From Candidatus Nitrosoglobus terrae (GTDB lineage: Bacteria; Pseudomonadota; Gammaproteobacteria; Nitrosococcales; Nitrosococcaceae): a stretch of DNA of 64,000 nucleotides. The notes beneath the pieces are model-generated. The model saw only the letters and a list, made by a program, of their open reading frames with translations, was not told where the DNA came from and made no database searches. Location of the stretch: positions 1,127,001 through 1,191,000 of the forward strand of contig NZ_AP014836.1 in the NCBI RefSeq assembly GCF_002356115.1, given 5' to 3'. This document shows positions 1-64,000 of this stretch, piece by piece (position 1 is the first letter of the stretch; every line of letters begins with the position of its first letter). A program made the position numbers and the translations under genes.

Positions 1-26
1 GCGTCTACCGATTCCGCCACTTTCGC
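1..26 (-). tRNA. tRNA-Leu, 5' end only (cut by window edge)
   Basis: Read on the minus strand the first 26 bases give the 5' acceptor arm and the start of the D arm of a leucine-type tRNA: GCGAAAGTGGCGGAATCGG followed by TAGACGC. The GTGGCGGAATNGGTAGACGC pattern is characteristic of bacterial tRNA-Leu. The anticodon lies outside the window, so the isoacceptor cannot be named. Confidence 0.85.
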
Positions 27-114
27 ATAATAAATCAATACCAACTTCTAGTAACTATAGTATACCTACTTAAATCGTTCACGCGTAGCCCTTTAGTTCA
101 AAATAAAATGAGAT

Positions 115-651
115 TTATTTATTGGAAAACAAAAAGGCATCTTTCCAGTTTTTTTTCTTCTCTACTTCAGTATAAAGGATTTTATACTCCCACCGTATAA
201 ATCCTCGTGGGTGCAACTCTCTAAAATACAATCGCTTACTAAATTCCTTATTCTCTCCTGATAAAACCAATAAGGTTACATGTGTATTTATATTTTCTAA
301 AATAATACAGTTTTTCTCTGATTTATCGTCACTTTTTAAACAATCCTTAATAACTAATTCAGCACCAAAACCCGCAAGAGTATAATTTGAATGGTTTAGA
401 AGTTTTCCTGTAAATTCCCATCCAACCCCTCGACTACGCCGCAGGTCAATATCCGTAAATTCTATTTGTTCAATTGGAATAATCCCTCTGCTTTCATTTT
501 CTACCCCTTCCTTAGGTTGTGAAAATAAAAATCCAACTAAAATTAACAAAAGAAGCCCACCTAGAGCCCGTAGCCGTAGTCTAAATGGAATAATAAAGAC
601 GATGAAAAAAGAAAGCAGAATTAGCCATATCATGATGTTTCTCACTGGCAT
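115..651 (-). CDS. Hypothetical membrane protein, 178 aa
   Basis: I do not recognise the family. The N-terminus carries two closely spaced hydrophobic stretches (about residues 6-23 and 29-45) separated by a basic RLRLR segment, so it is probably anchored in the inner membrane by a hairpin. The remaining ~130 residues are soluble, with beta-type alternation around a central segment resembling extracytoplasmic 'interaction of nascent chain' folds only loosely (GWEFTGKLLNHSNYTLAGF). Two cysteines (in IKDC and KNCII) could form a disulphide. It stands alone on the minus strand between a tRNA-Leu and the trehalose genes. A second Met at residue 7 could be the true start. Function unknown. Confidence 0.6.
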   Translation of the reverse strand: MPVRNIMIWLILLSFFIVFIIPFRLRLRALGGLLLLILVGFLFSQPKEGVENESRGIIPIEQIEFTDIDLRRSRGVGWEFTGKLLNHSNYTLAGFGAELVIKDCLKSDDKSEKNCIILENINTHVTLLVLSGENKEFSKRLYFRELHPRGFIRWEYKILYTEVEKKKNWKDAFLFSNK

Positions 652-732
652 AATAATTAAGGCACTTTACCATCTAGCTCGGTATACTTAATGAGCTTAA
701 AGGGGAAGGGCAATAAGGTTTGTATTTTACTA

Positions 733-3651
733 TTAATTTAGCTTAAAGGAAGACGGGACTAATAACGCTACAGAAAAACTCGTAAAAATTTTAGCTGCGA
801 AAATACAATGTTTCCCATGATAGTGGGTGATATTTATTATTTCATCTGTGAGTATATTTATAAAGTACTGATTTTCTTCTATCTCTGGTACCTCTATCCA
901 AGTTTCTCCCCAACAAGAATCTCCAAGTGGCAATTTATTTTCATCACTCCCTAGAAGAGAAAGCCAGCGAGGAGCAATTGATATCATCATTTCCCTTTGA
1001 TATTTTCTTGCAAATACACAAAGATGATCTGCTTTTATTCCTTGAACCGGTAACGGTAAATAACTCCCCTCTTGAAATAAGAGGGGCAATTTAGCGCGCA
1101 GATTTAAAACTCTCCAGATTAAATAAAGCTTTACTCGACCATCTTCTTTGTTCTTTAGTAACTCATAGGCGCATAATTTCAGCGGTTGATCCGTGCTAGT
1201 CAGTGATGTCAATTCTTGCAATAATTGCTGTCTTAGAGAAAAATCTACAGATGACCGACTGTCAGGATCCACAAACCTGAACTCCCATAGCTCATTGCCT
1301 TGATAGATATCGGGCACTCCAGGTGCAGTCAGTTTTAACAAAGTCTGGGATAAACTGTTTAGCAGGCCAAATTGCGCTATATAACGCTGGAACGGTAAAA
1401 AATCTGCTAAAAAAGGATTTTTTTCTATATTACCTAATACGCTTTGGATAAAGCTAATTATAGCAGTCTCATATTCAGCATCTGGATTTATCCAAGAAGT
1501 ATGTATTTTGGCCTCCCTAATAGCTTTAATCATATAGATTTCAATACGGGATCGAAAATTAGCTAATCTCTTCGTATCCATTTCAAGCAAAGGCCAAGCT
1601 CCTAGCACTGTTTGGTAAAACAGATATTCATCATTACGGCTAGGTGCCCGAACTCCATTCAAATTTTGCACTTTAGAGCGGTTAATCCGTGCCCATCGAT
1701 TTAAATATTTACGCCACTTATCTGGCATTTCAGAAAGTACATTCAGGCGAGCACGTATATCTTCATTACGCTTACTATCATGAGTTGAAGAAGACAACAT
1801 CCCATAAGGCCATCGCTGTCCTCGCTCCTGATTAGCTCTGTGAAAAGCAGCTAGGGAAACACCAAAACTTCGCGGATCGCTCCCTACATCGTTAAGTGAT
1901 ATCAGGCAGTTGTAAATATATAATGCGGTATCTTCAAGGGCTTTTGCCATCACCGGCCCCGTATATTGCTGAAACCGCATAACAAATGGAATAACTTCCC
2001 GATAAATATCAAGACCTGTGGGCGTTTCTAAGCGAAGGAGAATAGATTGAATAAAATCAAAAACGCTAATATCAGTTGCAGGGCTACGCTTTTTTGCTTG
2101 AGCTACTGCCCATTGCACAAAGCGCTTATCTTCTTCTGAGACCTGATTAATATCCATATAGGTACGATAGACAGGGAAACAAGCTAATAGCTCAGTTAAA
2201 GCCTCTCGCAACCCATTTAAAGTAAAATCACGGGTATGCCGATCTGACTGGGCGATATTATCCAGCATGTTTGTCAGCACTGTAAGCTCGCTAGATAGCT
2301 GAGTCTGAATAATAGTTTTTTTGCATTTATACAGTAATTCGTCAAAATCTAATGGATGCCGAATAAAGCGAGTATAAATCTGTTTAAATTCTTTTTGCGA
2401 GGAAGGATAAACAAAAAGCCCATTATTAATATGGGCAAACTCATAACCCGTGGTACCACAAATTGGCCAACTTTCTGGTAAGTGTTCATAGTTAGCTAAA
2501 ATTTTTTCTATTACTATATAATAGCTAGCTTTTGAGATCTCATTAGAAACTTTATGGGATGCTTCATTTTCTATTTCTATGATTAGCTGATTAAGACGCT
2601 GGTAATAACGAGCAGGATCGTAGAGGCCATCAGGATGATCAACACGTATTCCATCTATTTTTCTTGATTTAATCAAATCCAGAATAAAACGGTGAGTAGC
2701 CGTAAAAACTTCTGGATTTTCCATCCTTAGACCTGCAAGCTCATTAATATCAAAAAAACGACGGTAATTAATTTCATCCGCAGCAACTCGCCAATATGCC
2801 AGCCGATAAGCTTGATTTTCTAGTAGATGGTGCAATAGATCAAAGCTCTTTGGCTGCCCTACCTTACCATTTAATGTAATTATAATATCGTGTATAAAAG
2901 TACTGATTAGCGGGTGTTGCTGACAAAATTCTGCTAAACGCCGCTTATAAATAGCACTATCGCGTAAACGCTCTGCTCGTTTTTCAGAATGGATATCATC
3001 TCGAGAAGGAAGGTGCTTAAAAGCGGTAATAAGGCTTTGATATTCAAGAAAGGAAGCTTTATCTTCCGTAAGATACTCTGCTAATTGATCTAATCTGCGC
3101 TCTAGAATATATGGGTAAGTCTTAGGATCAATGGGAAGTTGATGATTATAAAACCGAATATTAAACTGTCCTAAGGAAGGATTAAAATCTAGCTGTAGTT
3201 CACCATTTTCGATGACTACGCCATAATAATCGCCCAGTAAGGGTAAGAGTACCTTACCTCGTAGTTCTTCCTTAACAGGTTGCCAATCGATATCAAAGTA
3301 CACAGCGTATTCAGAAGCTAAGCCGTGCTCCAATATATCAAGCCACCAAATATTATCGTTACCCCCAATCCCCATATGATTGGGCACAATGTCCATAATC
3401 TGTCCCATCCCATGATGGTGTAAACACTGTGCAAATGCATTAAAGCTATCCCAGCTACCAATTTCTGGATTAAACACATTGTGATCAACAATATCATAGC
3501 CATGGAGGCTACCTGATCGAGCTTTAAGGTAGGGTGAGGTGTAGCAGTGGCTTATCCCCAGTTGATGGAGATAAGGGATGAGGGATTCTGCGTCAGCAAA
3601 GGTGAATTGGCTATTTAGCTGTAATCGATAAGTTGCGCGGGGAATTTTAAT
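733..3651 (-). CDS. treY: Malto-oligosyltrehalose synthase TreY, apparent AUU start
   Basis: A GH13-family (alpha)-1,4-glucan 1-alpha-D-glucosylmutase that rearranges the reducing end of malto-oligosaccharides into a trehalosyl unit; TreZ then releases trehalose, a stress protectant. The frame is open well upstream of the first GTG (3477). It encodes the conserved TreY N-terminus IPRATYRLQL and then TSPYLKARSGSLHGYDIVDHN, so the real start must be upstream. The next in-frame stop lies just before codon CTC, and the only initiator-like codon after it is ATT at 3651-3649. That codon sits 5 nt after a perfect GGAGGT inside the treZ end and overlaps the treZ stop. This gives 972 aa, normal for the family. 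Catalytic-region motifs include DIVPNHMG near the N-terminus and KIDGIRVDHPDGL. It is the second gene of a treZ-treY operon with translational coupling. Confidence 0.93.
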   Translation of the reverse strand: MKIPRATYRLQLNSQFTFADAESLIPYLHQLGISHCYTSPYLKARSGSLHGYDIVDHNVFNPEIGSWDSFNAFAQCLHHHGMGQIMDIVPNHMGIGGNDNIWWLDILEHGLASEYAVYFDIDWQPVKEELRGKVLLPLLGDYYGVVIENGELQLDFNPSLGQFNIRFYNHQLPIDPKTYPYILERRLDQLAEYLTEDKASFLEYQSLITAFKHLPSRDDIHSEKRAERLRDSAIYKRRLAEFCQQHPLISTFIHDIIITLNGKVGQPKSFDLLHHLLENQAYRLAYWRVAADEINYRRFFDINELAGLRMENPEVFTATHRFILDLIKSRKIDGIRVDHPDGLYDPARYYQRLNQLIIEIENEASHKVSNEISKASYYIVIEKILANYEHLPESWPICGTTGYEFAHINNGLFVYPSSQKEFKQIYTRFIRHPLDFDELLYKCKKTIIQTQLSSELTVLTNMLDNIAQSDRHTRDFTLNGLREALTELLACFPVYRTYMDINQVSEEDKRFVQWAVAQAKKRSPATDISVFDFIQSILLRLETPTGLDIYREVIPFVMRFQQYTGPVMAKALEDTALYIYNCLISLNDVGSDPRSFGVSLAAFHRANQERGQRWPYGMLSSSTHDSKRNEDIRARLNVLSEMPDKWRKYLNRWARINRSKVQNLNGVRAPSRNDEYLFYQTVLGAWPLLEMDTKRLANFRSRIEIYMIKAIREAKIHTSWINPDAEYETAIISFIQSVLGNIEKNPFLADFLPFQRYIAQFGLLNSLSQTLLKLTAPGVPDIYQGNELWEFRFVDPDSRSSVDFSLRQQLLQELTSLTSTDQPLKLCAYELLKNKEDGRVKLYLIWRVLNLRAKLPLLFQEGSYLPLPVQGIKADHLCVFARKYQREMMISIAPRWLSLLGSDENKLPLGDSCWGETWIEVPEIEENQYFINILTDEIINITHYHGKHCIFAAKIFTSFSVALLVPSSFKLN

Positions 3652-5512
3652 GAGTTACCTCCTCAAGGGCAGCTTCTTCAAAAAAACAAGCTAACGCCCA
3701 ATTTGGTAGGATCCCGTGAGCTAAAGCTTGCCCTAAATTCTCGGGTGTTGAAAACAGTACTTGTTTAGATATAGCATCGGGTAGCCGAGCTGGAACATCC
3801 CCAAAATTAGCTAATAAGATAAACTTCGATCCATCCCCTAGCTGCCAGCAAACACGCAATGCCTCTGTAGATAGAAAAATACAATTACCCTGAGTTGAAG
3901 TTATTTTCGCTAACCTTGGCACAATAATTTGCCGGCGTAGTTTAAGTAATTGTTGATATAACTTGGTCCATTCTTGTCCATTTGAGCTAATTGCTTGTTC
4001 CCAACTAAGAACGCTATTTTCAAATGTTGCCTGATCTGTAGGATCAGGGATTTGCTCTAGAGATGTGGGATCATTAAATGCAAGAAAACGGGCAAATTCC
4101 TGCCGTCTTCCCTCTTTAACGCTTTGAGCTAAATCTTCACTAAAATCACAGAAGAAAAGAAAAGGCTGTGTTGATCCCCACTCTTGTCCCATAAATAGCA
4201 TAGGAGGGAATGGTGAGAGTAAAATAAGTGCTGTTAATACTCTTACTACCTCAGGGGTTGTTAAGGTATTAATCCGATCTCCAAAGGCACGATTACCAAT
4301 TTGATCATGGTTTTGCAAGAAAGATATAAAAGCGCTAGGGGGTAAATCAATGCTAGTCTCACCCCGAGGTTGATGATCTCGATAAGAAGATTGTTGTCCT
4401 TGAAAATCAAATCCTTGGCTCAAACAGCGTCCTAAATGGATAAGTGGCTGATTAGCATAATCTGAATAGTAGCCTACTGTTTCTTTAGTGGAAAGCACAT
4501 GCAAGCTATGATGAATATCATCATTCCACTGTGCTGTATACCAATAGGGTCGTTTATTACATCTACGTGTTAAGTAACGCGATTCATTATTATCGTTTTC
4601 AAGAATAAGGTGTATCTGCCGATGATCACTAAAGAGGTGATGAGTCGCTTCAGCTATCTCTTTTAGAATGTTAAGTTCAGAATTATCGTAAATAGCATGA
4701 ACAGCATCAAGCCTAAGACCATCAAATTGGTACTCTTGTAGCCAAAAAAGTGCATTCTGAATAAAAAACTGCCGAACCCAATAGGAATTTTTCCCATCAA
4801 AATTAACTGCTAGCCCCCACGGAGTATGATAATTTTCGGTAAAAAAATCTGGAGCATATTGAGATAAATAGTTACCTTCTGGGCCAAAATGATTATAAAC
4901 TACATCTAAAAACACCATCAGTCCGCGAGCGTGGGCAGATTGAACTAATCGTTTAAGATCTTCTGGCTTACCATAGCGACTATCTGGGGAAAATAAATAA
5001 ACTCCATCATAACCCCAATTCCATCGTCCAGGGAAATCGGCAACTGGCATTAGCTCTAGTGCCGTCACGCCTAATTTAGCTAAATAATCAAGACGGTTTT
5101 CAACTCCTTGAAAATTACCTTCTGGAGTAAAAGCTCCCACGTGAATTTCATAGATAATGGCTTCTTCCCAAGGTCTTCCAGTCCATTTAAGATCTTGCCA
5201 CTCAAAATTAGCTGGATTGATAATTTCACTGGGACCATGAATATCTTGAGGTTGGAATCTAGAAGCCGGATCGGGAATCTCTATTTTATTATCAATTTGA
5301 TACCGGTATAAACTTCCTGTTGTAGCTTGGCAGGTTTCCAACTCAAACCAACCATCACCTCGTGAGGTCATCTCTAAATAGGTTTTCTTGGATTCTTTTT
5401 CTAGACAGAGCTTTACCTCTTTAGCTGCAGGTGCCCATAATCTAAAGTACCCCGTATCTTTTGATGTTATCTCAGCCCCAAAAGGCATCTGATGATAATA
5501 ATGCCGTATCAT
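3647..5512 (-). CDS. treZ: Malto-oligosyltrehalose trehalohydrolase TreZ
   Basis: A cytoplasmic GH13 hydrolase (621 aa) that cleaves the alpha-1,4 bond next to the trehalosyl end made by TreY, releasing free trehalose. An N-terminal CBM48/E-set domain (about residues 10-100, FRLWAPAAKEVKL) precedes the TIM barrel. Barrel motifs are FLDVVYNHFGPEGNY, the nucleophile region DGLRLDAVH near residue 270, the acid region LILENDNNESR, and FLQNHDQIGNR holding the third catalytic Asp. The start at 5512 is preceded by a weak purine-rich stretch. The gene begins only 52 nt after the tRNA-Leu on the same strand. It may therefore share the tRNA promoter or use a TATACT-like -10 in the gap. The last codons contain the ribosome binding site of treY. 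No treS or glgX lies beside it. Confidence 0.96.
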   Translation of the reverse strand: MIRHYYHQMPFGAEITSKDTGYFRLWAPAAKEVKLCLEKESKKTYLEMTSRGDGWFELETCQATTGSLYRYQIDNKIEIPDPASRFQPQDIHGPSEIINPANFEWQDLKWTGRPWEEAIIYEIHVGAFTPEGNFQGVENRLDYLAKLGVTALELMPVADFPGRWNWGYDGVYLFSPDSRYGKPEDLKRLVQSAHARGLMVFLDVVYNHFGPEGNYLSQYAPDFFTENYHTPWGLAVNFDGKNSYWVRQFFIQNALFWLQEYQFDGLRLDAVHAIYDNSELNILKEIAEATHHLFSDHRQIHLILENDNNESRYLTRRCNKRPYWYTAQWNDDIHHSLHVLSTKETVGYYSDYANQPLIHLGRCLSQGFDFQGQQSSYRDHQPRGETSIDLPPSAFISFLQNHDQIGNRAFGDRINTLTTPEVVRVLTALILLSPFPPMLFMGQEWGSTQPFLFFCDFSEDLAQSVKEGRRQEFARFLAFNDPTSLEQIPDPTDQATFENSVLSWEQAISSNGQEWTKLYQQLLKLRRQIIVPRLAKITSTQGNCIFLSTEALRVCWQLGDGSKFILLANFGDVPARLPDAISKQVLFSTPENLGQALAHGILPNWALACFFEEAALEEVTH

Positions 5513-5563
5513 CTTCGTTAGTTTTAGCCACCATTATTTTTCTTAAAGTATAGCACCGAATGA

Positions 5564-5886
5564 TGGTGCCCGGGGCCGGAGTCGAACCGGCACGGGGTTA
5601 CCCCCAAGGGATTTTCTTACCAACTACAGCTTTCGCTGCTGCGCTAAAAAACACATTTGTGGTCTGGACTTTACCTTTACCTACCATTCAAGCCAAAAAG
5701 CTAGGATATGGTTTAGGTAGGAGCCGTCAAGTCTCTACACTTTCCTTAAAAAGGCTTAGCTCGGGATTGCCGTTACTCTAAAAGTATTGAGGTTTTCCCG
5801 AATTTGACTCCATTCACACTAGAAGTTTCCTATCTAGGTGCTCAAATTTTTAAGTCCCTTGCGTCTACCTATTTCGCCACCCGGGC
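5564..5886 (-). tRNA. leuZ: tRNA-Leu(UAA), leuZ-like, interrupted by a group I intron
   Basis: The exons are 5886-5852 (35 nt) and 5615-5564 (52 nt), and together give an 87-nt leucine tRNA with encoded CCA. The acceptor stem GCCCGGG pairs with CCCGGGC, followed by A73 and CCA. The D arm has GTAGACGC, there is a long variable arm (TTGGGGGTAACCCCG) and a TTCGACT T loop. Joining GGGACTT to AAAATCCC makes the anticodon loop CTTAAAA, anticodon UAA. The gene is disrupted between U34 and A35 by a 236-nt intron. It is the last gene of a Gly-Cys-Leu tRNA operon that matches the glyW-cysT-leuZ order downstream of pgsA in enterobacteria. Confidence 0.93.
5616..5851 (-). ncRNA. Group I self-splicing intron in tRNA-Leu(UAA)
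   Basis: The 236-nt insert follows U34 (5' splice site after CTT) and ends with the obligatory G before AAAATCC. The group I core elements are visible in order on the minus strand: P-like AATTCGGGAAAACC, Q-like ACGGCAATCCCGAGC, R-like GTGTAGAGACTTGACGG with the guanosine-binding region, and S-like GGTAAAGTCC. A terminal GCAGCGAAAGCTG hairpin (P9-type) lies near the 3' end. The same elements in the same anticodon position are known from cyanobacterial tRNA-Leu(UAA) introns (subgroup IC3), and the intron start AAAAATTTGAGC resembles theirs as I remember it. There is no room for a homing endonuclease ORF. Self-splicing is inferred, not shown. Confidence 0.92.
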
Positions 5887-5911
5887 CTAAGAAGGCCTTT
5901 AATAACATATT

Positions 5912-5985
5912 TGGAGGCTGGGGTCGGAATCGAACCGGCGTCCGCGGCTTTGCAGGCCGCTGCATAACCACTCTGCCACCCAGCC
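5912..5985 (-). tRNA. cysT: tRNA-Cys(GCA)
   Basis: A 74-nt cloverleaf with encoded CCA. The acceptor GGCTGGG pairs with CCCAGCC, the anticodon loop is CTGCAAA (anticodon GCA), the T loop is TTCGATT, and the discriminator is U before CCA. It is the middle gene of the tRNA Gly-Cys-Leu operon and is probably co-transcribed from the promoter upstream of tRNA-Gly. Confidence 0.96.
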
Positions 5986-6052
5986 TAAAACATACTGACA
6001 CCCAAAGAAAAATGCTCGTAGAGAGCCTAAAATATTAACGAAAACTAATAAT

Positions 6053-6128
<76 letters not shown>

Positions 6129-6145
6129 TTACTTAAGCGATAGTC

Positions 6146-6173
6146 ATTTTATCAGCGAACTATTTTATGTCAA
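6146..6173 (-). promoter_or_regulatory. Sigma70-type promoter of the tRNA operon
   Basis: On the minus strand a consensus -35 TTGACA (6173-6168) is separated by 16 nt from a TAAAAT -10 box (6151-6146, five of six consensus positions). tRNA-Gly begins 17 nt downstream, as expected for a start site about 7 nt after the -10 with a short 5' leader. Confidence 0.75.
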
Positions 6174-6374
6174 CCTATCTGGATTAATGTTTTATCATAG
6201 TTAGTTTTAATTTTGTTTCTACAAAATCTCATCGGCTCAATAAATCTGCACCTTATTTGACTATTTTAAGGTAGCCAGAATTATCGCTTTTTCTACTCTT
6301 GAAAACTGTGTTGGTGGTAATAAAGTTATTTTATAGCGAATTTCATAATGAAATAAATTTTCCTTTTTAAGGGA

Positions 6375-6947
6375 TCAGTGATGATTTGATCTTCCAATTA
6401 ATGCTGGCCAAGCAGTATTGAGATAGATAATCATTGAGCCTAAAGTTAAAGCAACGGCGATATATAGTAATATTACACCAATTTTCCACGTCTGGATTGA
6501 GCCAATAGGATTTTGGTAAAGAAGTAAAGAAATAGCGCTCATTTGAAATGTAGTTTTAAATTTTCCTAACATAGATACTGCAATGCTAGCTCGTAATCCA
6601 ACTTCAGCCATCCATTCGCGAAGAGCCGATACCATAAGCTCACGGCTAACAATCACTATTACCGAAATAGCCATGGATGTAGATGGATGGCTTTGTAAAA
6701 TCAATATTAATGCCACTACTACTATTAATTTATCGGCCACTGGATCAAGAAAAGCACCAAATAGTGAAGTTTGCTGCCAGCGTCTGGCCAAATATCCATC
6801 TAACCAATCGGTAGCCGCTGCCAAAATAAATAATATCGCACAAATCTCATGAGTATGGGGTGCTGGAAAGTAAAAAATAACCGGCAGGATTGGAATAGCA
6901 ATAAGGCGTAATGCCGTTATTAAATTTGGGACTGTATAAATAGGCAT
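6375..6947 (-). CDS. pgsA: Phosphatidylglycerophosphate synthase PgsA
   Basis: A CDP-diacylglycerol--glycerol-3-phosphate 3-phosphatidyltransferase, the committed step to phosphatidylglycerol and cardiolipin, in the inner membrane. At 190 aa it has the usual length. The CDP-alcohol phosphotransferase motif is complete: D47, D50-G51, A54-R55, G64, D68 and D72 in DWLDGYLARR...GAFLDPVADK; the four Asp bind the metal and the CDP moiety. Hydrophobic segments surround the motif on both sides, consistent with about six helices. It lies 45 nt downstream of uvrC in the same direction and upstream of the tRNA operon, a neighbourhood shared with enterobacteria. Confidence 0.96.
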   Translation of the reverse strand: MPIYTVPNLITALRLIAIPILPVIFYFPAPHTHEICAILFILAAATDWLDGYLARRWQQTSLFGAFLDPVADKLIVVVALILILQSHPSTSMAISVIVIVSRELMVSALREWMAEVGLRASIAVSMLGKFKTTFQMSAISLLLYQNPIGSIQTWKIGVILLYIAVALTLGSMIIYLNTAWPALIGRSNHH

Positions 6948-6992
6948 GAGCTTGTCCCCTATTTTTTGTTTAAATGGTAATGAGGGTTATAG

Positions 6993-8807
6993 CTATTTTC
7001 TATGAAAATAATCGTAAATACGTTGCGCTAATTTTTTATTTATTCCTTTTATTTGAGTTAAATCTTCAATTCTTGCTTTAGATATCTCTTGTAGTCCTCC
7101 TAGCTGGGTTAGTAGCTGTTGGCGACGTTTAGGGCCTAATCCAATAATTCTTTCTAGTAAGGATGTGGTGCGTTTTTTAACGCTGCGTTGACTATGGCCA
7201 GTGATTGCGAAGCGGTGAGCCTCATCACGAATATGCTGTAATAAATGTAATGCTGGAGAATCAGAAGCTCTGATTATTGGGGTTTTATGTCCTTTTAAAA
7301 ATAACATTTCCTCTCCTGCTTTGCGATTATCTCCCTTAGCAATTCCGAGTATAGGTATTTGTGTAATCCCAATTTCCTCCAGTGTAGCTATAGCTTGTGA
7401 TAACTGACCCTTACCGCCATCAATTATAAGAAGATCTGGAAATTTTTCTTTATTTTTTATTAGCCTTTGGTAATGTCGAGTTAAAGCTTGATGTAGAGCT
7501 GCATAGTCATCTCTAGGTGTAATTCCTTCAATATTGAAGCGGCGATAATCAGTGTTGCAAGGGCCTTCTGCAGTAAATACTGCACAGGATGCGATGGTAG
7601 CTTCTCCTTGGTTGTGGCTGATATCAAAGCATTCAAGGCGTCGGGGTAAGGTATTAAGCTGAAGTAATTGTTGAAGGTTTTTAAATCGCTTAATAATAAT
7701 TGTTTTTTTAGTAAGGTGTTGATCTAGTTTTATTTCAGCGTTGATTAAAACCATTTTAACCCATTGAGATTTAGGGTTGCGGGTAGCTTTAAGTAGTTGA
7801 ATATTTCTTCTAGCGTGTTGACTTAGTACTTCAATTAATAGCTTTAAATTATCAGGTTGATGGCTTAGAATAATTAAAGATGGAGGCTCTCGGTTTAAGT
7901 AATACTGAGGGATAAAGGCAGAAATTAATTCCTGTGGAGTGATATTGCCTTGAAATTTAGGTAGAAAAGTTTTATTTCCTAAATGGTGTCCGCCTCGAAT
8001 GCATGAAACCTCGATACAAGCTATCCCTGCTTTAATGACCGCTCCTAATATATCAGCATCTCTAATATCTTCACTATGGCTATATGAGTGTGCGTGAATC
8101 TGTCTTAGATGGGTAATTTTATTTCGATAATCAGCAGCTTGTTCAAAAGCTAAACTTTGAGATGATTTTTCCATTTGTATTATTAATTCATCTATTACCT
8201 GTTTGCTTTCTCCTGATAAAAACATAGCTACATATTGTGTATATTGGTGGTAATTTTCTTTATTAATTAAACCAACGCAGGGAGCAGTGCAGTGTTTGAT
8301 TTGATATTCTAAGCAAGGGCGAGAGCGATTGTAGTAAAAACTATTTGTGCATTGGCGTATAGGAAAAATTTCTTGGAGTAATTTTAAAGTTTTTCTTACT
8401 GCTTTAGTATCTGGGTAAGGACCAAAATAACGACCTAGATCCTTTTTAATTCCTCGATGTAATCCTATACGGGGGAAGGTATCTTTGGAGATAAAAATGT
8501 AAGGGTAAGTTTTATCATCTCTTAATAGTATGTTGTAACGGGGCTGTAAGTTTTTAATTAAATTATTTTCTAAGATTAAAGCCTCTTTTTCAGTTTCAGT
8601 TATAGTAATTTTAATATTATGAATTTGGTTAATTAAAGCACGTGTTTTTGGGGTTAGATTAGATTTTTGGAAATAGCTACTTATGCGTTTTTTTAGATTT
8701 TTAGCTTTGCCAACATAGAGAGTTTTATTCTCCTTACCTACTATTTGGTAAATTCCTGGGTGGGAGGTTAAGTTTTTTAGAAAATTAATGGGATTAAAGT
8801 TTTTCAT
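6993..8807 (-). CDS. uvrC: Excinuclease ABC subunit C (UvrC)
   Basis: The endonuclease subunit of nucleotide excision repair; it makes both incisions around a UvrB-bound lesion. The protein is 604 aa, normal length. An N-terminal GIY-YIG domain (about 14-95: HPGIYQIVG...LYVGKAKNLKKR) performs the 3' incision. A cysteine-containing stretch (CLEYQIKHCTAPCVG) and a UVR motif (around 205-240) contact UvrB. The C-terminal RNase H-like domain (LECFDISHNQGE, DLLIIDGGKGQL) performs the 5' incision. Tandem helix-hairpin-helix motifs lie at the C-terminus (IIGLGPKRRQQLL and IKGINKKLAQRIY). It is the first gene of a uvrC-pgsA unit. Its coding sequence is strongly AT-biased with many Lys/Asn/Ile codons. 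Confidence 0.97.
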   Translation of the reverse strand: MKNFNPINFLKNLTSHPGIYQIVGKENKTLYVGKAKNLKKRISSYFQKSNLTPKTRALINQIHNIKITITETEKEALILENNLIKNLQPRYNILLRDDKTYPYIFISKDTFPRIGLHRGIKKDLGRYFGPYPDTKAVRKTLKLLQEIFPIRQCTNSFYYNRSRPCLEYQIKHCTAPCVGLINKENYHQYTQYVAMFLSGESKQVIDELIIQMEKSSQSLAFEQAADYRNKITHLRQIHAHSYSHSEDIRDADILGAVIKAGIACIEVSCIRGGHHLGNKTFLPKFQGNITPQELISAFIPQYYLNREPPSLIILSHQPDNLKLLIEVLSQHARRNIQLLKATRNPKSQWVKMVLINAEIKLDQHLTKKTIIIKRFKNLQQLLQLNTLPRRLECFDISHNQGEATIASCAVFTAEGPCNTDYRRFNIEGITPRDDYAALHQALTRHYQRLIKNKEKFPDLLIIDGGKGQLSQAIATLEEIGITQIPILGIAKGDNRKAGEEMLFLKGHKTPIIRASDSPALHLLQHIRDEAHRFAITGHSQRSVKKRTTSLLERIIGLGPKRRQQLLTQLGGLQEISKARIEDLTQIKGINKKLAQRIYDYFHRK

Positions 8808-8884
8808 TTTTGTTAGAGATATAATATGTCTATTTATTAAATTCTTAAAAAACCACCTGACCCAAAAATAGACTAAGCTAGAAT

Positions 8885-10270
8885 TTAAACTCTACCAAGA
8901 ATATATAAATAGCCTTCTTCATCGCAATAACCTAGATCACCTGTTCTAAACCAACCATCAACAAAAATACTCTTAGATGATTTTTCGTTAATAGTATTAT
9001 GATAGCCTGTAAATATCCCAGATCCACGTACAAGAACTTCTCCCGCAGAGTAAACTTTATTTCTCCCTAATCTTACATTTTCTTTTCCTCTAGCAGTAGA
9101 TGGATCGATACGTATCTCAATTCCAGGAATGGGTCTACCAACGCTGTTTAACTTTTTGGTTCCTAGAAGATTTAAAGTTAGTATAGGCGAGGTTTCTGTT
9201 AACCCATAGCCAATGACAACCTGCCATCCAAATCCATGAAAATTCCAGGCAAATTGAGAATTAAGTGCTGCACCTCCTGAAACTATCTTTTGTAACTTCG
9301 GAGCTAATTGCTGACGGAAAGGAAACAATAGCCATTTCCCAATACTCAATCTGAGATATTTCTGCTGCCACATCAAAAAACGAGCCACCACCTTAAAACC
9401 CCTTCCAATCATTACTCCTTGAACACAAAATTTAGCCTCAATCCCCGAATATAGTATTTTATAGAAACGGGGTATGCCAACAATAAGGGTTATCTGGCCT
9501 TCACGTAGAGCGCGAATGATTTGGTAGCTACTTAGCGACCAAGGAAGCACGATGGTTAAACCCAGCGCCAAAGGTGCGAGCATGCCTACTACAAAGGAAT
9601 AAACATGATATAAAGGCAGTGGAAGTAATACTCGTTCTCCATCAGTAACTAAACCAACAGCACGTAAGGTATTCAATTGAAAAACCAGATTTTGGTGACT
9701 TAATAGAACTCCTTTAGGCATACCAGTGGTTCCAGATGTATAGAACAAAGCTGCTGGCGCCAAGGGGGAAAGTACAGGGAACTCACTCACTACCTTAGTA
9801 GAAATAGCCTGCCAACTATGAGGATCTCCAGGTTCTACATCTAAGAATATAGGATATATCTGCTGCTCTAACTCAAATTGTGCTAACTTTTTAAAGCAGG
9901 TAGCAGTGGTGAAAATGAAATTAACCCCACTATCTCTCAGGGTAAACTCTAATATATGAGCGCTAAATCGCACATTCAAAGGAACAATAACAGCCCCAAT
10001 TTTAATCACAGCTAAACAAGCTAGTATAGATTCAGGGCAATTCTCAGCTAAAATAGCCACTAACTCCCCTGGGCCAACGCCTATTTGCTTAAGACCATAA
10101 GCTAAATGATCTATCCGATGAGCCAAAGCAGCATATGACCAAGACAGCTCTTCTTTTTTTGTGAATGCCAATAATGCTAGATTTTCTCCATCAGATGAAA
10201 AAGCATCAATAAGCTGAATTAATGTAGATGATTTATCCAAGTAAGTTTGGGATTGATTACTTTCTGACAT
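8885..10270 (-). CDS. Acyl-CoA synthetase-like AMP-binding protein lacking the C-terminal domain
   Basis: An ANL-superfamily adenylating enzyme resembling long-chain fatty acid--CoA ligases. The P-loop-like AMP motif is intact (YTSGTTGMPKG, about residues 178-188), as are IGYGLTETSP and the ATP-ribose Asp region WFRTGDLGYCDEEGYLYILGRV. The protein stops exactly at the hinge (GRV) that normally leads into the ~100-130 residue mobile C-terminal domain with the catalytic lysine. Neither of the other frames downstream supplies it, and uvrC begins only 77 nt later. It is therefore either a recent pseudogene or an N-domain-only protein; without the hinge and lysine, normal adenylation would be crippled. 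It has no operon partner other than uvrC downstream. Confidence 0.8.
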   Translation of the reverse strand: MSESNQSQTYLDKSSTLIQLIDAFSSDGENLALLAFTKKEELSWSYAALAHRIDHLAYGLKQIGVGPGELVAILAENCPESILACLAVIKIGAVIVPLNVRFSAHILEFTLRDSGVNFIFTTATCFKKLAQFELEQQIYPIFLDVEPGDPHSWQAISTKVVSEFPVLSPLAPAALFYTSGTTGMPKGVLLSHQNLVFQLNTLRAVGLVTDGERVLLPLPLYHVYSFVVGMLAPLALGLTIVLPWSLSSYQIIRALREGQITLIVGIPRFYKILYSGIEAKFCVQGVMIGRGFKVVARFLMWQQKYLRLSIGKWLLFPFRQQLAPKLQKIVSGGAALNSQFAWNFHGFGWQVVIGYGLTETSPILTLNLLGTKKLNSVGRPIPGIEIRIDPSTARGKENVRLGRNKVYSAGEVLVRGSGIFTGYHNTINEKSSKSIFVDGWFRTGDLGYCDEEGYLYILGRV

Positions 10271-10468
10271 GAATTAATATAAGAGCGGATTTTTGCTCTC
10301 TCATTCCTAAGTTACAGTTATCTTGGTTTTATTACCTAATTTTCACACTAACCTATAAATTAGTTCAAATTTTAAGGCTCATTTAAACACTACAGTACAG
10401 CATCATATTTATTAATGTTAGAAGTCCACACAGGCTAATTCTTCATTTAATCCCTATCATAATATTTT

Positions 10469-12346
10469 ATGTATAAACAGTATTTTGGGCTTAAAGATCA
10501 GCCATTTCGCTTAGGGCCAGATCCACACTATTTTTTTCCAGCACCTTTATATAAGACAGTAAGTATATCTCTATTAGAAGGGCTAGCGAGTATGCTCCCT
10601 ATAGCAATACTCTCCGGTCCAGCCGGTGTTGGAAAAACGCTTCTGTTAACCCACCTAGTACTCCAGCTGGGAGAAAATTATCCTATTGTCCTAATCAGTA
10701 ACCCTAGACTTCATCTTGAGGAACTCCTCACCTCCATCCAACACCGTTTCAATATTAGAGATGAAGATAATTCAATTAATACTAAAATCTTAGCTTTAGA
10801 AAATTTTGGGCAAAACAGTACTCAAACTGGCAGCCGGCCAGTAATTCTTTTAGATGAGGCTGATAATCTCTTGGAAGAGAATTTAATCACACTTTTTAAG
10901 CTAGCTAGCCTAGGAATTAATGGGATTTCTCCTTTTTTTATTGTACTGGCTGTCCGAGATGATACTTCTAAATACTTACAACTATTATCAGTAGATACCG
11001 TAAAAATATATCCCCTATTACCTCTACTTCCGGAGCAAATTGACCCTTACATAGAATTTCGTCTTCATCAGGCGGGTTACATAGGCGAGCGTCTCTTTAA
11101 TTCAGATGCAATAGCCCGTTTAGCGGAAATCTCACATGGTGTTCCTAGACTTATCAACCGTCTTTGTGATGCGGCTCTCTTAGAGGCCAGTCTTAGTAAC
11201 CAAAACCATATTTCATCTCTATTAATTGATGAAATTTCCCAGGGAATGTGGCTATCTCTTGGTAACGAAAGCCCATCTAATGATCCATCCCTCGCTAAAG
11301 GCATAGAATCTATTTTTCTCTCTCCAAAGATCGAACAGGTTCAAGAACATATAGAACCTATGATGGAAATTTGGAAAGATAACGCGCCAGTCGATAATAG
11401 AATAGAGAGTCATCAAAATGTCCCTTTACCCAAGGAAGAAAAAATTTATAGCCTAGACAGTGAACTTCCAATAGAACAATCGCCAGAATTAATATGGGCT
11501 ATTCAGGATCAAAATAATAAAAAATCTACTATTTCTCCAAAAAAGCCAAAGATAATAAACAGAAAAAAACTATGGGTTATTGTAGTAGCCGTAAGTATTG
11601 TTGCTCTAGCTATAGGTAGTTTATATACATTAAGAATAGATCTAAGTAATAGTCCTCCATCTTCAATCGCTAGCTTTATTAAAACCATCAAAAACACCGT
11701 TAATCAGGTAAAAAACCTAGCAATGGAGAAAACCGAAGGATTCTTAGAAATTGCTAAGAACACCACTAACAAAGCTACTACTGCACCCCTTGATAAAAAA
11801 CCACCAGAAACCCTAGCTAACTCAGAGAATAAGACTCAATATTTCCAAGAAATTAAAAACACCAAACCATTAGCGGAAACTACTCAACCTTTGCAAATAG
11901 CGCAAATAGAGGAAGGAGAAAAAAATAATACAGTTGTAGAGGAAATAAAAACAAAAAATACTAATGAGGACTCTGAAAACTCAGAAACATCAAGCCCTGA
12001 ATTAGAAGAGGTCACCAGTAAAACTCCTTCAGAATACCCAGAAATAACTACGCTCCTAGTACAGGCAAAACGGCAAATAGATAATCTAAAATTAACCACC
12101 CCAGAAGGAGATAACGCTTACGAATCTTATATTAAAATCTTAAAGATAACTCCAAATCACCCTGATGCTATAAATGGCCTACAACGTATACGAGAATATT
12201 ATAAGAGTTGGGGTCTAAAAGCAGAAAACCGCCAAGATTTAAGCCTAGCTGCTACCTATTATAAAAGAGCATTAAAGATTTTTCCTGATGACTCTAGTAT
12301 TCAAGCCGCTCTACACCGTGTTCAAGCACAACAGAAAGATAAATAA
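10469..12346 (+). CDS. ExeA/GspA-like AAA ATPase with membrane anchor and C-terminal repeats
   Basis: 625 aa. The N-terminal 270 residues are an ExeA/MshM-type AAA+ ATPase: YFGLKDQPFRLGPDP start motif, Walker A GPAGVGKT (about 50-57), Walker B VILLDEAD (about 125-132) and the SHGVPRLINRLC sensor region. An acidic low-complexity linker follows, then one transmembrane segment (about 370-388, KLWVIVVAVSIVALAIGSLY). A long Lys/Thr/Glu-rich periplasmic linker leads to a C-terminal TPR-like segment (NAYESYIKILKITPNHPDAINGL, AATYYKRALKIFPDDSSI). ExeA proteins work with GspB/ExeB to assemble the type II secretin through peptidoglycan. No ExeB or other secretion gene is adjacent, and here a TPR tail replaces the usual peptidoglycan-binding domain, so the role is inferred. 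Confidence 0.75.
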   Translation: MYKQYFGLKDQPFRLGPDPHYFFPAPLYKTVSISLLEGLASMLPIAILSGPAGVGKTLLLTHLVLQLGENYPIVLISNPRLHLEELLTSIQHRFNIRDEDNSINTKILALENFGQNSTQTGSRPVILLDEADNLLEENLITLFKLASLGINGISPFFIVLAVRDDTSKYLQLLSVDTVKIYPLLPLLPEQIDPYIEFRLHQAGYIGERLFNSDAIARLAEISHGVPRLINRLCDAALLEASLSNQNHISSLLIDEISQGMWLSLGNESPSNDPSLAKGIESIFLSPKIEQVQEHIEPMMEIWKDNAPVDNRIESHQNVPLPKEEKIYSLDSELPIEQSPELIWAIQDQNNKKSTISPKKPKIINRKKLWVIVVAVSIVALAIGSLYTLRIDLSNSPPSSIASFIKTIKNTVNQVKNLAMEKTEGFLEIAKNTTNKATTAPLDKKPPETLANSENKTQYFQEIKNTKPLAETTQPLQIAQIEEGEKNNTVVEEIKTKNTNEDSENSETSSPELEEVTSKTPSEYPEITTLLVQAKRQIDNLKLTTPEGDNAYESYIKILKITPNHPDAINGLQRIREYYKSWGLKAENRQDLSLAATYYKRALKIFPDDSSIQAALHRVQAQQKDK

Positions 12347-12379
12347 TAAGCTAGATTCCTATTTCCTAAAATTCTTCTC

Positions 12380-12919
12380 TCACACTTCCCTTGTATAATT
12401 GCTAAATGGAGGGTAACGTCGATTCATGATAATAAGTGCAATATACCTAGCTATTACAAAAAGAAATATGCCTAGCCCCAAAGAAATAGTAAACAAAATA
12501 GGATAAGGCATCTCCGTCATTATTTGAAAAACAACTTCCTTTGCTGAAGGCCGTATAGAAACATAGGAAGGATCGTATCGGCGCATAATGTCCCTTTCAC
12601 GCAGTTCTAGCTCATCCAGCTCTTTAATTAAACTTTCTACTCCACTAGCATCTGATTGAGGGCTAATTTGAGATCGAAGTAATTGTAAATAGATACTACG
12701 GGAATCACGCTGAATATTCGCTAGCAAAAACCTGTCAGATGCATTAATTCGATCTGCTATTTTTGCCCAAGAAGCATCTGCTCTTGAATGTGCAGTTAAC
12801 CAAATACCGGTAAATACCGCCGAGCTGATTATTGCAATAATTGCAGGGATAACTAATAACCATGCTCTTCTTATATTATCTAGATGAGCATCAGTAATCT
12901 GTTTTTTATCTATATCCAT
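12380..12919 (-). CDS. Hypothetical two-helix membrane protein, 179 aa
   Basis: I do not recognise the family. A transmembrane helix near the N-terminus (about 20-42, WLLVIPAIIAIISSAVFTGI) and another near the C-terminus (about 140-160, ILFTISLGLGIFLFVIARYI) flank a ~95-residue charged segment with heptad-like Leu/Ile spacing (VESLIKELDELELRERDIMRRY), probably a periplasmic coiled coil. This topology recalls small sensor or envelope-anchoring proteins, but no catalytic motif is seen. It converges on the ATPase gene with 33 nt between the stops. Confidence 0.6.
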   Translation of the reverse strand: MDIDKKQITDAHLDNIRRAWLLVIPAIIAIISSAVFTGIWLTAHSRADASWAKIADRINASDRFLLANIQRDSRSIYLQLLRSQISPQSDASGVESLIKELDELELRERDIMRRYDPSYVSIRPSAKEVVFQIMTEMPYPILFTISLGLGIFLFVIARYIALIIMNRRYPPFSNYTREV

Positions 12920-13146
12920 TAATATTCTCTCCTATTCGATCTTTTATTTTTCATTCCACATAGAACCTAAGCTATACCTCAACTCAGCGGCAAGTTAAAC
13001 TGCTTTTTAACCATTTTTAAACCCTCCTACTTGCTCCTTAATCTTCAAATCCTCGATACTATCTAAAAAATTTAAGAATAATTAAGCCGTAACGTCAACA
13101 TGCGAGGTCACAACCGCTAAAAGCTTATTAAAGTATACTTTGATTT

Positions 13147-13743
13147 ATAGAAACTATCGCTTATTTCATCTCTTCTCACGGTTTTGGCCATGCGACTCGC
13201 GCCTGTGCCGTAATGATTGCACTACAAGAGATTAATCCAAGTATACGATTTGAAATTTATACCCAGACTCCACTCTGGTTTTTCCAAAGCTCTTTAGTAA
13301 ATAATTTTAATTACCACCCGCTATTAACCGATATTGGGCTGATACAAACATCACCTTTACATATTGATCTTAAACAAACAATAGTGCATCTCAATAATTT
13401 TTTCCCTAAAAATATGGTGCTTCTTCCTTATCATTCCAATTTTTATCACCCTGATCTGATTGGATCATCTGATTTAGTGCTTGGAAAACTAGGTTATAGT
13501 ACTCTAGCTGAAACCTACTGGGCTAAAATTCCATTTGGCTACATTACGCGATCTAATTTTCGAGAATCAGACATATTAGCTACGTTTGTAACCCAAGAAA
13601 TGAGCGACTTTGCGATGAGTGAATCCGATTTCATCGCAGGAAAATGGATTTCTATGCTACCAAGCTATCTAGGCTTATCCTCCCCTAAACGCAACGAGCC
13701 TAATGGATTTGAGCAAATTGCAAATTTTATAACCTCCCTCTAA
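13147..13743 (+). pseudogene. Decayed MurG-like glycosyltransferase: lost start and internal deletion
   Basis: The longest ATG-initiated frame begins at 13213, but the frame continues upstream to 13147. It encodes TIAYFISSHGFGHATRACAV, the typical nucleotide-sugar transferase N-terminus (SSHGFGHATR). No ATG, GTG or TTG exists between the upstream stop (13141) and 13213. The codons ATA GAA ACT at 13147 look like a mutated ATG AAA/GAA ACT. In the middle the sequence passes directly from LNNFFPKN to MVLLPYHSNFYHPDL, i.e. from the acceptor domain to the donor-binding region (LGKLGYSTLAETYWAKIPFGY). Roughly 150 or more residues appear to be missing. The remaining ~198 codons are open to the stop. 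It sits 15 nt ahead of the endonuclease gene. Confidence 0.65.
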
Positions 13744-13758
13744 AACTATTAACACCTC

Positions 13759-14679
13759 ATGGCTAGACAAAGAAAATATAATCAATTGCAAATTCTGACT
13801 ATTTTTTGGCAATTAGGGCGCCCTTATCTACGAATTTTATGGCATTATCCCCGTATCTTTCTATTATCAATAACAGCAATTGCGGGTAGCTGGTATAGTT
13901 ATGAGGTTTATTATGCCCGCCCAGCCATGGTTTATATGGGGATTCCCGAAGCCCATAATAAATGGCAGCCTATAACTTGGACTCGTATTTTTCGCAACTA
14001 CGGTTTTATAGTGGGCTATTCTGATCTTCGTGGTAATCCTTTATGGGTAAGCTATCAAATACACCCAATTCCAGAAAATACCCCTTCTTATAAACGCCCT
14101 CCACGATTTCGCTCTGATTGGCGTAATTTAAATCTTATTACCCATGATACCTATACTCATAGTGGCTATGATCGCGGCCATATGGCTCCTAATTACGCTA
14201 TTAGCCATCTTTATGGCCAAAAAGGTCAATTAGATACCTTCCTGATGACCAACATCACGCCCCAAACAAAAAATTTAAATGAAAAACTATGGGAGCGACT
14301 TGAGGAAGTAGAAATTAGTTACTTTACTAAACAGTTTGGCACCGTATGGGTATACACTGGCCCTATTTTTGATAACCAAACAGAGCGGCTTACCTCTTCA
14401 TCGCTAGTAGAAATACCAAATGCTTTTTATAAGATCTATCTTGCTCCACCAACCCAAGAAGAGCAATCACCTAAAATACTTGCCTTTATCATGCCACAAC
14501 AAGTCCGAGGGAACGAACCCTTAGATCGCTATGTGGTCAATGTAGATGAGATAGAAGAAAGAACAGGGTTTAATTTTTTCCCCAAGATAGAAAATAAACT
14601 TCAAGAAAAGCTAGAATCTAGTATTGATCCTAAGCCTTGGGATTTAAACACGGTATCTCGGCTACCTGCCCGTTATTAG
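13759..14679 (+). CDS. DNA/RNA non-specific endonuclease (NUC1 family), membrane-anchored
   Basis: A 306-aa ββα-metal nuclease related to Serratia nuclease, NucA and EndoG. The signature DRGHMAPN (catalytic His, about residues 139-146) is intact, followed by the metal-ligand Asn region TNITPQTKNLNEKLWERLE. An N-terminal hydrophobic segment (about 33-52, FLLSITAIAGSWYSYEVYY) would export or anchor it, placing the catalytic domain in the periplasm. YTGPIFD and IPNAFYKI are typical family elements. No immunity gene is adjacent, so it is more likely a scavenging or envelope nuclease than a toxin. Flanked by two broken genes. Confidence 0.9.
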   Translation: MARQRKYNQLQILTIFWQLGRPYLRILWHYPRIFLLSITAIAGSWYSYEVYYARPAMVYMGIPEAHNKWQPITWTRIFRNYGFIVGYSDLRGNPLWVSYQIHPIPENTPSYKRPPRFRSDWRNLNLITHDTYTHSGYDRGHMAPNYAISHLYGQKGQLDTFLMTNITPQTKNLNEKLWERLEEVEISYFTKQFGTVWVYTGPIFDNQTERLTSSSLVEIPNAFYKIYLAPPTQEEQSPKILAFIMPQQVRGNEPLDRYVVNVDEIEERTGFNFFPKIENKLQEKLESSIDPKPWDLNTVSRLPARY

Positions 14680-14723
14680 CCATCTATGACCTTAAGAGGA
14701 TTTATATAAAGAGAGGTGTAGCG

Positions 14724-15757
14724 ATGAAAAAAGTAACCAATAAAACACTTTCTTTTGCAGTACTATTATTTACCCCCTTACTCCAAGCACAAACCACCAC
14801 ATCCCCTCCACCTGCTCCTACCTTTCCTAGTATAGTACTATCCCTGAGAACGGCTTGTGATGGAACCCGTAAGATTCAGGTACCAGCTATAGTATTAACA
14901 CACAAAACAATGTGCTATTTATGGTTATGCTGGCCTATGATGAAAACGGTAACCCCACTTGGTTTACCGGATCGGTTAAGATTCCTGCTACCTCATCAGA
15001 GTCTGATGGTAGCCACACATTGACTATTGATCTCATGAAATCAATAGGAGGTGCCTGTCCAAGTTGCCCTAATCAAACCCCGCAAACCCATAATAGTGGA
15101 AAACAGCTCATTCTAAGCTTCTCTAGTCTGGGGCATGGGCACGTTACTATAGACGGAAAGCAAAGACCTATCAAGCCGTTTAATTTTAATTACGGGAAAG
15201 GTGTTGAAAAATTAGAAGGCACTTGGGCGATGAATTACCAGTCTCCCTCAATTAAAGTTAATATCGGGGGATTAAACCAGATTGGGGGGGTATTATGAGT
15301 TCTGTTACTTTAGATAGCAGCAGTGGCAGCTTGACAGGCATATTTCATACCAATAATATCTTTGCCGGTGATCTCTTCTTGATCCAACAGACCGCTGATC
15401 CAGATTTATATTTAATCATCACCCAGCAACTCCTCCAATCACCTCAATATCGCGTAGGTATTTATCTTTATAGAGGGTTTAAATCGCCTGACTGGAATAT
15501 ACACTTTAGCTAATACTGCCGATAACCCACAGGGTATTGTGGATCAACTCGATGGTACTAGTCTACCAATATCAATATCAACTGGAGCCCGAATAAGTAG
15601 TGCAGATAATTTGACACAAACGACCCCTATTAATAATGGACCGTTTACCAATATTGCTTCTAAAATCCAACCTTTGCTAGATAGTACTACCTTGGCAAAA
15701 ATAAAAACAATAATACATACCCATACTATCATCCAAACCGGCTCTTCTTCTAATTAA
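14724..15757 (+). pseudogene. Secreted protein gene broken by at least three frameshifts
   Basis: The frame opens at 14724 with MKKVTNKTLSFAVLLFTPLLQAQ, a clear Sec signal peptide. It must shift between about 14880 and 14895 to continue as YSINTQNNVLFMVMLAYDENG, shift again at a G7 run (15284-15290) to continue as IMSSVTLDSSSGSLTG, and shift once more near 15470-15490 to continue as TLANTADNPQGIVDQLDG. The pieces read as one ~340-residue protein rich in beta-type sequence (DENGNPTWFTGS, GTWAMNYQSPS). The DENGNPTWF element is common in secreted proteins of unknown function in gammaproteobacteria. The domain itself I cannot name. Three independent breaks argue for decay rather than a single sequencing error. 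Confidence 0.7.
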
Positions 15758-15884
15758 CCCTTTTTATATAGTAACCTCCTTAATTTCGTACACTAGAGAA
15801 TTTAAAAATAAATTGACTATAATAAATTAAAGACATAAACTATTTCGCAAAACTTAAGATTTAGTAAAAATAGGAGAAAGGTAA

Positions 15885-16466
15885 ATGAGTAAAATCTTAG
15901 AAGAGGTTTTAGCAGCTAATCATACGTATGCTACAAAATTTGGTGATAAAGCTCATTTACCAATGCCACCAGGACGGCATTTTGCAATTCTCACTTGTAT
16001 GGATGCCCGTCTTGATCCGGCAAAATACGCGGGTTTAGCCGAAGGAGATGCTCATGTTATTCGTAACGCTGGCGGTAGAGCTACTGACGATGCCATCCGC
16101 TCTCTAGTAATCTCCTATAAACTTTTAGGTACTTGCGAATGGTTTATCATTCATCATACAGATTGTGGGATGGAAACATTCACCAATAAAATTATGAATA
16201 ACCTTTTATCCAGTAGCCTAAAAACTGCAGCACTCGAAGCAAGTGGTTGGCGAGATATAGGACCTGGGCCAGGTAGCTCAGAAGGAAAATACATCAACTG
16301 GCTCACTATCAATAATCAAGCAGAAAGCGTGATTGAAGATATACAGCGTATTCGCTATCATCCTCTAGTACCTGCTTATATTCCCATTTATGGTTATATC
16401 TACGACGTAAAATCTGGTAAGCTTATTCAAGTACCTGGAGCAACAGAGGTAGGTAAAGCTTCGTAA
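15885..16466 (+). CDS. Beta-class carbonic anhydrase
   Basis: A 193-aa zinc enzyme interconverting CO2 and bicarbonate in the cytoplasm. Zinc ligands are C38 (TCMDAR), H91 and C94 (IHHTDCGM), and the D40/R42 dyad is present. [15 protein letters not shown] is the conserved active-site segment. Length and motifs fit the short clade of beta-CAs lacking an N-terminal extension. A good AGGAG-type ribosome binding site (taggagaaagg) lies just before ATG. It stands alone with an AT-rich upstream region. In an autotroph it could supply bicarbonate or CO2, but nothing here links it to a carboxysome. Confidence 0.94.
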
Positions 16467-16518
16467 TCATCAAAAATACAATGCTTGGACAAAAAACACA
16501 ATAGAGAAACCGCTTACC

Positions 16519-17355
16519 TTATATAGTCGGTCGGCTATGTCCTCGGCAATTCACGGCAAACCATTGAGGATTTTCATCATCTAAACGCAAGGCCACCAAC
16601 TGTCCGCCCCAAACGCAACCGCCATCCAAAGCAAAAACAGAGTCGTCATAAGCCCCTACCCCCAATGTAGCCCAATGGCCAAAGATAATACGCGAGCCAC
16701 GGCTTGCTCTATCAGGCATTTCAAACCAAGGGATTAATTCTTTGGTTTTAACTTCCGGAGATCCTTTAATTTTAAGCTTAAGCTGTCCTTTAGTATTACA
16801 ATACCGCAACCGAGTTAAACAATTCGCAATCAGCCGCAGACGATCCCATCCTTCTAAGCTATCACACCAATTATCTGGCTTATCCCCATACATATGAGCT
16901 AAAAAATTCTGCCAACCTGGGCCTTGCAATACGGCTTCTAGCTCACTAGCACAGGCCTCTGCAGTGGTTATATCCCATTGGGGAGGTAAACCCGCATGAA
17001 TCAACGTAACTCCTAGCAGAGGATCTTGATAGAATAAGGGGCGATAACGTAACCAAGTAATAAGCTCTTCCCGATCTGGTGCTGCTAAAATAGGAGCCAA
17101 GGTGTCTTCTGGGAAAAGATCCCTAACACCAGCTGCTACTGCTAATAAATGAAGATCATGATTTCCTAGTACACTAACAACCCGATCTCCTAAGCTATAA
17201 ATAAAACGCAGTACCGCTAATGATTGAGGGCCTCGATTCACTAGATCGCCAGTCATCCAAAGCTGATCTTTCTTAACATCAAAATGAATTTGCTCTAATA
17301 ACTGCTGTAACTCAGCATAACATCCCTGAATATCACCAATTGCATAGACAGCCAT
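16519..17355 (-). CDS. apaH: Symmetrical diadenosine tetraphosphatase ApaH
   Basis: Hydrolyses Ap4A symmetrically to two ADP and affects RNA capping and stress responses. 278 aa, normal for the family. The metallophosphatase motifs are GDIQGCYAE (residues 7-15), GDLVNRGPQS and GNHDLHLLA, with later metal-ligand histidines in LIHAGLPPQWD and IIFGHWATLG. It lies 28 nt downstream of apaG, the usual pairing. It is the last gene of the pgl-glk-apaG-apaH run. Confidence 0.96.
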   Translation of the reverse strand: MAVYAIGDIQGCYAELQQLLEQIHFDVKKDQLWMTGDLVNRGPQSLAVLRFIYSLGDRVVSVLGNHDLHLLAVAAGVRDLFPEDTLAPILAAPDREELITWLRYRPLFYQDPLLGVTLIHAGLPPQWDITTAEACASELEAVLQGPGWQNFLAHMYGDKPDNWCDSLEGWDRLRLIANCLTRLRYCNTKGQLKLKIKGSPEVKTKELIPWFEMPDRASRGSRIIFGHWATLGVGAYDDSVFALDGGCVWGGQLVALRLDDENPQWFAVNCRGHSRPTI

Positions 17356-17383
17356 TAATTATTACGCTAAATCTATAATAAAC

Positions 17384-17809
17384 TCAATGTAGACAACCTG
17401 GCATTGCTAAAGAGAAAGCAGCAATCTCAGCCTCAAAAGCCACCCCATCTTCAGTCACCATGCTGTAACTACCCTGCATAGTGCCCACTGGAGTCTCAAT
17501 CATAGCCCCACTGGTATAGCAAAATTGCTCACCTGGTTTAAGGTGAGGCTGCTCTCCCACGACACCTGGGCCTCGAACCTCTCTTATCTGCCCTTCTCCA
17601 TTAGTAATTATCCAATGCCGAGCCAATAATGTAACAGCAACAGTTCCTTGATTACGAATTGTAATTGTATAAGCAAATACATAGCGAGCTGCCGCTGAAT
17701 CGGATTGCTCCTCAATAAAAGCAGTTTCCACTTCCACTGTAATTTTGTAAGGGGTAACCTTCTCCATAGAGTGAGGATTATTTGAAATAATAAGCTTATG
17801 ATTTTCCAT
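17384..17809 (-). CDS. apaG: ApaG (DUF525) protein
   Basis: A small beta-sandwich protein (141 aa, fibronectin III-like) usually encoded beside apaH; its biochemical role is not settled, though Mg2+/Co2+ effects are linked to it. Family hallmarks seen are YVFAYTITIRNQG, LLARHWIITNGEGQ, EVRGPGVVGEQP and MQGSYSM. I kept the start at 17809 because GAGGT lies 7 nt upstream and the ATG overlaps the glk stop by 14 nt, giving translational coupling. The family core begins at the second Met (residue 15, EKVTPYKI), which lacks a ribosome binding site. Confidence 0.94.
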   Translation of the reverse strand: MENHKLIISNNPHSMEKVTPYKITVEVETAFIEEQSDSAAARYVFAYTITIRNQGTVAVTLLARHWIITNGEGQIREVRGPGVVGEQPHLKPGEQFCYTSGAMIETPVGTMQGSYSMVTEDGVAFEAEIAAFSLAMPGCLH

Positions 17810-18815
17810 GAGCTAACCTCATTGCCACTAGAGCAGCTCCCCATAAGCCAACTTTTGGCTCTAGAATAACTTTAACTGGGATCTGCTGTAAGAGAGCAGA
17901 CAATCGCCCTTTATTTAAAAAGGCTTTCATAAAATCGCCTCCTTGTAATCGTTTAAGTATTTTTGGTGCTATCCCGCCCCCTATAAACACTCCACCCCGA
18001 GATAGACTTGTTAGCGCTAAATTACCTGCTTGTGCACCATAGATTTGCGCAAATAAATTTAATGCTTGATTAGCCAAGGGATCTACACGTTCCAAAGCAA
18101 AGTTACTAATTGCTGCCGGGGGATCATCGCTTTCATTTATGGCCATTCTTAGCGCAGGATTTTCAGTTACCTTACCATTTTCTTTAAGAAAATGATAAAT
18201 ATTCACTAGCCCATTACCTGATAATAAATGTTCATAAGAAACATGCTCCAAGCTATGGGAAAGATAGCGCAGTAATTCAATTTGCATCTCCCCCATAGGG
18301 GCAAAGTCTACATGACCTCCTTCAGTAGGTAAAACCTGATAACGCTCTAAATCCTCTCGCCATACTAATAATGCCTGTCCAAGACCTGTACCCGCGCCAA
18401 TAAGGGCTTGAGGGGCTTTTTGCTCTGATTCCCCCAGCTGCAGTACGGCAAAATCATCTGGTTTTAGGCACTCAATACCATAACCTTGCGCCTGAAAATC
18501 ATTGATCAAAGCTATCTGAGGTAAATTAAACTGTTGTTGTAAGTGATCTGAATCTAGTTGCCAAGGAAGATTAGTAGCTTTGGCTATCCCTTTTACTATG
18601 GGTCCTGCTACACCAAAACAAGCGCTAGCCAAACTATTAGCCACTGTTCTATCTATTTCAGCTAAAAACACCTGCAATAGATCATCAAAACTTGAATAAT
18701 CACGACTAGAATAACGCCGGTCTGCAAGAACGCGTCGATCACCCATCCCTATCGGCCAATCTACAACCTGAAGTAGGGTCTTTGTACCCCCAATATCAGC
18801 CGCCAATACTTTCAT
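17796..18815 (-). CDS. glk: Glucokinase
   Basis: ATP-dependent phosphorylation of glucose to glucose-6-phosphate; 339 aa, Glk (ROK-related) family. The phosphate-binding motif is LAADIGGTKTLLQV at the N-terminus. The sugar-binding region is PWQLDSDHLQQ...LINDFQAQGYG with its catalytic Asp, followed by GAGTGLGQALLV and the FIGGGIAPK segment. The start is set at ATG 18815, which forms an ATGA overlap with the pgl stop; a start five codons earlier has no support. Together with pgl it feeds glucose (for instance from trehalose or glycogen breakdown) into the oxidative pentose phosphate or Entner-Doudoroff route. Confidence 0.94.
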   Translation of the reverse strand: MKVLAADIGGTKTLLQVVDWPIGMGDRRVLADRRYSSRDYSSFDDLLQVFLAEIDRTVANSLASACFGVAGPIVKGIAKATNLPWQLDSDHLQQQFNLPQIALINDFQAQGYGIECLKPDDFAVLQLGESEQKAPQALIGAGTGLGQALLVWREDLERYQVLPTEGGHVDFAPMGEMQIELLRYLSHSLEHVSYEHLLSGNGLVNIYHFLKENGKVTENPALRMAINESDDPPAAISNFALERVDPLANQALNLFAQIYGAQAGNLALTSLSRGGVFIGGGIAPKILKRLQGGDFMKAFLNKGRLSALLQQIPVKVILEPKVGLWGAALVAMRLAHGKS

Positions 18816-19540
18816 TTCTGGTGCTCCCACTCATGAGCTGCATCTGTATCTAGGTACCAGTGAACCTCTCCTTCAGCCTGCAATCGTTGTGCTGGAAAAT
18901 CTCTACCTTGCGGTTCGGATAATATACAAGCAATTACCGGTGCCTTATCAATACCCGCAACAAGGAATAAAACTTGGCGAGCCTTCTCAATTACAGGATA
19001 GGTAATACTAACGCGCCAAGTATTTAATTTTTCTACATAAACTTCGGCCACCAAGCGATTACGTTCCGTTAATATGGAAGTTCCAGGAAACAATGAAGCC
19101 GTATGACCATCAGAACCCACTCCTAACAGCACAAGGTCAAAATGCTCACCTTCAGGTAAGGAAGATTTTAACATTTGCGTATAGCTATCTGCCGCTAGCT
19201 TCGGATCTGGGTATTCTGTTTGTATTCTCAAGATCTGCTGTGGCGGGATAGGAACTAAATCAAGTAGAGACTCTCGCGCCATACGATAATTACTATCGGG
19301 ATGATCCATGGGTACGTAACGCTCATCCCCAAAGTAGATATAAACCCGCTTCCAGTCTATTTGACTCACATAAGGCTCACTTGCTAGCAATTGATATAAA
19401 CCCTTTGGGGTATTGCCTCCTGCTAAGGCAACATGGAAAGCCCCTCTTTGCTCGATAGCAAGCCTCGCAATTTTACCCCAGTACTCCGCTGCCCCATGAT
19501 AAAGTGCAGATTTAGTAAGAAAAACTTGGATCTTATCCAT
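18812..19540 (-). CDS. pgl: 6-phosphogluconolactonase
   Basis: Hydrolyses 6-phosphogluconolactone to 6-phosphogluconate, the second oxidative pentose-phosphate step. 242 aa, DevB/SOL type. Diagnostic stretches are VALAGGNTPKGLYQLL, IYFGDERYVPMDHPDSNYRMA and LVLLGVGSDGHTASLFPGT. It heads the pgl-glk-apaG-apaH cluster, with its stop overlapping the glk start by four bases. The zwf gene that usually accompanies it is not in the window. Confidence 0.95.
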   Translation of the reverse strand: MDKIQVFLTKSALYHGAAEYWGKIARLAIEQRGAFHVALAGGNTPKGLYQLLASEPYVSQIDWKRVYIYFGDERYVPMDHPDSNYRMARESLLDLVPIPPQQILRIQTEYPDPKLAADSYTQMLKSSLPEGEHFDLVLLGVGSDGHTASLFPGTSILTERNRLVAEVYVEKLNTWRVSITYPVIEKARQVLFLVAGIDKAPVIACILSEPQGRDFPAQRLQAEGEVHWYLDTDAAHEWEHQK

Positions 19541-19569
19541 AACTAATTACCTGTATTTTAAAATATAGC

Positions 19570-19821
19570 CTACTCGTCATCATCACCTCTGGCAATCTCT
19601 ACCCTCATTTGTTTAAATAAGGCAACCAAAGCTCCAATTGCTAATAAGGTTGGAGTAAAAAATAAAAACATCCCACCTGCGACAGCACCTGCGGTTAGTG
19701 GTACCTCCATAAAAACCTTACTATTAGATTTATAAATAACTAAACGATGTAGATTGCTTCTTTTAGTCAGTTCTTTTGCAAAACTTAAAAACTCTTCATA
19801 TTTTTCTTTAGATTTTTCCAT
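19570..19821 (-). CDS. DUF4342-like small membrane protein
   Basis: 83 aa. A charged N-terminal helix (EKYEEFLSFAKELTKRSNLHRLVIYK) precedes a hydrophobic region (about 40-68, EVPLTAGAVAGGMFLFFTPT onward) and an acidic tail (EIARGDDDE). This pattern of 'response to stress, then VPL...GA...TPTLLAIGA' resembles DUF4342, a widespread family without a known role. It precedes pgl on the same strand by 29 nt and diverges from the first porin gene. A decayed second copy exists at 21487-21680. Confidence 0.65.
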   Translation of the reverse strand: MEKSKEKYEEFLSFAKELTKRSNLHRLVIYKSNSKVFMEVPLTAGAVAGGMFLFFTPTLLAIGALVALFKQMRVEIARGDDDE

Positions 19822-19982
19822 CTGATTTATTGCCTATCTCACTAATTTTCTAAATGATTGCTATCCAGCTCCCAATTAAAACAATATACACTGAATCCCT
19901 ACTTATCATGGGCCATAGAGATAAAAACTATTCCATTTGGATTCAGTCATTTTAGCAATGAAACCGCCATTCAATCAGCATA

Positions 19983-20031
19983 TTATTTAATATAAAAACA
20001 AATAATTATTATTTGTTTTTATATTAAATAA
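19983..20031. repeat. 49-nt perfect AT-rich palindrome upstream of porin copy 1
   Basis: Two perfect 24-base arms (19983-20006 and 20008-20031) surround a single central T. The arms are almost purely A/T, with one C/G pair. It begins 161 nt after the divergent DUF4342-like start and ends 40 nt before the porin start, so it lies in the divergent promoter region. As RNA it would form a hairpin in the porin leader; as DNA it could be a cruciform or a dimeric regulator site. Porin copy 2 carries a palindrome in the corresponding place. Confidence 0.9.
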
Positions 20032-20071
20032 AGATAAGGCTGATTTCTAAATTTTTAGATTTTAGAAATTC

Positions 20072-21466
20072 ATGCCAATACCCGATATAAGATTTACAAC
20101 TTACTACAATCTCTTTAAAGATTCTGTTCCTATGACAAGGATGAAAAAATTTCAATGGCTAGTTGTGTTCATTCTATCTGTGAGCAAAGTATCTTGGTCT
20201 AGAGATCTATTCATAGAAGAGCACTTAAAAGAAAAAGCGCAAAAAAATCAAACTAAAGAGCAAATTAAAAAACCTTATCGAGAATCTACCCAACAATCAA
20301 CCCCAAAAACTTCAACTATAAGCGTAGGAGAAAATGGCATTGTAATACGCTCAGCTGACGAGGCCTTTAAAGTTAGATTCGGTATTACCCTTGAGATGGA
20401 CGGTCGATTCTTCTTAGATCACAATACTCCCAATCTTGAAGAGCTCAGACGTGCTCGCCCTATTATTGAAGGAATTTTATTCCGATACTTTAACTTTAGG
20501 CTTGCACCAGATGTTGGGCAAAATCGAAAAATATTTGCTGATGGTTATCTAGGATTTAATTACTGGCCACAATTCCGGATACAAGCAGGTAAGTTCAGAC
20601 CCCCTTTGGGGCTAGAAATGCAACAACCTGCCTCAGAGACTTTATTTATAGAACGAGGCTTACCCAGTGATCTGGTTTATAACCGAAATATCGGCGCTCA
20701 GTTTTATGGTGATGCGCTGGAAAATCGCCTAGAGTATCATCTTGGCCTCTTTAGGGGAGCGCGGGACAATACCCCTGTCACTGACCTTGAGGAAGCAGAC
20801 GGCATAGATTTTATTGCTCGGGTATTTAGTCATCCATTCATTAATCACTCAACAAACTGGCTAAAAGGGCTAGGAGTCGGGATCGCAGGTAGCTATGGGG
20901 ATATTCGAGGAGCGCTCTCTAGTCTTCGAATTCCTTCCCAAGGTGTGGGTGGCATTAATTTTTTCACTTATAACAAAGGCGTTATATCCGCTGGCGAGCG
21001 CTATATAATCACACCGCAACTATACTACACTTGGAAATCTTTCCGCCTATTGGGGGATTATATTTATAGCTCACGGGAAGTACAAAGCAAAAATAATTTA
21101 GGTACTATAGGTTATCGAGCTTGGCAGCTAGCAGCCTCCTATGTGCTTACTGGAGAGAAAACTGTTTATCTTAAAAGGGTAAGGCCACGGCAATCAATTA
21201 ACCCAGCTCAAGGAGCTTGGGGGGCATTCGAAATCAAAGCCCGTTATGATGAACTCTATATAGATCGAGGCGCTTTCCCAGTATTTGCTAATCCAATTAA
21301 AAGCGCCCACAGCGCCAAATCATGGACAGTAGGTATTAATTGGTACTTAACTCCCAATATTGAAACTGAGCTAGAATATCAACAGGGATATTTTAAAGGG
21401 GGGGCCATCACTGGAGATATGCCCTCAGAGCGACTGATTATGGCACGATTACAGTTTGCTTTTTAA
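20072..21466 (+). CDS. Phosphate-selective porin O/P family outer-membrane protein, copy 1
   Basis: 464 aa. A 16- or 18-strand porin of the Porin_O_P (OprP/OprO) family, which in Pseudomonas carries phosphate and polyphosphate; substrate unverified here. A signal peptide (MKKFQWLVVFILSVSKVSWS) starts at residue 24, so the true start may be 20132 or 20141. The parallel position of the signal in copy 2 supports the longer form at 20072. A Lys/Gln-rich linker follows, then the barrel with GRFFLDHNTPNLEELRRARP, YWPQFRIQAGKFRPPLGLE and ETLFIERGLPSDLVYNRNIG. The C-terminal residues are RLQFAF, the terminal-Phe signal for BAM assembly. It is about two-thirds identical in many blocks to the next gene. 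Confidence 0.9.
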   Translation: MPIPDIRFTTYYNLFKDSVPMTRMKKFQWLVVFILSVSKVSWSRDLFIEEHLKEKAQKNQTKEQIKKPYRESTQQSTPKTSTISVGENGIVIRSADEAFKVRFGITLEMDGRFFLDHNTPNLEELRRARPIIEGILFRYFNFRLAPDVGQNRKIFADGYLGFNYWPQFRIQAGKFRPPLGLEMQQPASETLFIERGLPSDLVYNRNIGAQFYGDALENRLEYHLGLFRGARDNTPVTDLEEADGIDFIARVFSHPFINHSTNWLKGLGVGIAGSYGDIRGALSSLRIPSQGVGGINFFTYNKGVISAGERYIITPQLYYTWKSFRLLGDYIYSSREVQSKNNLGTIGYRAWQLAASYVLTGEKTVYLKRVRPRQSINPAQGAWGAFEIKARYDELYIDRGAFPVFANPIKSAHSAKSWTVGINWYLTPNIETELEYQQGYFKGGAITGDMPSERLIMARLQFAF

Positions 21467-21486
21467 ATTTCTAACTATCCTCTTTC

Positions 21487-21680
21487 CTAATCAGTATTCC
21501 AATTACCAAAAACGCTAGGGTAAAAAAACAAAAATACTTCACCTGCTATAGCCCCTACTGTGAATTGACACCAACTCATATTAGCCTTTCTATAAAAAGT
21601 AGCTATAAACTACAGTCGCTTATTACCTTACCTATCTGCTCTTCTACTCTATAGAAGCCAAAAGTATAAGACATCTTATA
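21487..21680 (-). pseudogene. Decayed second copy of the DUF4342-like gene
   Basis: The 495-nt gap between the porins is not empty. On the minus strand it encodes FTVGAIAGEVFLFFYPSVFG, clearly matching LTAGAVAGGMFLFFTPTLLA of the gene at 19570-19821, and then runs into a stop at 21487. At the nucleotide level similarity continues toward the former N-terminus (for example ataaactacagtcgctta against taaacgatgtagattgctt) but no long frame survives. The relic holds the same relative place and orientation to porin 2 as the intact gene holds to porin 1. This marks the boundary of a tandem duplication. Confidence 0.75.
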
Positions 21681-21856
21681 AAACAGTAAGTATTACTTTT
21701 TTTAAATAATTCTAATAAAAACTAGAGAACAAATCCCGCCTAAAAAACTAAGATTAATCAGGCTACTAGATATCTTTCAGCCCATTCATAGTAAGTAATT
21801 TATTTCTTGACCATACCCTTCCAATCTTAGCAAAGAAATAGCCATCCTCTATATAA

Positions 21857-21886
21857 TATTATTTTATATTTAAATATAAAATAATA
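21857..21886. repeat. 30-nt perfect AT-only palindrome upstream of porin copy 2
   Basis: Fifteen-base arms (21857-21871 and 21872-21886) are perfectly self-complementary with no spacer and consist only of A and T. The palindrome ends 75 nt before the porin start. The preceding sequence (tcttagcaaagaaatagccat) aligns with ttttagcaatgaaaccgccat before the palindrome of copy 1. The two palindromes are therefore positional equivalents although their sequences differ. Confidence 0.85.
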
Positions 21887-21961
21887 ATTTTTATTTATAT
21901 ATAAATTTCATATAAAACAATACCGAAAGACTGTAAATCCTGAATTCTCAAGGAGCTTGAT

Positions 21962-23365
21962 ATGTCTCTCGGCCAATTGAAGAAAATCACTATCGACCAC
22001 AAATACCTTAAGTATTTCACTTTCAAGGCGATGATAAAAAGCTTTCAAGTATCAGCTATATTCATTCTACTTATAAATAAAACGTCCTGGGCTGAAACTC
22101 AATCTTTAGGCGGTTATCCAAAAAAAGAAATACAAAAAAACCAGATTACAGAACAATCTCAAAAAGCTAAACAAGAACCCATCCAGCAAAAAATACAGAA
22201 AACACCCACTATTGGTTTTGAGGAGAATAGCGGATTCTTCTTACGATCCACTGACCATGCCTTTGAAATCAAGCTAGGTCTTAATTTTCAGACAGATGGC
22301 CGTTTCTTCTTTGATAACAATACCCCAAATATCTTAGAGTTCAGGCGCGTCCGACCCATCATCAGAGGCACCTTGTTCCGGCACATTGAATTCAAATTTA
22401 TGCCAGATTTTGGGCAAGGAAAAACAAACTATCTACTTGATGATTACCTAACCTTTAATTACTGGCCGCAGTTCCAAATACAAATCGGCAAATTCAAACC
22501 ACCTGTAGGGCTTGAGAGATTACAGTCAGCTCAAGATACTTTATTTATGGAACGAGGCTTACCCAGTAATCTAATTCCCAATCGAGATATTGGCATACAG
22601 CTATATGGCGATATGCTATTAAAACGACTCACTTACCAAATCGGCACATTCTTTACCGGTGCGCCGGATAATACCAACACCACCGACATCGACCAAAACA
22701 GTGGCAAGGAGTTTGATGCTAGGATTTTCACCCATCCTTTTCTTAATCACTCAATAAGCTGGCTTAGGGGTCTTGGAATTGGCGTTGGAAGCAGCTATGG
22801 AAGCACTCAAGGAAAGCTGGCTAAATTTAAAATCCCTAATGGAGGAGAGGGAGTAATCAATTTTTTCACCTATGACAAAGACGTTATGGCCGCTGGAGAG
22901 CGCCTTATCATCTCACCACAGCTATACTACTCTTGGAAATCTTTCAGCCTATTGGGAGAATATGCCTATAATTCCCAAGAAGTCCAAAAAAAATCTGATC
23001 TAAACACTATACACAATCAAGCTTGGCAGCTGGCCTCTTCCTATGTAATCACTGGAGAGAATCCCTCTTACGAAGGAGTCACACCTCAGAGAAAATTTGA
23101 TCCTACTCGAGGAGCCTGGGGCGCATTAGAGATCAAGGCCCGCTATAATGAATTCTATATAGATTCAAACGCTTTCCCAGTATTTGCCAATCCAACTAAA
23201 AATGCCCACAGCGTTAAAGCTTGGGCGGTAGGTATTAACTGGTACCTCATGCGCAGAACAAAAGTGATGCTAGAGTATGAAGAAGCGTATTTCTGGGGTG
23301 GAGCGACTTCTAGAGATATGCCAACAGAACGACTGCTTATGTCGCGATTACAGTTCGCTTTTTAA
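21962..23365 (+). CDS. Phosphate-selective porin O/P family outer-membrane protein, copy 2
   Basis: 467 aa, a paralogue of the preceding porin over its whole length. The start at 21962 has an AAGGAG ribosome binding site six bases upstream. A 24-residue extension precedes the signal peptide (MIKSFQVSAIFILLINKTSWA), then a Lys/Gln-rich linker and the barrel: GRFFFDNNTPNILEFRRVRP, YWPQFQIQIGKFKPPVGLE and TLFMERGLPSNLIPNRDIG. It ends in RLQFAF, the outer-membrane assembly signal. Blocks near the C-terminus (INFFTYDKDVMAAGERLIIS, FPVFANPTKNAHSVKAW) track copy 1 closely, while loop regions such as TGAPDNTNTTDIDQN differ, suggesting altered pore or surface properties. Confidence 0.9.
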   Translation: MSLGQLKKITIDHKYLKYFTFKAMIKSFQVSAIFILLINKTSWAETQSLGGYPKKEIQKNQITEQSQKAKQEPIQQKIQKTPTIGFEENSGFFLRSTDHAFEIKLGLNFQTDGRFFFDNNTPNILEFRRVRPIIRGTLFRHIEFKFMPDFGQGKTNYLLDDYLTFNYWPQFQIQIGKFKPPVGLERLQSAQDTLFMERGLPSNLIPNRDIGIQLYGDMLLKRLTYQIGTFFTGAPDNTNTTDIDQNSGKEFDARIFTHPFLNHSISWLRGLGIGVGSSYGSTQGKLAKFKIPNGGEGVINFFTYDKDVMAAGERLIISPQLYYSWKSFSLLGEYAYNSQEVQKKSDLNTIHNQAWQLASSYVITGENPSYEGVTPQRKFDPTRGAWGALEIKARYNEFYIDSNAFPVFANPTKNAHSVKAWAVGINWYLMRRTKVMLEYEEAYFWGGATSRDMPTERLLMSRLQFAF

Positions 23366-23384
23366 ATTTTTAGAAAAACCTAGA

Positions 23385-23409
23385 TCCTATTTTACTTGTT
23401 TAAATAGGA
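23385..23409 (+). terminator. Possible terminator hairpin after porin 2
   Basis: TCCTATTT and AAATAGGA form an 8-bp perfect stem around a 9-nt loop, 20 nt after the porin stop. There is no clear U tract, so intrinsic termination is uncertain. Base composition changes to GC-rich immediately after it. Confidence 0.4.
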
Positions 23410-23830
23410 GGCACCTCACGAAATCGTACGCTAAGCACATTAGGCAGCCAGCAATACAGCGTCAGGGCGCATTCCGAATCCTTAACGTACAGTAGTTTCA
23501 TCCGAATCATACGGTCGCCCCTTGTATGACGCTTCATGAGCGCCAAGGTACGCACCTTCCCAGCTGATAAACGAATACCGCTCGACGGTGTCGGGCGCGC
23601 GCTTGCAGGCCGAGCTTGACACACTGAATTGTGAGCTTCTACACAACCTTAGCATCCACCTCCGCATACCAGTTACGTACTAGCCGCTTGACCTGCCAGC
23701 ACAACAGCCCCACCCCAGTACCTCGGCGATCACGCCGACCCGTTCCACCTCACGCTGCGACATCCCCATCTCCATGCCCGTCTCCTCATCTTCAAAAAAG
23801 GGGACACTTATAACTTGCACAAAGAGAATA
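23410..23830 (-). pseudogene. Transposase-like relic (possible ISNCY-type) in GC-rich DNA
   Basis: This ~420-nt stretch contains no intact gene. On the minus strand a frame opening near 23775 reads MEMGMSQREVERVGVIAEVL and, after a frameshift, CWQVKRLVRNWYAEVDA. Together these look like the N-terminal helix-turn-helix of an ISNCY-type transposase (MSQRE...VI...VKRLVR). The following minus-strand DNA has short open pieces with no family I recognise. The composition is much richer in G and C than the porins. I read it as a remnant of a mobile element carried in with the PEP-CTERM gene. The family name is tentative. Confidence 0.4.
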
Positions 23831-23942
23831 GATCTGCGTCTTGACAAACGTCTGGCACAGGTGTAGAGGGAAAACGTCCGCTAGCACCGTCTACGGCAAT
23901 AGTTTTTGGGGCGATAAAGAACATGACTAGTTCACGTCTATT

Positions 23943-25163
23943 ATGAAGAGGATTAAAGATATGAACAGAAAAAAAATTATAACCGTGCTTGGTTTAAGCG
24001 GGCTGCTGGCAGTTGCGGCGGACACCGCGTACGCGACACCCACATCGTTCAGCATAACCAGGATCACCAACATCGTCGATCCCGCAAACCCAACCTTCAC
24101 GCAGGCGCTTGGGATTAACAACAGCAATGCCATCGTCGGCTATGGGAATGCAACGAACTTTGATGGATTCCAGACAGCCGCGCCGTTCGCTCCGGGCAAT
24201 TTCATGCGGGAGAACTTCCCCAATTCCTCCCCGCCGCCCTCCACATTCTTTACCCAAGTGGTCGGTATTGACGGCGCGGGGGATACCGTGGGGTTTTATG
24301 TCACCAATCCGGCGGTTGGAACCACCAGCGGCTTTGAAAAGATAGCTGGCGGCGCATTCACCACCATCAATCAGCCTGGCTTTGTGTTCAATCAATTGCT
24401 TGGCATCAACCAGTCCGGCAATGAGATCGCCGGCTATTCGTCCACCGATCCCGCTGGATTGACGCACCAGCAGGCCTTCACCTTCGGCGACGGGAAACTT
24501 ACTAACGTCAACGCCTTGCTGCCAGCGAACTTTAACAGCCAAGCAACCGGCGTGAACAACGCCGGCACGGTGGTCGGTTTTTACCAGAATGCCGCCGGCA
24601 ATTTCTCGGGTTTCATAGATACAGGTGGCAATATCTCATCCTTCCAGTTTCCAGGGTCCACATCCACGCAGGCCCTCGGGATCAACAATATGGGTAATAT
24701 CGTCGGGACTTATACCGCAGCGAACGGCAATACGCTCGGTTTCCTTGATCGTGGTGGCGCTTTCACAACGCTAGATCCCTTCGGGTCAACATCGGTAACC
24801 GCCAACGGCATCAACGATTCTGGCCATATCGTGGGGTTCTATACCGCCGCAGCGAACGGCAACACGATCGGCTTTGCAGCAAGCCCAAGCCCCATCGTGT
24901 CCGCACCCGAGCCATCCTCGGTGCTGCTGCTCGGCACCGGTCTGGTGGGGCTGGCTTTTTTTGCTTGGAGGCGTCAACGCCTGCATGAATCCGTCCATTT
25001 GAAGGTACATTGCAGATTGCTTGACATCCAAGACCGCTATGCAATATCAGTGGGTTATCCATTCGACCGAGCCGGATACGATATGATTGAGTTCGACCGG
25101 CACGCCGAGTCGCGCAAGACCTTGCTGCCGCCGAACCTGTTCCAGCGTATCGTTATCGTTTGA
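23943..25163 (+). CDS. PEP-CTERM sorting-domain protein with HAF-like repeats
   Basis: 406 aa. A signal peptide (IITVLGLSGLLAVAADTAYA) is followed by at least six repeats of about 45 residues, each holding a G(I/V)(N/D)..G..VG(F/Y) core: GINNSNAIVGYG, GIDGAGDTVGFY, GINQSGNEIAGY, GVNNAGTVVGFY, GINNMGNIVGTY and GINDSGHIVGFY. These resemble extracellular HAF-type beta repeats. A PEP-CTERM signal follows (APEPSSVLLLGTG, hydrophobic helix, then RRQR), which an exosortase would process; none is encoded in the window. Unusually, the frame runs on for about 60 residues past RRQR. The Met at 23961 has AAGAGG upstream and may be the true start. GC content is far above the neighbours, indicating recent transfer. 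Confidence 0.8.
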   Translation: MKRIKDMNRKKIITVLGLSGLLAVAADTAYATPTSFSITRITNIVDPANPTFTQALGINNSNAIVGYGNATNFDGFQTAAPFAPGNFMRENFPNSSPPPSTFFTQVVGIDGAGDTVGFYVTNPAVGTTSGFEKIAGGAFTTINQPGFVFNQLLGINQSGNEIAGYSSTDPAGLTHQQAFTFGDGKLTNVNALLPANFNSQATGVNNAGTVVGFYQNAAGNFSGFIDTGGNISSFQFPGSTSTQALGINNMGNIVGTYTAANGNTLGFLDRGGAFTTLDPFGSTSVTANGINDSGHIVGFYTAAANGNTIGFAASPSPIVSAPEPSSVLLLGTGLVGLAFFAWRRQRLHESVHLKVHCRLLDIQDRYAISVGYPFDRAGYDMIEFDRHAESRKTLLPPNLFQRIVIV

Positions 25164-25196
25164 ACGAACTCCTATCCACGCACATCGAGGAAGGGA

Positions 25197-25229
25197 GTAA
25201 AAAGGGCAGCCCACTTGGGTTGCCCTTCT
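25197..25229 (-). terminator. Rho-independent terminator of tRNA-Thr
   Basis: On the minus strand, about 10 nt after the tRNA CCA end, AAGGGCAACCCA and TGGGCTGCCCTT form a 12-bp stem (one G-U) with a 3-nt loop, followed directly by TTTTT. This is a textbook intrinsic terminator. Confidence 0.85.
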
Positions 25230-25238
25230 CACTTCAAG

Positions 25239-25314
25239 TGGTGCCGGAGATAGGAGTCGAACCTACGACCTTGGCATTACGAATGCCCTGCTCTACCAAC
25301 TGAGCTACTCCGGC
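25239..25314 (-). tRNA. tRNA-Thr(CGU)
   Basis: A 76-nt cloverleaf with encoded CCA. The acceptor GCCGGAG pairs with CTCCGGC and the D arm is GCTCAGTTGGTAGAGC. The anticodon loop TTCGTAA gives anticodon CGU, and the T loop is TTCGACT. The first anticodon-stem pair (G27-A43) is mismatched. It lies downstream of hppA on the same strand; its 3' end faces the GC-rich PEP-CTERM patch, a position where islands often integrate. Confidence 0.93.
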
Positions 25315-25354
25315 AAAATATTCTCTCTATCCTTACTAAGTATTAACTTTTATA

Positions 25355-27361
25355 TTATAGCAAAGGAGCTATTGTCAGACTGACAATAGCCATCACATTA
25401 ATCAGGATATTCATAGAAGGGCCTGAAGTATCCTTAAAGGGATCTCCTACAGTATCACCTACTACGCAGGCTTTATGGACATCCGATCCTTTACCGCCTA
25501 AATTGCCTTTTTCTACAAATTTCTTCGCATTATCCCAAGCCCCTCCAGCATTGGCCATTGTCAACGCTAACAACACACAACCTAATAGAGCGCCCCCTAG
25601 CATGCCCCCTAAAGCTTCAGGCCCTAACCCAAAGCCAACAATAATCGGGGCAGACATGGCTATCACTCCGGGAAAAATCATTCGCTTCAAAGCAGCTGTA
25701 GTCGCAATATCTATGCAACGAGCGGTATCAGGTTTTCCGCTACCTTCTAAAAGCCCAGGTATTTCTTTAAATTGGCGGCGAATCTCTTTTATCATATCAA
25801 AGGCCGCATCACCTACAGCAGTCATGGTAATAGCGCCAATGAGAAATGGAATAATGCCCCCAATAAACATACCTATCAGCACTTGCGGGTCATTAAGGTT
25901 TAACAAAAACTCGGGGTTTTTATTACCCACAGTATGGACATAAGCGGTAATAATGGTGAGTGCTGCTAAGGCTGCCGCACCAATAGCAAATCCTTTCCCA
26001 ATAGCTGCGGTTGTATTACCTAACTCATCTAGAGAATCGGTAATCTTTCTAGTTTCTGGTCCCATGTTTGCCATCTCCGCAATACCGCCGGCATTATCCG
26101 CAACAGGTCCGTAAGCGTCAATAGCCATAGTAATACCTACAGTCGCTAACATACCTACAGCAGCAATTCCCACCCCATAGAGACCAGCAGCCTGACTAGC
26201 AAAGAAAATAATCCCAGCAATTGTCAATAAAGGCACTGCTACCGACTGCATACCAACAGATAATCCTGAAATAATGACTGTAGCCGGCCCTGTTTCTCCG
26301 GAATGCGCAATCTTACGGACTGGCGCCCCATTTGTATAATATTCTGTCACCAACCCAATAATGATTCCACCAATCGCGCCCGCAATAACAGCAGTCCATA
26401 CTTGAGTATTTACGCCATCAATCAAGATAACTAAGTACGCCACTAAAATAAACGAAATAGAGGCACCCATAGTGCCAAAACGCAGGGCTACCTGTGGAGA
26501 TTTACCAGAGAAATGATGAACTAGAAATATTCCCCCCATTGAACATAACAGCCCAGCAGAAGATAACGCTAAGGGAAGAAACATTAATCCACCTTGATTA
26601 CCTCCTAGTTGCTTAATCTCTGGAAGGGTTAGGGTTGCCCCAATCGCAATAACAGCAATCATGGCTCCGCAATAGGATTCGAAAATATCAGATCCCATAC
26701 CGGCGACATCGCCTACATTATCCCCTACATTATCCGCAATGACTCCTGGATTACGCGGATCATCTTCTGGGATTCCAGCTTCAATTTTACCTACCAAATC
26801 CGCCCCTACATCGGCACTCTTCGTATAGATACCCCCGCCTACACGGGAGAATAAAGCCACTGAGGAAGCCCCTACCCCAAATCCATGAATGACATGGGCC
26901 GTTTCCGGATTACCGCCGAACAAAAGATAGAGAATACCCAGCCCTAAAAGTCCCATAGAGGCCACTGTCAGACCCATAATAGAACCACCAAAGAAAGCAA
27001 TGGTTAAAGCAGTAGCTGCTCCCTCTTGATGAGCCGCTAGGGTAGTACGCACATTGGCTCTAGTCGCTGCATACATACCCGCGTAACCCGCTATTGCAGA
27101 GCATAGCGCTCCCGCAAAAAAAGCAAAAGCTGTACTTAAACCCAAATAAATATAGAAAAGCACTAGGACAATGGCAGAAAAAATCCCCAAAATGATATAT
27201 TCGCGCCTAAGAAATACCATTGCTCCGAGCTGAATTTGCTCCGCGATTTCAGCAATTTGACCCTCGCCACCAAACCGCCCCATGATTATCTTAAACAAAC
27301 GGTATGCAGCATAAAGCCCTAGCCCCCCTAATAGAGGTGGGATTAGATAGGCGACCAACAT
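25355..27361 (-). CDS. hppA: Membrane-bound ion-translocating pyrophosphatase
   Basis: 668 aa, about 16 transmembrane helices. It couples PPi hydrolysis to H+ or Na+ pumping across the inner membrane. The catalytic loop is complete: [35 protein letters not shown], of which DVGADLVGK and DNVGDNVGD are the Mg-PPi ligands, plus the C-terminal [20 protein letters not shown]. The [10 protein letters not shown] segment has Ala where K+-independent enzymes have Lys, so this should be the K+-dependent class. Whether it pumps Na+ or H+ cannot be decided by eye. It would recover energy from biosynthetic PPi, as in many energy-limited chemolithotrophs. Confidence 0.95.
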
Positions 27362-27467
27362 TAGTTTCTCCCAGATTTGTACTCAAATTGATAAAATACT
27401 ACATTGACCTAAAAGCAGAAGCTAGTATATAGCTAGATGTTAAATATAGTAATACTCAATTCTATTC

Positions 27468-28016
27468 ATGATCTCTAAAAAAAGGCCCATCTCTGCTAAT
27501 GACAGAGCGCTATTTCAAGACGCAGTAAGAGATGTGTTACCGCTAAAACAGGATAAAATCCTACCCTTTCACCGGCACCTACCCCCTATACCTAAACAAC
27601 GGCAATTAGATGATTGCTTAGTCATTCAAGATATGATGTCCGATGTATTTCAATCAGCAGAAATAGAAACAGGCGATGAACTTCTCTATCTTCGGCCTGA
27701 GTTACAAAAGCGCTTATTACACCACTTGCGCCAAGGAAAATTTAGCATCTCTGCTGAGTTAGATTTACATGGTATGAATGTTCCCACAGCGCGCTATGCA
27801 CTTGCTAGCTTCTTGGGTGAATGTGAAAAAAGGAATATTCGCAGCGTACGCATTATCCATGGGAAAGGGCGGGGATCTTATCACAAAGAGCCTATCCTGA
27901 AAAGGAAAGTCAATAGTTGGCTTCAGCAGCGGGGAGACGTGCTGGCTTTTTGCTCAGCCCTATCCACAGACGGTGGCACAGGTGCTGTTTACGTGTTACT
28001 TAGGCGATCTAAATAG
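27468..28016 (+). CDS. Smr-domain protein (SmrA-like putative nuclease)
   Basis: 182 aa. The C-terminal half is a typical Smr domain (about 95-178): LDLHGMNVPTARYALASFL, then RIIHGKGRGS. The last segment is the conserved HGKG motif, and LDLHG carries residues implicated in nicking or RNA cleavage. The N-terminal part with FHRHLPPIPKQ matches the DUF-type leader of proteobacterial SmrA proteins. SmrA/SmrB relatives act on DNA structures or on collided ribosomes' mRNA; which applies here is open. It diverges from hppA and converges on purL. Confidence 0.88.
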   Translation: MISKKRPISANDRALFQDAVRDVLPLKQDKILPFHRHLPPIPKQRQLDDCLVIQDMMSDVFQSAEIETGDELLYLRPELQKRLLHHLRQGKFSISAELDLHGMNVPTARYALASFLGECEKRNIRSVRIIHGKGRGSYHKEPILKRKVNSWLQQRGDVLAFCSALSTDGGTGAVYVLLRRSK

Positions 28017-28020
28017 TCCT

Positions 28021-31000
28021 TTAACCCACCCAGTAGCGAGCATTGCGAAACATCCGTAACCACGGACCCTCCTCACTCCAATCTTGGGGATGCCAAGAGT
28101 GCTGAATACTTAAACATACCCGCTCAGGATGGGGCATCATGATAGTAAAACGGCCATCATCGTTAGTAAGGCCAGTAACCCCTCCAAGGGAACCATTAGG
28201 GTTAAAGGGGTAATACTCAGTAGACTGACCATAATTATCAATAAAACGCAGCGCTATCATCCGAGAAGTTAAAATATCTTCTATAGATTTACCCTTAGAG
28301 AAATACGCCTGTCCTTCTCCATGAGCAACCACAATAGGGATATGGGAACCTTGCATACCCTGTAAAAATAGAGAAGGAGAGTCTAATACCTCCACCATTA
28401 CTAAGCGCGCCTCAAATTGCCCTGACTTATTAGCTATAAATATTGGCCATAAGACAGTACCTGGAATCAGGTCTCGCAGGTTGGAAAACATTTGACAACC
28501 ATTACATACCCCTAGAGCAAAACTATCCTGACGAGAGAAAAAACTAGCAAACTCATCGTAAGCAAGCGAATTCATCAAGATAGTGTTTGCCCAACCACGG
28601 CCGGCTCCCAGTACATCCCCATAGGAAAATCCACCGCAAGCCACCAAGCCTTTAAAATCAGCTAAACTTACACGCTTAGCTAAAATATCACTCATATGGA
28701 CATCAACAGCCATAAAACCTGCCCGATCAAAAGCAGCCGCCATTTCGATATGGCCATTGACTCCTTGTTCTCTTAAAATTGCGACTAAAGGGCGAGCACC
28801 GGCTACAATAAAAGGTGCCGCAATATTCTCTGCGGGATCAAAAGTAAGAGCAGCATTCAAACCTGGGTTGCGGTGATCTAGCAGGGCATCAAATTCCTGC
28901 TGAGCGCACTCAGGATTATCCCGTAGGGACTGTAATCGATAGCTGGTCTCTGACCATAGCCGTTGATAATAAATTCGGCTCTCTTCTAGCACTTTTCGGC
29001 CATGGAAAGAAAAACAAATCTGATCTTGAGGATCTAAACTACCTATGGCGTAACAGTAACTCCCTAGATCAGCCTCACGAAAACGGATAAGCACCCGTTG
29101 CTCATCGCAGCTTCGCACTTGAATTATCGCCCCAAGCTCTTCATTAAAAAGCGCCGCTAAAAGATCATCCGCACCTAAAGCGTCTAGCTGTACCCGAATG
29201 CCACAATGAGCAGCAAAAGCCATCTCGCAAAGCGTTACAAATAACCCACCATCAGAGCGATCATGGTAGGCTAATAGCAAACCATAAGTATTAAGCTCCT
29301 GAATAGCGGAGAAAAATTGAATCAATAGCTGAGGATCATCAACATCAGGAGGGCAATGGCCAAGCTGATTATAAACTTGAGCAAAAGCCGTTCCGCCAAG
29401 ACGATTTTTACCTTGACCTAAATCAATAAAAATTAAGGTAGTCTCACCTACATCAGTGCGTAATTGAGGAGTCAATGATTGACGAACATCAAGCACTGGA
29501 GCGAAAGAGCTAATAATCAAAGACAAAGGAGCCCGCATTACCCGCTCTTCATCGCTCTCTTTCCAAACTGTCTTCATGGATAGAGAGTCTTTCCCCACAG
29601 GAATAGTAATCCCTAGCTGCGGGCAAAAATCCATTGCTACAGCTTTTACTGTATCTAGTAAAGCCCAATCTTCATGGGGATGGCCGCAGGCTGCCATCCA
29701 GTTCGCTGATAACTTTATCTCTTTTAAAGATTGAATGCGGGCACTGGCAATATTAGTAATCGCCTCCCCAATAGCCATACGCCCTGAAGCTGCGGGATGA
29801 ATAAGGGCAATAGCAGGCCGCTCTCCCATAGCCATCGCTTCACCCGCATAAGCGCAATAGCTGGATAAAGTGACCGCGCAATCTGCTACCGGAACCTGCC
29901 AAGAACCTACCATTTGATCCCTAACCACTAGGCCGGTGATGGAACGATCACCGATAGTAATCAAAAACCCCTTACTGGCTACTGCAGGTAAACGTAGTAT
30001 TCGCTCTGCAGCCTGTGATAGTGAAATATCTTTGTATTTAAATACTGGTGGCTGAAAAAATAGGCTTTGAACTTGTTTAAGCAGCTTTGGAGGATTACCA
30101 AAGAGAAGATCCATAGGAATCTCTATTGGCAAGTTATTAAAATAACTATCTTCGACGACTAGCTGGGCTTTATCAGCCACTTCACCCACTACCGCCCAAG
30201 GGCATCGTTCCCGCTCACACAAGGCTTGGAATAAGGCCAAACGATTTCGATCAATCGCCAAAACATAGCGCTCTTGAGCTTCATTACACCAGATCTCCAT
30301 AGGCGAAAGACCCGTCTCATCATTGGGAATAGCACGCAGTTTAAACCATCCTCCTTGGTGACTATCATGCACTAGCTCTGGTAAAGCATTGGAAAGCCCT
30401 CCAGCACCAACATCATGGATAGAAAGAATGGGGTTATCCTCTGTGAGCGCCGCACAACGATCAATCACCTCTTGGCAGCGACGCTGCATCTCTGGGTTGC
30501 TTCGCTGTACTGATGCGAAATCTAATACTTCCTCACTTTCTCCGGAAGCTAAACTAGAGGCGGCCCCCCCTCCTAGCCCAATCAACATCGCCGGTCCTCC
30601 TATAACCACCAAAGAAGTACCCGATGATAAAGCCTCTTTTTTTACCTGCTCAGAGCGAATATTACCTAAGCCACCCGCAATCATAATCGGCTTATGGTAG
30701 CCTCGCAGTTCCCAGCCGTTAGGGCCAAGTACTTGTTCTTCATAGGTGCGAAAATAGCCACACAGATTAGGCCGTCCAAATTCATTGTTAAATGCAGCAG
30801 CCCCAATAGGTGCTGTGATAATGATATCTAGCGCTGAAGCAATCCAGTGAGGCTTACCATAATTACCTTCCCAAGGCTGCTCGAAATCAGGAATACGAAG
30901 ATTAGAAACTGTAAATCCAACGAGTCCTGCTTTTGGTTTCCCTCCGCGCCCAGTTGCCCCCTCATCCCTAATTTCACCCCCAGCCCCAGTAGCAGCTCCT

Positions 31001-31929
31001 GCAAAAGGAGCAATGGCCGTCGGATGATTATGGGTTTCCACTTTTATGAGCAAATGGCGTGCCTCTTCCCAGTAACTATAGTTTGGAGTACCCGCTACCC
31101 CAGTCATAAAATGAGGTACTTTAGATCCAGCAATAACAGCAGCATTATCTCGATAAGCCGAGAGGATATTCTCTGGATGGCATTTATAGGTATGACGAAT
31201 CATGTCCAATAAACTATATTCCTGCGTCTCACCATCTACAATCCAGCACGCATTAAAAATTTTGTGACGGCAATGCTCGGAGTTGGCTTGGGCAAACATC
31301 ATCAATTCCACGTCAGTAGGGTTACGTCCTAAAGCGCGGAAACTTTCTAACAAATAACTCATCTCATTTTCAGCTAAAGCTAATCCCATTTGATGGTTAG
31401 CTTGGATTAAAGCCGCTCCATCATCGCTCAAGATATCTACGATAGCCAAAGGGGTAGGCTCCTGCTGATAAAAAAGACGTTGAGCTTCATTCATCTGATC
31501 AAGCACTTTTTCCGTCATAGGATCATGGATCAAAGACACAAGGATTTTCCGTTCAGCAGCTGAAAGAAAGCCCTCTTTATCCATCTGGAATCGATAAACT
31601 ATTCCTTTTTCCAATCGCTTGATAGCTTGTAAACCACAAAGATGGGCAATATCGGTAGCCTTGCTTGACCAAGGGGAAATAGTCCCTAAGCGAGGCACAA
31701 CCAGCAGTTGGTTACTCTCCTCAATATCTCTTTGAATGGGATCGGCGCTAGCCTCCATAAGATGCTCTAGCGCTCTTATCTCTTTCAAGGTAAGGAGCCG
31801 GCTTAGATCTACAAAGTAAATATTATTGGCTTCAATAACAGTCACTTCTAGCTTTATAGCAGACAATCGAGCGCGCAGTCTTTGAAGCTGAAAAGAAGAT
31901 AAGGCCGACTGGCCATATAACTGTAGCAT
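28021..31929 (-). CDS. purL: Phosphoribosylformylglycinamidine synthase PurL
   Basis: Single-chain FGAM synthase (1302 aa), the glutamine- and ATP-dependent fourth step of purine biosynthesis. The N-terminal linker domain is followed by the AIRS-type synthetase core ([58 protein letters not shown]). A C-terminal class I glutamine amidotransferase has nucleophile Cys in [13 protein letters not shown] and the His/Glu region MPHPERV. The gene is full length and without disruption. It stands alone on the minus strand with a divergent RDD gene 61 nt upstream. Confidence 0.97.
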
Positions 31930-31990
31930 ATTTATTATATATTTAATATCTGGACAATTTTCTTATCAATGGGCATGATACTGTACTCAT

Positions 31991-32446
31991 ATGAAAGCTA
32001 CCAACCATCAAACATCATTTACCCCCGGATTGTTCCGTCGTCTTGGAGCGATTTTCTATGACGGATTATTACTGGCGGCTACATGGTTTGTGTTTACTAT
32101 CCTTATATTGCCATTAACAGGAGGCAAAGCCATTGCCGCCGGCAATATACTCTACCGCCTTTATCTTTTGCTCATTGCTTTTATTTTTTTTGGAGGATTC
32201 TGGACTCATGGTGGACAAACTCTGGGGATGCGCGCTTGGCATCTTAAAGTCCAGCAGCCTAATGGTGGTACGATTACTTGGCTCCAAGCACTATTTCGCT
32301 TTGGGCTTGCTTTAATCTCATGGGTCCTCTTAGGTGCCGGCTTTTGGTGGATTCTCATCGATAAAGAAAAAAAAGCTTGGCATGATCGCTTTTCAAAGAC
32401 TGAATTAACCCTTATCTCAAAAACTAATACACCCGGCGCAACATAA
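31991..32446 (+). CDS. RDD-family membrane protein
   Basis: 151 aa, with the RDD pattern: Arg in the first helix (FRRLGAIFYDGLLLAATWF), Asp-Gly in the same helix, and the WHDRFSKTEL sequence near the C-terminus. Three to four hydrophobic helices. Function of the family is mostly unassigned (some take part in ion transport). The gene overlaps the 3' end of lptG by 23 nt tail-to-tail. It diverges from purL. Confidence 0.88.
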   Translation: MKATNHQTSFTPGLFRRLGAIFYDGLLLAATWFVFTILILPLTGGKAIAAGNILYRLYLLLIAFIFFGGFWTHGGQTLGMRAWHLKVQQPNGGTITWLQALFRFGLALISWVLLGAGFWWILIDKEKKAWHDRFSKTELTLISKTNTPGAT

Positions 32447-33488
32447 CCACTCCAATACTTAGGCTAAGAAATGAAGGGAAAGTAGCACTTAAAATTAAAG
32501 GTAGCTCAAATACTACGCCAACCCGATTAAAGAAGCGATTAAACAGAAAAAAACCAATCCCTACTAAAGCACCAATAAAAATTCGCTGCCCTACACTCAC
32601 TGAACGTAATGGGCCAAAAATAAAGGGAATCGCTAAAAACATCATAATCAAAGTGTTAAAAGGTGCTACTATTTTACTCCAGAAGGCTTGTTGATAACGC
32701 TCAGTAGCTTGTTTATTCTCCTGTAAATAATCAATATAACGATATAACTCCCAAGCAGATAATTGCTGTGGATCAACCATAACTATCTCTAATATATCTG
32801 GATTTAATTTTGATTTCCAAAGCGCCTTATCCAATCGACGAACCATGATCCCCTCGGCGCTGATAATCTGCTGGGTAACCTCTATTAAATACCAACCCCC
32901 ATCATGGTAGTCTGCGCGGGCTGCTCGAACAATGCTATGTAACTGATGATGGTTATCAAACTCAAAAAGTTCAATATCTGCATATTGCCCATTAGGTAAA
33001 ACTCGCCCGATATGATTAAATGCATTACCCGATCGGGTCCAGAAACCTTGTTCCGCTTTCTCACTAATTTGACCTGTTTTAGCAAGGGAACGAAGTTTAT
33101 TGGCAGCCTGCTCCGCAGGCGGTGCCACTACCTCTCCTATTAAGACGGTCATCACTACAAAAACTATTCCGGCGGTTAGTGCAGAACGAACAATCCGCTC
33201 TACCGAGAAGCCAGCAGTTCTCATCGCCACCAGCTCGCTTTGACCCGCTAAATTCCCCAGCCCTAACACACTCCCTAATAAGCTAGCCACAGGAAGTAAG
33301 TCGTAGATATGCTGAGGTATGGAGTAAACCGTATAATTAAGCGCATCAGAAGCTTTATAATTTCCTCGTCCCACTTCTTCAAGCTCAGTGACAAATGATA
33401 AAAAAGTGTAAAGCGCGATTAGTACTAGTAGAACCAGCAGTGTATAATTGATAATTGCTTTGGCGATATAGCGATCTAAAATTTTCAT
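32424..33488 (-). CDS. lptG: LPS export permease LptG
   Basis: An inner-membrane subunit of the LptB2FG transporter that extracts LPS and passes it to the LptC-A-D bridge. 354 aa, YjgP/YjgQ family: N-terminal helices (ILDRYIAKAIINYTLLVLLV), a periplasmic jellyroll middle region, and three C-terminal helices. The start is placed at ATG 33488, which overlaps the lptF stop in an ATGA arrangement; the upstream ATG four codons earlier is less likely. The 3' end overlaps the RDD gene. Confidence 0.94.
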   Translation of the reverse strand: MKILDRYIAKAIINYTLLVLLVLIALYTFLSFVTELEEVGRGNYKASDALNYTVYSIPQHIYDLLPVASLLGSVLGLGNLAGQSELVAMRTAGFSVERIVRSALTAGIVFVVMTVLIGEVVAPPAEQAANKLRSLAKTGQISEKAEQGFWTRSGNAFNHIGRVLPNGQYADIELFEFDNHHQLHSIVRAARADYHDGGWYLIEVTQQIISAEGIMVRRLDKALWKSKLNPDILEIVMVDPQQLSAWELYRYIDYLQENKQATERYQQAFWSKIVAPFNTLIMMFLAIPFIFGPLRSVSVGQRIFIGALVGIGFFLFNRFFNRVGVVFELPLILSATFPSFLSLSIGVVMLRRVY

Positions 33489-34600
33489 CGCCTCATCCAA
33501 ATCCGGAATCTATTTAATTGATGTAAAGTCTTCTTCAAAGATTGAGGCCAAAGCAGTATTAACACGACTAAAAGCATAATCCCATGAACCCACCATAATC
33601 CAAGCAAAGTAGAAAGGGTTCCCCGCTCTACCCAGTTGCGCGCTATCCCTAGTGTATTGCTATAAATGATATAAGCGAGAATAGCGGGCACTAATCCTGC
33701 ATAGCGCCCCTGACGTGGGCCAGGGCGAGTAAGGGGTACAGCTAACATCGCCAGCAATACAGTTGCAATAGGCATGGATAATCTCCATTGTACCTCCGAG
33801 ATATCTTTAGGCGTGCCCATTTCCCAGAGAGTTAGGGTAGGAATAGTTTTATGACGAACCTTAAATTCTTGTGTCCCTCCCTTCTTGATCAATACACCAT
33901 GGTGAATAAAGCGAAAAATACGAAACCGACTGCCATCATTAGCTAAATCATAGCGATAGCCATTTTCCAATATCAGGTGCTTATCGCCAGTAACCTCATC
34001 AGTTTTTAAACGCCCTGCCGTTGCTCGGAAAATTATTTTCTGAGCCAGCTGCTGTGCCTGAATAAATATATTTTTCATCCAAATCCGATCTTTTGCTAAA
34101 CTCTCTGCGTAGAATATCCGCTGCCCGTTGTTAGTTTCCTTAAAACCACCCGCAACTAAACCGCTAGTCTCAGCGGCTAACAAAGCCTGTTGTTCAAGAC
34201 GATACCCCTTTGCCAATGCTAGTGGGGCTAGATATAAGGAAATAAAACCAGATGCTATCGCTAAAATTAGCCCGAAAAGTAATACTACTTGTAGTAAGCG
34301 ATTCCGGCTTATACCACAAGCAAATAAAGCGATGGTTTCCCCATCATTACCCATTCGTCCTAACACTAGAATCACGGATAAAAATGCGGCCAGCGGTAGA
34401 AGTAATATTAAAGCCCCCACTGATTCGTAAGCTGCAAGAGCGAAGATAGTCTCCCCAGGCACTGCTCCTTCTGCCGCCTTCCCTAGTAAGTGAATAAAGC
34501 GAATTCCACCGAAAATAAGCATTAAAATCATAGTGGCTCCAGCCACATTGAGGCTTAATTCTTTAAGGATATAACGATCAATGATAAAAAACTTGAACAT
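33485..34600 (-). CDS. lptF: LPS export permease LptF
   Basis: The partner permease of LptG in the LPS export ABC complex. 371 aa: FIIDRYILKELSLNVAGATMI at the N-terminus, a periplasmic domain with AESLAKDRIWMKNIFIQ, and the C-terminal helices containing RLSMPIATVLLAMLAVPLT, a family hallmark. The lptF-lptG order with overlapping stop and start, divergent from pepA, is the standard gammaproteobacterial arrangement. Confidence 0.95.
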   Translation of the reverse strand: MFKFFIIDRYILKELSLNVAGATMILMLIFGGIRFIHLLGKAAEGAVPGETIFALAAYESVGALILLLPLAAFLSVILVLGRMGNDGETIALFACGISRNRLLQVVLLFGLILAIASGFISLYLAPLALAKGYRLEQQALLAAETSGLVAGGFKETNNGQRIFYAESLAKDRIWMKNIFIQAQQLAQKIIFRATAGRLKTDEVTGDKHLILENGYRYDLANDGSRFRIFRFIHHGVLIKKGGTQEFKVRHKTIPTLTLWEMGTPKDISEVQWRLSMPIATVLLAMLAVPLTRPGPRQGRYAGLVPAILAYIIYSNTLGIARNWVERGTLSTLLGLWWVHGIMLLVVLILLWPQSLKKTLHQLNRFRIWMRR

Positions 34601-34752
34601 GCTTTAGGCCATTTATGCAAAAATACCTGCAATGCTATTAAATAAACACCTTAAATTTGATCGCCACGAGTCATTAATCAAAACTAAGATAAAATCTCTA
34701 GTCTGCTGCTGCTTTTAAAAAAATAAAATATACCCTACCTTTAGGAGCTATC

Positions 34753-36267
34753 ATGGATTACACCACCACCAACGGTACCGCAGAAAAATTACGTACCCAA
34801 GCCCTTATAGTGGGTATCTACGAGGATGAAGGGCTTTCTCCTTCTGCTCAGCGTATTGATAAAGCAAGTGAAGGCTATTTATCTAAACTCATCAGTCAAG
34901 GGGATTTCAGCGGCAAAATAGAGCGAAATCTCCTGCTCTTTGCCCTCCCCGGGATAAAAGCTGAGCGGGTTATGCTGATGGGTTGCGGTGAAAAAAACAA
35001 GTTTGAATCTAAGAAATTACGGCACGGTTGGTCAACTATTATTAAAGTATTAGAGGAGTGCGGAGCTACCGATGTAGTGGCCTGCTTACTTGAACTAAAG
35101 CCCAAACATGAGGATATATCTCAATGGGCGCGGCTGATGACTGAAACAGCGGAGCACGCTTCCTATTACTACGATCAAACTAAAAGTAAAAAGAAAGCAC
35201 TAAAATATCCACTTAGCCAGATTAATTTTTTACTAGAACAGCGAACTCAGCAATCTGCAGTAGCGCGAGGAATCCAATGGGGTCAGGCAATTGCTAAAGG
35301 AGTAAGCCTAGCGCGAGATCTAGCTAATCTGCCTGGGAATATCTGTACGCCTACTTATCTTGCCGATACAGCTAGCAAAATGGCTAAAGAATATAAATCT
35401 CTAACTGTAAAAATCCTTGATCGTGAGGACATGGAAAAATTAGGCATGGGTGCTTTACTTGCAGTAGCCCGAGGTAGCCAGCAATCCCCTAAATTTATTT
35501 GCTTAGAATATAAAGGTACTTCTAGCAAACAACAACCTATTGTACTTATAGGTAAAGGGATCACCTTCGACTCAGGGGGTATCTCGATAAAACCTGCCGC
35601 CAGTATGGATGAAATGAAATATGATATGTCTGGTGGGGCTAGCGTTTTGGGTACGATCAAAGCCTGCGCTGAACTTAAATTATCGCTCAATGTGGTTGCT
35701 CTGGTTCCGTGTACAGAAAATCTTCCAGATGGAAATGCCACTAAACCAGGAGATATTGTTACCAGCTTATCTGGCCAAACAATTGAGATTCTAAATACTG
35801 ATGCCGAAGGGCGTTTAATTCTCTGCGATGCTCTCACCTATAGTAAACACTATCATCCAAAAATCGTTATTGATGTCGCTACCCTTACAGGTGCCTGTGT
35901 CATTGCCTTGGGCGCTCACGCCAGTGGATTATTAAGCAACGATCAAGATCTTGCTAATAGTTTACTTTCCACCGGACAGATGAGTAATGATCCTGTTTGG
36001 CAGCTTCCTTTATGGGAAGATTATCAACAGCAGCTTAAGAGTAATTTTGCCGATATGGCTAACGTAGGTGGACGGGAAGCCGGTACTATTACCGCCGCCT
36101 GTTTTCTATCCCGCTTTGCTGAAGATTTTTCTTGGGCCCATTTAGATATTGCTGGCACTGCTTGGAATAGTGGTAAAGATAAAGGGGCTACTGGACGACC
36201 TGTACCCTTACTTACTCAATATCTGATTCAATACGCTCAAGCTGGAGTAGTACCCAAAAATAAATAA
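34753..36267 (+). CDS. pepA: Leucyl aminopeptidase PepA
   Basis: A cytosolic M17 di-zinc/manganese aminopeptidase, 504 aa; in E. coli it also binds DNA as an accessory factor in cer recombination and carAB regulation. The N-terminal macro-like domain is followed by the catalytic domain. Its metal ligands lie in IGKGITFDSGGISIKP and MKYDMSGGA, with the signature NTDAEGRL. A TAGGAG ribosome binding site precedes ATG. holC follows after three bases, the classical pepA-holC pair. Confidence 0.97.
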   Translation: MDYTTTNGTAEKLRTQALIVGIYEDEGLSPSAQRIDKASEGYLSKLISQGDFSGKIERNLLLFALPGIKAERVMLMGCGEKNKFESKKLRHGWSTIIKVLEECGATDVVACLLELKPKHEDISQWARLMTETAEHASYYYDQTKSKKKALKYPLSQINFLLEQRTQQSAVARGIQWGQAIAKGVSLARDLANLPGNICTPTYLADTASKMAKEYKSLTVKILDREDMEKLGMGALLAVARGSQQSPKFICLEYKGTSSKQQPIVLIGKGITFDSGGISIKPAASMDEMKYDMSGGASVLGTIKACAELKLSLNVVALVPCTENLPDGNATKPGDIVTSLSGQTIEILNTDAEGRLILCDALTYSKHYHPKIVIDVATLTGACVIALGAHASGLLSNDQDLANSLLSTGQMSNDPVWQLPLWEDYQQQLKSNFADMANVGGREAGTITAACFLSRFAEDFSWAHLDIAGTAWNSGKDKGATGRPVPLLTQYLIQYAQAGVVPKNK

Positions 36268-36270
36268 TTA

Positions 36271-36696
36271 ATGATCAGAGTCGATTTCTATTTACTGACC
36301 GGGCAAGCCTGCGAGTACTTTGCTTGTAGGCTAACTGAGAAAGCCTACAACCTAGGCCAAAAAATCTATATTCAGACAGAAGATCAACGCCAAGCTCAAG
36401 TTATAAATGATCTTCTATGGACTTTTCGTCAAGGTAGCTTTATTCCCCATAGCTTGGTGGGTACTCAAGAAATTATTCAGCCCCCAGTGCTCATTGGCTA
36501 TGAGTACAAGTTTGAGATTGAAATGAATCTACTGATCAACCTTTCCTCAAAAATACCTGAGTTTTGCTCTAATTTTCAGAGAGTAGTAGAAATTGTTGAT
36601 CAAAATGAGCATAAACGTCAGCTAGGACGAGAACACTATCGTTACTACCGCAATCAAGGTTATTTATTAGAGACCCATCAAATAGAACCATCGTAA
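36271..36696 (+). CDS. holC: DNA polymerase III chi subunit HolC
   Basis: 141 aa. Chi links the clamp loader (via psi) to single-strand binding protein. Family features seen are RVDFYLLTGQ at the N-terminus, ACRLTEKAYNLGQKIYIQTED-type sequence, and LLWTFRQGSFIPHSLVG, the region that contacts SSB. It is translationally close to pepA (3-nt gap) and converges on mqo with two bases between the stops. Confidence 0.93.
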   Translation: MIRVDFYLLTGQACEYFACRLTEKAYNLGQKIYIQTEDQRQAQVINDLLWTFRQGSFIPHSLVGTQEIIQPPVLIGYEYKFEIEMNLLINLSSKIPEFCSNFQRVVEIVDQNEHKRQLGREHYRYYRNQGYLLETHQIEPS

Positions 36697-36698
36697 AT

Positions 36699-38210
36699 TC
36701 AGCTTTTTTCAAAAATAATTGAGGGATTTATTTTAAGCAATTCTGAGCATTTTATCCTAAGCTTTTTAAATTCCTCCTCGTTTTCCTCAATGTTTTTATA
36801 CCAAAACGGGATCATTTCAGAAAGCTTGTCCTGCCATTGCGTCGTTTTTATGCTGCTAGAGAATTCCAGTTGAAGCACATGCAACACAATATGCACTGCC
36901 GTTGAAGCACCAGGGGAAGCGCCTAGTAAAGCCGTAATGCTTCCGTTTTTACTGTGAACTACTTCCGTTCCGAATTGAAGGATACCGCCTTTTTGTGGAT
37001 CTTTTTTTATAACCTGTACTCTTTGTCCTGCCGTTTTCAGCTCCCAATCCTTATCATCAGCATCTTTTATAAATTTTCGTAGCGCATCCATACGATCCCT
37101 ATGGCTCATATGTACCTCTTTGATAAGATAGCTCACTAACGGTAGGTTATGCCAAAAAACGCTCCAATAAGCTGATAAATTAGACTTGTTTATACTCCTA
37201 AACAGATCAAAAAAAGAGCCTTTTTTTAAAAATTTAGTGCTAAATCCGGCAAAAGGCCCAAAAAGCAGCGCCTCTTTGCCATTAATATACCGCATATCTA
37301 AATGGGGCATACTCATGGGAGGAGCTCCCGATCCAGCTTTACTGTACACTTTAGCGTAATGTTTTTTAATTATTTCTGGATTATTGCAAATTAACCATCG
37401 GCCACTGACTGGAAAACCCCCATATCCATTTTTCTCTGGAATCTTTATTTTTTGCAATAAGGGAAGCGTACCACCGCCCGCACCCATAAAAATGCGGCTA
37501 GCAGTATAGTATTCCTTCTTGCCAACACTCAGATTCTTAACTTCTACTAACCATTCCATTCCATCACTGGAGTCTATGCCTAACACCTCATGATGAGTGT
37601 AAACATAGGTATTGAATTGCTCTTTTAAAATTCTAAAATAACTACGGGTAAGCTGATCGAAATTGACCTCAGTGCCTAATCCCATCCGGGTGGCCGCCAT
37701 CACTTCTGAAGGCTTTCGCTGATTCATAATTAAAGGAAGCCATTTTTTCAGCACCTCAAAATCATCTGAAAACTCCATTTCTTTAAACAGCACATGTTTT
37801 TTCATTGCCTGATATCGATCTGTCAGGAAAGCCACATTTTCCTCCCCCGTTACCCAACTATAATGGGGAACAGGATAAATAAATGCTTTTGGATCTTCTA
37901 ACAGACCTTTTTCAATCAGATAAACCCAGAACTGTTTAGATAGTTCAAATTGCGTGCAAATCTCAACTGCCTTGCTGATGTTAATAGCCCCTTCTTTATT
38001 TCTTTCAGTGTAATTCAGCTCGCAAAAACCCGCATGCCCCGTTCCAGCATTATTCCAAACCCCCGAGCTTTCAAGGGCAACATCATCCAGCTTTTCTAAA
38101 ATGAGGATCTTTATGTGTTCATCTATTAATTTTAGTATCAACGCGAGGGTGGCGCTCATAATCCCACCACCGACGCAAATTAAATCGTATTTTTTATCGT
38201 GAACAGTCAT
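36699..38210 (-). CDS. mqo: Malate:quinone oxidoreductase
   Basis: A membrane-associated FAD enzyme oxidising malate to oxaloacetate with electrons passed to quinone. 503 aa. The Rossmann FAD motif is DLICVGGGIMSATLALIL at the N-terminus; SSGVWNNAGTGHAGFCELNYT is the Mqo signature, followed by FMGAGGGTLPLLQK and the C-terminal LGASPGASTAVHIVLHVL. It belongs to the standard Mqo family. Codon use is Lys/AT-rich but comparable with the neighbours. It stands alone, divergent from a membrane gene. Confidence 0.95.
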   Translation of the reverse strand: MTVHDKKYDLICVGGGIMSATLALILKLIDEHIKILILEKLDDVALESSGVWNNAGTGHAGFCELNYTERNKEGAINISKAVEICTQFELSKQFWVYLIEKGLLEDPKAFIYPVPHYSWVTGEENVAFLTDRYQAMKKHVLFKEMEFSDDFEVLKKWLPLIMNQRKPSEVMAATRMGLGTEVNFDQLTRSYFRILKEQFNTYVYTHHEVLGIDSSDGMEWLVEVKNLSVGKKEYYTASRIFMGAGGGTLPLLQKIKIPEKNGYGGFPVSGRWLICNNPEIIKKHYAKVYSKAGSGAPPMSMPHLDMRYINGKEALLFGPFAGFSTKFLKKGSFFDLFRSINKSNLSAYWSVFWHNLPLVSYLIKEVHMSHRDRMDALRKFIKDADDKDWELKTAGQRVQVIKKDPQKGGILQFGTEVVHSKNGSITALLGASPGASTAVHIVLHVLQLEFSSSIKTTQWQDKLSEMIPFWYKNIEENEEEFKKLRIKCSELLKINPSIIFEKS

Positions 38211-38280
38211 TTACTTAAATTTTTCTATGAAATAGACGATACCAATTTTAATTTTATTCTTTAACTAAACTAGTTAATCG

Positions 38281-38970
38281 TTGGTGATTATAGTGAAATA
38301 TATTATTAAAGCAGCATTAGCTGGGTTTGGATTCAGTATGGGGAGGGATGCATATAAAGGTGTAAAAAAGGATCCTGCCCCTCTACTCATAGTACTTCTT
38401 TACACACTGATTATACTTCTCGTTTTTATACCGCCTATTCTTATTAGGCGGTCTATGGTATGGATAGTTAGAAACTATAAAAGTATATATCAAAGCATAG
38501 CTATACGTATGGCCTCAATCATTGTTCTATTCTTGGTTAGCTCATGCTTATTACTTGATCCCATACTGATTCATCAGAATCAGAGGTATATACCGTATAA
38601 TTATCAAACACTTATAAGCTATTTAATCTTTATACCTATTGTTACTGTGTATATTGTGCGCTATTTACTACCCTATATACCCAGTAGCTTTATTTCATTT
38701 TTAGATCCCGTATTAGATCCTATATTTGCTTCTGTATTTAATATATACCTACATATAGTTAGATGGCTTATAAAAACACTCAATATGTTTGTAGATCCTA
38801 GCCATGTTTTAGCTATGGATGTTTCAGTTTTTGCTAATAATACTGTTCGTAAGGAGCGTATTATTTTTGCTACTATCTTCATTTTTTATGTGACGTTAGT
38901 AGTCTCCGGCTTCATGGCTGGCCTTTCTCAAAGAAAGAAAAGAAGGCTAATGTGGGAGAGAGAAGGGTGA
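38281..38970 (+). CDS. Hypothetical polytopic membrane protein, 229 aa
   Basis: I do not recognise the family. Four or five hydrophobic helices are apparent (about 28-52 PLLIVLLYTLIILLVFIPPIL, 78-97, 108-127, and a C-terminal helix near 196-215 IIFATIFIFYVTLVVSGFM). It ends in a very basic tail (QRKKRRLMWEREG). The first possible starts are TTG 38281, GTG 38284 and GTG 38293, none with a convincing ribosome binding site; MGRDAYKGVKK at residue 20 is another. The text GRDAYKGVKKD near the N-terminus suggests a cytoplasmic loop. No neighbour points to a role. Confidence 0.6.
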   Translation: MVIIVKYIIKAALAGFGFSMGRDAYKGVKKDPAPLLIVLLYTLIILLVFIPPILIRRSMVWIVRNYKSIYQSIAIRMASIIVLFLVSSCLLLDPILIHQNQRYIPYNYQTLISYLIFIPIVTVYIVRYLLPYIPSSFISFLDPVLDPIFASVFNIYLHIVRWLIKTLNMFVDPSHVLAMDVSVFANNTVRKERIIFATIFIFYVTLVVSGFMAGLSQRKKRRLMWEREG

Positions 38971-39035
38971 GATAAAAGGTTATTGGCTGTAGAAATACTA
39001 AACTAAATTCTGGAGTAGGTGAAAAACGAAGGCAT

Positions 39036-39074
39036 AGCCTCCATATAGGAAGTACTCCCCCTCCTATATAGGCT
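39036..39074. terminator. Hairpin between convergent genes
   Basis: AGCCTCCATATAGGA and TCCTATATAGGCT form an imperfect stem of about 13 bp with an ~11-nt loop, between the membrane-protein stop (38970) and the DUF2780 stop (39097). It could end transcription from either side. There is no strong U tract. Confidence 0.5.
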
Positions 39075-39096
39075 AAGCTCTGTTTTATACAGATCC

Positions 39097-39618
39097 TTAA
39101 GGCACTAAAGCAGATTGCAGTAGATTAGCAAGTGCCTGCCCACCATTTGTTTTCACATAGTCGGTAACTATAGGGATATACTGCTTAATCATCTCTGGGG
39201 AAAGATTAAGCTGCTTAAAGGAAGAAACCAAGGAATTCATATTTGCTAATTTATCACCGCTAGCCCCCCCCAGCATTGAAGCTAACTCACTAGCAGCACC
39301 TGATTTAGAGACCTGAGGAGCCGCGCCTAGCAAATTACTCATTCCTGGCACAGATTGAGATAATGCTGTAAATGTTTGGGGATCCAAGTTTTCTTTTGCT
39401 GCTTTGAAAAGCGCACCCGCGCCCCCTAAAGCCTGTTCCTGAGAAACGCCTAGCTGGCTAGTCAGTATGCTAGCTAAACCATTTCCCCCTTGAGCGCTTT
39501 TAATCGCCTGCTCAGCAGCTGTAGCCAAACTACTATCGGCAGAGCCAGCAGCATTCCCGTTTTCTATAAAAGATAGCGCTAATATAAATGCGATCATTCT
39601 TATACAACTTATTTTCAT
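39097..39618 (-). CDS. DUF2780 (VcgC/VcgE-like) exported protein
   Basis: 173 aa with a signal peptide (MIAFILALSFIENGNAAG). The mature part is helical and rich in Ala, Gly, Ser and Leu: LASILTSQLGVSQEQALGGAGALFKAAK, VPGMSNLLGAAP, and MNSLVSSFKQLNLSPEMIKQYIPIV. This matches DUF2780, a periplasmic family of unknown function. The last gene in the minus-strand Ter-type run, 59 nt after the second TerD gene; whether it belongs to the operon is unproven. Confidence 0.78.
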   Translation of the reverse strand: MKISCIRMIAFILALSFIENGNAAGSADSSLATAAEQAIKSAQGGNGLASILTSQLGVSQEQALGGAGALFKAAKENLDPQTFTALSQSVPGMSNLLGAAPQVSKSGAASELASMLGGASGDKLANMNSLVSSFKQLNLSPEMIKQYIPIVTDYVKTNGGQALANLLQSALVP

Positions 39619-39677
39619 TGATACCCTCTCTTTATTAATCGATAGTAGGGTTACAGGTAATTTATTAATTTATAAAG

Positions 39678-40259
39678 CTATAAATAAGGACGAATGGCAG
39701 GGAGAAGCTCATGAAAGGTTCTACCATTAGCATTCTCACCAATTGCGTGCATCTTCCACTGATTATTACGACGATAAATCTTAGCCATGATTTGAGCATT
39801 ATGATCCCCTTGGCAGCTTAAATCATAACGGGCAATTTCTGTATTATTGCTACGATCTACTAAGCGACAAAAAGCATTTTGCACTTGATTAAAGTCTTGG
39901 CCTGTAAAATTATTCACTACAAATACCAAGCTCTTGGCAGCCTCTGGTACTCGCATTAAATCCACTATAATTTGCTCATCATCGCCTTCTCCCTCCCCAG
40001 TACGATTATCTCCGGTATGGGTAATACTTCCATCCTTACTTTGCAACTGGCGAAACCAGACCGTATCAAATACGTTTCCTGTCTCATCAAATAAAATACA
40101 GGAAGCATCTAGATCAATGGATTGGCTGCCACCTCCAAAACCAAAAAACCCCTTCTTTTCTGCGGCATCCCAGCCTAATCCCATTACTACTTGACTTAAA
40201 GTACCACCACTCCCTTTCTCAAGAGAAATTTTCTGACCTTTGACTAATTTAATTGACAT
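39678..40259 (-). CDS. TerD-family protein (TerZ-like)
   Basis: 193 aa. Tellurium-resistance/stress family of Ca2+-binding beta-sandwich proteins. Ca2+-site and family motifs are VVMGLGWDAAE, SIDLDASCILFDE and [18 protein letters not shown]. The insert KKGFFGFGGGSQ after GLGWD is typical of TerZ/YceC-like members rather than TerD itself. TerD proteins are thought to assemble on or near membranes with TerC and to mediate chemical-stress responses. It follows the DUF475 gene by 43 nt. Confidence 0.92.
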   Translation of the reverse strand: MSIKLVKGQKISLEKGSGGTLSQVVMGLGWDAAEKKGFFGFGGGSQSIDLDASCILFDETGNVFDTVWFRQLQSKDGSITHTGDNRTGEGEGDDEQIIVDLMRVPEAAKSLVFVVNNFTGQDFNQVQNAFCRLVDRSNNTEIARYDLSCQGDHNAQIMAKIYRRNNQWKMHAIGENANGRTFHELLPAIRPYL

Positions 40260-40302
40260 ATTATCCTCCGAAGTAACGAACTAACTTTAACGAGATTATT
40301 TT

Positions 40303-41328
40303 TTAAGTAGCTTGTTCTTGAATCAGTTCTCGTTTCCTATATCGAATTGATGAGAATAAAGCTAAGCTGATAAAAGTAGCCCCAATTAATCCAGTGACAA
40401 CCTCGGGTACTTCAATCTGAGTACTTATCAGCATAATGAAAGCTAACGCGCCAATCGCATAATGGGCACCATGTTCAAGGAACACATATTCATCTAGAGT
40501 TCCCATGCGTACCATATACACTGTGATACACCTAACGAACATAGCGCCAATAGCTAGCCCTAGCATGATAATGATGACATCCTTAGTAATTGCAAAAGCA
40601 CCAATTACCCCATCAAATGAGAAAGAAGCATCTAAAACTTCCAGATAAAGAAAACCCATCACCCCAGCACGTTTTACTCCATGGGCAATGGCTTCTCCCT
40701 CTTCTTGTTCAAATAATCCAGAGATGCTATGGATAAGCACAAATAGCATAATACCGCTAATCCCCGAGAGCATCCCGCTTAACCTTGCCTCTGGAGGTAA
40801 AAATCCCTGAAGAATCCATAAAATACCCAGTGATACAACCATCTCAATTGATTCTAGCTTACCAACAGTGGCTAATTTCTTCTCAATCACTCCCAGCCAA
40901 TGTAAATCTTTGCTCTCATCGAATAAAAAGGAAAAAAACACCATCAATAAAAACATACCGCCAAACACAGAGATTTCCACATGGGAAGCATGCAAATGAG
41001 CGGAATAGGTATCTGGATCTTTTAATGCCATCTGCACTACCTCTGCCATCCCAAGATGAGCTACTACAGCTACAATGGCAATGGGAAAGAGTAAGCGCAT
41101 ACCAAACACCGCAATTAGAATACCCCAAGTCAGAAAACGAGATTGCCATTTTGGATCCATATCCTTAAGAACGGAGGCATTCACAACCGCATTATCAAAC
41201 GATAAGCTTACTTCAAGAATTCCTAGGATAGCAGTAATCAACAAACCCGTAGTCCCGCCCCATAGAAAAGCAGCCGTTAATCCCAGCGCAGTCACTAAAA
41301 AAGAATATTTAAAATGTCGCATAATCAA
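40303..41328 (-). CDS. DUF475 TerC-like integral membrane protein
   Basis: 341 aa with about nine helices. The segment GILEVSLSFDNAVVNASVLKDM is the TerC/DUF475 hallmark with a conserved Glu and an intramembrane Asp-Asn, echoed in the second half by VLDASFSFDGVIGAFAIT. This internal pseudo-symmetry is typical of TerC transporters/metal-binding membrane scaffolds. The position between the CitE-like and TerD-like genes supports a Ter complex. A nearby second Met (residue 3) may be the actual start. Confidence 0.92.
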   Translation of the reverse strand: MIMRHFKYSFLVTALGLTAAFLWGGTTGLLITAILGILEVSLSFDNAVVNASVLKDMDPKWQSRFLTWGILIAVFGMRLLFPIAIVAVVAHLGMAEVVQMALKDPDTYSAHLHASHVEISVFGGMFLLMVFFSFLFDESKDLHWLGVIEKKLATVGKLESIEMVVSLGILWILQGFLPPEARLSGMLSGISGIMLFVLIHSISGLFEQEEGEAIAHGVKRAGVMGFLYLEVLDASFSFDGVIGAFAITKDVIIIMLGLAIGAMFVRCITVYMVRMGTLDEYVFLEHGAHYAIGALAFIMLISTQIEVPEVVTGLIGATFISLALFSSIRYRKRELIQEQAT

Positions 41329-41356
41329 AGTTAACCGATAGGTTTTTTACTATTAA

Positions 41357-42319
41357 TCACATCTTAATAAAATTAAGTGGGCAGATACTATTATCTGTCC
41401 GCTCACAACGTATTCCATAAAATTCAGCCCGTAAGAGTAACTGCTCCGCCCAAGATCGGTGAGTAGAGATTTCAACCATCTGATCATTGAATTTAAATAC
41501 TGCTGGAGCTCCTTCCTTAAGCACTTCTTTTGCCAAATCCATATCCCTTTGAAACACTCGATAAACCGCCTCTATCACCGAGATCTGGGTTGGGTGAATT
41601 GCTGTTTTAGCAAATAAACCATGGATAATATCCAATTCTACCTCCCGTTGTAAAACCTCATAGCTATCAAGATACTCAAAAACTGGAGCCGAAAGCTCAT
41701 AACCCGCAGGGCGGAAAGTTAAAATAATATCATTAATTACCCTACATAGGGGCGTATCATACAAGGTAAAATTCCTTGGGCGTCTAAGCTTTAATAAGCG
41801 CAGCAGATCATTACCTCCGATTCGAAGGCATAGAATTGGGTTGCCTACTTTAGTGAACTCATTACATAATATTTCAAGTCGTTTTCGACTAAAAGCAACT
41901 TCAGTCTCAAGGGTCGGCATTAAAATCAGCGTAGGTATCCGAGCAGCTATCTCTGCATAAATCGGTAGATTATTTTCATTTATTTTAGGCAATACAAACC
42001 CATCAATATTTGTAATCTCAGGGATACCTATTAATTGAGATAATACCTCAGGATTACGAGGACGGATAAATCGCAATAAAGGGGAAGGCTGAAGTTGCTC
42101 CAATGCTACTCGTAAATTAACAAGTGCAAGGGTTAATTCTTTCTCTAAAATAGAATCTTCAGTGCAGACAACTACTGAGCGTAACTTAGCCAGTTTTCGT
42201 TGATTAAGCACCTCTACAATATCCTTTCGAGTAGCTGGCATATAAAGCGTGGCCCCAAGTTCTATATAGCAAGGTATACGCTCTCGTACTGGCTGCACCC
42301 TTAATTGCGGCTGATACAT
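41357..42319 (-). CDS. HpcH/HpaI (CitE-like) lyase of the Ter cluster
   Basis: 320 aa. A TIM-barrel aldolase/lyase-like protein of the HpcH/HpaI (citrate lyase beta-like) superfamily: GATLYMPATRKDIVEVL at the N-terminus, SVVVCTEDSI, ITNIDGFVLPKINENN, LILMPTLETEVAF (metal-ligand Glu region), ILCLRIGGNDLL and LELDIIHGLFAKTAIHPTQI. The final HPTQI is the typical end of the CitE barrel. In Ter-associated operons such lyases have been proposed to act with PRTases in making an unknown nucleoside-like metabolite; the substrate here is unknown. Confidence 0.82.
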   Translation of the reverse strand: MYQPQLRVQPVRERIPCYIELGATLYMPATRKDIVEVLNQRKLAKLRSVVVCTEDSILEKELTLALVNLRVALEQLQPSPLLRFIRPRNPEVLSQLIGIPEITNIDGFVLPKINENNLPIYAEIAARIPTLILMPTLETEVAFSRKRLEILCNEFTKVGNPILCLRIGGNDLLRLLKLRRPRNFTLYDTPLCRVINDIILTFRPAGYELSAPVFEYLDSYEVLQREVELDIIHGLFAKTAIHPTQISVIEAVYRVFQRDMDLAKEVLKEGAPAVFKFNDQMVEISTHRSWAEQLLLRAEFYGIRCERTDNSICPLNFIKM

Positions 42320-42337
42320 ATTACATTACTGAATAAT

Positions 42338-43450
42338 CTAATTTTTCCCTATTGTTTTGATAAAGGCCACCGCGCTAAAAGGCATATTTGGTTGATGCTC
42401 AATAGCAATCTCTTTCTCTTTAGCTAACATTAATAAATGAGCCAGATCATCTGATTCTAGATCCCGTAATAATAACCTTTCTGGAACACGGCGCAGCATA
42501 ACCCGCGTTGCTTCAGCAATGCCCGGTTTAATATGATGAATACTTCTAATTCCATACTGTTTTATCCAACGATCGAAGTAAACATTAGCCTGAGCTTGAA
42601 TATGATGCTGTTTGCGAGAACGCAATGAAAGTGGGGCAGCGTCCTTAGTAGTATCCATCTGAGACTCCACCTCATCCAAAAACCAATTGCTCAGATCATA
42701 GGGCTGTAGATAATCATAAACAATGCAACCATGAAATTGTCCCGGATGGATCTGCGAATTCAGTATAGAGCGAGAGACCAGCCCAGAGACAGTAGCATTA
42801 AGCATACCCGAGGGAATAGCATAATCTTCATAGGTAGCCGCCACATCTGCTACCCCAGCCACATCAGAAATCACATAAAGTGAATCTTGAAGCTGCTCTG
42901 AATGACGTGAATTCCAATACGCAATAGCTCGTTTAAGCTCCTTTGCAATGACTCCCTTACCGGTCCAAGCATCAATAAAAACAACTCCCGATGCCGAACG
43001 TTGATGTTCTCTTAGCAGAAAAGCTAAAGCCTGCTCATCGATACCCCGATCCCTAATAATTGAGATGGAATAATGTCTAGATTCAACATGCAGATGGCGA
43101 CTTAATGCCCGTTGAAGTAATGCCCCTATAGGAGTGCCTGCCCGAGCTAATGATACTAACGTGATAGGATCTGGTCGTGTATTAATAATACTATAAGCTA
43201 ATCTCATCACCTGAGCAGCCATACGACTTTTATATTTTTGGGTTAGTTTCCGAAATAACGCTATATAAGGCACGCTAGGCGGTAACTCAGCGCTGATCAT
43301 CTCTGAATAATGCTTTGCACCAGACTGGACTAAGCATTCTTTCTCATAAATAGAGAAATTCTGAGAATGTCTCCATAACGGAGTAAGTAAAAACTGACAG
43401 TCATCCTGGTGATAACTGCCCGTTATAGGGCAAAGAAGTCGCACAGCCAC
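42338..43450 (-). CDS. StiP-family / PRTase-Pelota protein of the Ter cluster
   Basis: 370 aa. It matches the family annotated as 'cysteine protease StiP', which comparative work on Ter systems describes instead as a phosphoribosyltransferase-like protein with a C-terminal Pelota RNA-binding-like domain. Seen here: TGSYHQDDCQFLLTPLW, LVSLARAGTPIGALLQRAL (PRTase-like core), VFIDAWTGKGVIAKEL, in the place of the PRPP loop, and LLLRDLESDDLAHLLMLAKE...FSAVAFIK as the Pelota-like tail. The start is GTG 43450 with AAGAAG upstream. A 132-nt gap without a gene separates it from the preceding PRTase. The protease label is not supported by an evident triad. Confidence 0.75.
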   Translation of the reverse strand: MAVRLLCPITGSYHQDDCQFLLTPLWRHSQNFSIYEKECLVQSGAKHYSEMISAELPPSVPYIALFRKLTQKYKSRMAAQVMRLAYSIINTRPDPITLVSLARAGTPIGALLQRALSRHLHVESRHYSISIIRDRGIDEQALAFLLREHQRSASGVVFIDAWTGKGVIAKELKRAIAYWNSRHSEQLQDSLYVISDVAGVADVAATYEDYAIPSGMLNATVSGLVSRSILNSQIHPGQFHGCIVYDYLQPYDLSNWFLDEVESQMDTTKDAAPLSLRSRKQHHIQAQANVYFDRWIKQYGIRSIHHIKPGIAEATRVMLRRVPERLLLRDLESDDLAHLLMLAKEKEIAIEHQPNMPFSAVAFIKTIGKN

Positions 43451-43582
43451 TTCTTAACGATGATAGTTTGACAAACCCAAGCAAGCACTCCGATAAAGCA
43501 GAAAATGGGTCAGCAAACGCACATCGGGCGATAATTGCAACATGCACGTAAGCAGTTAACCCCAAGAGTTGTTATCAGTACC

Positions 43583-44680
43583 TTAGCCATTAACCCCCCA
43601 AATACTTCCTCCAATTTGTTCTGGAAGATTATGATTAGCCGCTAGCTTAGCAAGCTCATAAGCAATGATAATTTCTCGACCACAAGGTGGATTATGCAGA
43701 TAATGATCAATACCCTCCTTGTATTCATCTTTAAAGCATAGGCTCGCACCAATAGAGTCACCAACCTGAATCGGCGATCGGGTAGTGCTCTGAAATAACA
43801 CATTAAAACCTTCTTTTTCTAAAGATTCAGCCCATAAAAATGGTTGAAATAGAAACTCACCTGTCCCCACAACAGAAACATTATGCCTTTTAGGGTAAGG
43901 TCCTTTTATTATAAGAGCCTCCCTCATATTCATTCCTCTTCGACCTATATCCTGTCGGGCCTGTAAAGTTGGTTGAAGTCGCTTAACTTTTTTAGGTAAG
44001 ACTGGCTTAAATCCCACATTGGGTATAAATGAGAATGTCCCCTCTAATAGATTAATAAATGAGACCGCTCTAGCAAAACTCTCTTGAATAGCTTGTTTTT
44101 GGGTAGCAGAGAGCCAATTTACGATGGATAGCAATATAACACTACCGATATTGGGTAGTTTTCCTATAAGCTCGCGTCCTAACTGAGTAAGTGTTCTTCC
44201 AGTACTAATTTCGTCATCTACTAAAACTAAGGTCTTAGCCTTAAGAAATTGCTGCCAAAGCGCAGGTAAAGGTTGATAGAGAATATGACTAGGAGCATGG
44301 CTATGTATCTCATCAAAGCAAACCCACTCAGCTGCCGATAGCTTATGACGAGTAGTATGTTGAAAGACAACATCCCCATACGCTGTAAGCTTAACAAAAC
44401 TATCAGCAACGCCCGCTCCTAAGCCCGTTGCCGTTTCAGCCATACCAATGAAGATAACCGGATCTGACACCTTTGGAAGCAATGCTGCTAACCGGTTATA
44501 AATACCTCGCATTATTGAAGGTTTGCAAGGGATATGCTTGCCAAGAACCTTAGAAACGAACAAATATCCCCGTTTAGGATTAATTCGACTGGCAAAGCCC
44601 AATAGATAATCTAGAGAAAGATCAGATTTATGAAGATCAATTTTTAGGATCCCAGCAGTCAGATGAATATACTGGCTCAT
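43583..44680 (-). CDS. Phosphoribosyltransferase with TRSP-like C-terminal domain
   Basis: 365 aa. An N-terminal orotate-PRTase-like domain carries the PRPP-binding loop TLVLVDDEISTGRTL (about residues 150-164), with FIGMAETATGLGAGVAD as the other nucleotide-binding segment. The C-terminal third (RRGMNMREALIIKGPYPKRHNVSVVGTGEF..., GREIIIAYELAKLAAN) corresponds to the TRSP domain found fused to PRTases in Ter-linked operons. It is preceded by a strong hairpin ending three bases before ATG and lacks an obvious ribosome binding site. The pathway is predicted to make or modify a nucleotide-derived molecule. Confidence 0.8.
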   Translation of the reverse strand: MSQYIHLTAGILKIDLHKSDLSLDYLLGFASRINPKRGYLFVSKVLGKHIPCKPSIMRGIYNRLAALLPKVSDPVIFIGMAETATGLGAGVADSFVKLTAYGDVVFQHTTRHKLSAAEWVCFDEIHSHAPSHILYQPLPALWQQFLKAKTLVLVDDEISTGRTLTQLGRELIGKLPNIGSVILLSIVNWLSATQKQAIQESFARAVSFINLLEGTFSFIPNVGFKPVLPKKVKRLQPTLQARQDIGRRGMNMREALIIKGPYPKRHNVSVVGTGEFLFQPFLWAESLEKEGFNVLFQSTTRSPIQVGDSIGASLCFKDEYKEGIDHYLHNPPCGREIIIAYELAKLAANHNLPEQIGGSIWGVNG

Positions 44681-44683
44681 AAT

Positions 44684-44718
44684 AAAGAATGCACTAGCAA
44701 TCTACCAGTGCATTCTTT
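44684..44718 (-). promoter_or_regulatory. Intercistronic hairpin (attenuator-like) between terD and the PRTase gene
   Basis: On the minus strand AAAGAATGCACT and AGTGCATTCTTT form a perfect 12-bp stem around an 11-nt loop, followed by ATT and then the ATG of the PRTase gene. It begins 16 nt after the terD stop. It could be a partial terminator, an RNase-processing barrier, or a structure hiding the ribosome binding site of the downstream gene. Confidence 0.75.
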
Positions 44719-44733
44719 CTTTTAATAAACGGC

Positions 44734-45312
44734 TCAGCCAATATTAACGCCGAAATCCTTAGCAACACCTGCTAGCCCTCCTGCATAGCCTTGGCCTACT
44801 GCTTTAAATTTCCACTCCTCGCCATGGCGATAAAGTTCTCCAAAGATCATAGCAGTCTCAATACTGGCATCCTCCGATAAATCGTAACGAGTGATCTCCT
44901 TATGATCTGCATTATTGATAGCTCGAATAAAAGCATTACTCACTTGGCCAAAATTTTGCTTGCGAGATTCAGCTTCATGAATAGTCACAACAAAAACAAC
45001 CTTTTTAGCCTCTGCCGGCATTTTAAAGAGATTAACTACAATACTTTCATCATCACCTTCTCCTTGGCCAGTACGGTTATCACCTGTATGGGTCACCGTG
45101 CCACTAGGATCGGTAGTATTATTATAAAAAATAAAATGATTGTCGCTCAACACTTTATTACTTTCGCCTAAGATAAGCGCGCTAGCGTCCAAATCAAAAT
45201 CAGCACCATCTGTAGATCGAGAATCCCACCCAAGACCAAAGGTAATTTCTTTTAGCCCAGGGGCTTCTTTACTCAGGGATACGTTTTGTCCTTTCTGTAA
45301 CGTAACTGTCAT
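44734..45312 (-). CDS. terD: TerD-family tellurium resistance/stress protein
   Basis: 192 aa, canonical TerD length. Ca2+-binding motifs: [41 protein letters not shown] and [22 protein letters not shown]. The C-terminal [18 protein letters not shown] is diagnostic of TerD. A ribosome binding site (GAGGT) precedes the start. It lies 23 nt downstream of terB and ends before a hairpin that separates it from the enzyme genes. Confidence 0.95.
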
Positions 45313-45335
45313 TACTTACCTCTTAATTAATCACT

Positions 45336-45788
45336 TTAAAGATCAAAATCAGCCGGATTTAACCCTAACTCTGAGCAGATTTTTCTTGTTGCTTTTTTTT
45401 CAACCTCATCAAAGTTACCATCAGATGCCCCAATTGCGCAGCACACACGCACTAAGAGCCGAGCCTCCGACTCCTCTTTCTTTATTCTCCCTACCGCCTG
45501 AAGCGCACTAGCTTCACCAATAACATAATCAAACTCAAATTGACCAGAGTATTTCTCAAATAACCTAATCACCTCTCCTGTATCAAAAGTTGACAGTACA
45601 TCGGATGTTTTTAAAAACTTCATCATTGTCTGCTTTTCTTCGGGCTTGACCACTCCGTCTGCATAAGCCACTAAAGCGCACCCAGCAACAATGCTTTCTA
45701 ATAAATCCTTATTTCTAATTCGGGTAATTTCTTTTTTCAGATTGGAGGAAACTTCGTCAAACTTACCCTTTAACCAATTTAAGGCCAT
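45336..45788 (-). CDS. terB: TerB-family protein
   Basis: 150 aa. All-helical metal-binding TerB fold: ESIVAGCALVAYADGVVKPEEKQTMMKFL with the acidic turn ADGVVKPEE, and VCCAIGASDGNFDEVEKKATRKIC with the second acidic turn SDGNFDEVE. Both turns carry the metal ligands. TerB interacts with TerC-type membrane proteins. It is the first gene of the minus-strand Ter cluster, after a 358-nt intergenic region that should contain the promoter. Confidence 0.93.
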   Translation of the reverse strand: MALNWLKGKFDEVSSNLKKEITRIRNKDLLESIVAGCALVAYADGVVKPEEKQTMMKFLKTSDVLSTFDTGEVIRLFEKYSGQFEFDYVIGEASALQAVGRIKKEESEARLLVRVCCAIGASDGNFDEVEKKATRKICSELGLNPADFDL

Positions 45789-46146
45789 TATTGATATAAA
45801 CCTCTTCTATCGTATCGCGATATTCCTAGAAGAACGGGCATAAAATTAATGAATGAGACAGGAAATATCGCAAGCAAAATTATAATTTCTGACACTAGTT
45901 TTCTAAAAAACTTTAAAGATCATAAGTAAAAAAACCGACTTGATGATTTATAACATATATTTATCTTCATAACAAAGTTAGTTAATAAAGTAATTAAAAA
46001 TCAATAAAATAAATATAGTTAGCCTTGAGAACTTCTATTTTTTAAGGAAAGGATTAATTTAGTGTTTTACTAACAATCTTGATTATACTAACATTATATT
46101 TGTAGCCTAATAAGTCTCCCTAATTTGTATCTTAGCTAAATATAAA
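45789..46146. other. 358-nt AT-rich divergent intergenic region
   Basis: This gap separates terB (minus) from the PagL-like gene (plus) and should hold both promoters. It is very AT-rich and has no gene that I can support. GCGATATTCC near 45820 and GGAAATATCGC near 45865 are inverted and nearly matching (one base indel), a possible weak operator. Several TATAAT-like boxes occur by chance in such sequence, so I assign none. Confidence 0.5.
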
Positions 46147-46719
46147 ATGAAGGCATTTTTAAAAGCAATCATAGGGGTGATCCTGCTTTTCTTCTCCTTA
46201 AATTACCCGCTACAAGCAAAAGACAATTATTCTTACGCTGATAAACCTAGCGAGGATAATAATGATGTCAGTGATTACCTAGATCATTATGTATCCAATA
46301 ATCCTAGTTATTTAGGCTTTGGGGTGGGTTCTTTTGATACGGATCACTCTGAAATGTCCGCTGCAGGCACCATAGAATTTCGTTACGGAAAAAAATTATT
46401 TAACGCTATCGGTCCACTGATAGGCATTATGGGGAATACAGATGGGGGATTTTTCGGTTATGGAGGTATTTACGGCGATATTAGATTTTGGAATTTTGCG
46501 ATTACACCCTTCTTTAGCGTAGGAGGATATGATCAAGGCGGAAGTAAAAATCTCGGCGGTATCTTCAATTTCCGCGAGGGTATAACATTTGCCTATGAAC
46601 GTGACAACGGTGATCGTATTGGGATTAGATATAATCATATATCCAGCGCGGGTATCAATAAGCAGAATCCTGGGGAAAACGAGCTACTGGTAACCTATGA
46701 TATTGCTCTACCTTTCTAA
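46147..46719 (+). CDS. PagL-like outer-membrane protein (putative lipid A 3-O-deacylase/acyloxyacyl hydrolase)
   Basis: 190 aa with a signal peptide (FLKAIIGVILLFFSLNYPLQA). After an acidic linker the sequence alternates as a small eight-strand barrel and ends in DIALPF with terminal Phe. The IGIRYNHISSAGINKQNPGE stretch corresponds to the PagL active-site strand and loop (His-x-Ser and NPG). PagL uses a His/Ser/Glu triad; here the equivalent Glu position is uncertain because Glu occurs on both sides of an Asn (GENE). PagL removes the 3-O acyl chain from lipid A and lowers endotoxicity and permeability. Function inferred from these motifs only. Confidence 0.62.
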   Translation: MKAFLKAIIGVILLFFSLNYPLQAKDNYSYADKPSEDNNDVSDYLDHYVSNNPSYLGFGVGSFDTDHSEMSAAGTIEFRYGKKLFNAIGPLIGIMGNTDGGFFGYGGIYGDIRFWNFAITPFFSVGGYDQGGSKNLGGIFNFREGITFAYERDNGDRIGIRYNHISSAGINKQNPGENELLVTYDIALPF

Positions 46720-46818
46720 TGTTCTATTTTTAAAGCTTTATATCTTCAGTAATAGATCCTTAAAACCACTCCTCATCTATTATTACCTTATTAGGCTATT
46801 TTCTAAGGAATAAAATCT

Positions 46819-47808
46819 ATGACTAGTTTTGTAACTGGAGCCACTGGTTTTGTAGGATCAGCTATCGTAAAACAACTTCTCGATAGGGGAGAAACTGTCC
46901 GGGTACTCGTACGCCCAAACAGTAATCGGCGTAACTTAGAAGGTCTGCCAATAGAAATTTTTGAAGGCGATCTCAGAGATCAGAAATCCTTAGAAAAAGC
47001 GCTCCATGGCTGTCAAGCATTGTTTCATGTAGCTGCTGACTATAGGTTATGGGCCGCCAATCCTCAAGATCTCTATGATAGCAATGTTCAAGGATCCAAA
47101 AACGTTATGCTTGCAGCTGCTGAGGCTGGCGTCAATCGTATTGTTTACACCAGTAGCGTAGCCACTTTAGGGCTGTATACTGACGGTACATCCGCCGATG
47201 AGAATACACCCTCTAGCCTCGATACAATGATTGGCCACTATAAACGATCTAAGTTTCTAGCTGAAAAAACAGTTAAAGATCTTATACCCTCGCTAGGGCT
47301 CAACATTGTTATTGTTAATCCATCTACCCCTATAGGGCCACGGGATATCAAGCCTACGCCTACCGGAAAGATGATCACAATGGCTGCTTCAGGAAAAATG
47401 CCTGCTTATGTGGATACAGGGCTTAATATAGTCCATGTAGATGATGTCGCTTCAGGCCATCTTCTAGCTTTCGAAAAAGGTGAAACCGGTGAGCGTTATA
47501 TCCTCGGAGGTGAAAATCTCACCCTGCGTGAAATCCTAGAAATTATCGCTCATCTTACCCAGCGCCGTCCCCCTAAGATTCGCCTCCCTCATTATGCCAT
47601 CCTCCCTATTGCCTACCTCATTCAAGGTTGGGCACAATTTACTAAAGGCAAAGAGCCTATGACAACAGTTGACGGCATACGTATGGCAAAGAAACTTATG
47701 TTTTTTTCCAGCAAGAAGGCAGAACAAGCACTGGGATACCAATTTCGACCTGCCCGTGAAGCCATTTCTGATGCCATTATTTGGTTTCAGGCTAATCATT
47801 ACCTATAA
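46819..47808 (+). CDS. hpnA: Hopanoid-associated sugar epimerase HpnA
   Basis: 329 aa, an extended SDR. The NAD(P) motif is FVTGATGFVGSAIVKQLL at the N-terminus, followed by EGDLRDQKSLEKAL. The catalytic Tyr-x-x-x-Lys is GHYKRSKFLAEK, with the NPSTPIGPRDIKPTPTGKMI segment that marks HpnA. HpnA acts in hopanoid side-chain modification; the rest of an hpn cluster is not in the window. An AAGGA ribosome binding site precedes ATG. Its stop overlaps the start of the next gene by one base (TAATG). Confidence 0.92.
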   Translation: MTSFVTGATGFVGSAIVKQLLDRGETVRVLVRPNSNRRNLEGLPIEIFEGDLRDQKSLEKALHGCQALFHVAADYRLWAANPQDLYDSNVQGSKNVMLAAAEAGVNRIVYTSSVATLGLYTDGTSADENTPSSLDTMIGHYKRSKFLAEKTVKDLIPSLGLNIVIVNPSTPIGPRDIKPTPTGKMITMAASGKMPAYVDTGLNIVHVDDVASGHLLAFEKGETGERYILGGENLTLREILEIIAHLTQRRPPKIRLPHYAILPIAYLIQGWAQFTKGKEPMTTVDGIRMAKKLMFFSSKKAEQALGYQFRPAREAISDAIIWFQANHYL

Positions 47809-48563
47809 TGATACCCGCCCGTTCTTTTCGATTTGTAGTATGCACCTATAATCTATGGAATGATGAGCGCTGGGCTGATCGTCAAAATCCCTTACGACAA
47901 TTTATCACTCTCCATCAGCCAGATATTCTCTGCTTGCAAGAACTATGCTTGCAAAGCCGTAATCTACTTGATCAAACCCTAGAAAACCATCAACGGGTAG
48001 ATGATCCCTTTGAAGGTTGGAAAAGGCAAAGTAATATTTACTGGAATCGATCACTGTTTAACTTAATAGAGTATGGGGCAGAGGAAGTAGGAATCCTCGA
48101 GCAATGGCGTCGTCTATTTTGGGTACGATTACAAGCTAATGTTACTGATACTACAACCCTTTTAGTAGCAACTGCTCATTACACTTGGCCCGGCAATAGC
48201 AAGGAGCGTATCGATAGAATCAATGTGCGAGTTGAGCAAGCCCTAAATACTATTAAAATCTTAAATCAGCTAGAAAAGCCTACTACAGCGCTGCTATTTA
48301 TGGGAGATTTTAATGATCATTATCTACCCCTACAAGTACTACAAAAAGCGGGACTAACTAATTGCTTCACCGCTCTAGGCCGAAATCCTCAGATAACCCG
48401 CCCTGTTATTCCAGATGCTGTTCACCCTCCAGAAGTCGTTGATTGGATACTCCATCGAGGATCTATACAACCTATGAACTGTAGCACAGCAGATTTCTTT
48501 CTCTCAGGAAATATAGCTCCTTCTGATCACAAACCCCTATTAGCTACGTATCGACTAACTTAG
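47808..48563 (+). CDS. Endonuclease/exonuclease/phosphatase-family protein
   Basis: 251 aa, the EEP fold. Motifs are VVCTYNLWND at the N-terminus (metal/phosphate Asn), PDILCLQEL with the metal Glu, LLVATAHYTW, LLFMGDFNDHY with the catalytic Asp-x-Asn, and APSDHKPLLATY with the final Asp-His. The family includes phosphodiesterases, nucleases and sphingomyelinases; with no signal peptide this is likely cytosolic. Substrate unknown. It is translationally coupled to hpnA, so a role in lipid or hopanoid precursor phosphate ester cleavage is possible but speculative. Confidence 0.85.
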   Translation: MIPARSFRFVVCTYNLWNDERWADRQNPLRQFITLHQPDILCLQELCLQSRNLLDQTLENHQRVDDPFEGWKRQSNIYWNRSLFNLIEYGAEEVGILEQWRRLFWVRLQANVTDTTTLLVATAHYTWPGNSKERIDRINVRVEQALNTIKILNQLEKPTTALLFMGDFNDHYLPLQVLQKAGLTNCFTALGRNPQITRPVIPDAVHPPEVVDWILHRGSIQPMNCSTADFFLSGNIAPSDHKPLLATYRLT

Positions 48564-48567
48564 TAGC

Positions 48568-49338
48568 TTATGCTGATTTCTCAGATAAACGTCCGCTTTT
48601 CTTTAAAAACCGTGCAACAACAAAACCAATCGTTAACAAGATGAGTGTAATTCCCAAATCTCTAGACCAAAACAGTGTCTCCCAAGTCGAAGACGACTGT
48701 ACTCGCTCATAAGCTATTAACAAGATAGTAAATACCATCCAGCTATAGACACTTGCGTAATCCTTAGCAATTACCCGATTCCAATTAAATTTCATACTTT
48801 TTAGCGTTTTCTTTAATCCTCTTAATTTTGGTAACCATCGATTTACTTGATAGCGATAATTTTGATACTCGGTTCCAAATTTTATGCGTAGATAGGATTC
48901 TTCAGCTGCTACAATTGCTGAATAAGAAATCAGGAAAAAACCAAGCCCTAAAACATAAACCCACGGATTATTATGAATAATAAAAAATCCTAGTAATATT
49001 AATATATTACCTAGATAAAGCGGGTTTCGACAATGAGCAAAAATACCCGTTGCTACAAGCGTATCTGCGTGAACGCGTTTATTTACACCTCCTCGCTTAA
49101 TATAAGCTAATCCAATAACAGCGACCCGTATAGTCTCCCCCATAGCCGAGACAAGAAACCCAAATAGATTCATGATCATATTATAATGGCTATTATCTGA
49201 GGGTTGCATTGGGCGAAATCCAAATAGCAAGGTACATAAAACAATCGGAAACACTATATTTCGGTATTTAAAAAGAAAATCACCATAGCGGATAAGAAGA
49301 TATTTTTGAGAGGCTAGCATAATTAAGCTTGCTTTCAT
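48568..49338 (-). CDS. Isoprenylcysteine methyltransferase-like (ICMT/PEMT superfamily) membrane protein
   Basis: 256 aa with about six helices. The conserved ICMT core is [21 protein letters not shown] followed by [25 protein letters not shown], which holds the SAM-binding and substrate residues (RNPxY...G, EE...F...Y..Y...V.R..P). A C-terminal two-helix tail follows. Such bacterial relatives methylate small molecules or lipids rather than prenylated proteins. It overlaps the preceding CmoA-like gene by four bases, so the two are translationally coupled. Confidence 0.82.
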
Positions 49339-50123
49339 TTAACCGCTAAAATGCCACTGAAGTTATACCATCGAAAAAACTCTTCAATATGAGTAAAACC
49401 AGCTTCTGAGAGCAACTCATAATTCTCCTCAGGCCGATATGGAATGAGTACGTTTTCTAAAGCTTCTCGCTTCCTAGCGATTTCCACATCAGAATACCCT
49501 TGACGTTTTTTCATATTGTAGTAATAACGAATGAATAGACGATTAAACAAACTATCATCTAGGGTGATCTTTTCAAAAATAATAAGACAGGATTGCTGAT
49601 TCATCCCTTCTATTAAGCTACGAATTACCTGCGTTCGATACAATGGGCGAATAAACTGAAGGGTTAAAATCATAACCACTACCGAGGCATTTTCAACTAT
49701 CTTCTCTCGATGTAAGTCAGCAGTAATAAACTTACATTTACGAACGCTTTTTCGTTGTGAAAATTTCTGCCTCGCTTTCTCCAGCATATCCTGGGAGCTA
49801 TCTATTCCTACAAACTGTACTTCCGAGTCCAAGGATAAGTCCAATCTTAAAAGAGTAGTACCTGTAGCACATCCAAGATCAAAAAGATTAGACCCTGCAG
49901 TGGCGAAGTCAATCGCGATTTCTTCAGTCATCCGCTGCATTTCAGCATAAAAGGGTACAGAGCGGCTGACCATATCATCAAAAACAGATGCTGTTGCGCT
50001 ATCAAAGTGAAAATCTTCAATAGCTACACCGCTCTCCTCAAATAGCTGATCCCGAGATTCAACCATTTCATGGTTTAAGGCTAGATCATGACTTGCATCA
50101 ATACATTCGTCCGTCTCTTTCAT
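49335..50123 (-). CDS. CmoA-like carboxy-SAM synthase / SAM methyltransferase paralogue
   Basis: 262 aa. Class I methyltransferase fold closely resembling Cmo[33 protein letters not shown] (SAM motif I), [31 protein letters not shown], and [21 protein letters not shown]. CmoA makes carboxy-SAM for wobble uridine modification, normally beside cmoB. Here the partner is a coupled ICMT-like membrane methyltransferase, not cmoB. The N-terminal ~40 residues are an extension not seen in E. coli CmoA. I regard this as a CmoA paralogue with a different or additional role. Confidence 0.8.
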
Positions 50124-50295
50124 AAACAGATCCGTTAACTATAAGAATCCAGCTGAAATAGCTAGCCACCCAATCTATTATCGTATTGCAATTATCGGCT
50201 TATCTGGCTTTATTGACAAGAATCTTGGCCCATTTTTTATCGCTAACCTTAAACCCCTATTTTTTTTATTCCCCCCTATACTAAATGACTAAAGT

Positions 50296-50760
50296 TTATA
50301 CCTGAGACTGAAGGTAATTTTGCAATCCTATTTTTTCAATTAAATCTAGTTGAGTTTCTAACCAATCAATATGCTCTTCTTCGCTATCTAGGATTTCCTC
50401 CACTAATTCCCGAGAAACGTAGTCGCCTTGCTGTTCGCAATAAGCAATCGCTTCTTTGAGTAAAGGTAATCCTTCTTTTTCCAGCTTGAGATCGCACTCA
50501 AGTACTTCTTTAGGCGTTTCACCAATCAAAAGCTTACCCAGCTCCTGAAGATTAGGTAGGCCTTCAAGAAATAAGACTCTTTCAATTAGCTTATCTGCAT
50601 GTTTCATTTCATCTATAGAAGCCTCATATTCGTATTTATTAAGCTTTTCAAAGCCCCAGTTTTTATACATACGGGCATGTAGAAAGTATTGATTAATCGC
50701 CGTAAGCTCTTTGGTAAGAATTTTATTCAGATAGCTAATGACCTGTGTGCTGCCCTTCAT
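50296..50760 (-). CDS. bfr: Bacterioferritin
   Basis: 154 aa, forms a 24-mer iron-storage shell with haem at dimer interfaces. All ferroxidase ligands are seen at standard positions: E18, E51, H54, E94 (KLEKEG region), E127 and H130 (EEEHIDWLE); M52 is the haem ligand. An AAGGAG ribosome binding site stands eight bases before ATG. A divergent nnrS gene lies upstream. The intervening region is AT-rich and could hold an iron- or redox-responsive promoter. Confidence 0.96.
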
Positions 50761-50910
50761 GGTGCATACTCCTTAGGGTTATTGTATGATAATTCTAAAA
50801 TACCCTAGCAAGTCACTGTAAAATTGTCAATTTTTCTTTTTATTACAATGAGTTAATACCAACGATAATAGTTATAATTTCGCCTGCTTTTTATAGGAGC
50901 TTTAAAATTG

Positions 50911-52104
50911 ATGTCCTCACCATCCCCTGCTTTTCAGCGCCCTCAATGGGCTTTCTTCGCTACTGGTTTTCGACCTTTTTTTTGGCTTGGAGCTACTACA
51001 GGCTGCATTTTGATGTTCCTATGGGTACTATTACTTAGCGGTGTACATCTCAATATCTATCCCTCTCTACCCATCTATTGGCATGCTCACGAAATGTTGT
51101 TCGGCTTTGTCACGGCTATTATTGCCGGATTTCTCTTAACCGCAGCTCAAAATTGGACGGGACGATCTACCGCTACTGGGCCTTTTTTATTTTTACTCGT
51201 ACTGTTATGGGTTGCAGGGCGCACTGCCATGCTATTTGGCAATCAATTCCCTACTCTAGCCATCATGATAGTTGATATAGCTTTCCTTCCCTGCCTATTC
51301 TTCTTCATTGCCCGACCTGTTATCGCCGCCAAGCATACACGTAGCATAGCCCTACTTATCATCCTAGCAGTTTTAACTGGTTGTAACTTGTTATTCCATT
51401 TAGGATGGGCGGGTTATCTACCTATCACCATCGTTCCTTTAGCCTTACAAGTCACTGTAGATATGATTACCTTGCTCATGATCATTTTGGGTGGACGAGT
51501 CATCCCTTTTTTCACCCACAATGCTTTACCTCAAATCAATATTCATCAATCTGTTTGGCTTGATCGCTTAGCTATTGCCGCTGTTATCATGCTTTTTATT
51601 GCAGAAGCTATCCCAAGTACAATGATATTCGTTGGCCCTATAGGGTTAGCTGCTGGAGGGTTAAACTTAATACGTTTACTAGGCTGGGGAGGATATAAAA
51701 CCTTATCACAGCCTATTCTTTGGGTATTACATTTAGGGTACTTATGGATCTGCGCTGGGCTAATGACTAAGGGGATAGATGCTTATCTACCGGGTGATTA
51801 TCGAAGTATCGCCACTCATCTGCTCACAGTGGGGGCTATGAGCACCCTTATATTAGGGATGACCTCTCGGGTTTCTCTTGGCCATACCGGTCGACGATTA
51901 GAGCTGCCTCAAGGGATGAGTCGAGCCTATTTATTGCTTGCCCTAGCTACCATTGCCCGTATTAGTGCTCCACTACTACCTCACCCCATAACCACAGCTG
52001 CTTTATTTTTATCTGCTGGACTCTGGGTTGCTGCTTTTATGCTTTTTTTATTTTACTATACAGCTATCTTATGGCAACCAAGAACAGATGGGCGGCTAGG
52101 ATAA
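50911..52104 (+). CDS. nnrS: NnrS-family haem/copper membrane protein
   Basis: 397 aa, about 12 helices. NnrS proteins help cells cope with nitric oxide and nitrosative stress. Features: RPQWAFFATGFRPFFWLGA at the N-terminus, WHAHEMLFGFVTAIIAGFLLTAAQNWTG, the diagnostic WHxHEMLFG and TAxxNWTG motifs, and GGRVIPFFTHNAL and MTSRVSLGHTGR with conserved His. The start is ATG 50911, eleven bases after AGGAG; TTG at 50908 is an alternative. In an ammonia oxidiser this protein would fit detoxification of NO. Confidence 0.93.
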   Translation: MSSPSPAFQRPQWAFFATGFRPFFWLGATTGCILMFLWVLLLSGVHLNIYPSLPIYWHAHEMLFGFVTAIIAGFLLTAAQNWTGRSTATGPFLFLLVLLWVAGRTAMLFGNQFPTLAIMIVDIAFLPCLFFFIARPVIAAKHTRSIALLIILAVLTGCNLLFHLGWAGYLPITIVPLALQVTVDMITLLMIILGGRVIPFFTHNALPQINIHQSVWLDRLAIAAVIMLFIAEAIPSTMIFVGPIGLAAGGLNLIRLLGWGGYKTLSQPILWVLHLGYLWICAGLMTKGIDAYLPGDYRSIATHLLTVGAMSTLILGMTSRVSLGHTGRRLELPQGMSRAYLLLALATIARISAPLLPHPITTAALFLSAGLWVAAFMLFLFYYTAILWQPRTDGRLG

Positions 52105-52149
52105 ACAAATTACCAAACTTAGAATAAGAAAAACTGAGGAATAATATAA

Positions 52150-52526
52150 ATGGGCATTGAATTCGATAACATTATTGTACCCGTGGATGGCTCAGAAAGT
52201 TCGCAACGCGCGGCAGGCTTTGCTGCCAATTTATCTATGGACTATCCGAATCATGAAGATAGCAATATTGATCGGATAAAAAAGAAATATCTCGAAAGAT
52301 TTTCGATAAAATCTATCAAGCTATCAACAATAATAAAGAAAATTTTAATGAAAAAACCCTTATTGGCGATCCAGCAGAGGAAATTATCCTTTATCTAGAA
52401 CAAAATTCTACTGCGATCGCTATCATGGGTCGACGGGGTATCTCCACCTTTAAAGCGTTATTAATTGGCAGCGTGAGTGAAAAAGTTATGCGTTACTACA
52501 AAGGCCCCATTACTATTGTCCCTTAA
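52150..52526 (+). pseudogene. Universal stress protein (UspA-like), frameshifted and internally shortened
   Basis: The start reads FDNIIVPVDGSESSQRAAGFAANLSMD, a clear Usp N-terminus, then the frame drifts into a basic tail and stops at 52398. The correct continuation lies in the next frame after an A6 run near 52280 (EISRKIFDKIYQAINNN...) and ends with GDPAEEIILYLEQ, AIMGRRGISTFKALLIGSVSEKVM and GPITIVP, the ATP-binding Usp C-terminus. About 30-50 residues that normally follow FAANL are also missing. Both faults suggest a decayed gene. It follows nnrS by 46 nt. Confidence 0.82.
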
Positions 52527-52590
52527 GAATCTGATTTTCCTTATACCACTATCTACGAATAAAAGTTCCAGTTAGTTATATCCAAAACAT

Positions 52591-52612
52591 AAAGGCTGAA
52601 TACTCAGCCTTT
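52591..52612. terminator. Hairpin terminator between convergent genes
   Basis: AAAGGCTGA and TCAGCCTTT form a perfect 9-bp stem with a 4-nt loop between the usp relic and the histidine kinase gene, whose stops face each other. No long U tract, but the compact GC core in AT-rich DNA suggests a bidirectional terminator. Confidence 0.6.
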
Positions 52613-52630
52613 CATGCCTATAATACAAAC

Positions 52631-54001
52631 CTAGCTAAAAGAGATTTCCACCCGAGTCCCGCCGTTACCACTCACCTGATTTATGCTCACTTGGGCTGCA
52701 TGCAGATCAGTAATTTCCTTAACAATCGCTAAACCTAAACCACAGCCTTCACCGGGGCTACCGGGGATTCGATAAAAACGATCAAAAATCTTATCCAACT
52801 CTGATTCTGGAATACCCGTCCCGTTATCTTCCACGATAAGTCTAGGATAAGGATCTACTTTTAAAGTTACGAGTACTTGCCCCGACTCTCGGCCATAGCG
52901 AATAGCATTATCCAAAATGTTAGTCAGCAGCTCGCGAAGTAAAGTCTCTATACCCAGCACAACCACAGACTCAAGCGGCCCATCAAAACTTAATTCTATT
53001 TTCTGCTCCAGTGCACAAGGTACCCAATCTATACAAACCTCTTTAGACAACAGGCAAAGATCCACTGGTAGGAATTTCTGAGTAGCTTCCATCACCGCCT
53101 CTGAGCGCGCTAGCACTAATAATTGGGTATTTAAGCGAGAAACTTGATCAGCGCATTTTTTTATCTGGGTAAGAGCCGGTTTCATTGTAGCTATATTATG
53201 AATCCGTAGCGCCCTATCCGCTTGTATTTTTAAACCAGAAAGAGGGGTACGTAACTGATGGGCGGCATTCTCAATAAACCATCTTTGAGCCGCCAGTGCT
53301 GATGTCAGTTTCTGTAATAAATTATTAATTGTATGAGTCAGGATACGCATCTCAAGAGGAACCCGTGAGTCTGGAATCAGGGTTAAATCCTGTGATGAGC
53401 GCTGAGAAATCTCCTGTGCCAAAGCACGGAGTGGATCTAAACTGCGCTTAATTCCAATCCATAGGTAAAAACTAATCATGAAAATTAGTAAAATCTGAGG
53501 TATGACTATCGACAAGATGATGTGTTTTATCATCGTATGTCGTTTATTAACGGTCTCAGCCACTACAACCAACACTTCTTCTGAGGTATGGGCTAGAGTT
53601 ACCCCTATAGAAACGACTCTCACTTTTTCACCCCCCATCTGGCTATTGAAATAAAAAGGATGTTTTAAGCTCAATATTGAAAACGGAGGATTGGGTACTG
53701 CTTTATCTCCCGCTATAAAACCAGTACGCAGAGATTCTATTTTAAAAAAAGTCTTATCCACATTGTCCCACTGAAAAATTCTTAAGGCAGCAGGCGGTAG
53801 ATCAAAAGCAATTTCTCCCTGTTGAGACTTAATTTCCTGAACTAAAGAATGGGCTGAATCCAAAAGCCAGTCATCATAGGTGGTACTCACATAATGTACC
53901 GTGACGTAATAAGAAATCAGGCCGTCCAAAATAACCATTAACAATAATGGAAGTATCAAACGTAGCAGGAGCTGAGATCGAAGGCTCTGAGTCTCATACA
54001 C
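52631..54001 (-). CDS. Two-component sensor histidine kinase
   Basis: 456 aa, QseC/PmrB-like architecture. A first transmembrane helix (QLLLRLILPLLLMVILDGLISYY) near the N-terminus, a periplasmic 2CSK-type sensor domain (~residues 33-155), a second helix (HIILSIVIPQILLIFMISFYLWIG), HAMP, the H-box FIENAAHQLRTPLSGLKIQ with the phospho-acceptor His, and the ATPase domain with N-box TNILDNAIRYG, DNGTGIP and GCGLGLAIVKE. GTG 54001 is chosen as start because it overlaps the regulator stop by eight bases; the upstream extension would overlap by 113 nt. Confidence 0.92.
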   Translation of the reverse strand: MYETQSLRSQLLLRLILPLLLMVILDGLISYYVTVHYVSTTYDDWLLDSAHSLVQEIKSQQGEIAFDLPPAALRIFQWDNVDKTFFKIESLRTGFIAGDKAVPNPPFSILSLKHPFYFNSQMGGEKVRVVSIGVTLAHTSEEVLVVVAETVNKRHTMIKHIILSIVIPQILLIFMISFYLWIGIKRSLDPLRALAQEISQRSSQDLTLIPDSRVPLEMRILTHTINNLLQKLTSALAAQRWFIENAAHQLRTPLSGLKIQADRALRIHNIATMKPALTQIKKCADQVSRLNTQLLVLARSEAVMEATQKFLPVDLCLLSKEVCIDWVPCALEQKIELSFDGPLESVVVLGIETLLRELLTNILDNAIRYGRESGQVLVTLKVDPYPRLIVEDNGTGIPESELDKIFDRFYRIPGSPGEGCGLGLAIVKEITDLHAAQVSINQVSGNGGTRVEISFS

Positions 54002-54668
54002 CGATTTTCTTCTCCAATAGATACCCCAATCCCCGTACAGTTCTAATCCCAATACCCCATGACTCAACTCGCCTACGCAATCGATATACGTAGATCTCGA
54101 TCGCATTATCGCTTAATGTTTCTCCTCGCGTTGATAATCTCTGGGCAATTTTATCCTTACTCACCACTTTTCCTGAGCGAAGCAAGAGAATCTCAAGCAC
54201 CGCATATTCCCGAGAGGAAAAATTAACGGGATCGTTATCTACGCGTATTTGGCGATTTAACGTATCGAGAGTCAGTCGACCTATCACAATATCATGGCTA
54301 AAACCTCCATAGCTACGGCGAATTAGGGCACGAATTCGCGCTTCTAACTCTCTTAGATTAAAGGGTTTAATCATATAATCATCTGCCCCGCACTCAAGGC
54401 TATTAACCCTATCATTAAGGCCATCACGGGCAGTCAACACCAAAACTGGCACTGGATTGTTCCGGCTTCTTAGTTTTTGCAAAACTTCACGACCATTCAA
54501 CCCAGGTAAATTTAAATCAAGAATGACCAGCTCAAAATCTTGAGTGCGTAGGGCACAATCAGCGTAGATACCCGTCATCGCACAGGTTATTTCATAACCA
54601 GATTGGCTTAGCGTTTGTGTTAACCCATCTGCAAGAATGGCATCATCTTCCACGAGCAAAATCCTCAT
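53994..54668 (-). CDS. OmpR/PhoB-family response regulator
   Basis: 224 aa. Receiver domain with acidic pocket LLVEDDAILADGL, phospho-acceptor Asp in FELVILDLNLPGLNG, conserved Thr/Ser in VLVLTARD and Lys in YMIKPF. C-terminal winged helix: FSSREYAVLEILLLRSGKVVSKD and NAIEIYVYRLRRRVE, with the VRGLGYLLEK end. Its start faces the czcC-like gene. The 71-nt divergent region holds an 11-bp-period direct repeat, a plausible binding site. The system probably controls the adjacent efflux operon in response to metal. Confidence 0.94.
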   Translation of the reverse strand: MRILLVEDDAILADGLTQTLSQSGYEITCAMTGIYADCALRTQDFELVILDLNLPGLNGREVLQKLRSRNNPVPVLVLTARDGLNDRVNSLECGADDYMIKPFNLRELEARIRALIRRSYGGFSHDIVIGRLTLDTLNRQIRVDNDPVNFSSREYAVLEILLLRSGKVVSKDKIAQRLSTRGETLSDNAIEIYVYRLRRRVESWGIGIRTVRGLGYLLEKKIGV

Positions 54669-54688
54669 AAACCCTATCCTGAATGAAA

Positions 54689-54709
54689 TTGAAAGGTTTT
54701 TGAAAGGTT
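54689..54709. promoter_or_regulatory. Direct repeat TTGAAAGGTT x2, candidate response-regulator box
   Basis: Two identical 10-mers TTGAAAGGTT (54689-54698 and 54700-54709) are spaced exactly 11 bp apart, one helical turn, in the divergent promoter between the response regulator and the czcC-like gene. OmpR-family regulators bind such tandem half-sites. The regulator encoded beside it is the likely ligand, which is an inference. Confidence 0.6.
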
Positions 54710-54739
54710 CAAAGATTAAACTTTAGAATTAAGATTCTA

Positions 54740-56116
54740 ATGGGCAAGAAATTTTTATTATCCCTTAATACTGATCTATCTATGGTTAAAGAAAATTTGG
54801 GACTACATTCTATTATTCCAGTGATTTTATGGATTTGGTTCACTACCTCTATCCTTAGCATTGCCTTAGCCGAGGAAGTGGTAATCACTGAGCAGCAAGC
54901 CATTGGCCTATTTTATCAGCGCAATTTAGATATCATCGCTGCAAAATATGACCTTGAGCAAGCTAAGGCAGAGGAAATTATCGCCGCCGCTATTCCCAAT
55001 CCTACCCTTAACCTAAGTTCGCTAGAAATAGCTGATCACTATCCAGATCACGCAACACCTGCCGCTAACGTACAAATTGATCAGCTGATTGAATTAGGCG
55101 GAAAGCGTAGGTTGCGCAAAGAAAGCAGCCGATTAGGCACGCAAGCGGCAGAGAGCGATCTTCAAGATACTATCCGGATATTTAGTAATGCAGTGCGTCA
55201 CGCCTTTTATGAACTTTTGCTAAGCCAAGAATCGGTAGCCATTGCCCAAGAGGCTATCAACAGTTATCAAAAAATACTACAGGCTAGTGAGCTGCGGTTA
55301 AAAGCAGGTGACATTGCCAAACGGGATTTTACCCGTATTGAAGTAGAAGCGCTTAACGCTCAATCAGATTTAGATAAAACATTAGCTCATCTTACTGAAG
55401 CTCGCACTAAACTTGCTGCACTTCTGAATTGGCCAGAAGAAGCGGGACGATTTGCCGCTGAAAATCGCTGGCCTGAAATTAAGAAATTTTATTACCCGCT
55501 TAACGATGAAGAAGCCCTCATTAACCAAGCTATTCTCCAACGCCCCGATATCAGAGCAGCACAGCTACGTATCGATCAGGCTAATAAGGATCTCAAACTC
55601 GCCCACAGTCTTCGGATTCCAGATATTACGGTAAGTGCGGGTTATGCCCATGATTTTGGAAATATTGTGGTCGATAGTGCCATGGTAGGTTTAAGTGTAC
55701 CTCTACCTATATTTTATCAACACAAAGGTGAAATCGATAAAGCAAAAGTGGCGCTCAACAATACGGAGCTACAGATCCGTCAGGTAAGGCAAAAAATTCG
55801 TGGAGAGATTGTAAGCGCAGTAGCCACCTGGAATGCTACGACTACCATGGTAAAACGATACCAAAGCGGAGTTCTTCATCGGATTGCTCAAGTACAAGAC
55901 TCAGCTGAATTTGCTTACAATCATGGTAGCACTGATATTATCGATTTGATAGAAGCTAGGCGCAACTACAAAGCAAAAATGCTTGAATATTACGATACAT
56001 TAGCCAATCGAAGCTTTGCTTATGCCGATCTATTAAGCGCATTAGGCGAACATGTCATCGATCTTAATTCCACTCCCTCAGCTTCAACCACCCCGTTAGA
56101 GATTAGTAAGCGCTAA
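54740..56116 (+). CDS. CzcC-like outer-membrane efflux protein
   Basis: 458 aa, TolC-superfamily. A hydrophobic export signal lies at about residues 24-45 (IIPVILWIWFTTSILSIALA), so the true start may be Met 15 (54782). The OEP repeats are seen twice: LFYQRNLDIIAAKYDLEQAKAEEI and the second half LINQAILQRPDIRAAQLRIDQANK, each forming two coiled-coil helices and two barrel strands. It forms the outer-membrane channel for the CzcBA pump that follows 50 nt later. Start context is poor. Confidence 0.9.
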   Translation: MGKKFLLSLNTDLSMVKENLGLHSIIPVILWIWFTTSILSIALAEEVVITEQQAIGLFYQRNLDIIAAKYDLEQAKAEEIIAAAIPNPTLNLSSLEIADHYPDHATPAANVQIDQLIELGGKRRLRKESSRLGTQAAESDLQDTIRIFSNAVRHAFYELLLSQESVAIAQEAINSYQKILQASELRLKAGDIAKRDFTRIEVEALNAQSDLDKTLAHLTEARTKLAALLNWPEEAGRFAAENRWPEIKKFYYPLNDEEALINQAILQRPDIRAAQLRIDQANKDLKLAHSLRIPDITVSAGYAHDFGNIVVDSAMVGLSVPLPIFYQHKGEIDKAKVALNNTELQIRQVRQKIRGEIVSAVATWNATTTMVKRYQSGVLHRIAQVQDSAEFAYNHGSTDIIDLIEARRNYKAKMLEYYDTLANRSFAYADLLSALGEHVIDLNSTPSASTTPLEISKR

Positions 56117-56166
56117 CTCATGTTTACTATGAATAATACATTCATCCTAACTTTGTCTCCAATCTT

Positions 56167-57324
56167 ATGGTGTTACCTCGCAAAAATGTATTTATGGCGA
56201 AAAATCTAGCTGGCTGGCTATTGGTAGTAGCTGTAGTACTGGTAGGCTGTCGTCACAATGCTCTACCGGATCAACCAGAGATTCGGCCGCAGGTTAAAGG
56301 TAGCCAAATTATCTTTCCTGAAGATAACGATACCCTTAAAGCCCTATCGACTGTTGCTGTTCTGGCAGATACCCAACGCTCTCTACAAATACCTGGGCGT
56401 TTAGTATGGAATGAGGATCAGACGGTAAGAATATTTAGCCCTTTTAACGGCCTAGTGATAGACATTTTAGTGAATACGGGACAACAGGTACAAACTGGGC
56501 AATCGCTTACGGCTATCCAATCACCGGATTTCAATGTGGTGCAATCAGAATACTATAAAGCGATAAGTGATATCGCCTTTGCCAAAAAGAAACTCGCGCG
56601 ACAACAAGAACTCTATCAGCATGGAGTCTCTGCTCGGAAGGAGTTAGAAGAAGCAGAAGCCAATTATGCTAATGCCGAAGCTGATTTAAAACGGGCTCAA
56701 GCACGACTGAAACCTTACGGTAACCCGGATAAACCCACGGAATTGTTTTATCTGAAAAGTCCTTTAACTGGCGTGGTAGTTCAAAAAGCTATCAACCCTG
56801 GCCAAGAACTTGCTTTTGGGCAAGATACCGGACCTTTATTTATCATCACTAACCCCTCCTCTTTATGGGCACAACTAGATGCCGCTGAGGACGATCTAGC
56901 TAATTTAAGCCCAAATGAAACCTTCAAAATCATTAGTCATTCCTATCCTAAAGAAAATTTTCCTGGCACCATTACCCATATATCTGATTATGTGGATCCG
57001 GTCACCAGAACAGTAAAAGTACTTGCTGAAGTACCTAACTCTGAACGAAAACTTAAGGCCCAGATGTATATCACCGCAAACTTCTCGCTCTATGCAAAAC
57101 CGCAATTACGAGTACCTAGCAAAGCTGTCATATTAGATAAAGACAATTTCTATGTGTTTATCAGTAAAGGCAACAGAACTTATATACGCACTCAAATTGA
57201 AGTGGGCGCTGAAAATCAAGGTATGGTACCCGTACTCTCTGGCTTAAACCTAGAAGATAAAGTAGTCGTTGAAGGCGCAATCTATCTCAATCATCTTATC
57301 CAAGCTGCCCGCCATCAGTCATGA
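56167..57324 (+). CDS. CzcB-like periplasmic adaptor, lipoprotein
   Basis: 385 aa membrane-fusion protein linking the CzcA pump to the outer channel. A lipobox VVLVGC near residue 28 suggests N-terminal lipidation. Next come the barrel-sandwich lipoyl-like halves FNGLVIDILVNTGQQVQTGQS and SPLTGVVVQKAINPGQELAF, separated by a coiled coil (KAISDIAFAKKKLARQQELYQ...ANAEADLKRAQARL). The C-terminal membrane-proximal domain has YVDPVTRTVKVLAEVPN. MAKNLAG at residue 10 could be the true start. Its stop overlaps czcA by four bases. Confidence 0.92.
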   Translation: MVLPRKNVFMAKNLAGWLLVVAVVLVGCRHNALPDQPEIRPQVKGSQIIFPEDNDTLKALSTVAVLADTQRSLQIPGRLVWNEDQTVRIFSPFNGLVIDILVNTGQQVQTGQSLTAIQSPDFNVVQSEYYKAISDIAFAKKKLARQQELYQHGVSARKELEEAEANYANAEADLKRAQARLKPYGNPDKPTELFYLKSPLTGVVVQKAINPGQELAFGQDTGPLFIITNPSSLWAQLDAAEDDLANLSPNETFKIISHSYPKENFPGTITHISDYVDPVTRTVKVLAEVPNSERKLKAQMYITANFSLYAKPQLRVPSKAVILDKDNFYVFISKGNRTYIRTQIEVGAENQGMVPVLSGLNLEDKVVVEGAIYLNHLIQAARHQS

Positions 57325-60300
57325 TTAAACGTATTGTTTCTTTTAGTCTTAACGAGCCTGTTTTTATCTGGCTAGGATTGATTCTTTTTATCGGTAGCGG
57401 GTTAGCCGCCTTTCATTCTTTGTCTATTGAGGCATTCCCTGATGTCTCTGATACTCAAGTTTCTGTGATCACCCTTTATCCTGGGCAAGCGGCTGAGGAA
57501 ATTGAGAAGCAAGTGACCATCCCCCTAGAAATTGGGTTGGCTGGATTACCCAGCGCTGTTCGTATGTTCTCCCATACAATGTTCGGGCTCTCTTACCTGA
57601 TCATCACTTTTGATGATAGGGTTGATCCCTATTTTGCTCGCCAGCGGGTATTAGAGCGACTGCAAACTATCGATATGCCGTTAGGCGTAAATCCAGAAAT
57701 GGGACCCTTAGCCACAGCTATTGGCGAAATTTATCGCTATAAACTAGAGGCCAAAGATATGAGCGCCATGGATTTACGTATTCTTCAAGATTGGGTGGTA
57801 TCACGCCAGCTCAAACAAATACCTGGGGTTGCAGAAGTCGCCTCCATAGGGGGGCCCATCAAAGAGTATCAAGTTCATCCTAATTTAGCCAAAATGCGTG
57901 ATTATCAGGTAAGCCTCGATGATTTATTTAGTGCTATTGAGCGAGCCAATGCCAATGCAGGCGGAGGCCCAGTAGAACTAGGGAGTCAACGGTTCCTGCT
58001 ACGGGGAATCGGCTTACTTAAGTCTAGCGCTGATATTGGTAAAATCGTTGTTGCAGAAAATCAAGGGGTTCCCGTTCTAGTACAGAATATAGCAGAGATT
58101 GAGATCAGTAGTCCCCCTCGTCAAGGCATTATAGGGGAGAGAGAGAATGATGATGTTATCTCTGGAATCATTATGATGCGGAAAGGAGAAAATCCTTCGG
58201 TAGTACTAGCTGCCATTAAAGAAAAAGTAACCGCCCTTAACCAATCTGGGCTACCTAAAGGGGTTACTATTGTCCCCTACTATGATCGCTCCTGGCTGAT
58301 TGGTAAGACTCTCCATACAGTATTTGGTAATCTCTTAGAAGGGGCGATACTGGTGACTGGGGTATTATTTTTATTTCTAGGTAATTTGCGCGCTGCTAGC
58401 ATTGTAGCCATTATTATTCCACTCGCATTACTCGCTACCTTTCTTGGTCTAACTTGGATAGGCATTCCAGCAAATCTATTATCTCTTGGAGGTATGGATT
58501 TTGGTATGATTGTGGATGGTGCAGTTATCGTAGTAGAAAATGTTTTTCGCAAACTGGGGGAAAATAAACATACTTATACTGCTAACGAGCGGCGACAGAA
58601 GGTTTTAGAAGCGGTTACCGAAGTCGGGCGTCCCACTTTATTTTCCATGCTCATTATTATCTGCGCTCATATCCCTATTTTCACCCTACAACGCCATGAA
58701 GGTCGGATTTTTTCCCCTATGGCCTATTCAGTAACCTCTGCACTAACTGGCGCACTGATTCTCTCACTTACTTTAGTGCCCCTACTCTGCTACTACCTGC
58801 TCCGTAAAGATCTACCTCACAAAGATAATTGGCTGCTTATTGGATGCAAAGCAATGTACCAGCCTCTGCTGCTATGGTCGCTGCAACATAAAAAAACCGT
58901 CATTATGATTGCCCTAACTGCTTTACTGAGTAGCCTTGGGGTCGCGCGACACTTGGGCACTGAGTTTCTTCCTGAGTTAGATGAAGGCACCATCTGGATT
59001 AATATACCCTTACCTCCCGGTATTTCCACATCTGAGACTCAAGCAGCCACCAGACGAATCCGTGCCGCGATTCAGGCCATACCGGAAATTGATTCAGTGA
59101 TTTCCAAAGCCGGTCGAGATGATGAGGGGACCGACCCCAAGCTCTTAAATAATACCGAGTACCTCATCAACCTAAAACCTGAATCTAAATGGCGCCAAGG
59201 CTATACTAAAGAAAGGCTTATTAAGGAGATGGATCGTATTTTATCATCTATGCCTGGGATAGAACCGTCTTTCTCTCAGCCGATACGGGATAACGTATTA
59301 GAAAGTATTTCTCAAATTAAAGGGCAAATTGTCATTAAAATATTTGGTGAGGATCCGCAAGTGCTTAAAACACAAGCACGGCAAGTACTCCAGTTGATCA
59401 ATGATGTTCCTGGGGTAGCTCAGGCGTTCATTGATCAAGAAGGAGAGTTACCACAATACTTGATTGAAATAGATCGAGAAGCGGCAGCTCGGTACGGATT
59501 AAATGTCGCTGATCTACAGGACCTCGTGGAAATTGCATTAGGCGGTAAGGCTGCCACTGAGTTCTGGGATGGTGAGCGTCATTTTAGTATTGTAGTACGG
59601 CTTAAGGAATCGAAACGATCCCCAGCACAATTGAAAAATACCTTAATCAATACTCCCCACGGAGGACCCATCCCTATTTCTGAAGTAGTAGAATTTCGTG
59701 CAGTCAGCGGTGCGTTGGATATTAGCCGAGAAAATGGACGACCTGTTAAAGCAATTAGTATTTTTATTCGTGACCGGGATATGGGTAGTGTAGTTTCTGA
59801 TATGCAACAACGTGTAGAGGAAAACATCACTCTACCCGAGCGTTATGAGATCACTTGGTCTGGGGAGTTTGAAAGCCAAGAACGCGCTATGAAACGGCTG
59901 ATACTCGTCGTACCTCTGTCAATTTTGCTCATTTTTATTTTATTATTCAATGCCTTTAACTCATTTAAGGATTCCTTTTTAATCATTGCCGATATTCCGT
60001 TTGCTTTAATCGGAGGAGTCTTAGCCCTTTATTTTACGGGGTTTCCCCTTTCAGTTTCTGCAGCTGTCGGTTTTATCTCCCTATTTGGCCTATCAGTTTT
60101 AGATGGGGTGGTTATGCTGACCTATTTTAACCAACTGCGTAGCGAGGGAAAAACCCCCTTAGAAGCCGCTATTGAAGGATCCCTATTGCGCCTTCGCCCC
60201 GTACTCATGACCGCGCTATTAGCTATGCTGGGTCTATTGCCTATGGCCTTATCTACCGATATTGGCGCTCAAGTCCAGCGCCCTCTAGCCATAGTCATTA

Positions 60301-60416
60301 TTGGTGGGTTAATTTCAGCCACACTACTGACATTAATTGTTCTACCCACCCTTTACTTAATTTTTTCAACTTCCGGTTCTCTATTAAATCAAGAAAATAA
60401 GATTCTCTCTCAATAG
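57321..60416 (+). CDS. CzcA-like heavy-metal RND efflux pump
   Basis: 1031 aa, proton-driven inner-membrane RND transporter of the HME group (CzcA/CusA). N-terminal IVSFSLNEPVFIWLGLILFI, SIEAFPDVSDTQVSVIT, periplasmic repeat, and the TM4 motif LGGMDFGMIVDGAVIVVENVF carrying the Asp of the proton relay. The second half has GTEFLPELDEGTIWI, YEITWSGEFESQERAMKRL and RLRPVLMTALLAMLGLLPMA. The metal specificity (Zn/Cd/Co versus Cu/Ag or Ni) cannot be decided by eye. The start overlaps czcB by ATGA. Confidence 0.95.
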   Translation: MIKRIVSFSLNEPVFIWLGLILFIGSGLAAFHSLSIEAFPDVSDTQVSVITLYPGQAAEEIEKQVTIPLEIGLAGLPSAVRMFSHTMFGLSYLIITFDDRVDPYFARQRVLERLQTIDMPLGVNPEMGPLATAIGEIYRYKLEAKDMSAMDLRILQDWVVSRQLKQIPGVAEVASIGGPIKEYQVHPNLAKMRDYQVSLDDLFSAIERANANAGGGPVELGSQRFLLRGIGLLKSSADIGKIVVAENQGVPVLVQNIAEIEISSPPRQGIIGERENDDVISGIIMMRKGENPSVVLAAIKEKVTALNQSGLPKGVTIVPYYDRSWLIGKTLHTVFGNLLEGAILVTGVLFLFLGNLRAASIVAIIIPLALLATFLGLTWIGIPANLLSLGGMDFGMIVDGAVIVVENVFRKLGENKHTYTANERRQKVLEAVTEVGRPTLFSMLIIICAHIPIFTLQRHEGRIFSPMAYSVTSALTGALILSLTLVPLLCYYLLRKDLPHKDNWLLIGCKAMYQPLLLWSLQHKKTVIMIALTALLSSLGVARHLGTEFLPELDEGTIWINIPLPPGISTSETQAATRRIRAAIQAIPEIDSVISKAGRDDEGTDPKLLNNTEYLINLKPESKWRQGYTKERLIKEMDRILSSMPGIEPSFSQPIRDNVLESISQIKGQIVIKIFGEDPQVLKTQARQVLQLINDVPGVAQAFIDQEGELPQYLIEIDREAAARYGLNVADLQDLVEIALGGKAATEFWDGERHFSIVVRLKESKRSPAQLKNTLINTPHGGPIPISEVVEFRAVSGALDISRENGRPVKAISIFIRDRDMGSVVSDMQQRVEENITLPERYEITWSGEFESQERAMKRLILVVPLSILLIFILLFNAFNSFKDSFLIIADIPFALIGGVLALYFTGFPLSVSAAVGFISLFGLSVLDGVVMLTYFNQLRSEGKTPLEAAIEGSLLRLRPVLMTALLAMLGLLPMALSTDIGAQVQRPLAIVIIGGLISATLLTLIVLPTLYLIFSTSGSLLNQENKILSQ

Positions 60417-60427
60417 AAACAAAACCC

Positions 60428-61720
60428 ATGATAATCCCTGCTGATCACCCGAAACGAATACTTGTAAACCATGAGCTCCATGCTCGGCTACCAGAGCCTT
60501 TGGTACCCCCGGAGCAAGTCTCTCACCTATTACTCACTTCGGATATTAGCATGGGGCCGCTGGAGCGAAAAAAGCTTACCGAGCTATGCGCTCAATTCGG
60601 CCACACAATCTATATCCCGGAAGAGAATCATTTTCGCATTGATCTGGGGCCATTTCGCCTCAAGTGGGAAAAACATACTGAGGTCAGTAGTTACACCTTT
60701 TTTCGACAAGGTCCCTTCCGTGAGCCTTTCGTCGATACCATCATCAAAGGCATACCCCAGCGCTGGCTAGCAGAGTTACCTGGAAAAACCTTAGCAGCTA
60801 CCCATCTTGCTATTTACTCTACACCTGAAAGGCTATACAACCCCAACGAATTAGCTACACTATTTGAAGGAGATGCCTTAACCGGTGCCTATATTGGTGA
60901 GGGATCAGGAATTGCCTATGCCGATTTTCATATTCATGGAGACGGCTTTAGTCGATTCATCGTTAAAGATATAAGCCTGAACTCACGTCAGGCTGGAAGG
61001 GTAGTCCAACGACTATTGGAGATTGAATCTTACCTCATTCAGGCACTGCTCACCTATCCTGAAGCCCGTAAAGTAATGCCAATGCTAAAGCAGGCTGAAC
61101 AAGATTTAGCCAAGATTACCGAATCAATCTCATCCGCGACTACTGAAGAAGAACCCGCATTACTTCATGAGCTTACGAAATTAGCCGCTACTATTGAAAG
61201 CGTGGCATCCTTAATTCAATATCGAGTTACTGCCGCTCAAGCCTATTACAAGCTAGTACGGCAGCGTATTATCGAGCTACGGGAATTACGGATCGAAGGC
61301 ACGCAGACTTTTCACGAGTTCTGCGAACGGCGTGCCGGACCTGCAATAAGTACTTGCGAAACAGTACTTCAATTACAGGAGAGCTTATCTCAGCGTATCA
61401 GTCGTGCCAGCGAATTATTACGTACGCGAGTAGATATATCTCTTGAGCATCAGAATCAGCAAATTCTCTCCTCCATGGCAAAACGCGCTGAGATTCAGCT
61501 TCGCTTACAAGAAACAGTAGAAGGATTATCAGTCGCTGCCATTACCTATTACTTAGTGGGTCTTATAGGATATCTTGCTAAGGCTGCGAAAGCGATTGAT
61601 TTACCGCTTAATCCTGATCTTATTATTGGTGCTGCAATCCCGGTAACTGCTGTATTAGTGGCACTGGGAGTACGGCAGGTGAGACGCTTGGTTTCTGAAG
61701 AGCAGCAGAAGCTAGACTAA
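60428..61720 (+). CDS. DUF3422-family membrane-anchored protein
   Basis: 430 aa, beginning DHPKRILVNHELHARLPEPLVPPEQV, the DUF3422 signature. The middle has long helices with heptad-like repeats (about 190-350). Two C-terminal hydrophobic helices (VEGLSVAAITYYLVGLIGYLA and LIIGAAIPVTAVLVALGV) anchor it in the inner membrane with most of the protein cytosolic. Function of the family is unknown. It follows czcA by 11 nt and is probably in the same transcript, which is why a link with metal efflux is worth considering. Confidence 0.88.
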   Translation: MIIPADHPKRILVNHELHARLPEPLVPPEQVSHLLLTSDISMGPLERKKLTELCAQFGHTIYIPEENHFRIDLGPFRLKWEKHTEVSSYTFFRQGPFREPFVDTIIKGIPQRWLAELPGKTLAATHLAIYSTPERLYNPNELATLFEGDALTGAYIGEGSGIAYADFHIHGDGFSRFIVKDISLNSRQAGRVVQRLLEIESYLIQALLTYPEARKVMPMLKQAEQDLAKITESISSATTEEEPALLHELTKLAATIESVASLIQYRVTAAQAYYKLVRQRIIELRELRIEGTQTFHEFCERRAGPAISTCETVLQLQESLSQRISRASELLRTRVDISLEHQNQQILSSMAKRAEIQLRLQETVEGLSVAAITYYLVGLIGYLAKAAKAIDLPLNPDLIIGAAIPVTAVLVALGVRQVRRLVSEEQQKLD

Positions 61721-61840
61721 TGAATAATCTTATTTCCCTGATTTTCTACGGTTATCTTCACGGCAAAGTATTTGGCAATTATTCAGCTCTGTTTTTCCCC
61801 CTTCACACCATGGGGTGATAAGGTTAAAAGGCTAGGGTTA

Positions 61841-62386
61841 TTATAGAGGAACTAAGGCGTAACCCTGCTGTTGTAAATCAATAATGGTTGTTATTCCCGA
61901 TAATGCAATTTTAACCTGAGGGTCAATCCAATCGTATTGATAGTGATTCCCAGCGACTGCTTGACCGCAGACAAGAATTTCAACGCCCGCCTCTGTTAGT
62001 TTTTTAATCATTGGCAAATTTGGGTTATCTATCCCGTATTGTTTTTTATAATGAACATTATCTAAGACGGTGGCAGTTGCAGGTCCAGAGATAATAGCAA
62101 CAAATTTTAGCTGACCTAATGGAACTCCGGCGCTAGCATATAAGTTAACTGCCCGAGCTACACTTTCCAAAGCAAGATTCACTTGTTTAAGCTCTTTAGC
62201 TTTAGTTAACCAAAATATAGCTTTATGGGTTTCATTTTTGCTTGGCTGGTAACTAGACTGGGGTAAGGGGTGCATTTTACCAAACCCCTCAATAGCAGGT
62301 GTTTGCCAAAAATTATTATCATCCGCAATAACATTATGGTAAATAAAAACAAGACTTAATAAAGCTACTATGCTGCTATAATTCAT
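61841..62386 (-). CDS. Periplasmic DsrE-like protein
   Basis: 181 aa with a signal peptide (SSIVALLSLVFIYHNVIA). The mature part is a DsrE/DsrF-like fold: VNLALESVARAVNLYASAGVPLGQLKFVAIISG, ITEGVEILVCGQAV-like segment (seen as EAGVEILVCGQAVAGN) with one conserved Cys, and a final YALVPL. The family of secreted DsrE-like proteins often accompanies ion transport or sulfur and metal genes; its role is unknown. It ends the RND-exbB-exbD-dsrE run. Confidence 0.82.
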   Translation of the reverse strand: MNYSSIVALLSLVFIYHNVIADDNNFWQTPAIEGFGKMHPLPQSSYQPSKNETHKAIFWLTKAKELKQVNLALESVARAVNLYASAGVPLGQLKFVAIISGPATATVLDNVHYKKQYGIDNPNLPMIKKLTEAGVEILVCGQAVAGNHYQYDWIDPQVKIALSGITTIIDLQQQGYALVPL

Positions 62387-62408
62387 ACTACCTCCTCTTC
62401 ACCCCACG

Positions 62409-62837
62409 CTATTGGGTATTTCTGGTATCTTCAAGACCCACTAACGCTACTTTCAAATAACCCGTAGCTTGCAGATTATTCATAACACCCATCAGCGTGC
62501 CATAAGCTACCGTCTTGTCAGCCCGTAAAAACACACGCTTTGTCTTATCTCCTCCGGTTGCTTGATTCAGCGTTAATTCAAGTAACTCAGGCGTAACCGA
62601 CACGTCACCTACTAGCAGCGTAAGATCAGCCCGTATCGTTAGATAGAGCGGTTTATCAGATTGAGGCTGAGGTTTAGCGGTAGAAACAGGTAAATCAACG
62701 GGAATATTAACCGTTGTTAACGGTGCAACTACCATAAAAATAATGAGCAGTACCAACATCACATCAATAAAGGGCGTGACATTAATCTCATGCATCTCAG
62801 CAAGAGAATCTTCATCTAAATCAGATTGAATACCCAT
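62409..62837 (-). CDS. exbD: ExbD/TolR-family proton-channel subunit
   Basis: 142 aa. A single N-terminal helix EINVTPFIDVMLVLLIIFMVV holds the protonatable Asp required for proton flow (equivalent to E. coli ExbD D25). A periplasmic domain follows (VDLPVSTAKPQPQSDKPLYLTI, VFLRADKTVAYGTLMGVMNNL). The preceding ExbB gene is six bases away. Together they would harvest the proton motive force for an outer-membrane or pump partner. No TonB gene is in the window. Confidence 0.92.
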   Translation of the reverse strand: MGIQSDLDEDSLAEMHEINVTPFIDVMLVLLIIFMVVAPLTTVNIPVDLPVSTAKPQPQSDKPLYLTIRADLTLLVGDVSVTPELLELTLNQATGGDKTKRVFLRADKTVAYGTLMGVMNNLQATGYLKVALVGLEDTRNTQ

Positions 62838-62843
62838 AGATTC

Positions 62844-63719
62844 CTACTCCACCATGTTCAGTAATAGCTGCTGTGACTGAGTTGATAGGGCACCTGAGGC
62901 GCATCGTTGATCTAAATCCCGACTGACTAATTGTAGTATTTCACTTGAAATGTCAGCTAATAGGGCACGATATCCAGCCACTGAGCGAGCAAAGAAATTG
63001 TATATTACTACCGCAGGAACTGCTGTAATTAAGCCAATCGCAGTCACCAAAAGGGATTCGGCAATGCCAGGAGAAACTACTGCAAGGCTAGTAATCTGAG
63101 CTTTAGAGATACCAATAAAACTATCCATAATCCCCCATACTGTCCCAAATAAACCAACAAAAGGCGCAGTTGATCCGATGCTGGCCAAAATACCAATACC
63201 CCTAGCCATGTCCCGTCCTACTGCCGCTTCAAGCCGTCCTAAACGTAGCGCAATACGCTCCTTAATGCCTTCTGGAGAAAAACTAGTTGATGACAAATAA
63301 AGCTCCCGCTCAAGGGCTTGAGCAAATAGCTCTGGGACACCTTGGCCATTATATAAATGTCGAATCCCTTCTGTTAGGGTACTCACCTCATTTAATCCCT
63401 CTAACGCCCTTTGCAAATTGCGTTTTTCCGTGCCCAGCTCTAAATTCTTGGCTAACCCAATAGCCCAAGTCATAATTGATGCAAAAATAAGGCCAATAAT
63501 CACCACCTTTACCACAGGATCAGCATTTAAAAACATTCCCCATGGGGAAAAATTATAAGGTAATGTTGCGGTACCAATGATAGGCACCTCTGTAGAGGTA
63601 TCCGCAAATACCTGTTTAGAAAAAAATATTTCTTGAAAGAAAAAAACGATAAACCCGCTCCAGACTACATAGCACCTATAAAACAGCGTACACACAATAT
63701 TCGTAGCAATAGTCTTCAT
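62844..63719 (-). CDS. exbB: ExbB/TolQ/MotA-family proton channel
   Basis: 291 aa. The N-terminus has an extra hydrophobic stretch (CYVVWSGFIVFFFQEIFF) and a periplasmic segment before the canonical helices: VVKVVIIGLIFASIMTWAIGLA, GMARGIGILASIGSTAPFVGLFGTVWG (hallmark of ExbB), and AVVSPGIAESLLVTAIGLITAVPAVVIYNFF. This is the longer ExbB type with a leader. It lies 50 nt after the RND pump stop and just before exbD. Confidence 0.92.
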   Translation of the reverse strand: MKTIATNIVCTLFYRCYVVWSGFIVFFFQEIFFSKQVFADTSTEVPIIGTATLPYNFSPWGMFLNADPVVKVVIIGLIFASIMTWAIGLAKNLELGTEKRNLQRALEGLNEVSTLTEGIRHLYNGQGVPELFAQALERELYLSSTSFSPEGIKERIALRLGRLEAAVGRDMARGIGILASIGSTAPFVGLFGTVWGIMDSFIGISKAQITSLAVVSPGIAESLLVTAIGLITAVPAVVIYNFFARSVAGYRALLADISSEILQLVSRDLDQRCASGALSTQSQQLLLNMVE

Positions 63720-63769
63720 TTTATTGTTGAATTTACTAACAACCTTCTTTGTTAGAAAAACTATTAAAT

Positions 63770-64000
63770 TTATTCAGCTGTAACATCATCCGGTCCAACG
63801 GGTAACGAACTCTTAGATATGGAGAGCTGGGGCGTAAATAAAGCATATAATACCGGAACTAATAATAAGGTCATTAAAGTAGCACTAAATAAACCCCACA
63901 CAATTACAGTAGCCAGTGGGCGTTGCACGTCTGATCCTAATCCAGTGGCTAGGGAAGCGGGCACTAGACCTAAAATAGCGACTAATGAAGCAATTAGCAC
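63770..64000 (-). CDS. RND efflux pump, C-terminal fragment (cut by window edge)
   Basis: 76 residues visible. The sequence [38 protein letters not shown] is the final helix pair of HME/CzcA-type pumps (GLVPA...GSDVQRPLA...LPVLYALF). The apparent GTG at the very edge is not a start: the frame continues beyond the window. Its 3' neighbours are exbB, exbD and a DsrE-like gene in the same direction. Confidence 0.92.

Follow-up and report, generated by a model that had tools for sequence, protein, structure and literature searches.

Gene organization at the locus

The 64,000-nucleotide stretch of Candidatus Nitrosoglobus terrae DNA analysed here (the window) carries on its minus strand, at positions 5564-5886, a tRNA-Leu(UAA) gene that is interrupted immediately after the first base of its anticodon. 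When introns are allowed, ARAGORN places a 236-nt intron between U34 and A35, reproducing exactly the coordinates and the split reported in the initial annotation; a default ARAGORN run overlooks the gene. The 35-nt 5' exon (5852-5886, minus strand; ARAGORN with introns, and the sequence itself) ends in GGGACUU, the last base being U34. The intron (5616-5851, minus strand; RF00028 and covariation) extends from A1 to a terminal G at 5616, which had also been proposed and is confirmed from the sequence, and the 52-nt 3' exon (5564-5615, minus strand; ARAGORN) continues from A35A36 to an encoded CCA. The 236-nt intron contains no ORF, its longest stop-free stretch being 54 codons.

Two further tRNA genes identified by ARAGORN, tRNA-Cys(GCA) at 5912-5985 and tRNA-Gly(GCC) at 6053-6128, belong to the same operon, as do two upstream ORFs named by sequence recognition: a pgsA-like gene of 190 aa (6375-6947) and a uvrC-like gene of 604 aa (6993-8807). 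The resulting order, uvrC, pgsA, tRNA-Gly, tRNA-Cys, tRNA-Leu, all on the minus strand, is also that of E. coli leuZ. The intron therefore resides in the native gene rather than in an imported copy.

The genome (2,018,309 bases in 2 contigs, 99.98% complete) was searched as a whole for tRNA families, and the only other tRNA-Leu genes found were those reading CAA, CAG, GAG, and UAG; a genome-wide search for the pattern of an intact tRNA-Leu(UAA) gene gave no match. The split gene is therefore the sole tRNA-Leu(UAA) gene, and from established knowledge of decoding the UUA codons depend on it. The earlier suggestions that the host is a gammaproteobacterium, that it has no second UAA-reading tRNA-Leu, and that this tRNA is essential are thus upheld, the last by the lack of a UAA anticodon in every other tRNA-Leu gene of the genome.

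Structure of the intron and the predicted splicing pathway

As had been claimed, the intervening sequence has the properties of a group I intron. It matches RF00028 over the whole model (window positions 5644-5862, minus strand; model positions 1-253) with 63.5 bits, above the gathering threshold of 50 bits, and an E-value of 8.8e-14 in a search of the 64 kb with the full set of 4227 families. The fold of the split tRNA is better than that of 100 out of 100 dinucleotide shuffles (z -3.5). When helices P1 to P9 are drawn by hand on the window intron's proteobacterial relatives, 38 aligned introns in all, standard pairs occupy 97.2% of the pair cells and 25 pairs show two-sided changes, whereas in a control in which the partners were slid by 1-3 columns at most 43.8% of the cells are paired.

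Within this hand-drawn structure, P1 (5841-5854, minus strand) pairs CUU of the exon and the following AA with UUGAG, and places at the 5' splice site a U.G wobble that is invariant in all 38 introns. P3 (5806-5811 with 5720-5725, spanning 5720-5811 of the minus strand) encloses P4-P6; all of its cells (100%) are paired and one of its pairs changes on both sides. P7, the guanosine-binding helix (5730-5735 with 5666-5670, spanning 5666-5735 of the minus strand), is pseudoknotted with P3 and has 99.5% of its cells paired and two two-sided pairs, and the P3-P8 core is backed by covariation. The P6a hairpin (5744-5754, minus strand) has a short loop in the window intron and is the site of an HNH gene in its relatives. 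P2 and P9b are capped by GAAA loops; the GAAA loops on P2 and P9, along with a small P5, fit subgroup IC3. These features make it very probable, as judged from the sequence, that the 236 nt constitute a group I intron and would be removed by group I splicing.

In the proposed pathway, the pgsA-Gly-Cys-Leu operon would be transcribed first. Exogenous guanosine bound in P7 would then attack the U.G pair in P1, and the released U34 would attack on the 3' side of the terminal G, so that U34 and A35 become linked in a normal tRNA. The anatomy of this pathway is seen directly, and its chemistry is taken from what is established for group I introns. Some group I introns are known to depend on host factors (PMC3984707), and the window intron might likewise need a host protein, such as a tyrosyl-tRNA-synthetase-like or chaperone factor, rather than splice autonomously. 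This is rather unlikely, given that comparable small tRNA introns, those of Anabaena and Azoarcus, reportedly self-splice in vitro, and that the window intron retains the full set of core elements. Alternatively, the gene might be dead, a degenerate remnant, with UUA codons read by other means. Nothing among the present results was found to favor this reading; the exons together make up an entire tRNA, CCA included, the catalytic pairs are intact, and the genome is without any other UAA tRNA, so that such a remnant is most improbable. A functional gene interrupted by a group I intron is thus the preferred interpretation.

Distribution in the family, order, and class

All six genomes of the window's family, which represent 3 genera, contain the intron in the same operon, and the intact tRNA-Leu(UAA) pattern is present in none of the six. 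Within the order, the intact pattern occurs in 42 of 63 genomes, every one of them in the sister family. Each of the six family genomes also has one match above the cut-off to the AMO family PF02461, which covers both ammonia and particulate methane monooxygenase.

Among 370 evenly drawn gammaproteobacterial genomes, 54 have RF00028 matches; these lie at the tRNA-Leu(UAA) site in 16 genomes, and many of the others are in tRNA-Ile(CAU). The HNH search described below revealed four additional split tRNA-Leu genes that a strict filter had overlooked, raising the total to at least 20 of 370 gammaproteobacteria (5%). The intact pattern is absent from 19 of these 20 genomes and present in 218 of the 350 others; because it misses about one third of intronless genomes, failing to find it says little by itself about the other carriers. 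One genome (G221, locus L400) has a split tRNA-Leu(UAA) gene accompanied by an HNH gene and, on a different contig, an intact one as well, which may represent either true coexistence or contamination, the assembly having 290 contigs and 4% contamination. In a scan of named genomes, the carriers among the matches listed include Thiohalophilus thiocyanatoxydans, Methylohalomonas lacus, Peristeroidobacter soli, Thioploca, Parabeggiatoa, Thiomargarita, Methylobacter, and others and, outside the class, cyanobacteria, one Acidobacteriota MAG, and one Rhodocyclaceae MAG.

Several other candidates were discarded. C32 of the anticodon stem-loop was rejected as a mark of carriers because GGACTT is also found in intronless relatives; what looked like introns in Novosphingobium, Telmatospirillum, Rickettsiales, and Bacteroidetes proved to be false matches to intact tRNAs with TTGAGC in the variable arm; and the many split 'tRNA-Gln(CTG)' genes called by ARAGORN were reread as tRNA-Ile(CAU) genes interrupted at the Azoarcus-type site.

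Other tRNA introns were observed in the course of this survey. A tRNA-Ile(CAU) group I intron is found in many gammaproteobacteria (L012, L013, L017, L019, L023-L025, L027, L029, L030, L032, L033, and others), and candidate anticodon-loop group I introns lie in other tRNAs (L014, L015, L018, L022, L026, L046, L048, L055, L071, L075), of which the CCT-arginine case is clear; the rest may be tRNAs for His, Thr, Lys, or Met. One genome of the same order (G014; L002, L010, L011) has three strong RF00028 introns at places where no tRNA was called. Plastid-like split tRNA-Leu genes beside plastid-like tRNA sets occur in contigs of Lactobacillus and Clostridia MAGs (L258, L260); these contigs are probably misbinned chloroplast DNA.

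The tRNA-Leu(UAA) intron had been regarded as rare in gammaproteobacteria, a view that does not survive the counts given above or the published tRNA-Leu-TAA group I introns of Beggiatoa sp. BOGUAY and Candidatus Thiomargarita nelsonii (PMC4853749). The latter are in the same tRNA gene and class, and that gene too is overlooked by default annotation; however, their hosts are large sulfur bacteria, and on the tree the introns of the Thiotrichaceae make up a separate subclade. The window intron is, then, a further example of tRNA-Leu(UAA) group I introns already published for gammaproteobacteria. An intron in the same gene and class was also reportedly described by Vepritskiy et al. (2002) in a deep-subsurface gammaproteobacterium. 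The arrangement is widespread through the class and is no curiosity.

Descent of the intron

The insertion site between U34 and A35 had been likened to the classic cyanobacterial and plastid arrangement, and this part of the comparison stands: the window intron and the cyanobacterial/plastid tRNA-Leu(UAA) introns share the gene, the identical site, the P1 scheme, and a short length. This likeness would be expected of a recent horizontal acquisition from cyanobacteria or a plastid source. However, in an unrooted tree of 116 introns, the introns of proteobacteria are set apart from the main cyanobacterial/plastid clade by a long branch and a split supported at 100/99, and the window intron lies outside that clade. 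The proteobacterial side of the tree itself contains two cyanobacterial introns as well as the one from the Acidobacteriota MAG. In a second tree, to which 30 viral introns were added and from which four long or odd rows were dropped, the main cyanobacterial clade is still apart (100/100), and the window intron falls with proteobacterial and some viral introns. A recent cyanobacterial or plastid source is consequently very improbable, and the part of the earlier comparison that pointed to one gives way to a proteobacterial lineage. (The two cyanobacteria with proteobacterial-type introns are Myxacorys almedinensis and an Oscillatoriaceae MAG; L208, L227.) Azoarcus-type tRNA-Ile(CAU) introns, which are common in the same class draw, resemble the window intron in being small group I introns of an anticodon loop, but they occupy another tRNA and another position.

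Support for the deep branches in the rest of the intron tree is weak, and one family member (G058) has an intron whose placement shifts between trees. Nevertheless, a single clade of the six family introns is not rejected (AU p 0.61) and even has a slightly better likelihood. It is likely that the intron has descended vertically within the family: a single acquisition would have preceded the radiation of the Nitrosococcaceae, with vertical inheritance, and no endonuclease, since then.

HNH endonuclease genes in related introns

Nine proteobacterial and acidobacterial introns of 681-712 nt carry in their P6 loop, on the opposite strand, a stop-free frame of about 154 aa; the other eight frames are 64-68% identical to the first. 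Pfam assigns them to HNH_3 and HNH, with one protein above the HNH_3 cut-off, and PHROGs matches them to a phage HNH endonuclease (phrog_10822, 4.7e-49). Further full copies are present in the class draw, and an antisense P6 gene was found in ten related bacterial introns overall. Placed among their viral counterparts, the ten distinct endonucleases from bacterial introns cluster together (SH-aLRT 81). In G274 a decayed HNH copy remains inside the intron, while in G276 (L153/L403) an HNH remnant lies downstream, at a distance of about 50 nt, of a tRNA-Leu(UAA) gene that is intact and has no intron, and is either a former free-standing endonuclease or the trace of intron loss.

An endonuclease gene of its own, the mark of a mobile intron, is present in these related introns and absent from the window intron. 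Genome-wide, the window's genome has distant HNH matches only and no cognate or close HNH gene; for this organism, a homing route would thus be a matter of inferred history.

Phage relatives and a possible homing cycle

Collaborative homing, in which a free-standing endonuclease cuts the insertion site of an intron, has been described in phages (PMC3984707). Viral contigs commonly encode relatives of the HNH proteins, which were examined using the best 80 of 492, chosen by protein similarity alone and blind to tRNAs. For about 60 of 66 distinct endonuclease genes, tRNA-Leu(UAA), whether intact or split, is the closest tRNA lying within 300 nt. Among the loci with at least three tRNAs, tRNA-Leu(UAA) is nearest in 35 of 39, compared with 9.3 expected from a random tRNA of the locus (z 10, a value that overstates independence, as near copies remain among the 39 loci).

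The viral endonuclease genes are seen in three states. Some adjoin an intact tRNA-Leu(UAA), usually at a distance of 49-76 nt; others adjoin a copy that a short intron interrupts; and others again lie within a long intron, mostly in antisense orientation. For the short viral introns, 7 of 9 loci tested gave RF00028 matches above threshold and one more gave a weak match below it; these introns have the U34/A35 site and the terminal G, as in bacteria. Records from a phage collection are in agreement: in LR756511.1, a 595-kb phage, the HNH gene is inside a 700-nt intron of tRNA-Leu(UAA), and in Rhodococcus phage Francesca an HNH gene lies 38 bp after tRNA-Leu(taa); more distant members of the family, such as that of Salmonella phage S124, adjoin other tRNAs. 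Across the viral loci inspected (L306-L385, L386-L390, L392, L393-L395), the phage HNH genes nearly always adjoin or occupy tRNA-Leu(UAA). The viral tRNA arrays also contain a manA RNA motif (L337, 3537-3742) and a permuted tmRNA (L309, 3738-4053).

Because intact, split, and split-with-endonuclease states are all present, these arrangements suggest collaborative homing at tRNA-Leu(UAA). The likeness to the described phage systems lies in an endonuclease found beside the intact gene, beside the split gene, and inside introns of one target gene; the difference is that the described targets are protein genes, whereas the putative target here is a tRNA. A 2014 review states that all phage group I introns until then were in protein genes, despite the many phage tRNA genes (PMC3984707), and a second 2014 review limits bacterial tRNA group I introns to cyanobacteria and the alpha- and betaproteobacteria (PMC4033280). 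A literature search covering few subscription journals yielded no paper on an endonuclease in tRNA-Leu introns or on group I introns in phage tRNAs. Within the scope of that search, what is new around the window intron is the antisense P6 HNH genes of its relatives and the phage association with tRNA-Leu(UAA).

The wider intron lineage may have spread among proteobacteria by homing through the HNH endonuclease associated with tRNA-Leu(UAA), tRNA-rich phages probably being one route; on whether the phage and HNH route was in fact taken, our judgment is evenly divided. More tentatively still, the HNH family could be dedicated to tRNA-Leu(UAA), its cutting of the site driving the exchange of introns between phages and bacteria, with the window intron as the endonuclease-free end state. 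The window intron might then have been kept because the interruption protects the gene from the phage enzyme.

Implications

Bacteria and phages together display an empty gene with the endonuclease beside it, a split gene with the endonuclease beside it, a split gene with the endonuclease inside, a decayed endonuclease, and the intron alone. These are all the stages that a homing cycle acting on a single tRNA gene would be expected to show, and the endonuclease-associated introns of phage tRNAs open the spread of bacterial tRNA introns to direct testing. For the family of the window, a group of probable ammonia oxidisers, the finding means that an essential tRNA gene relies throughout on a predicted ribozyme, and that standard annotation overlooks this gene.
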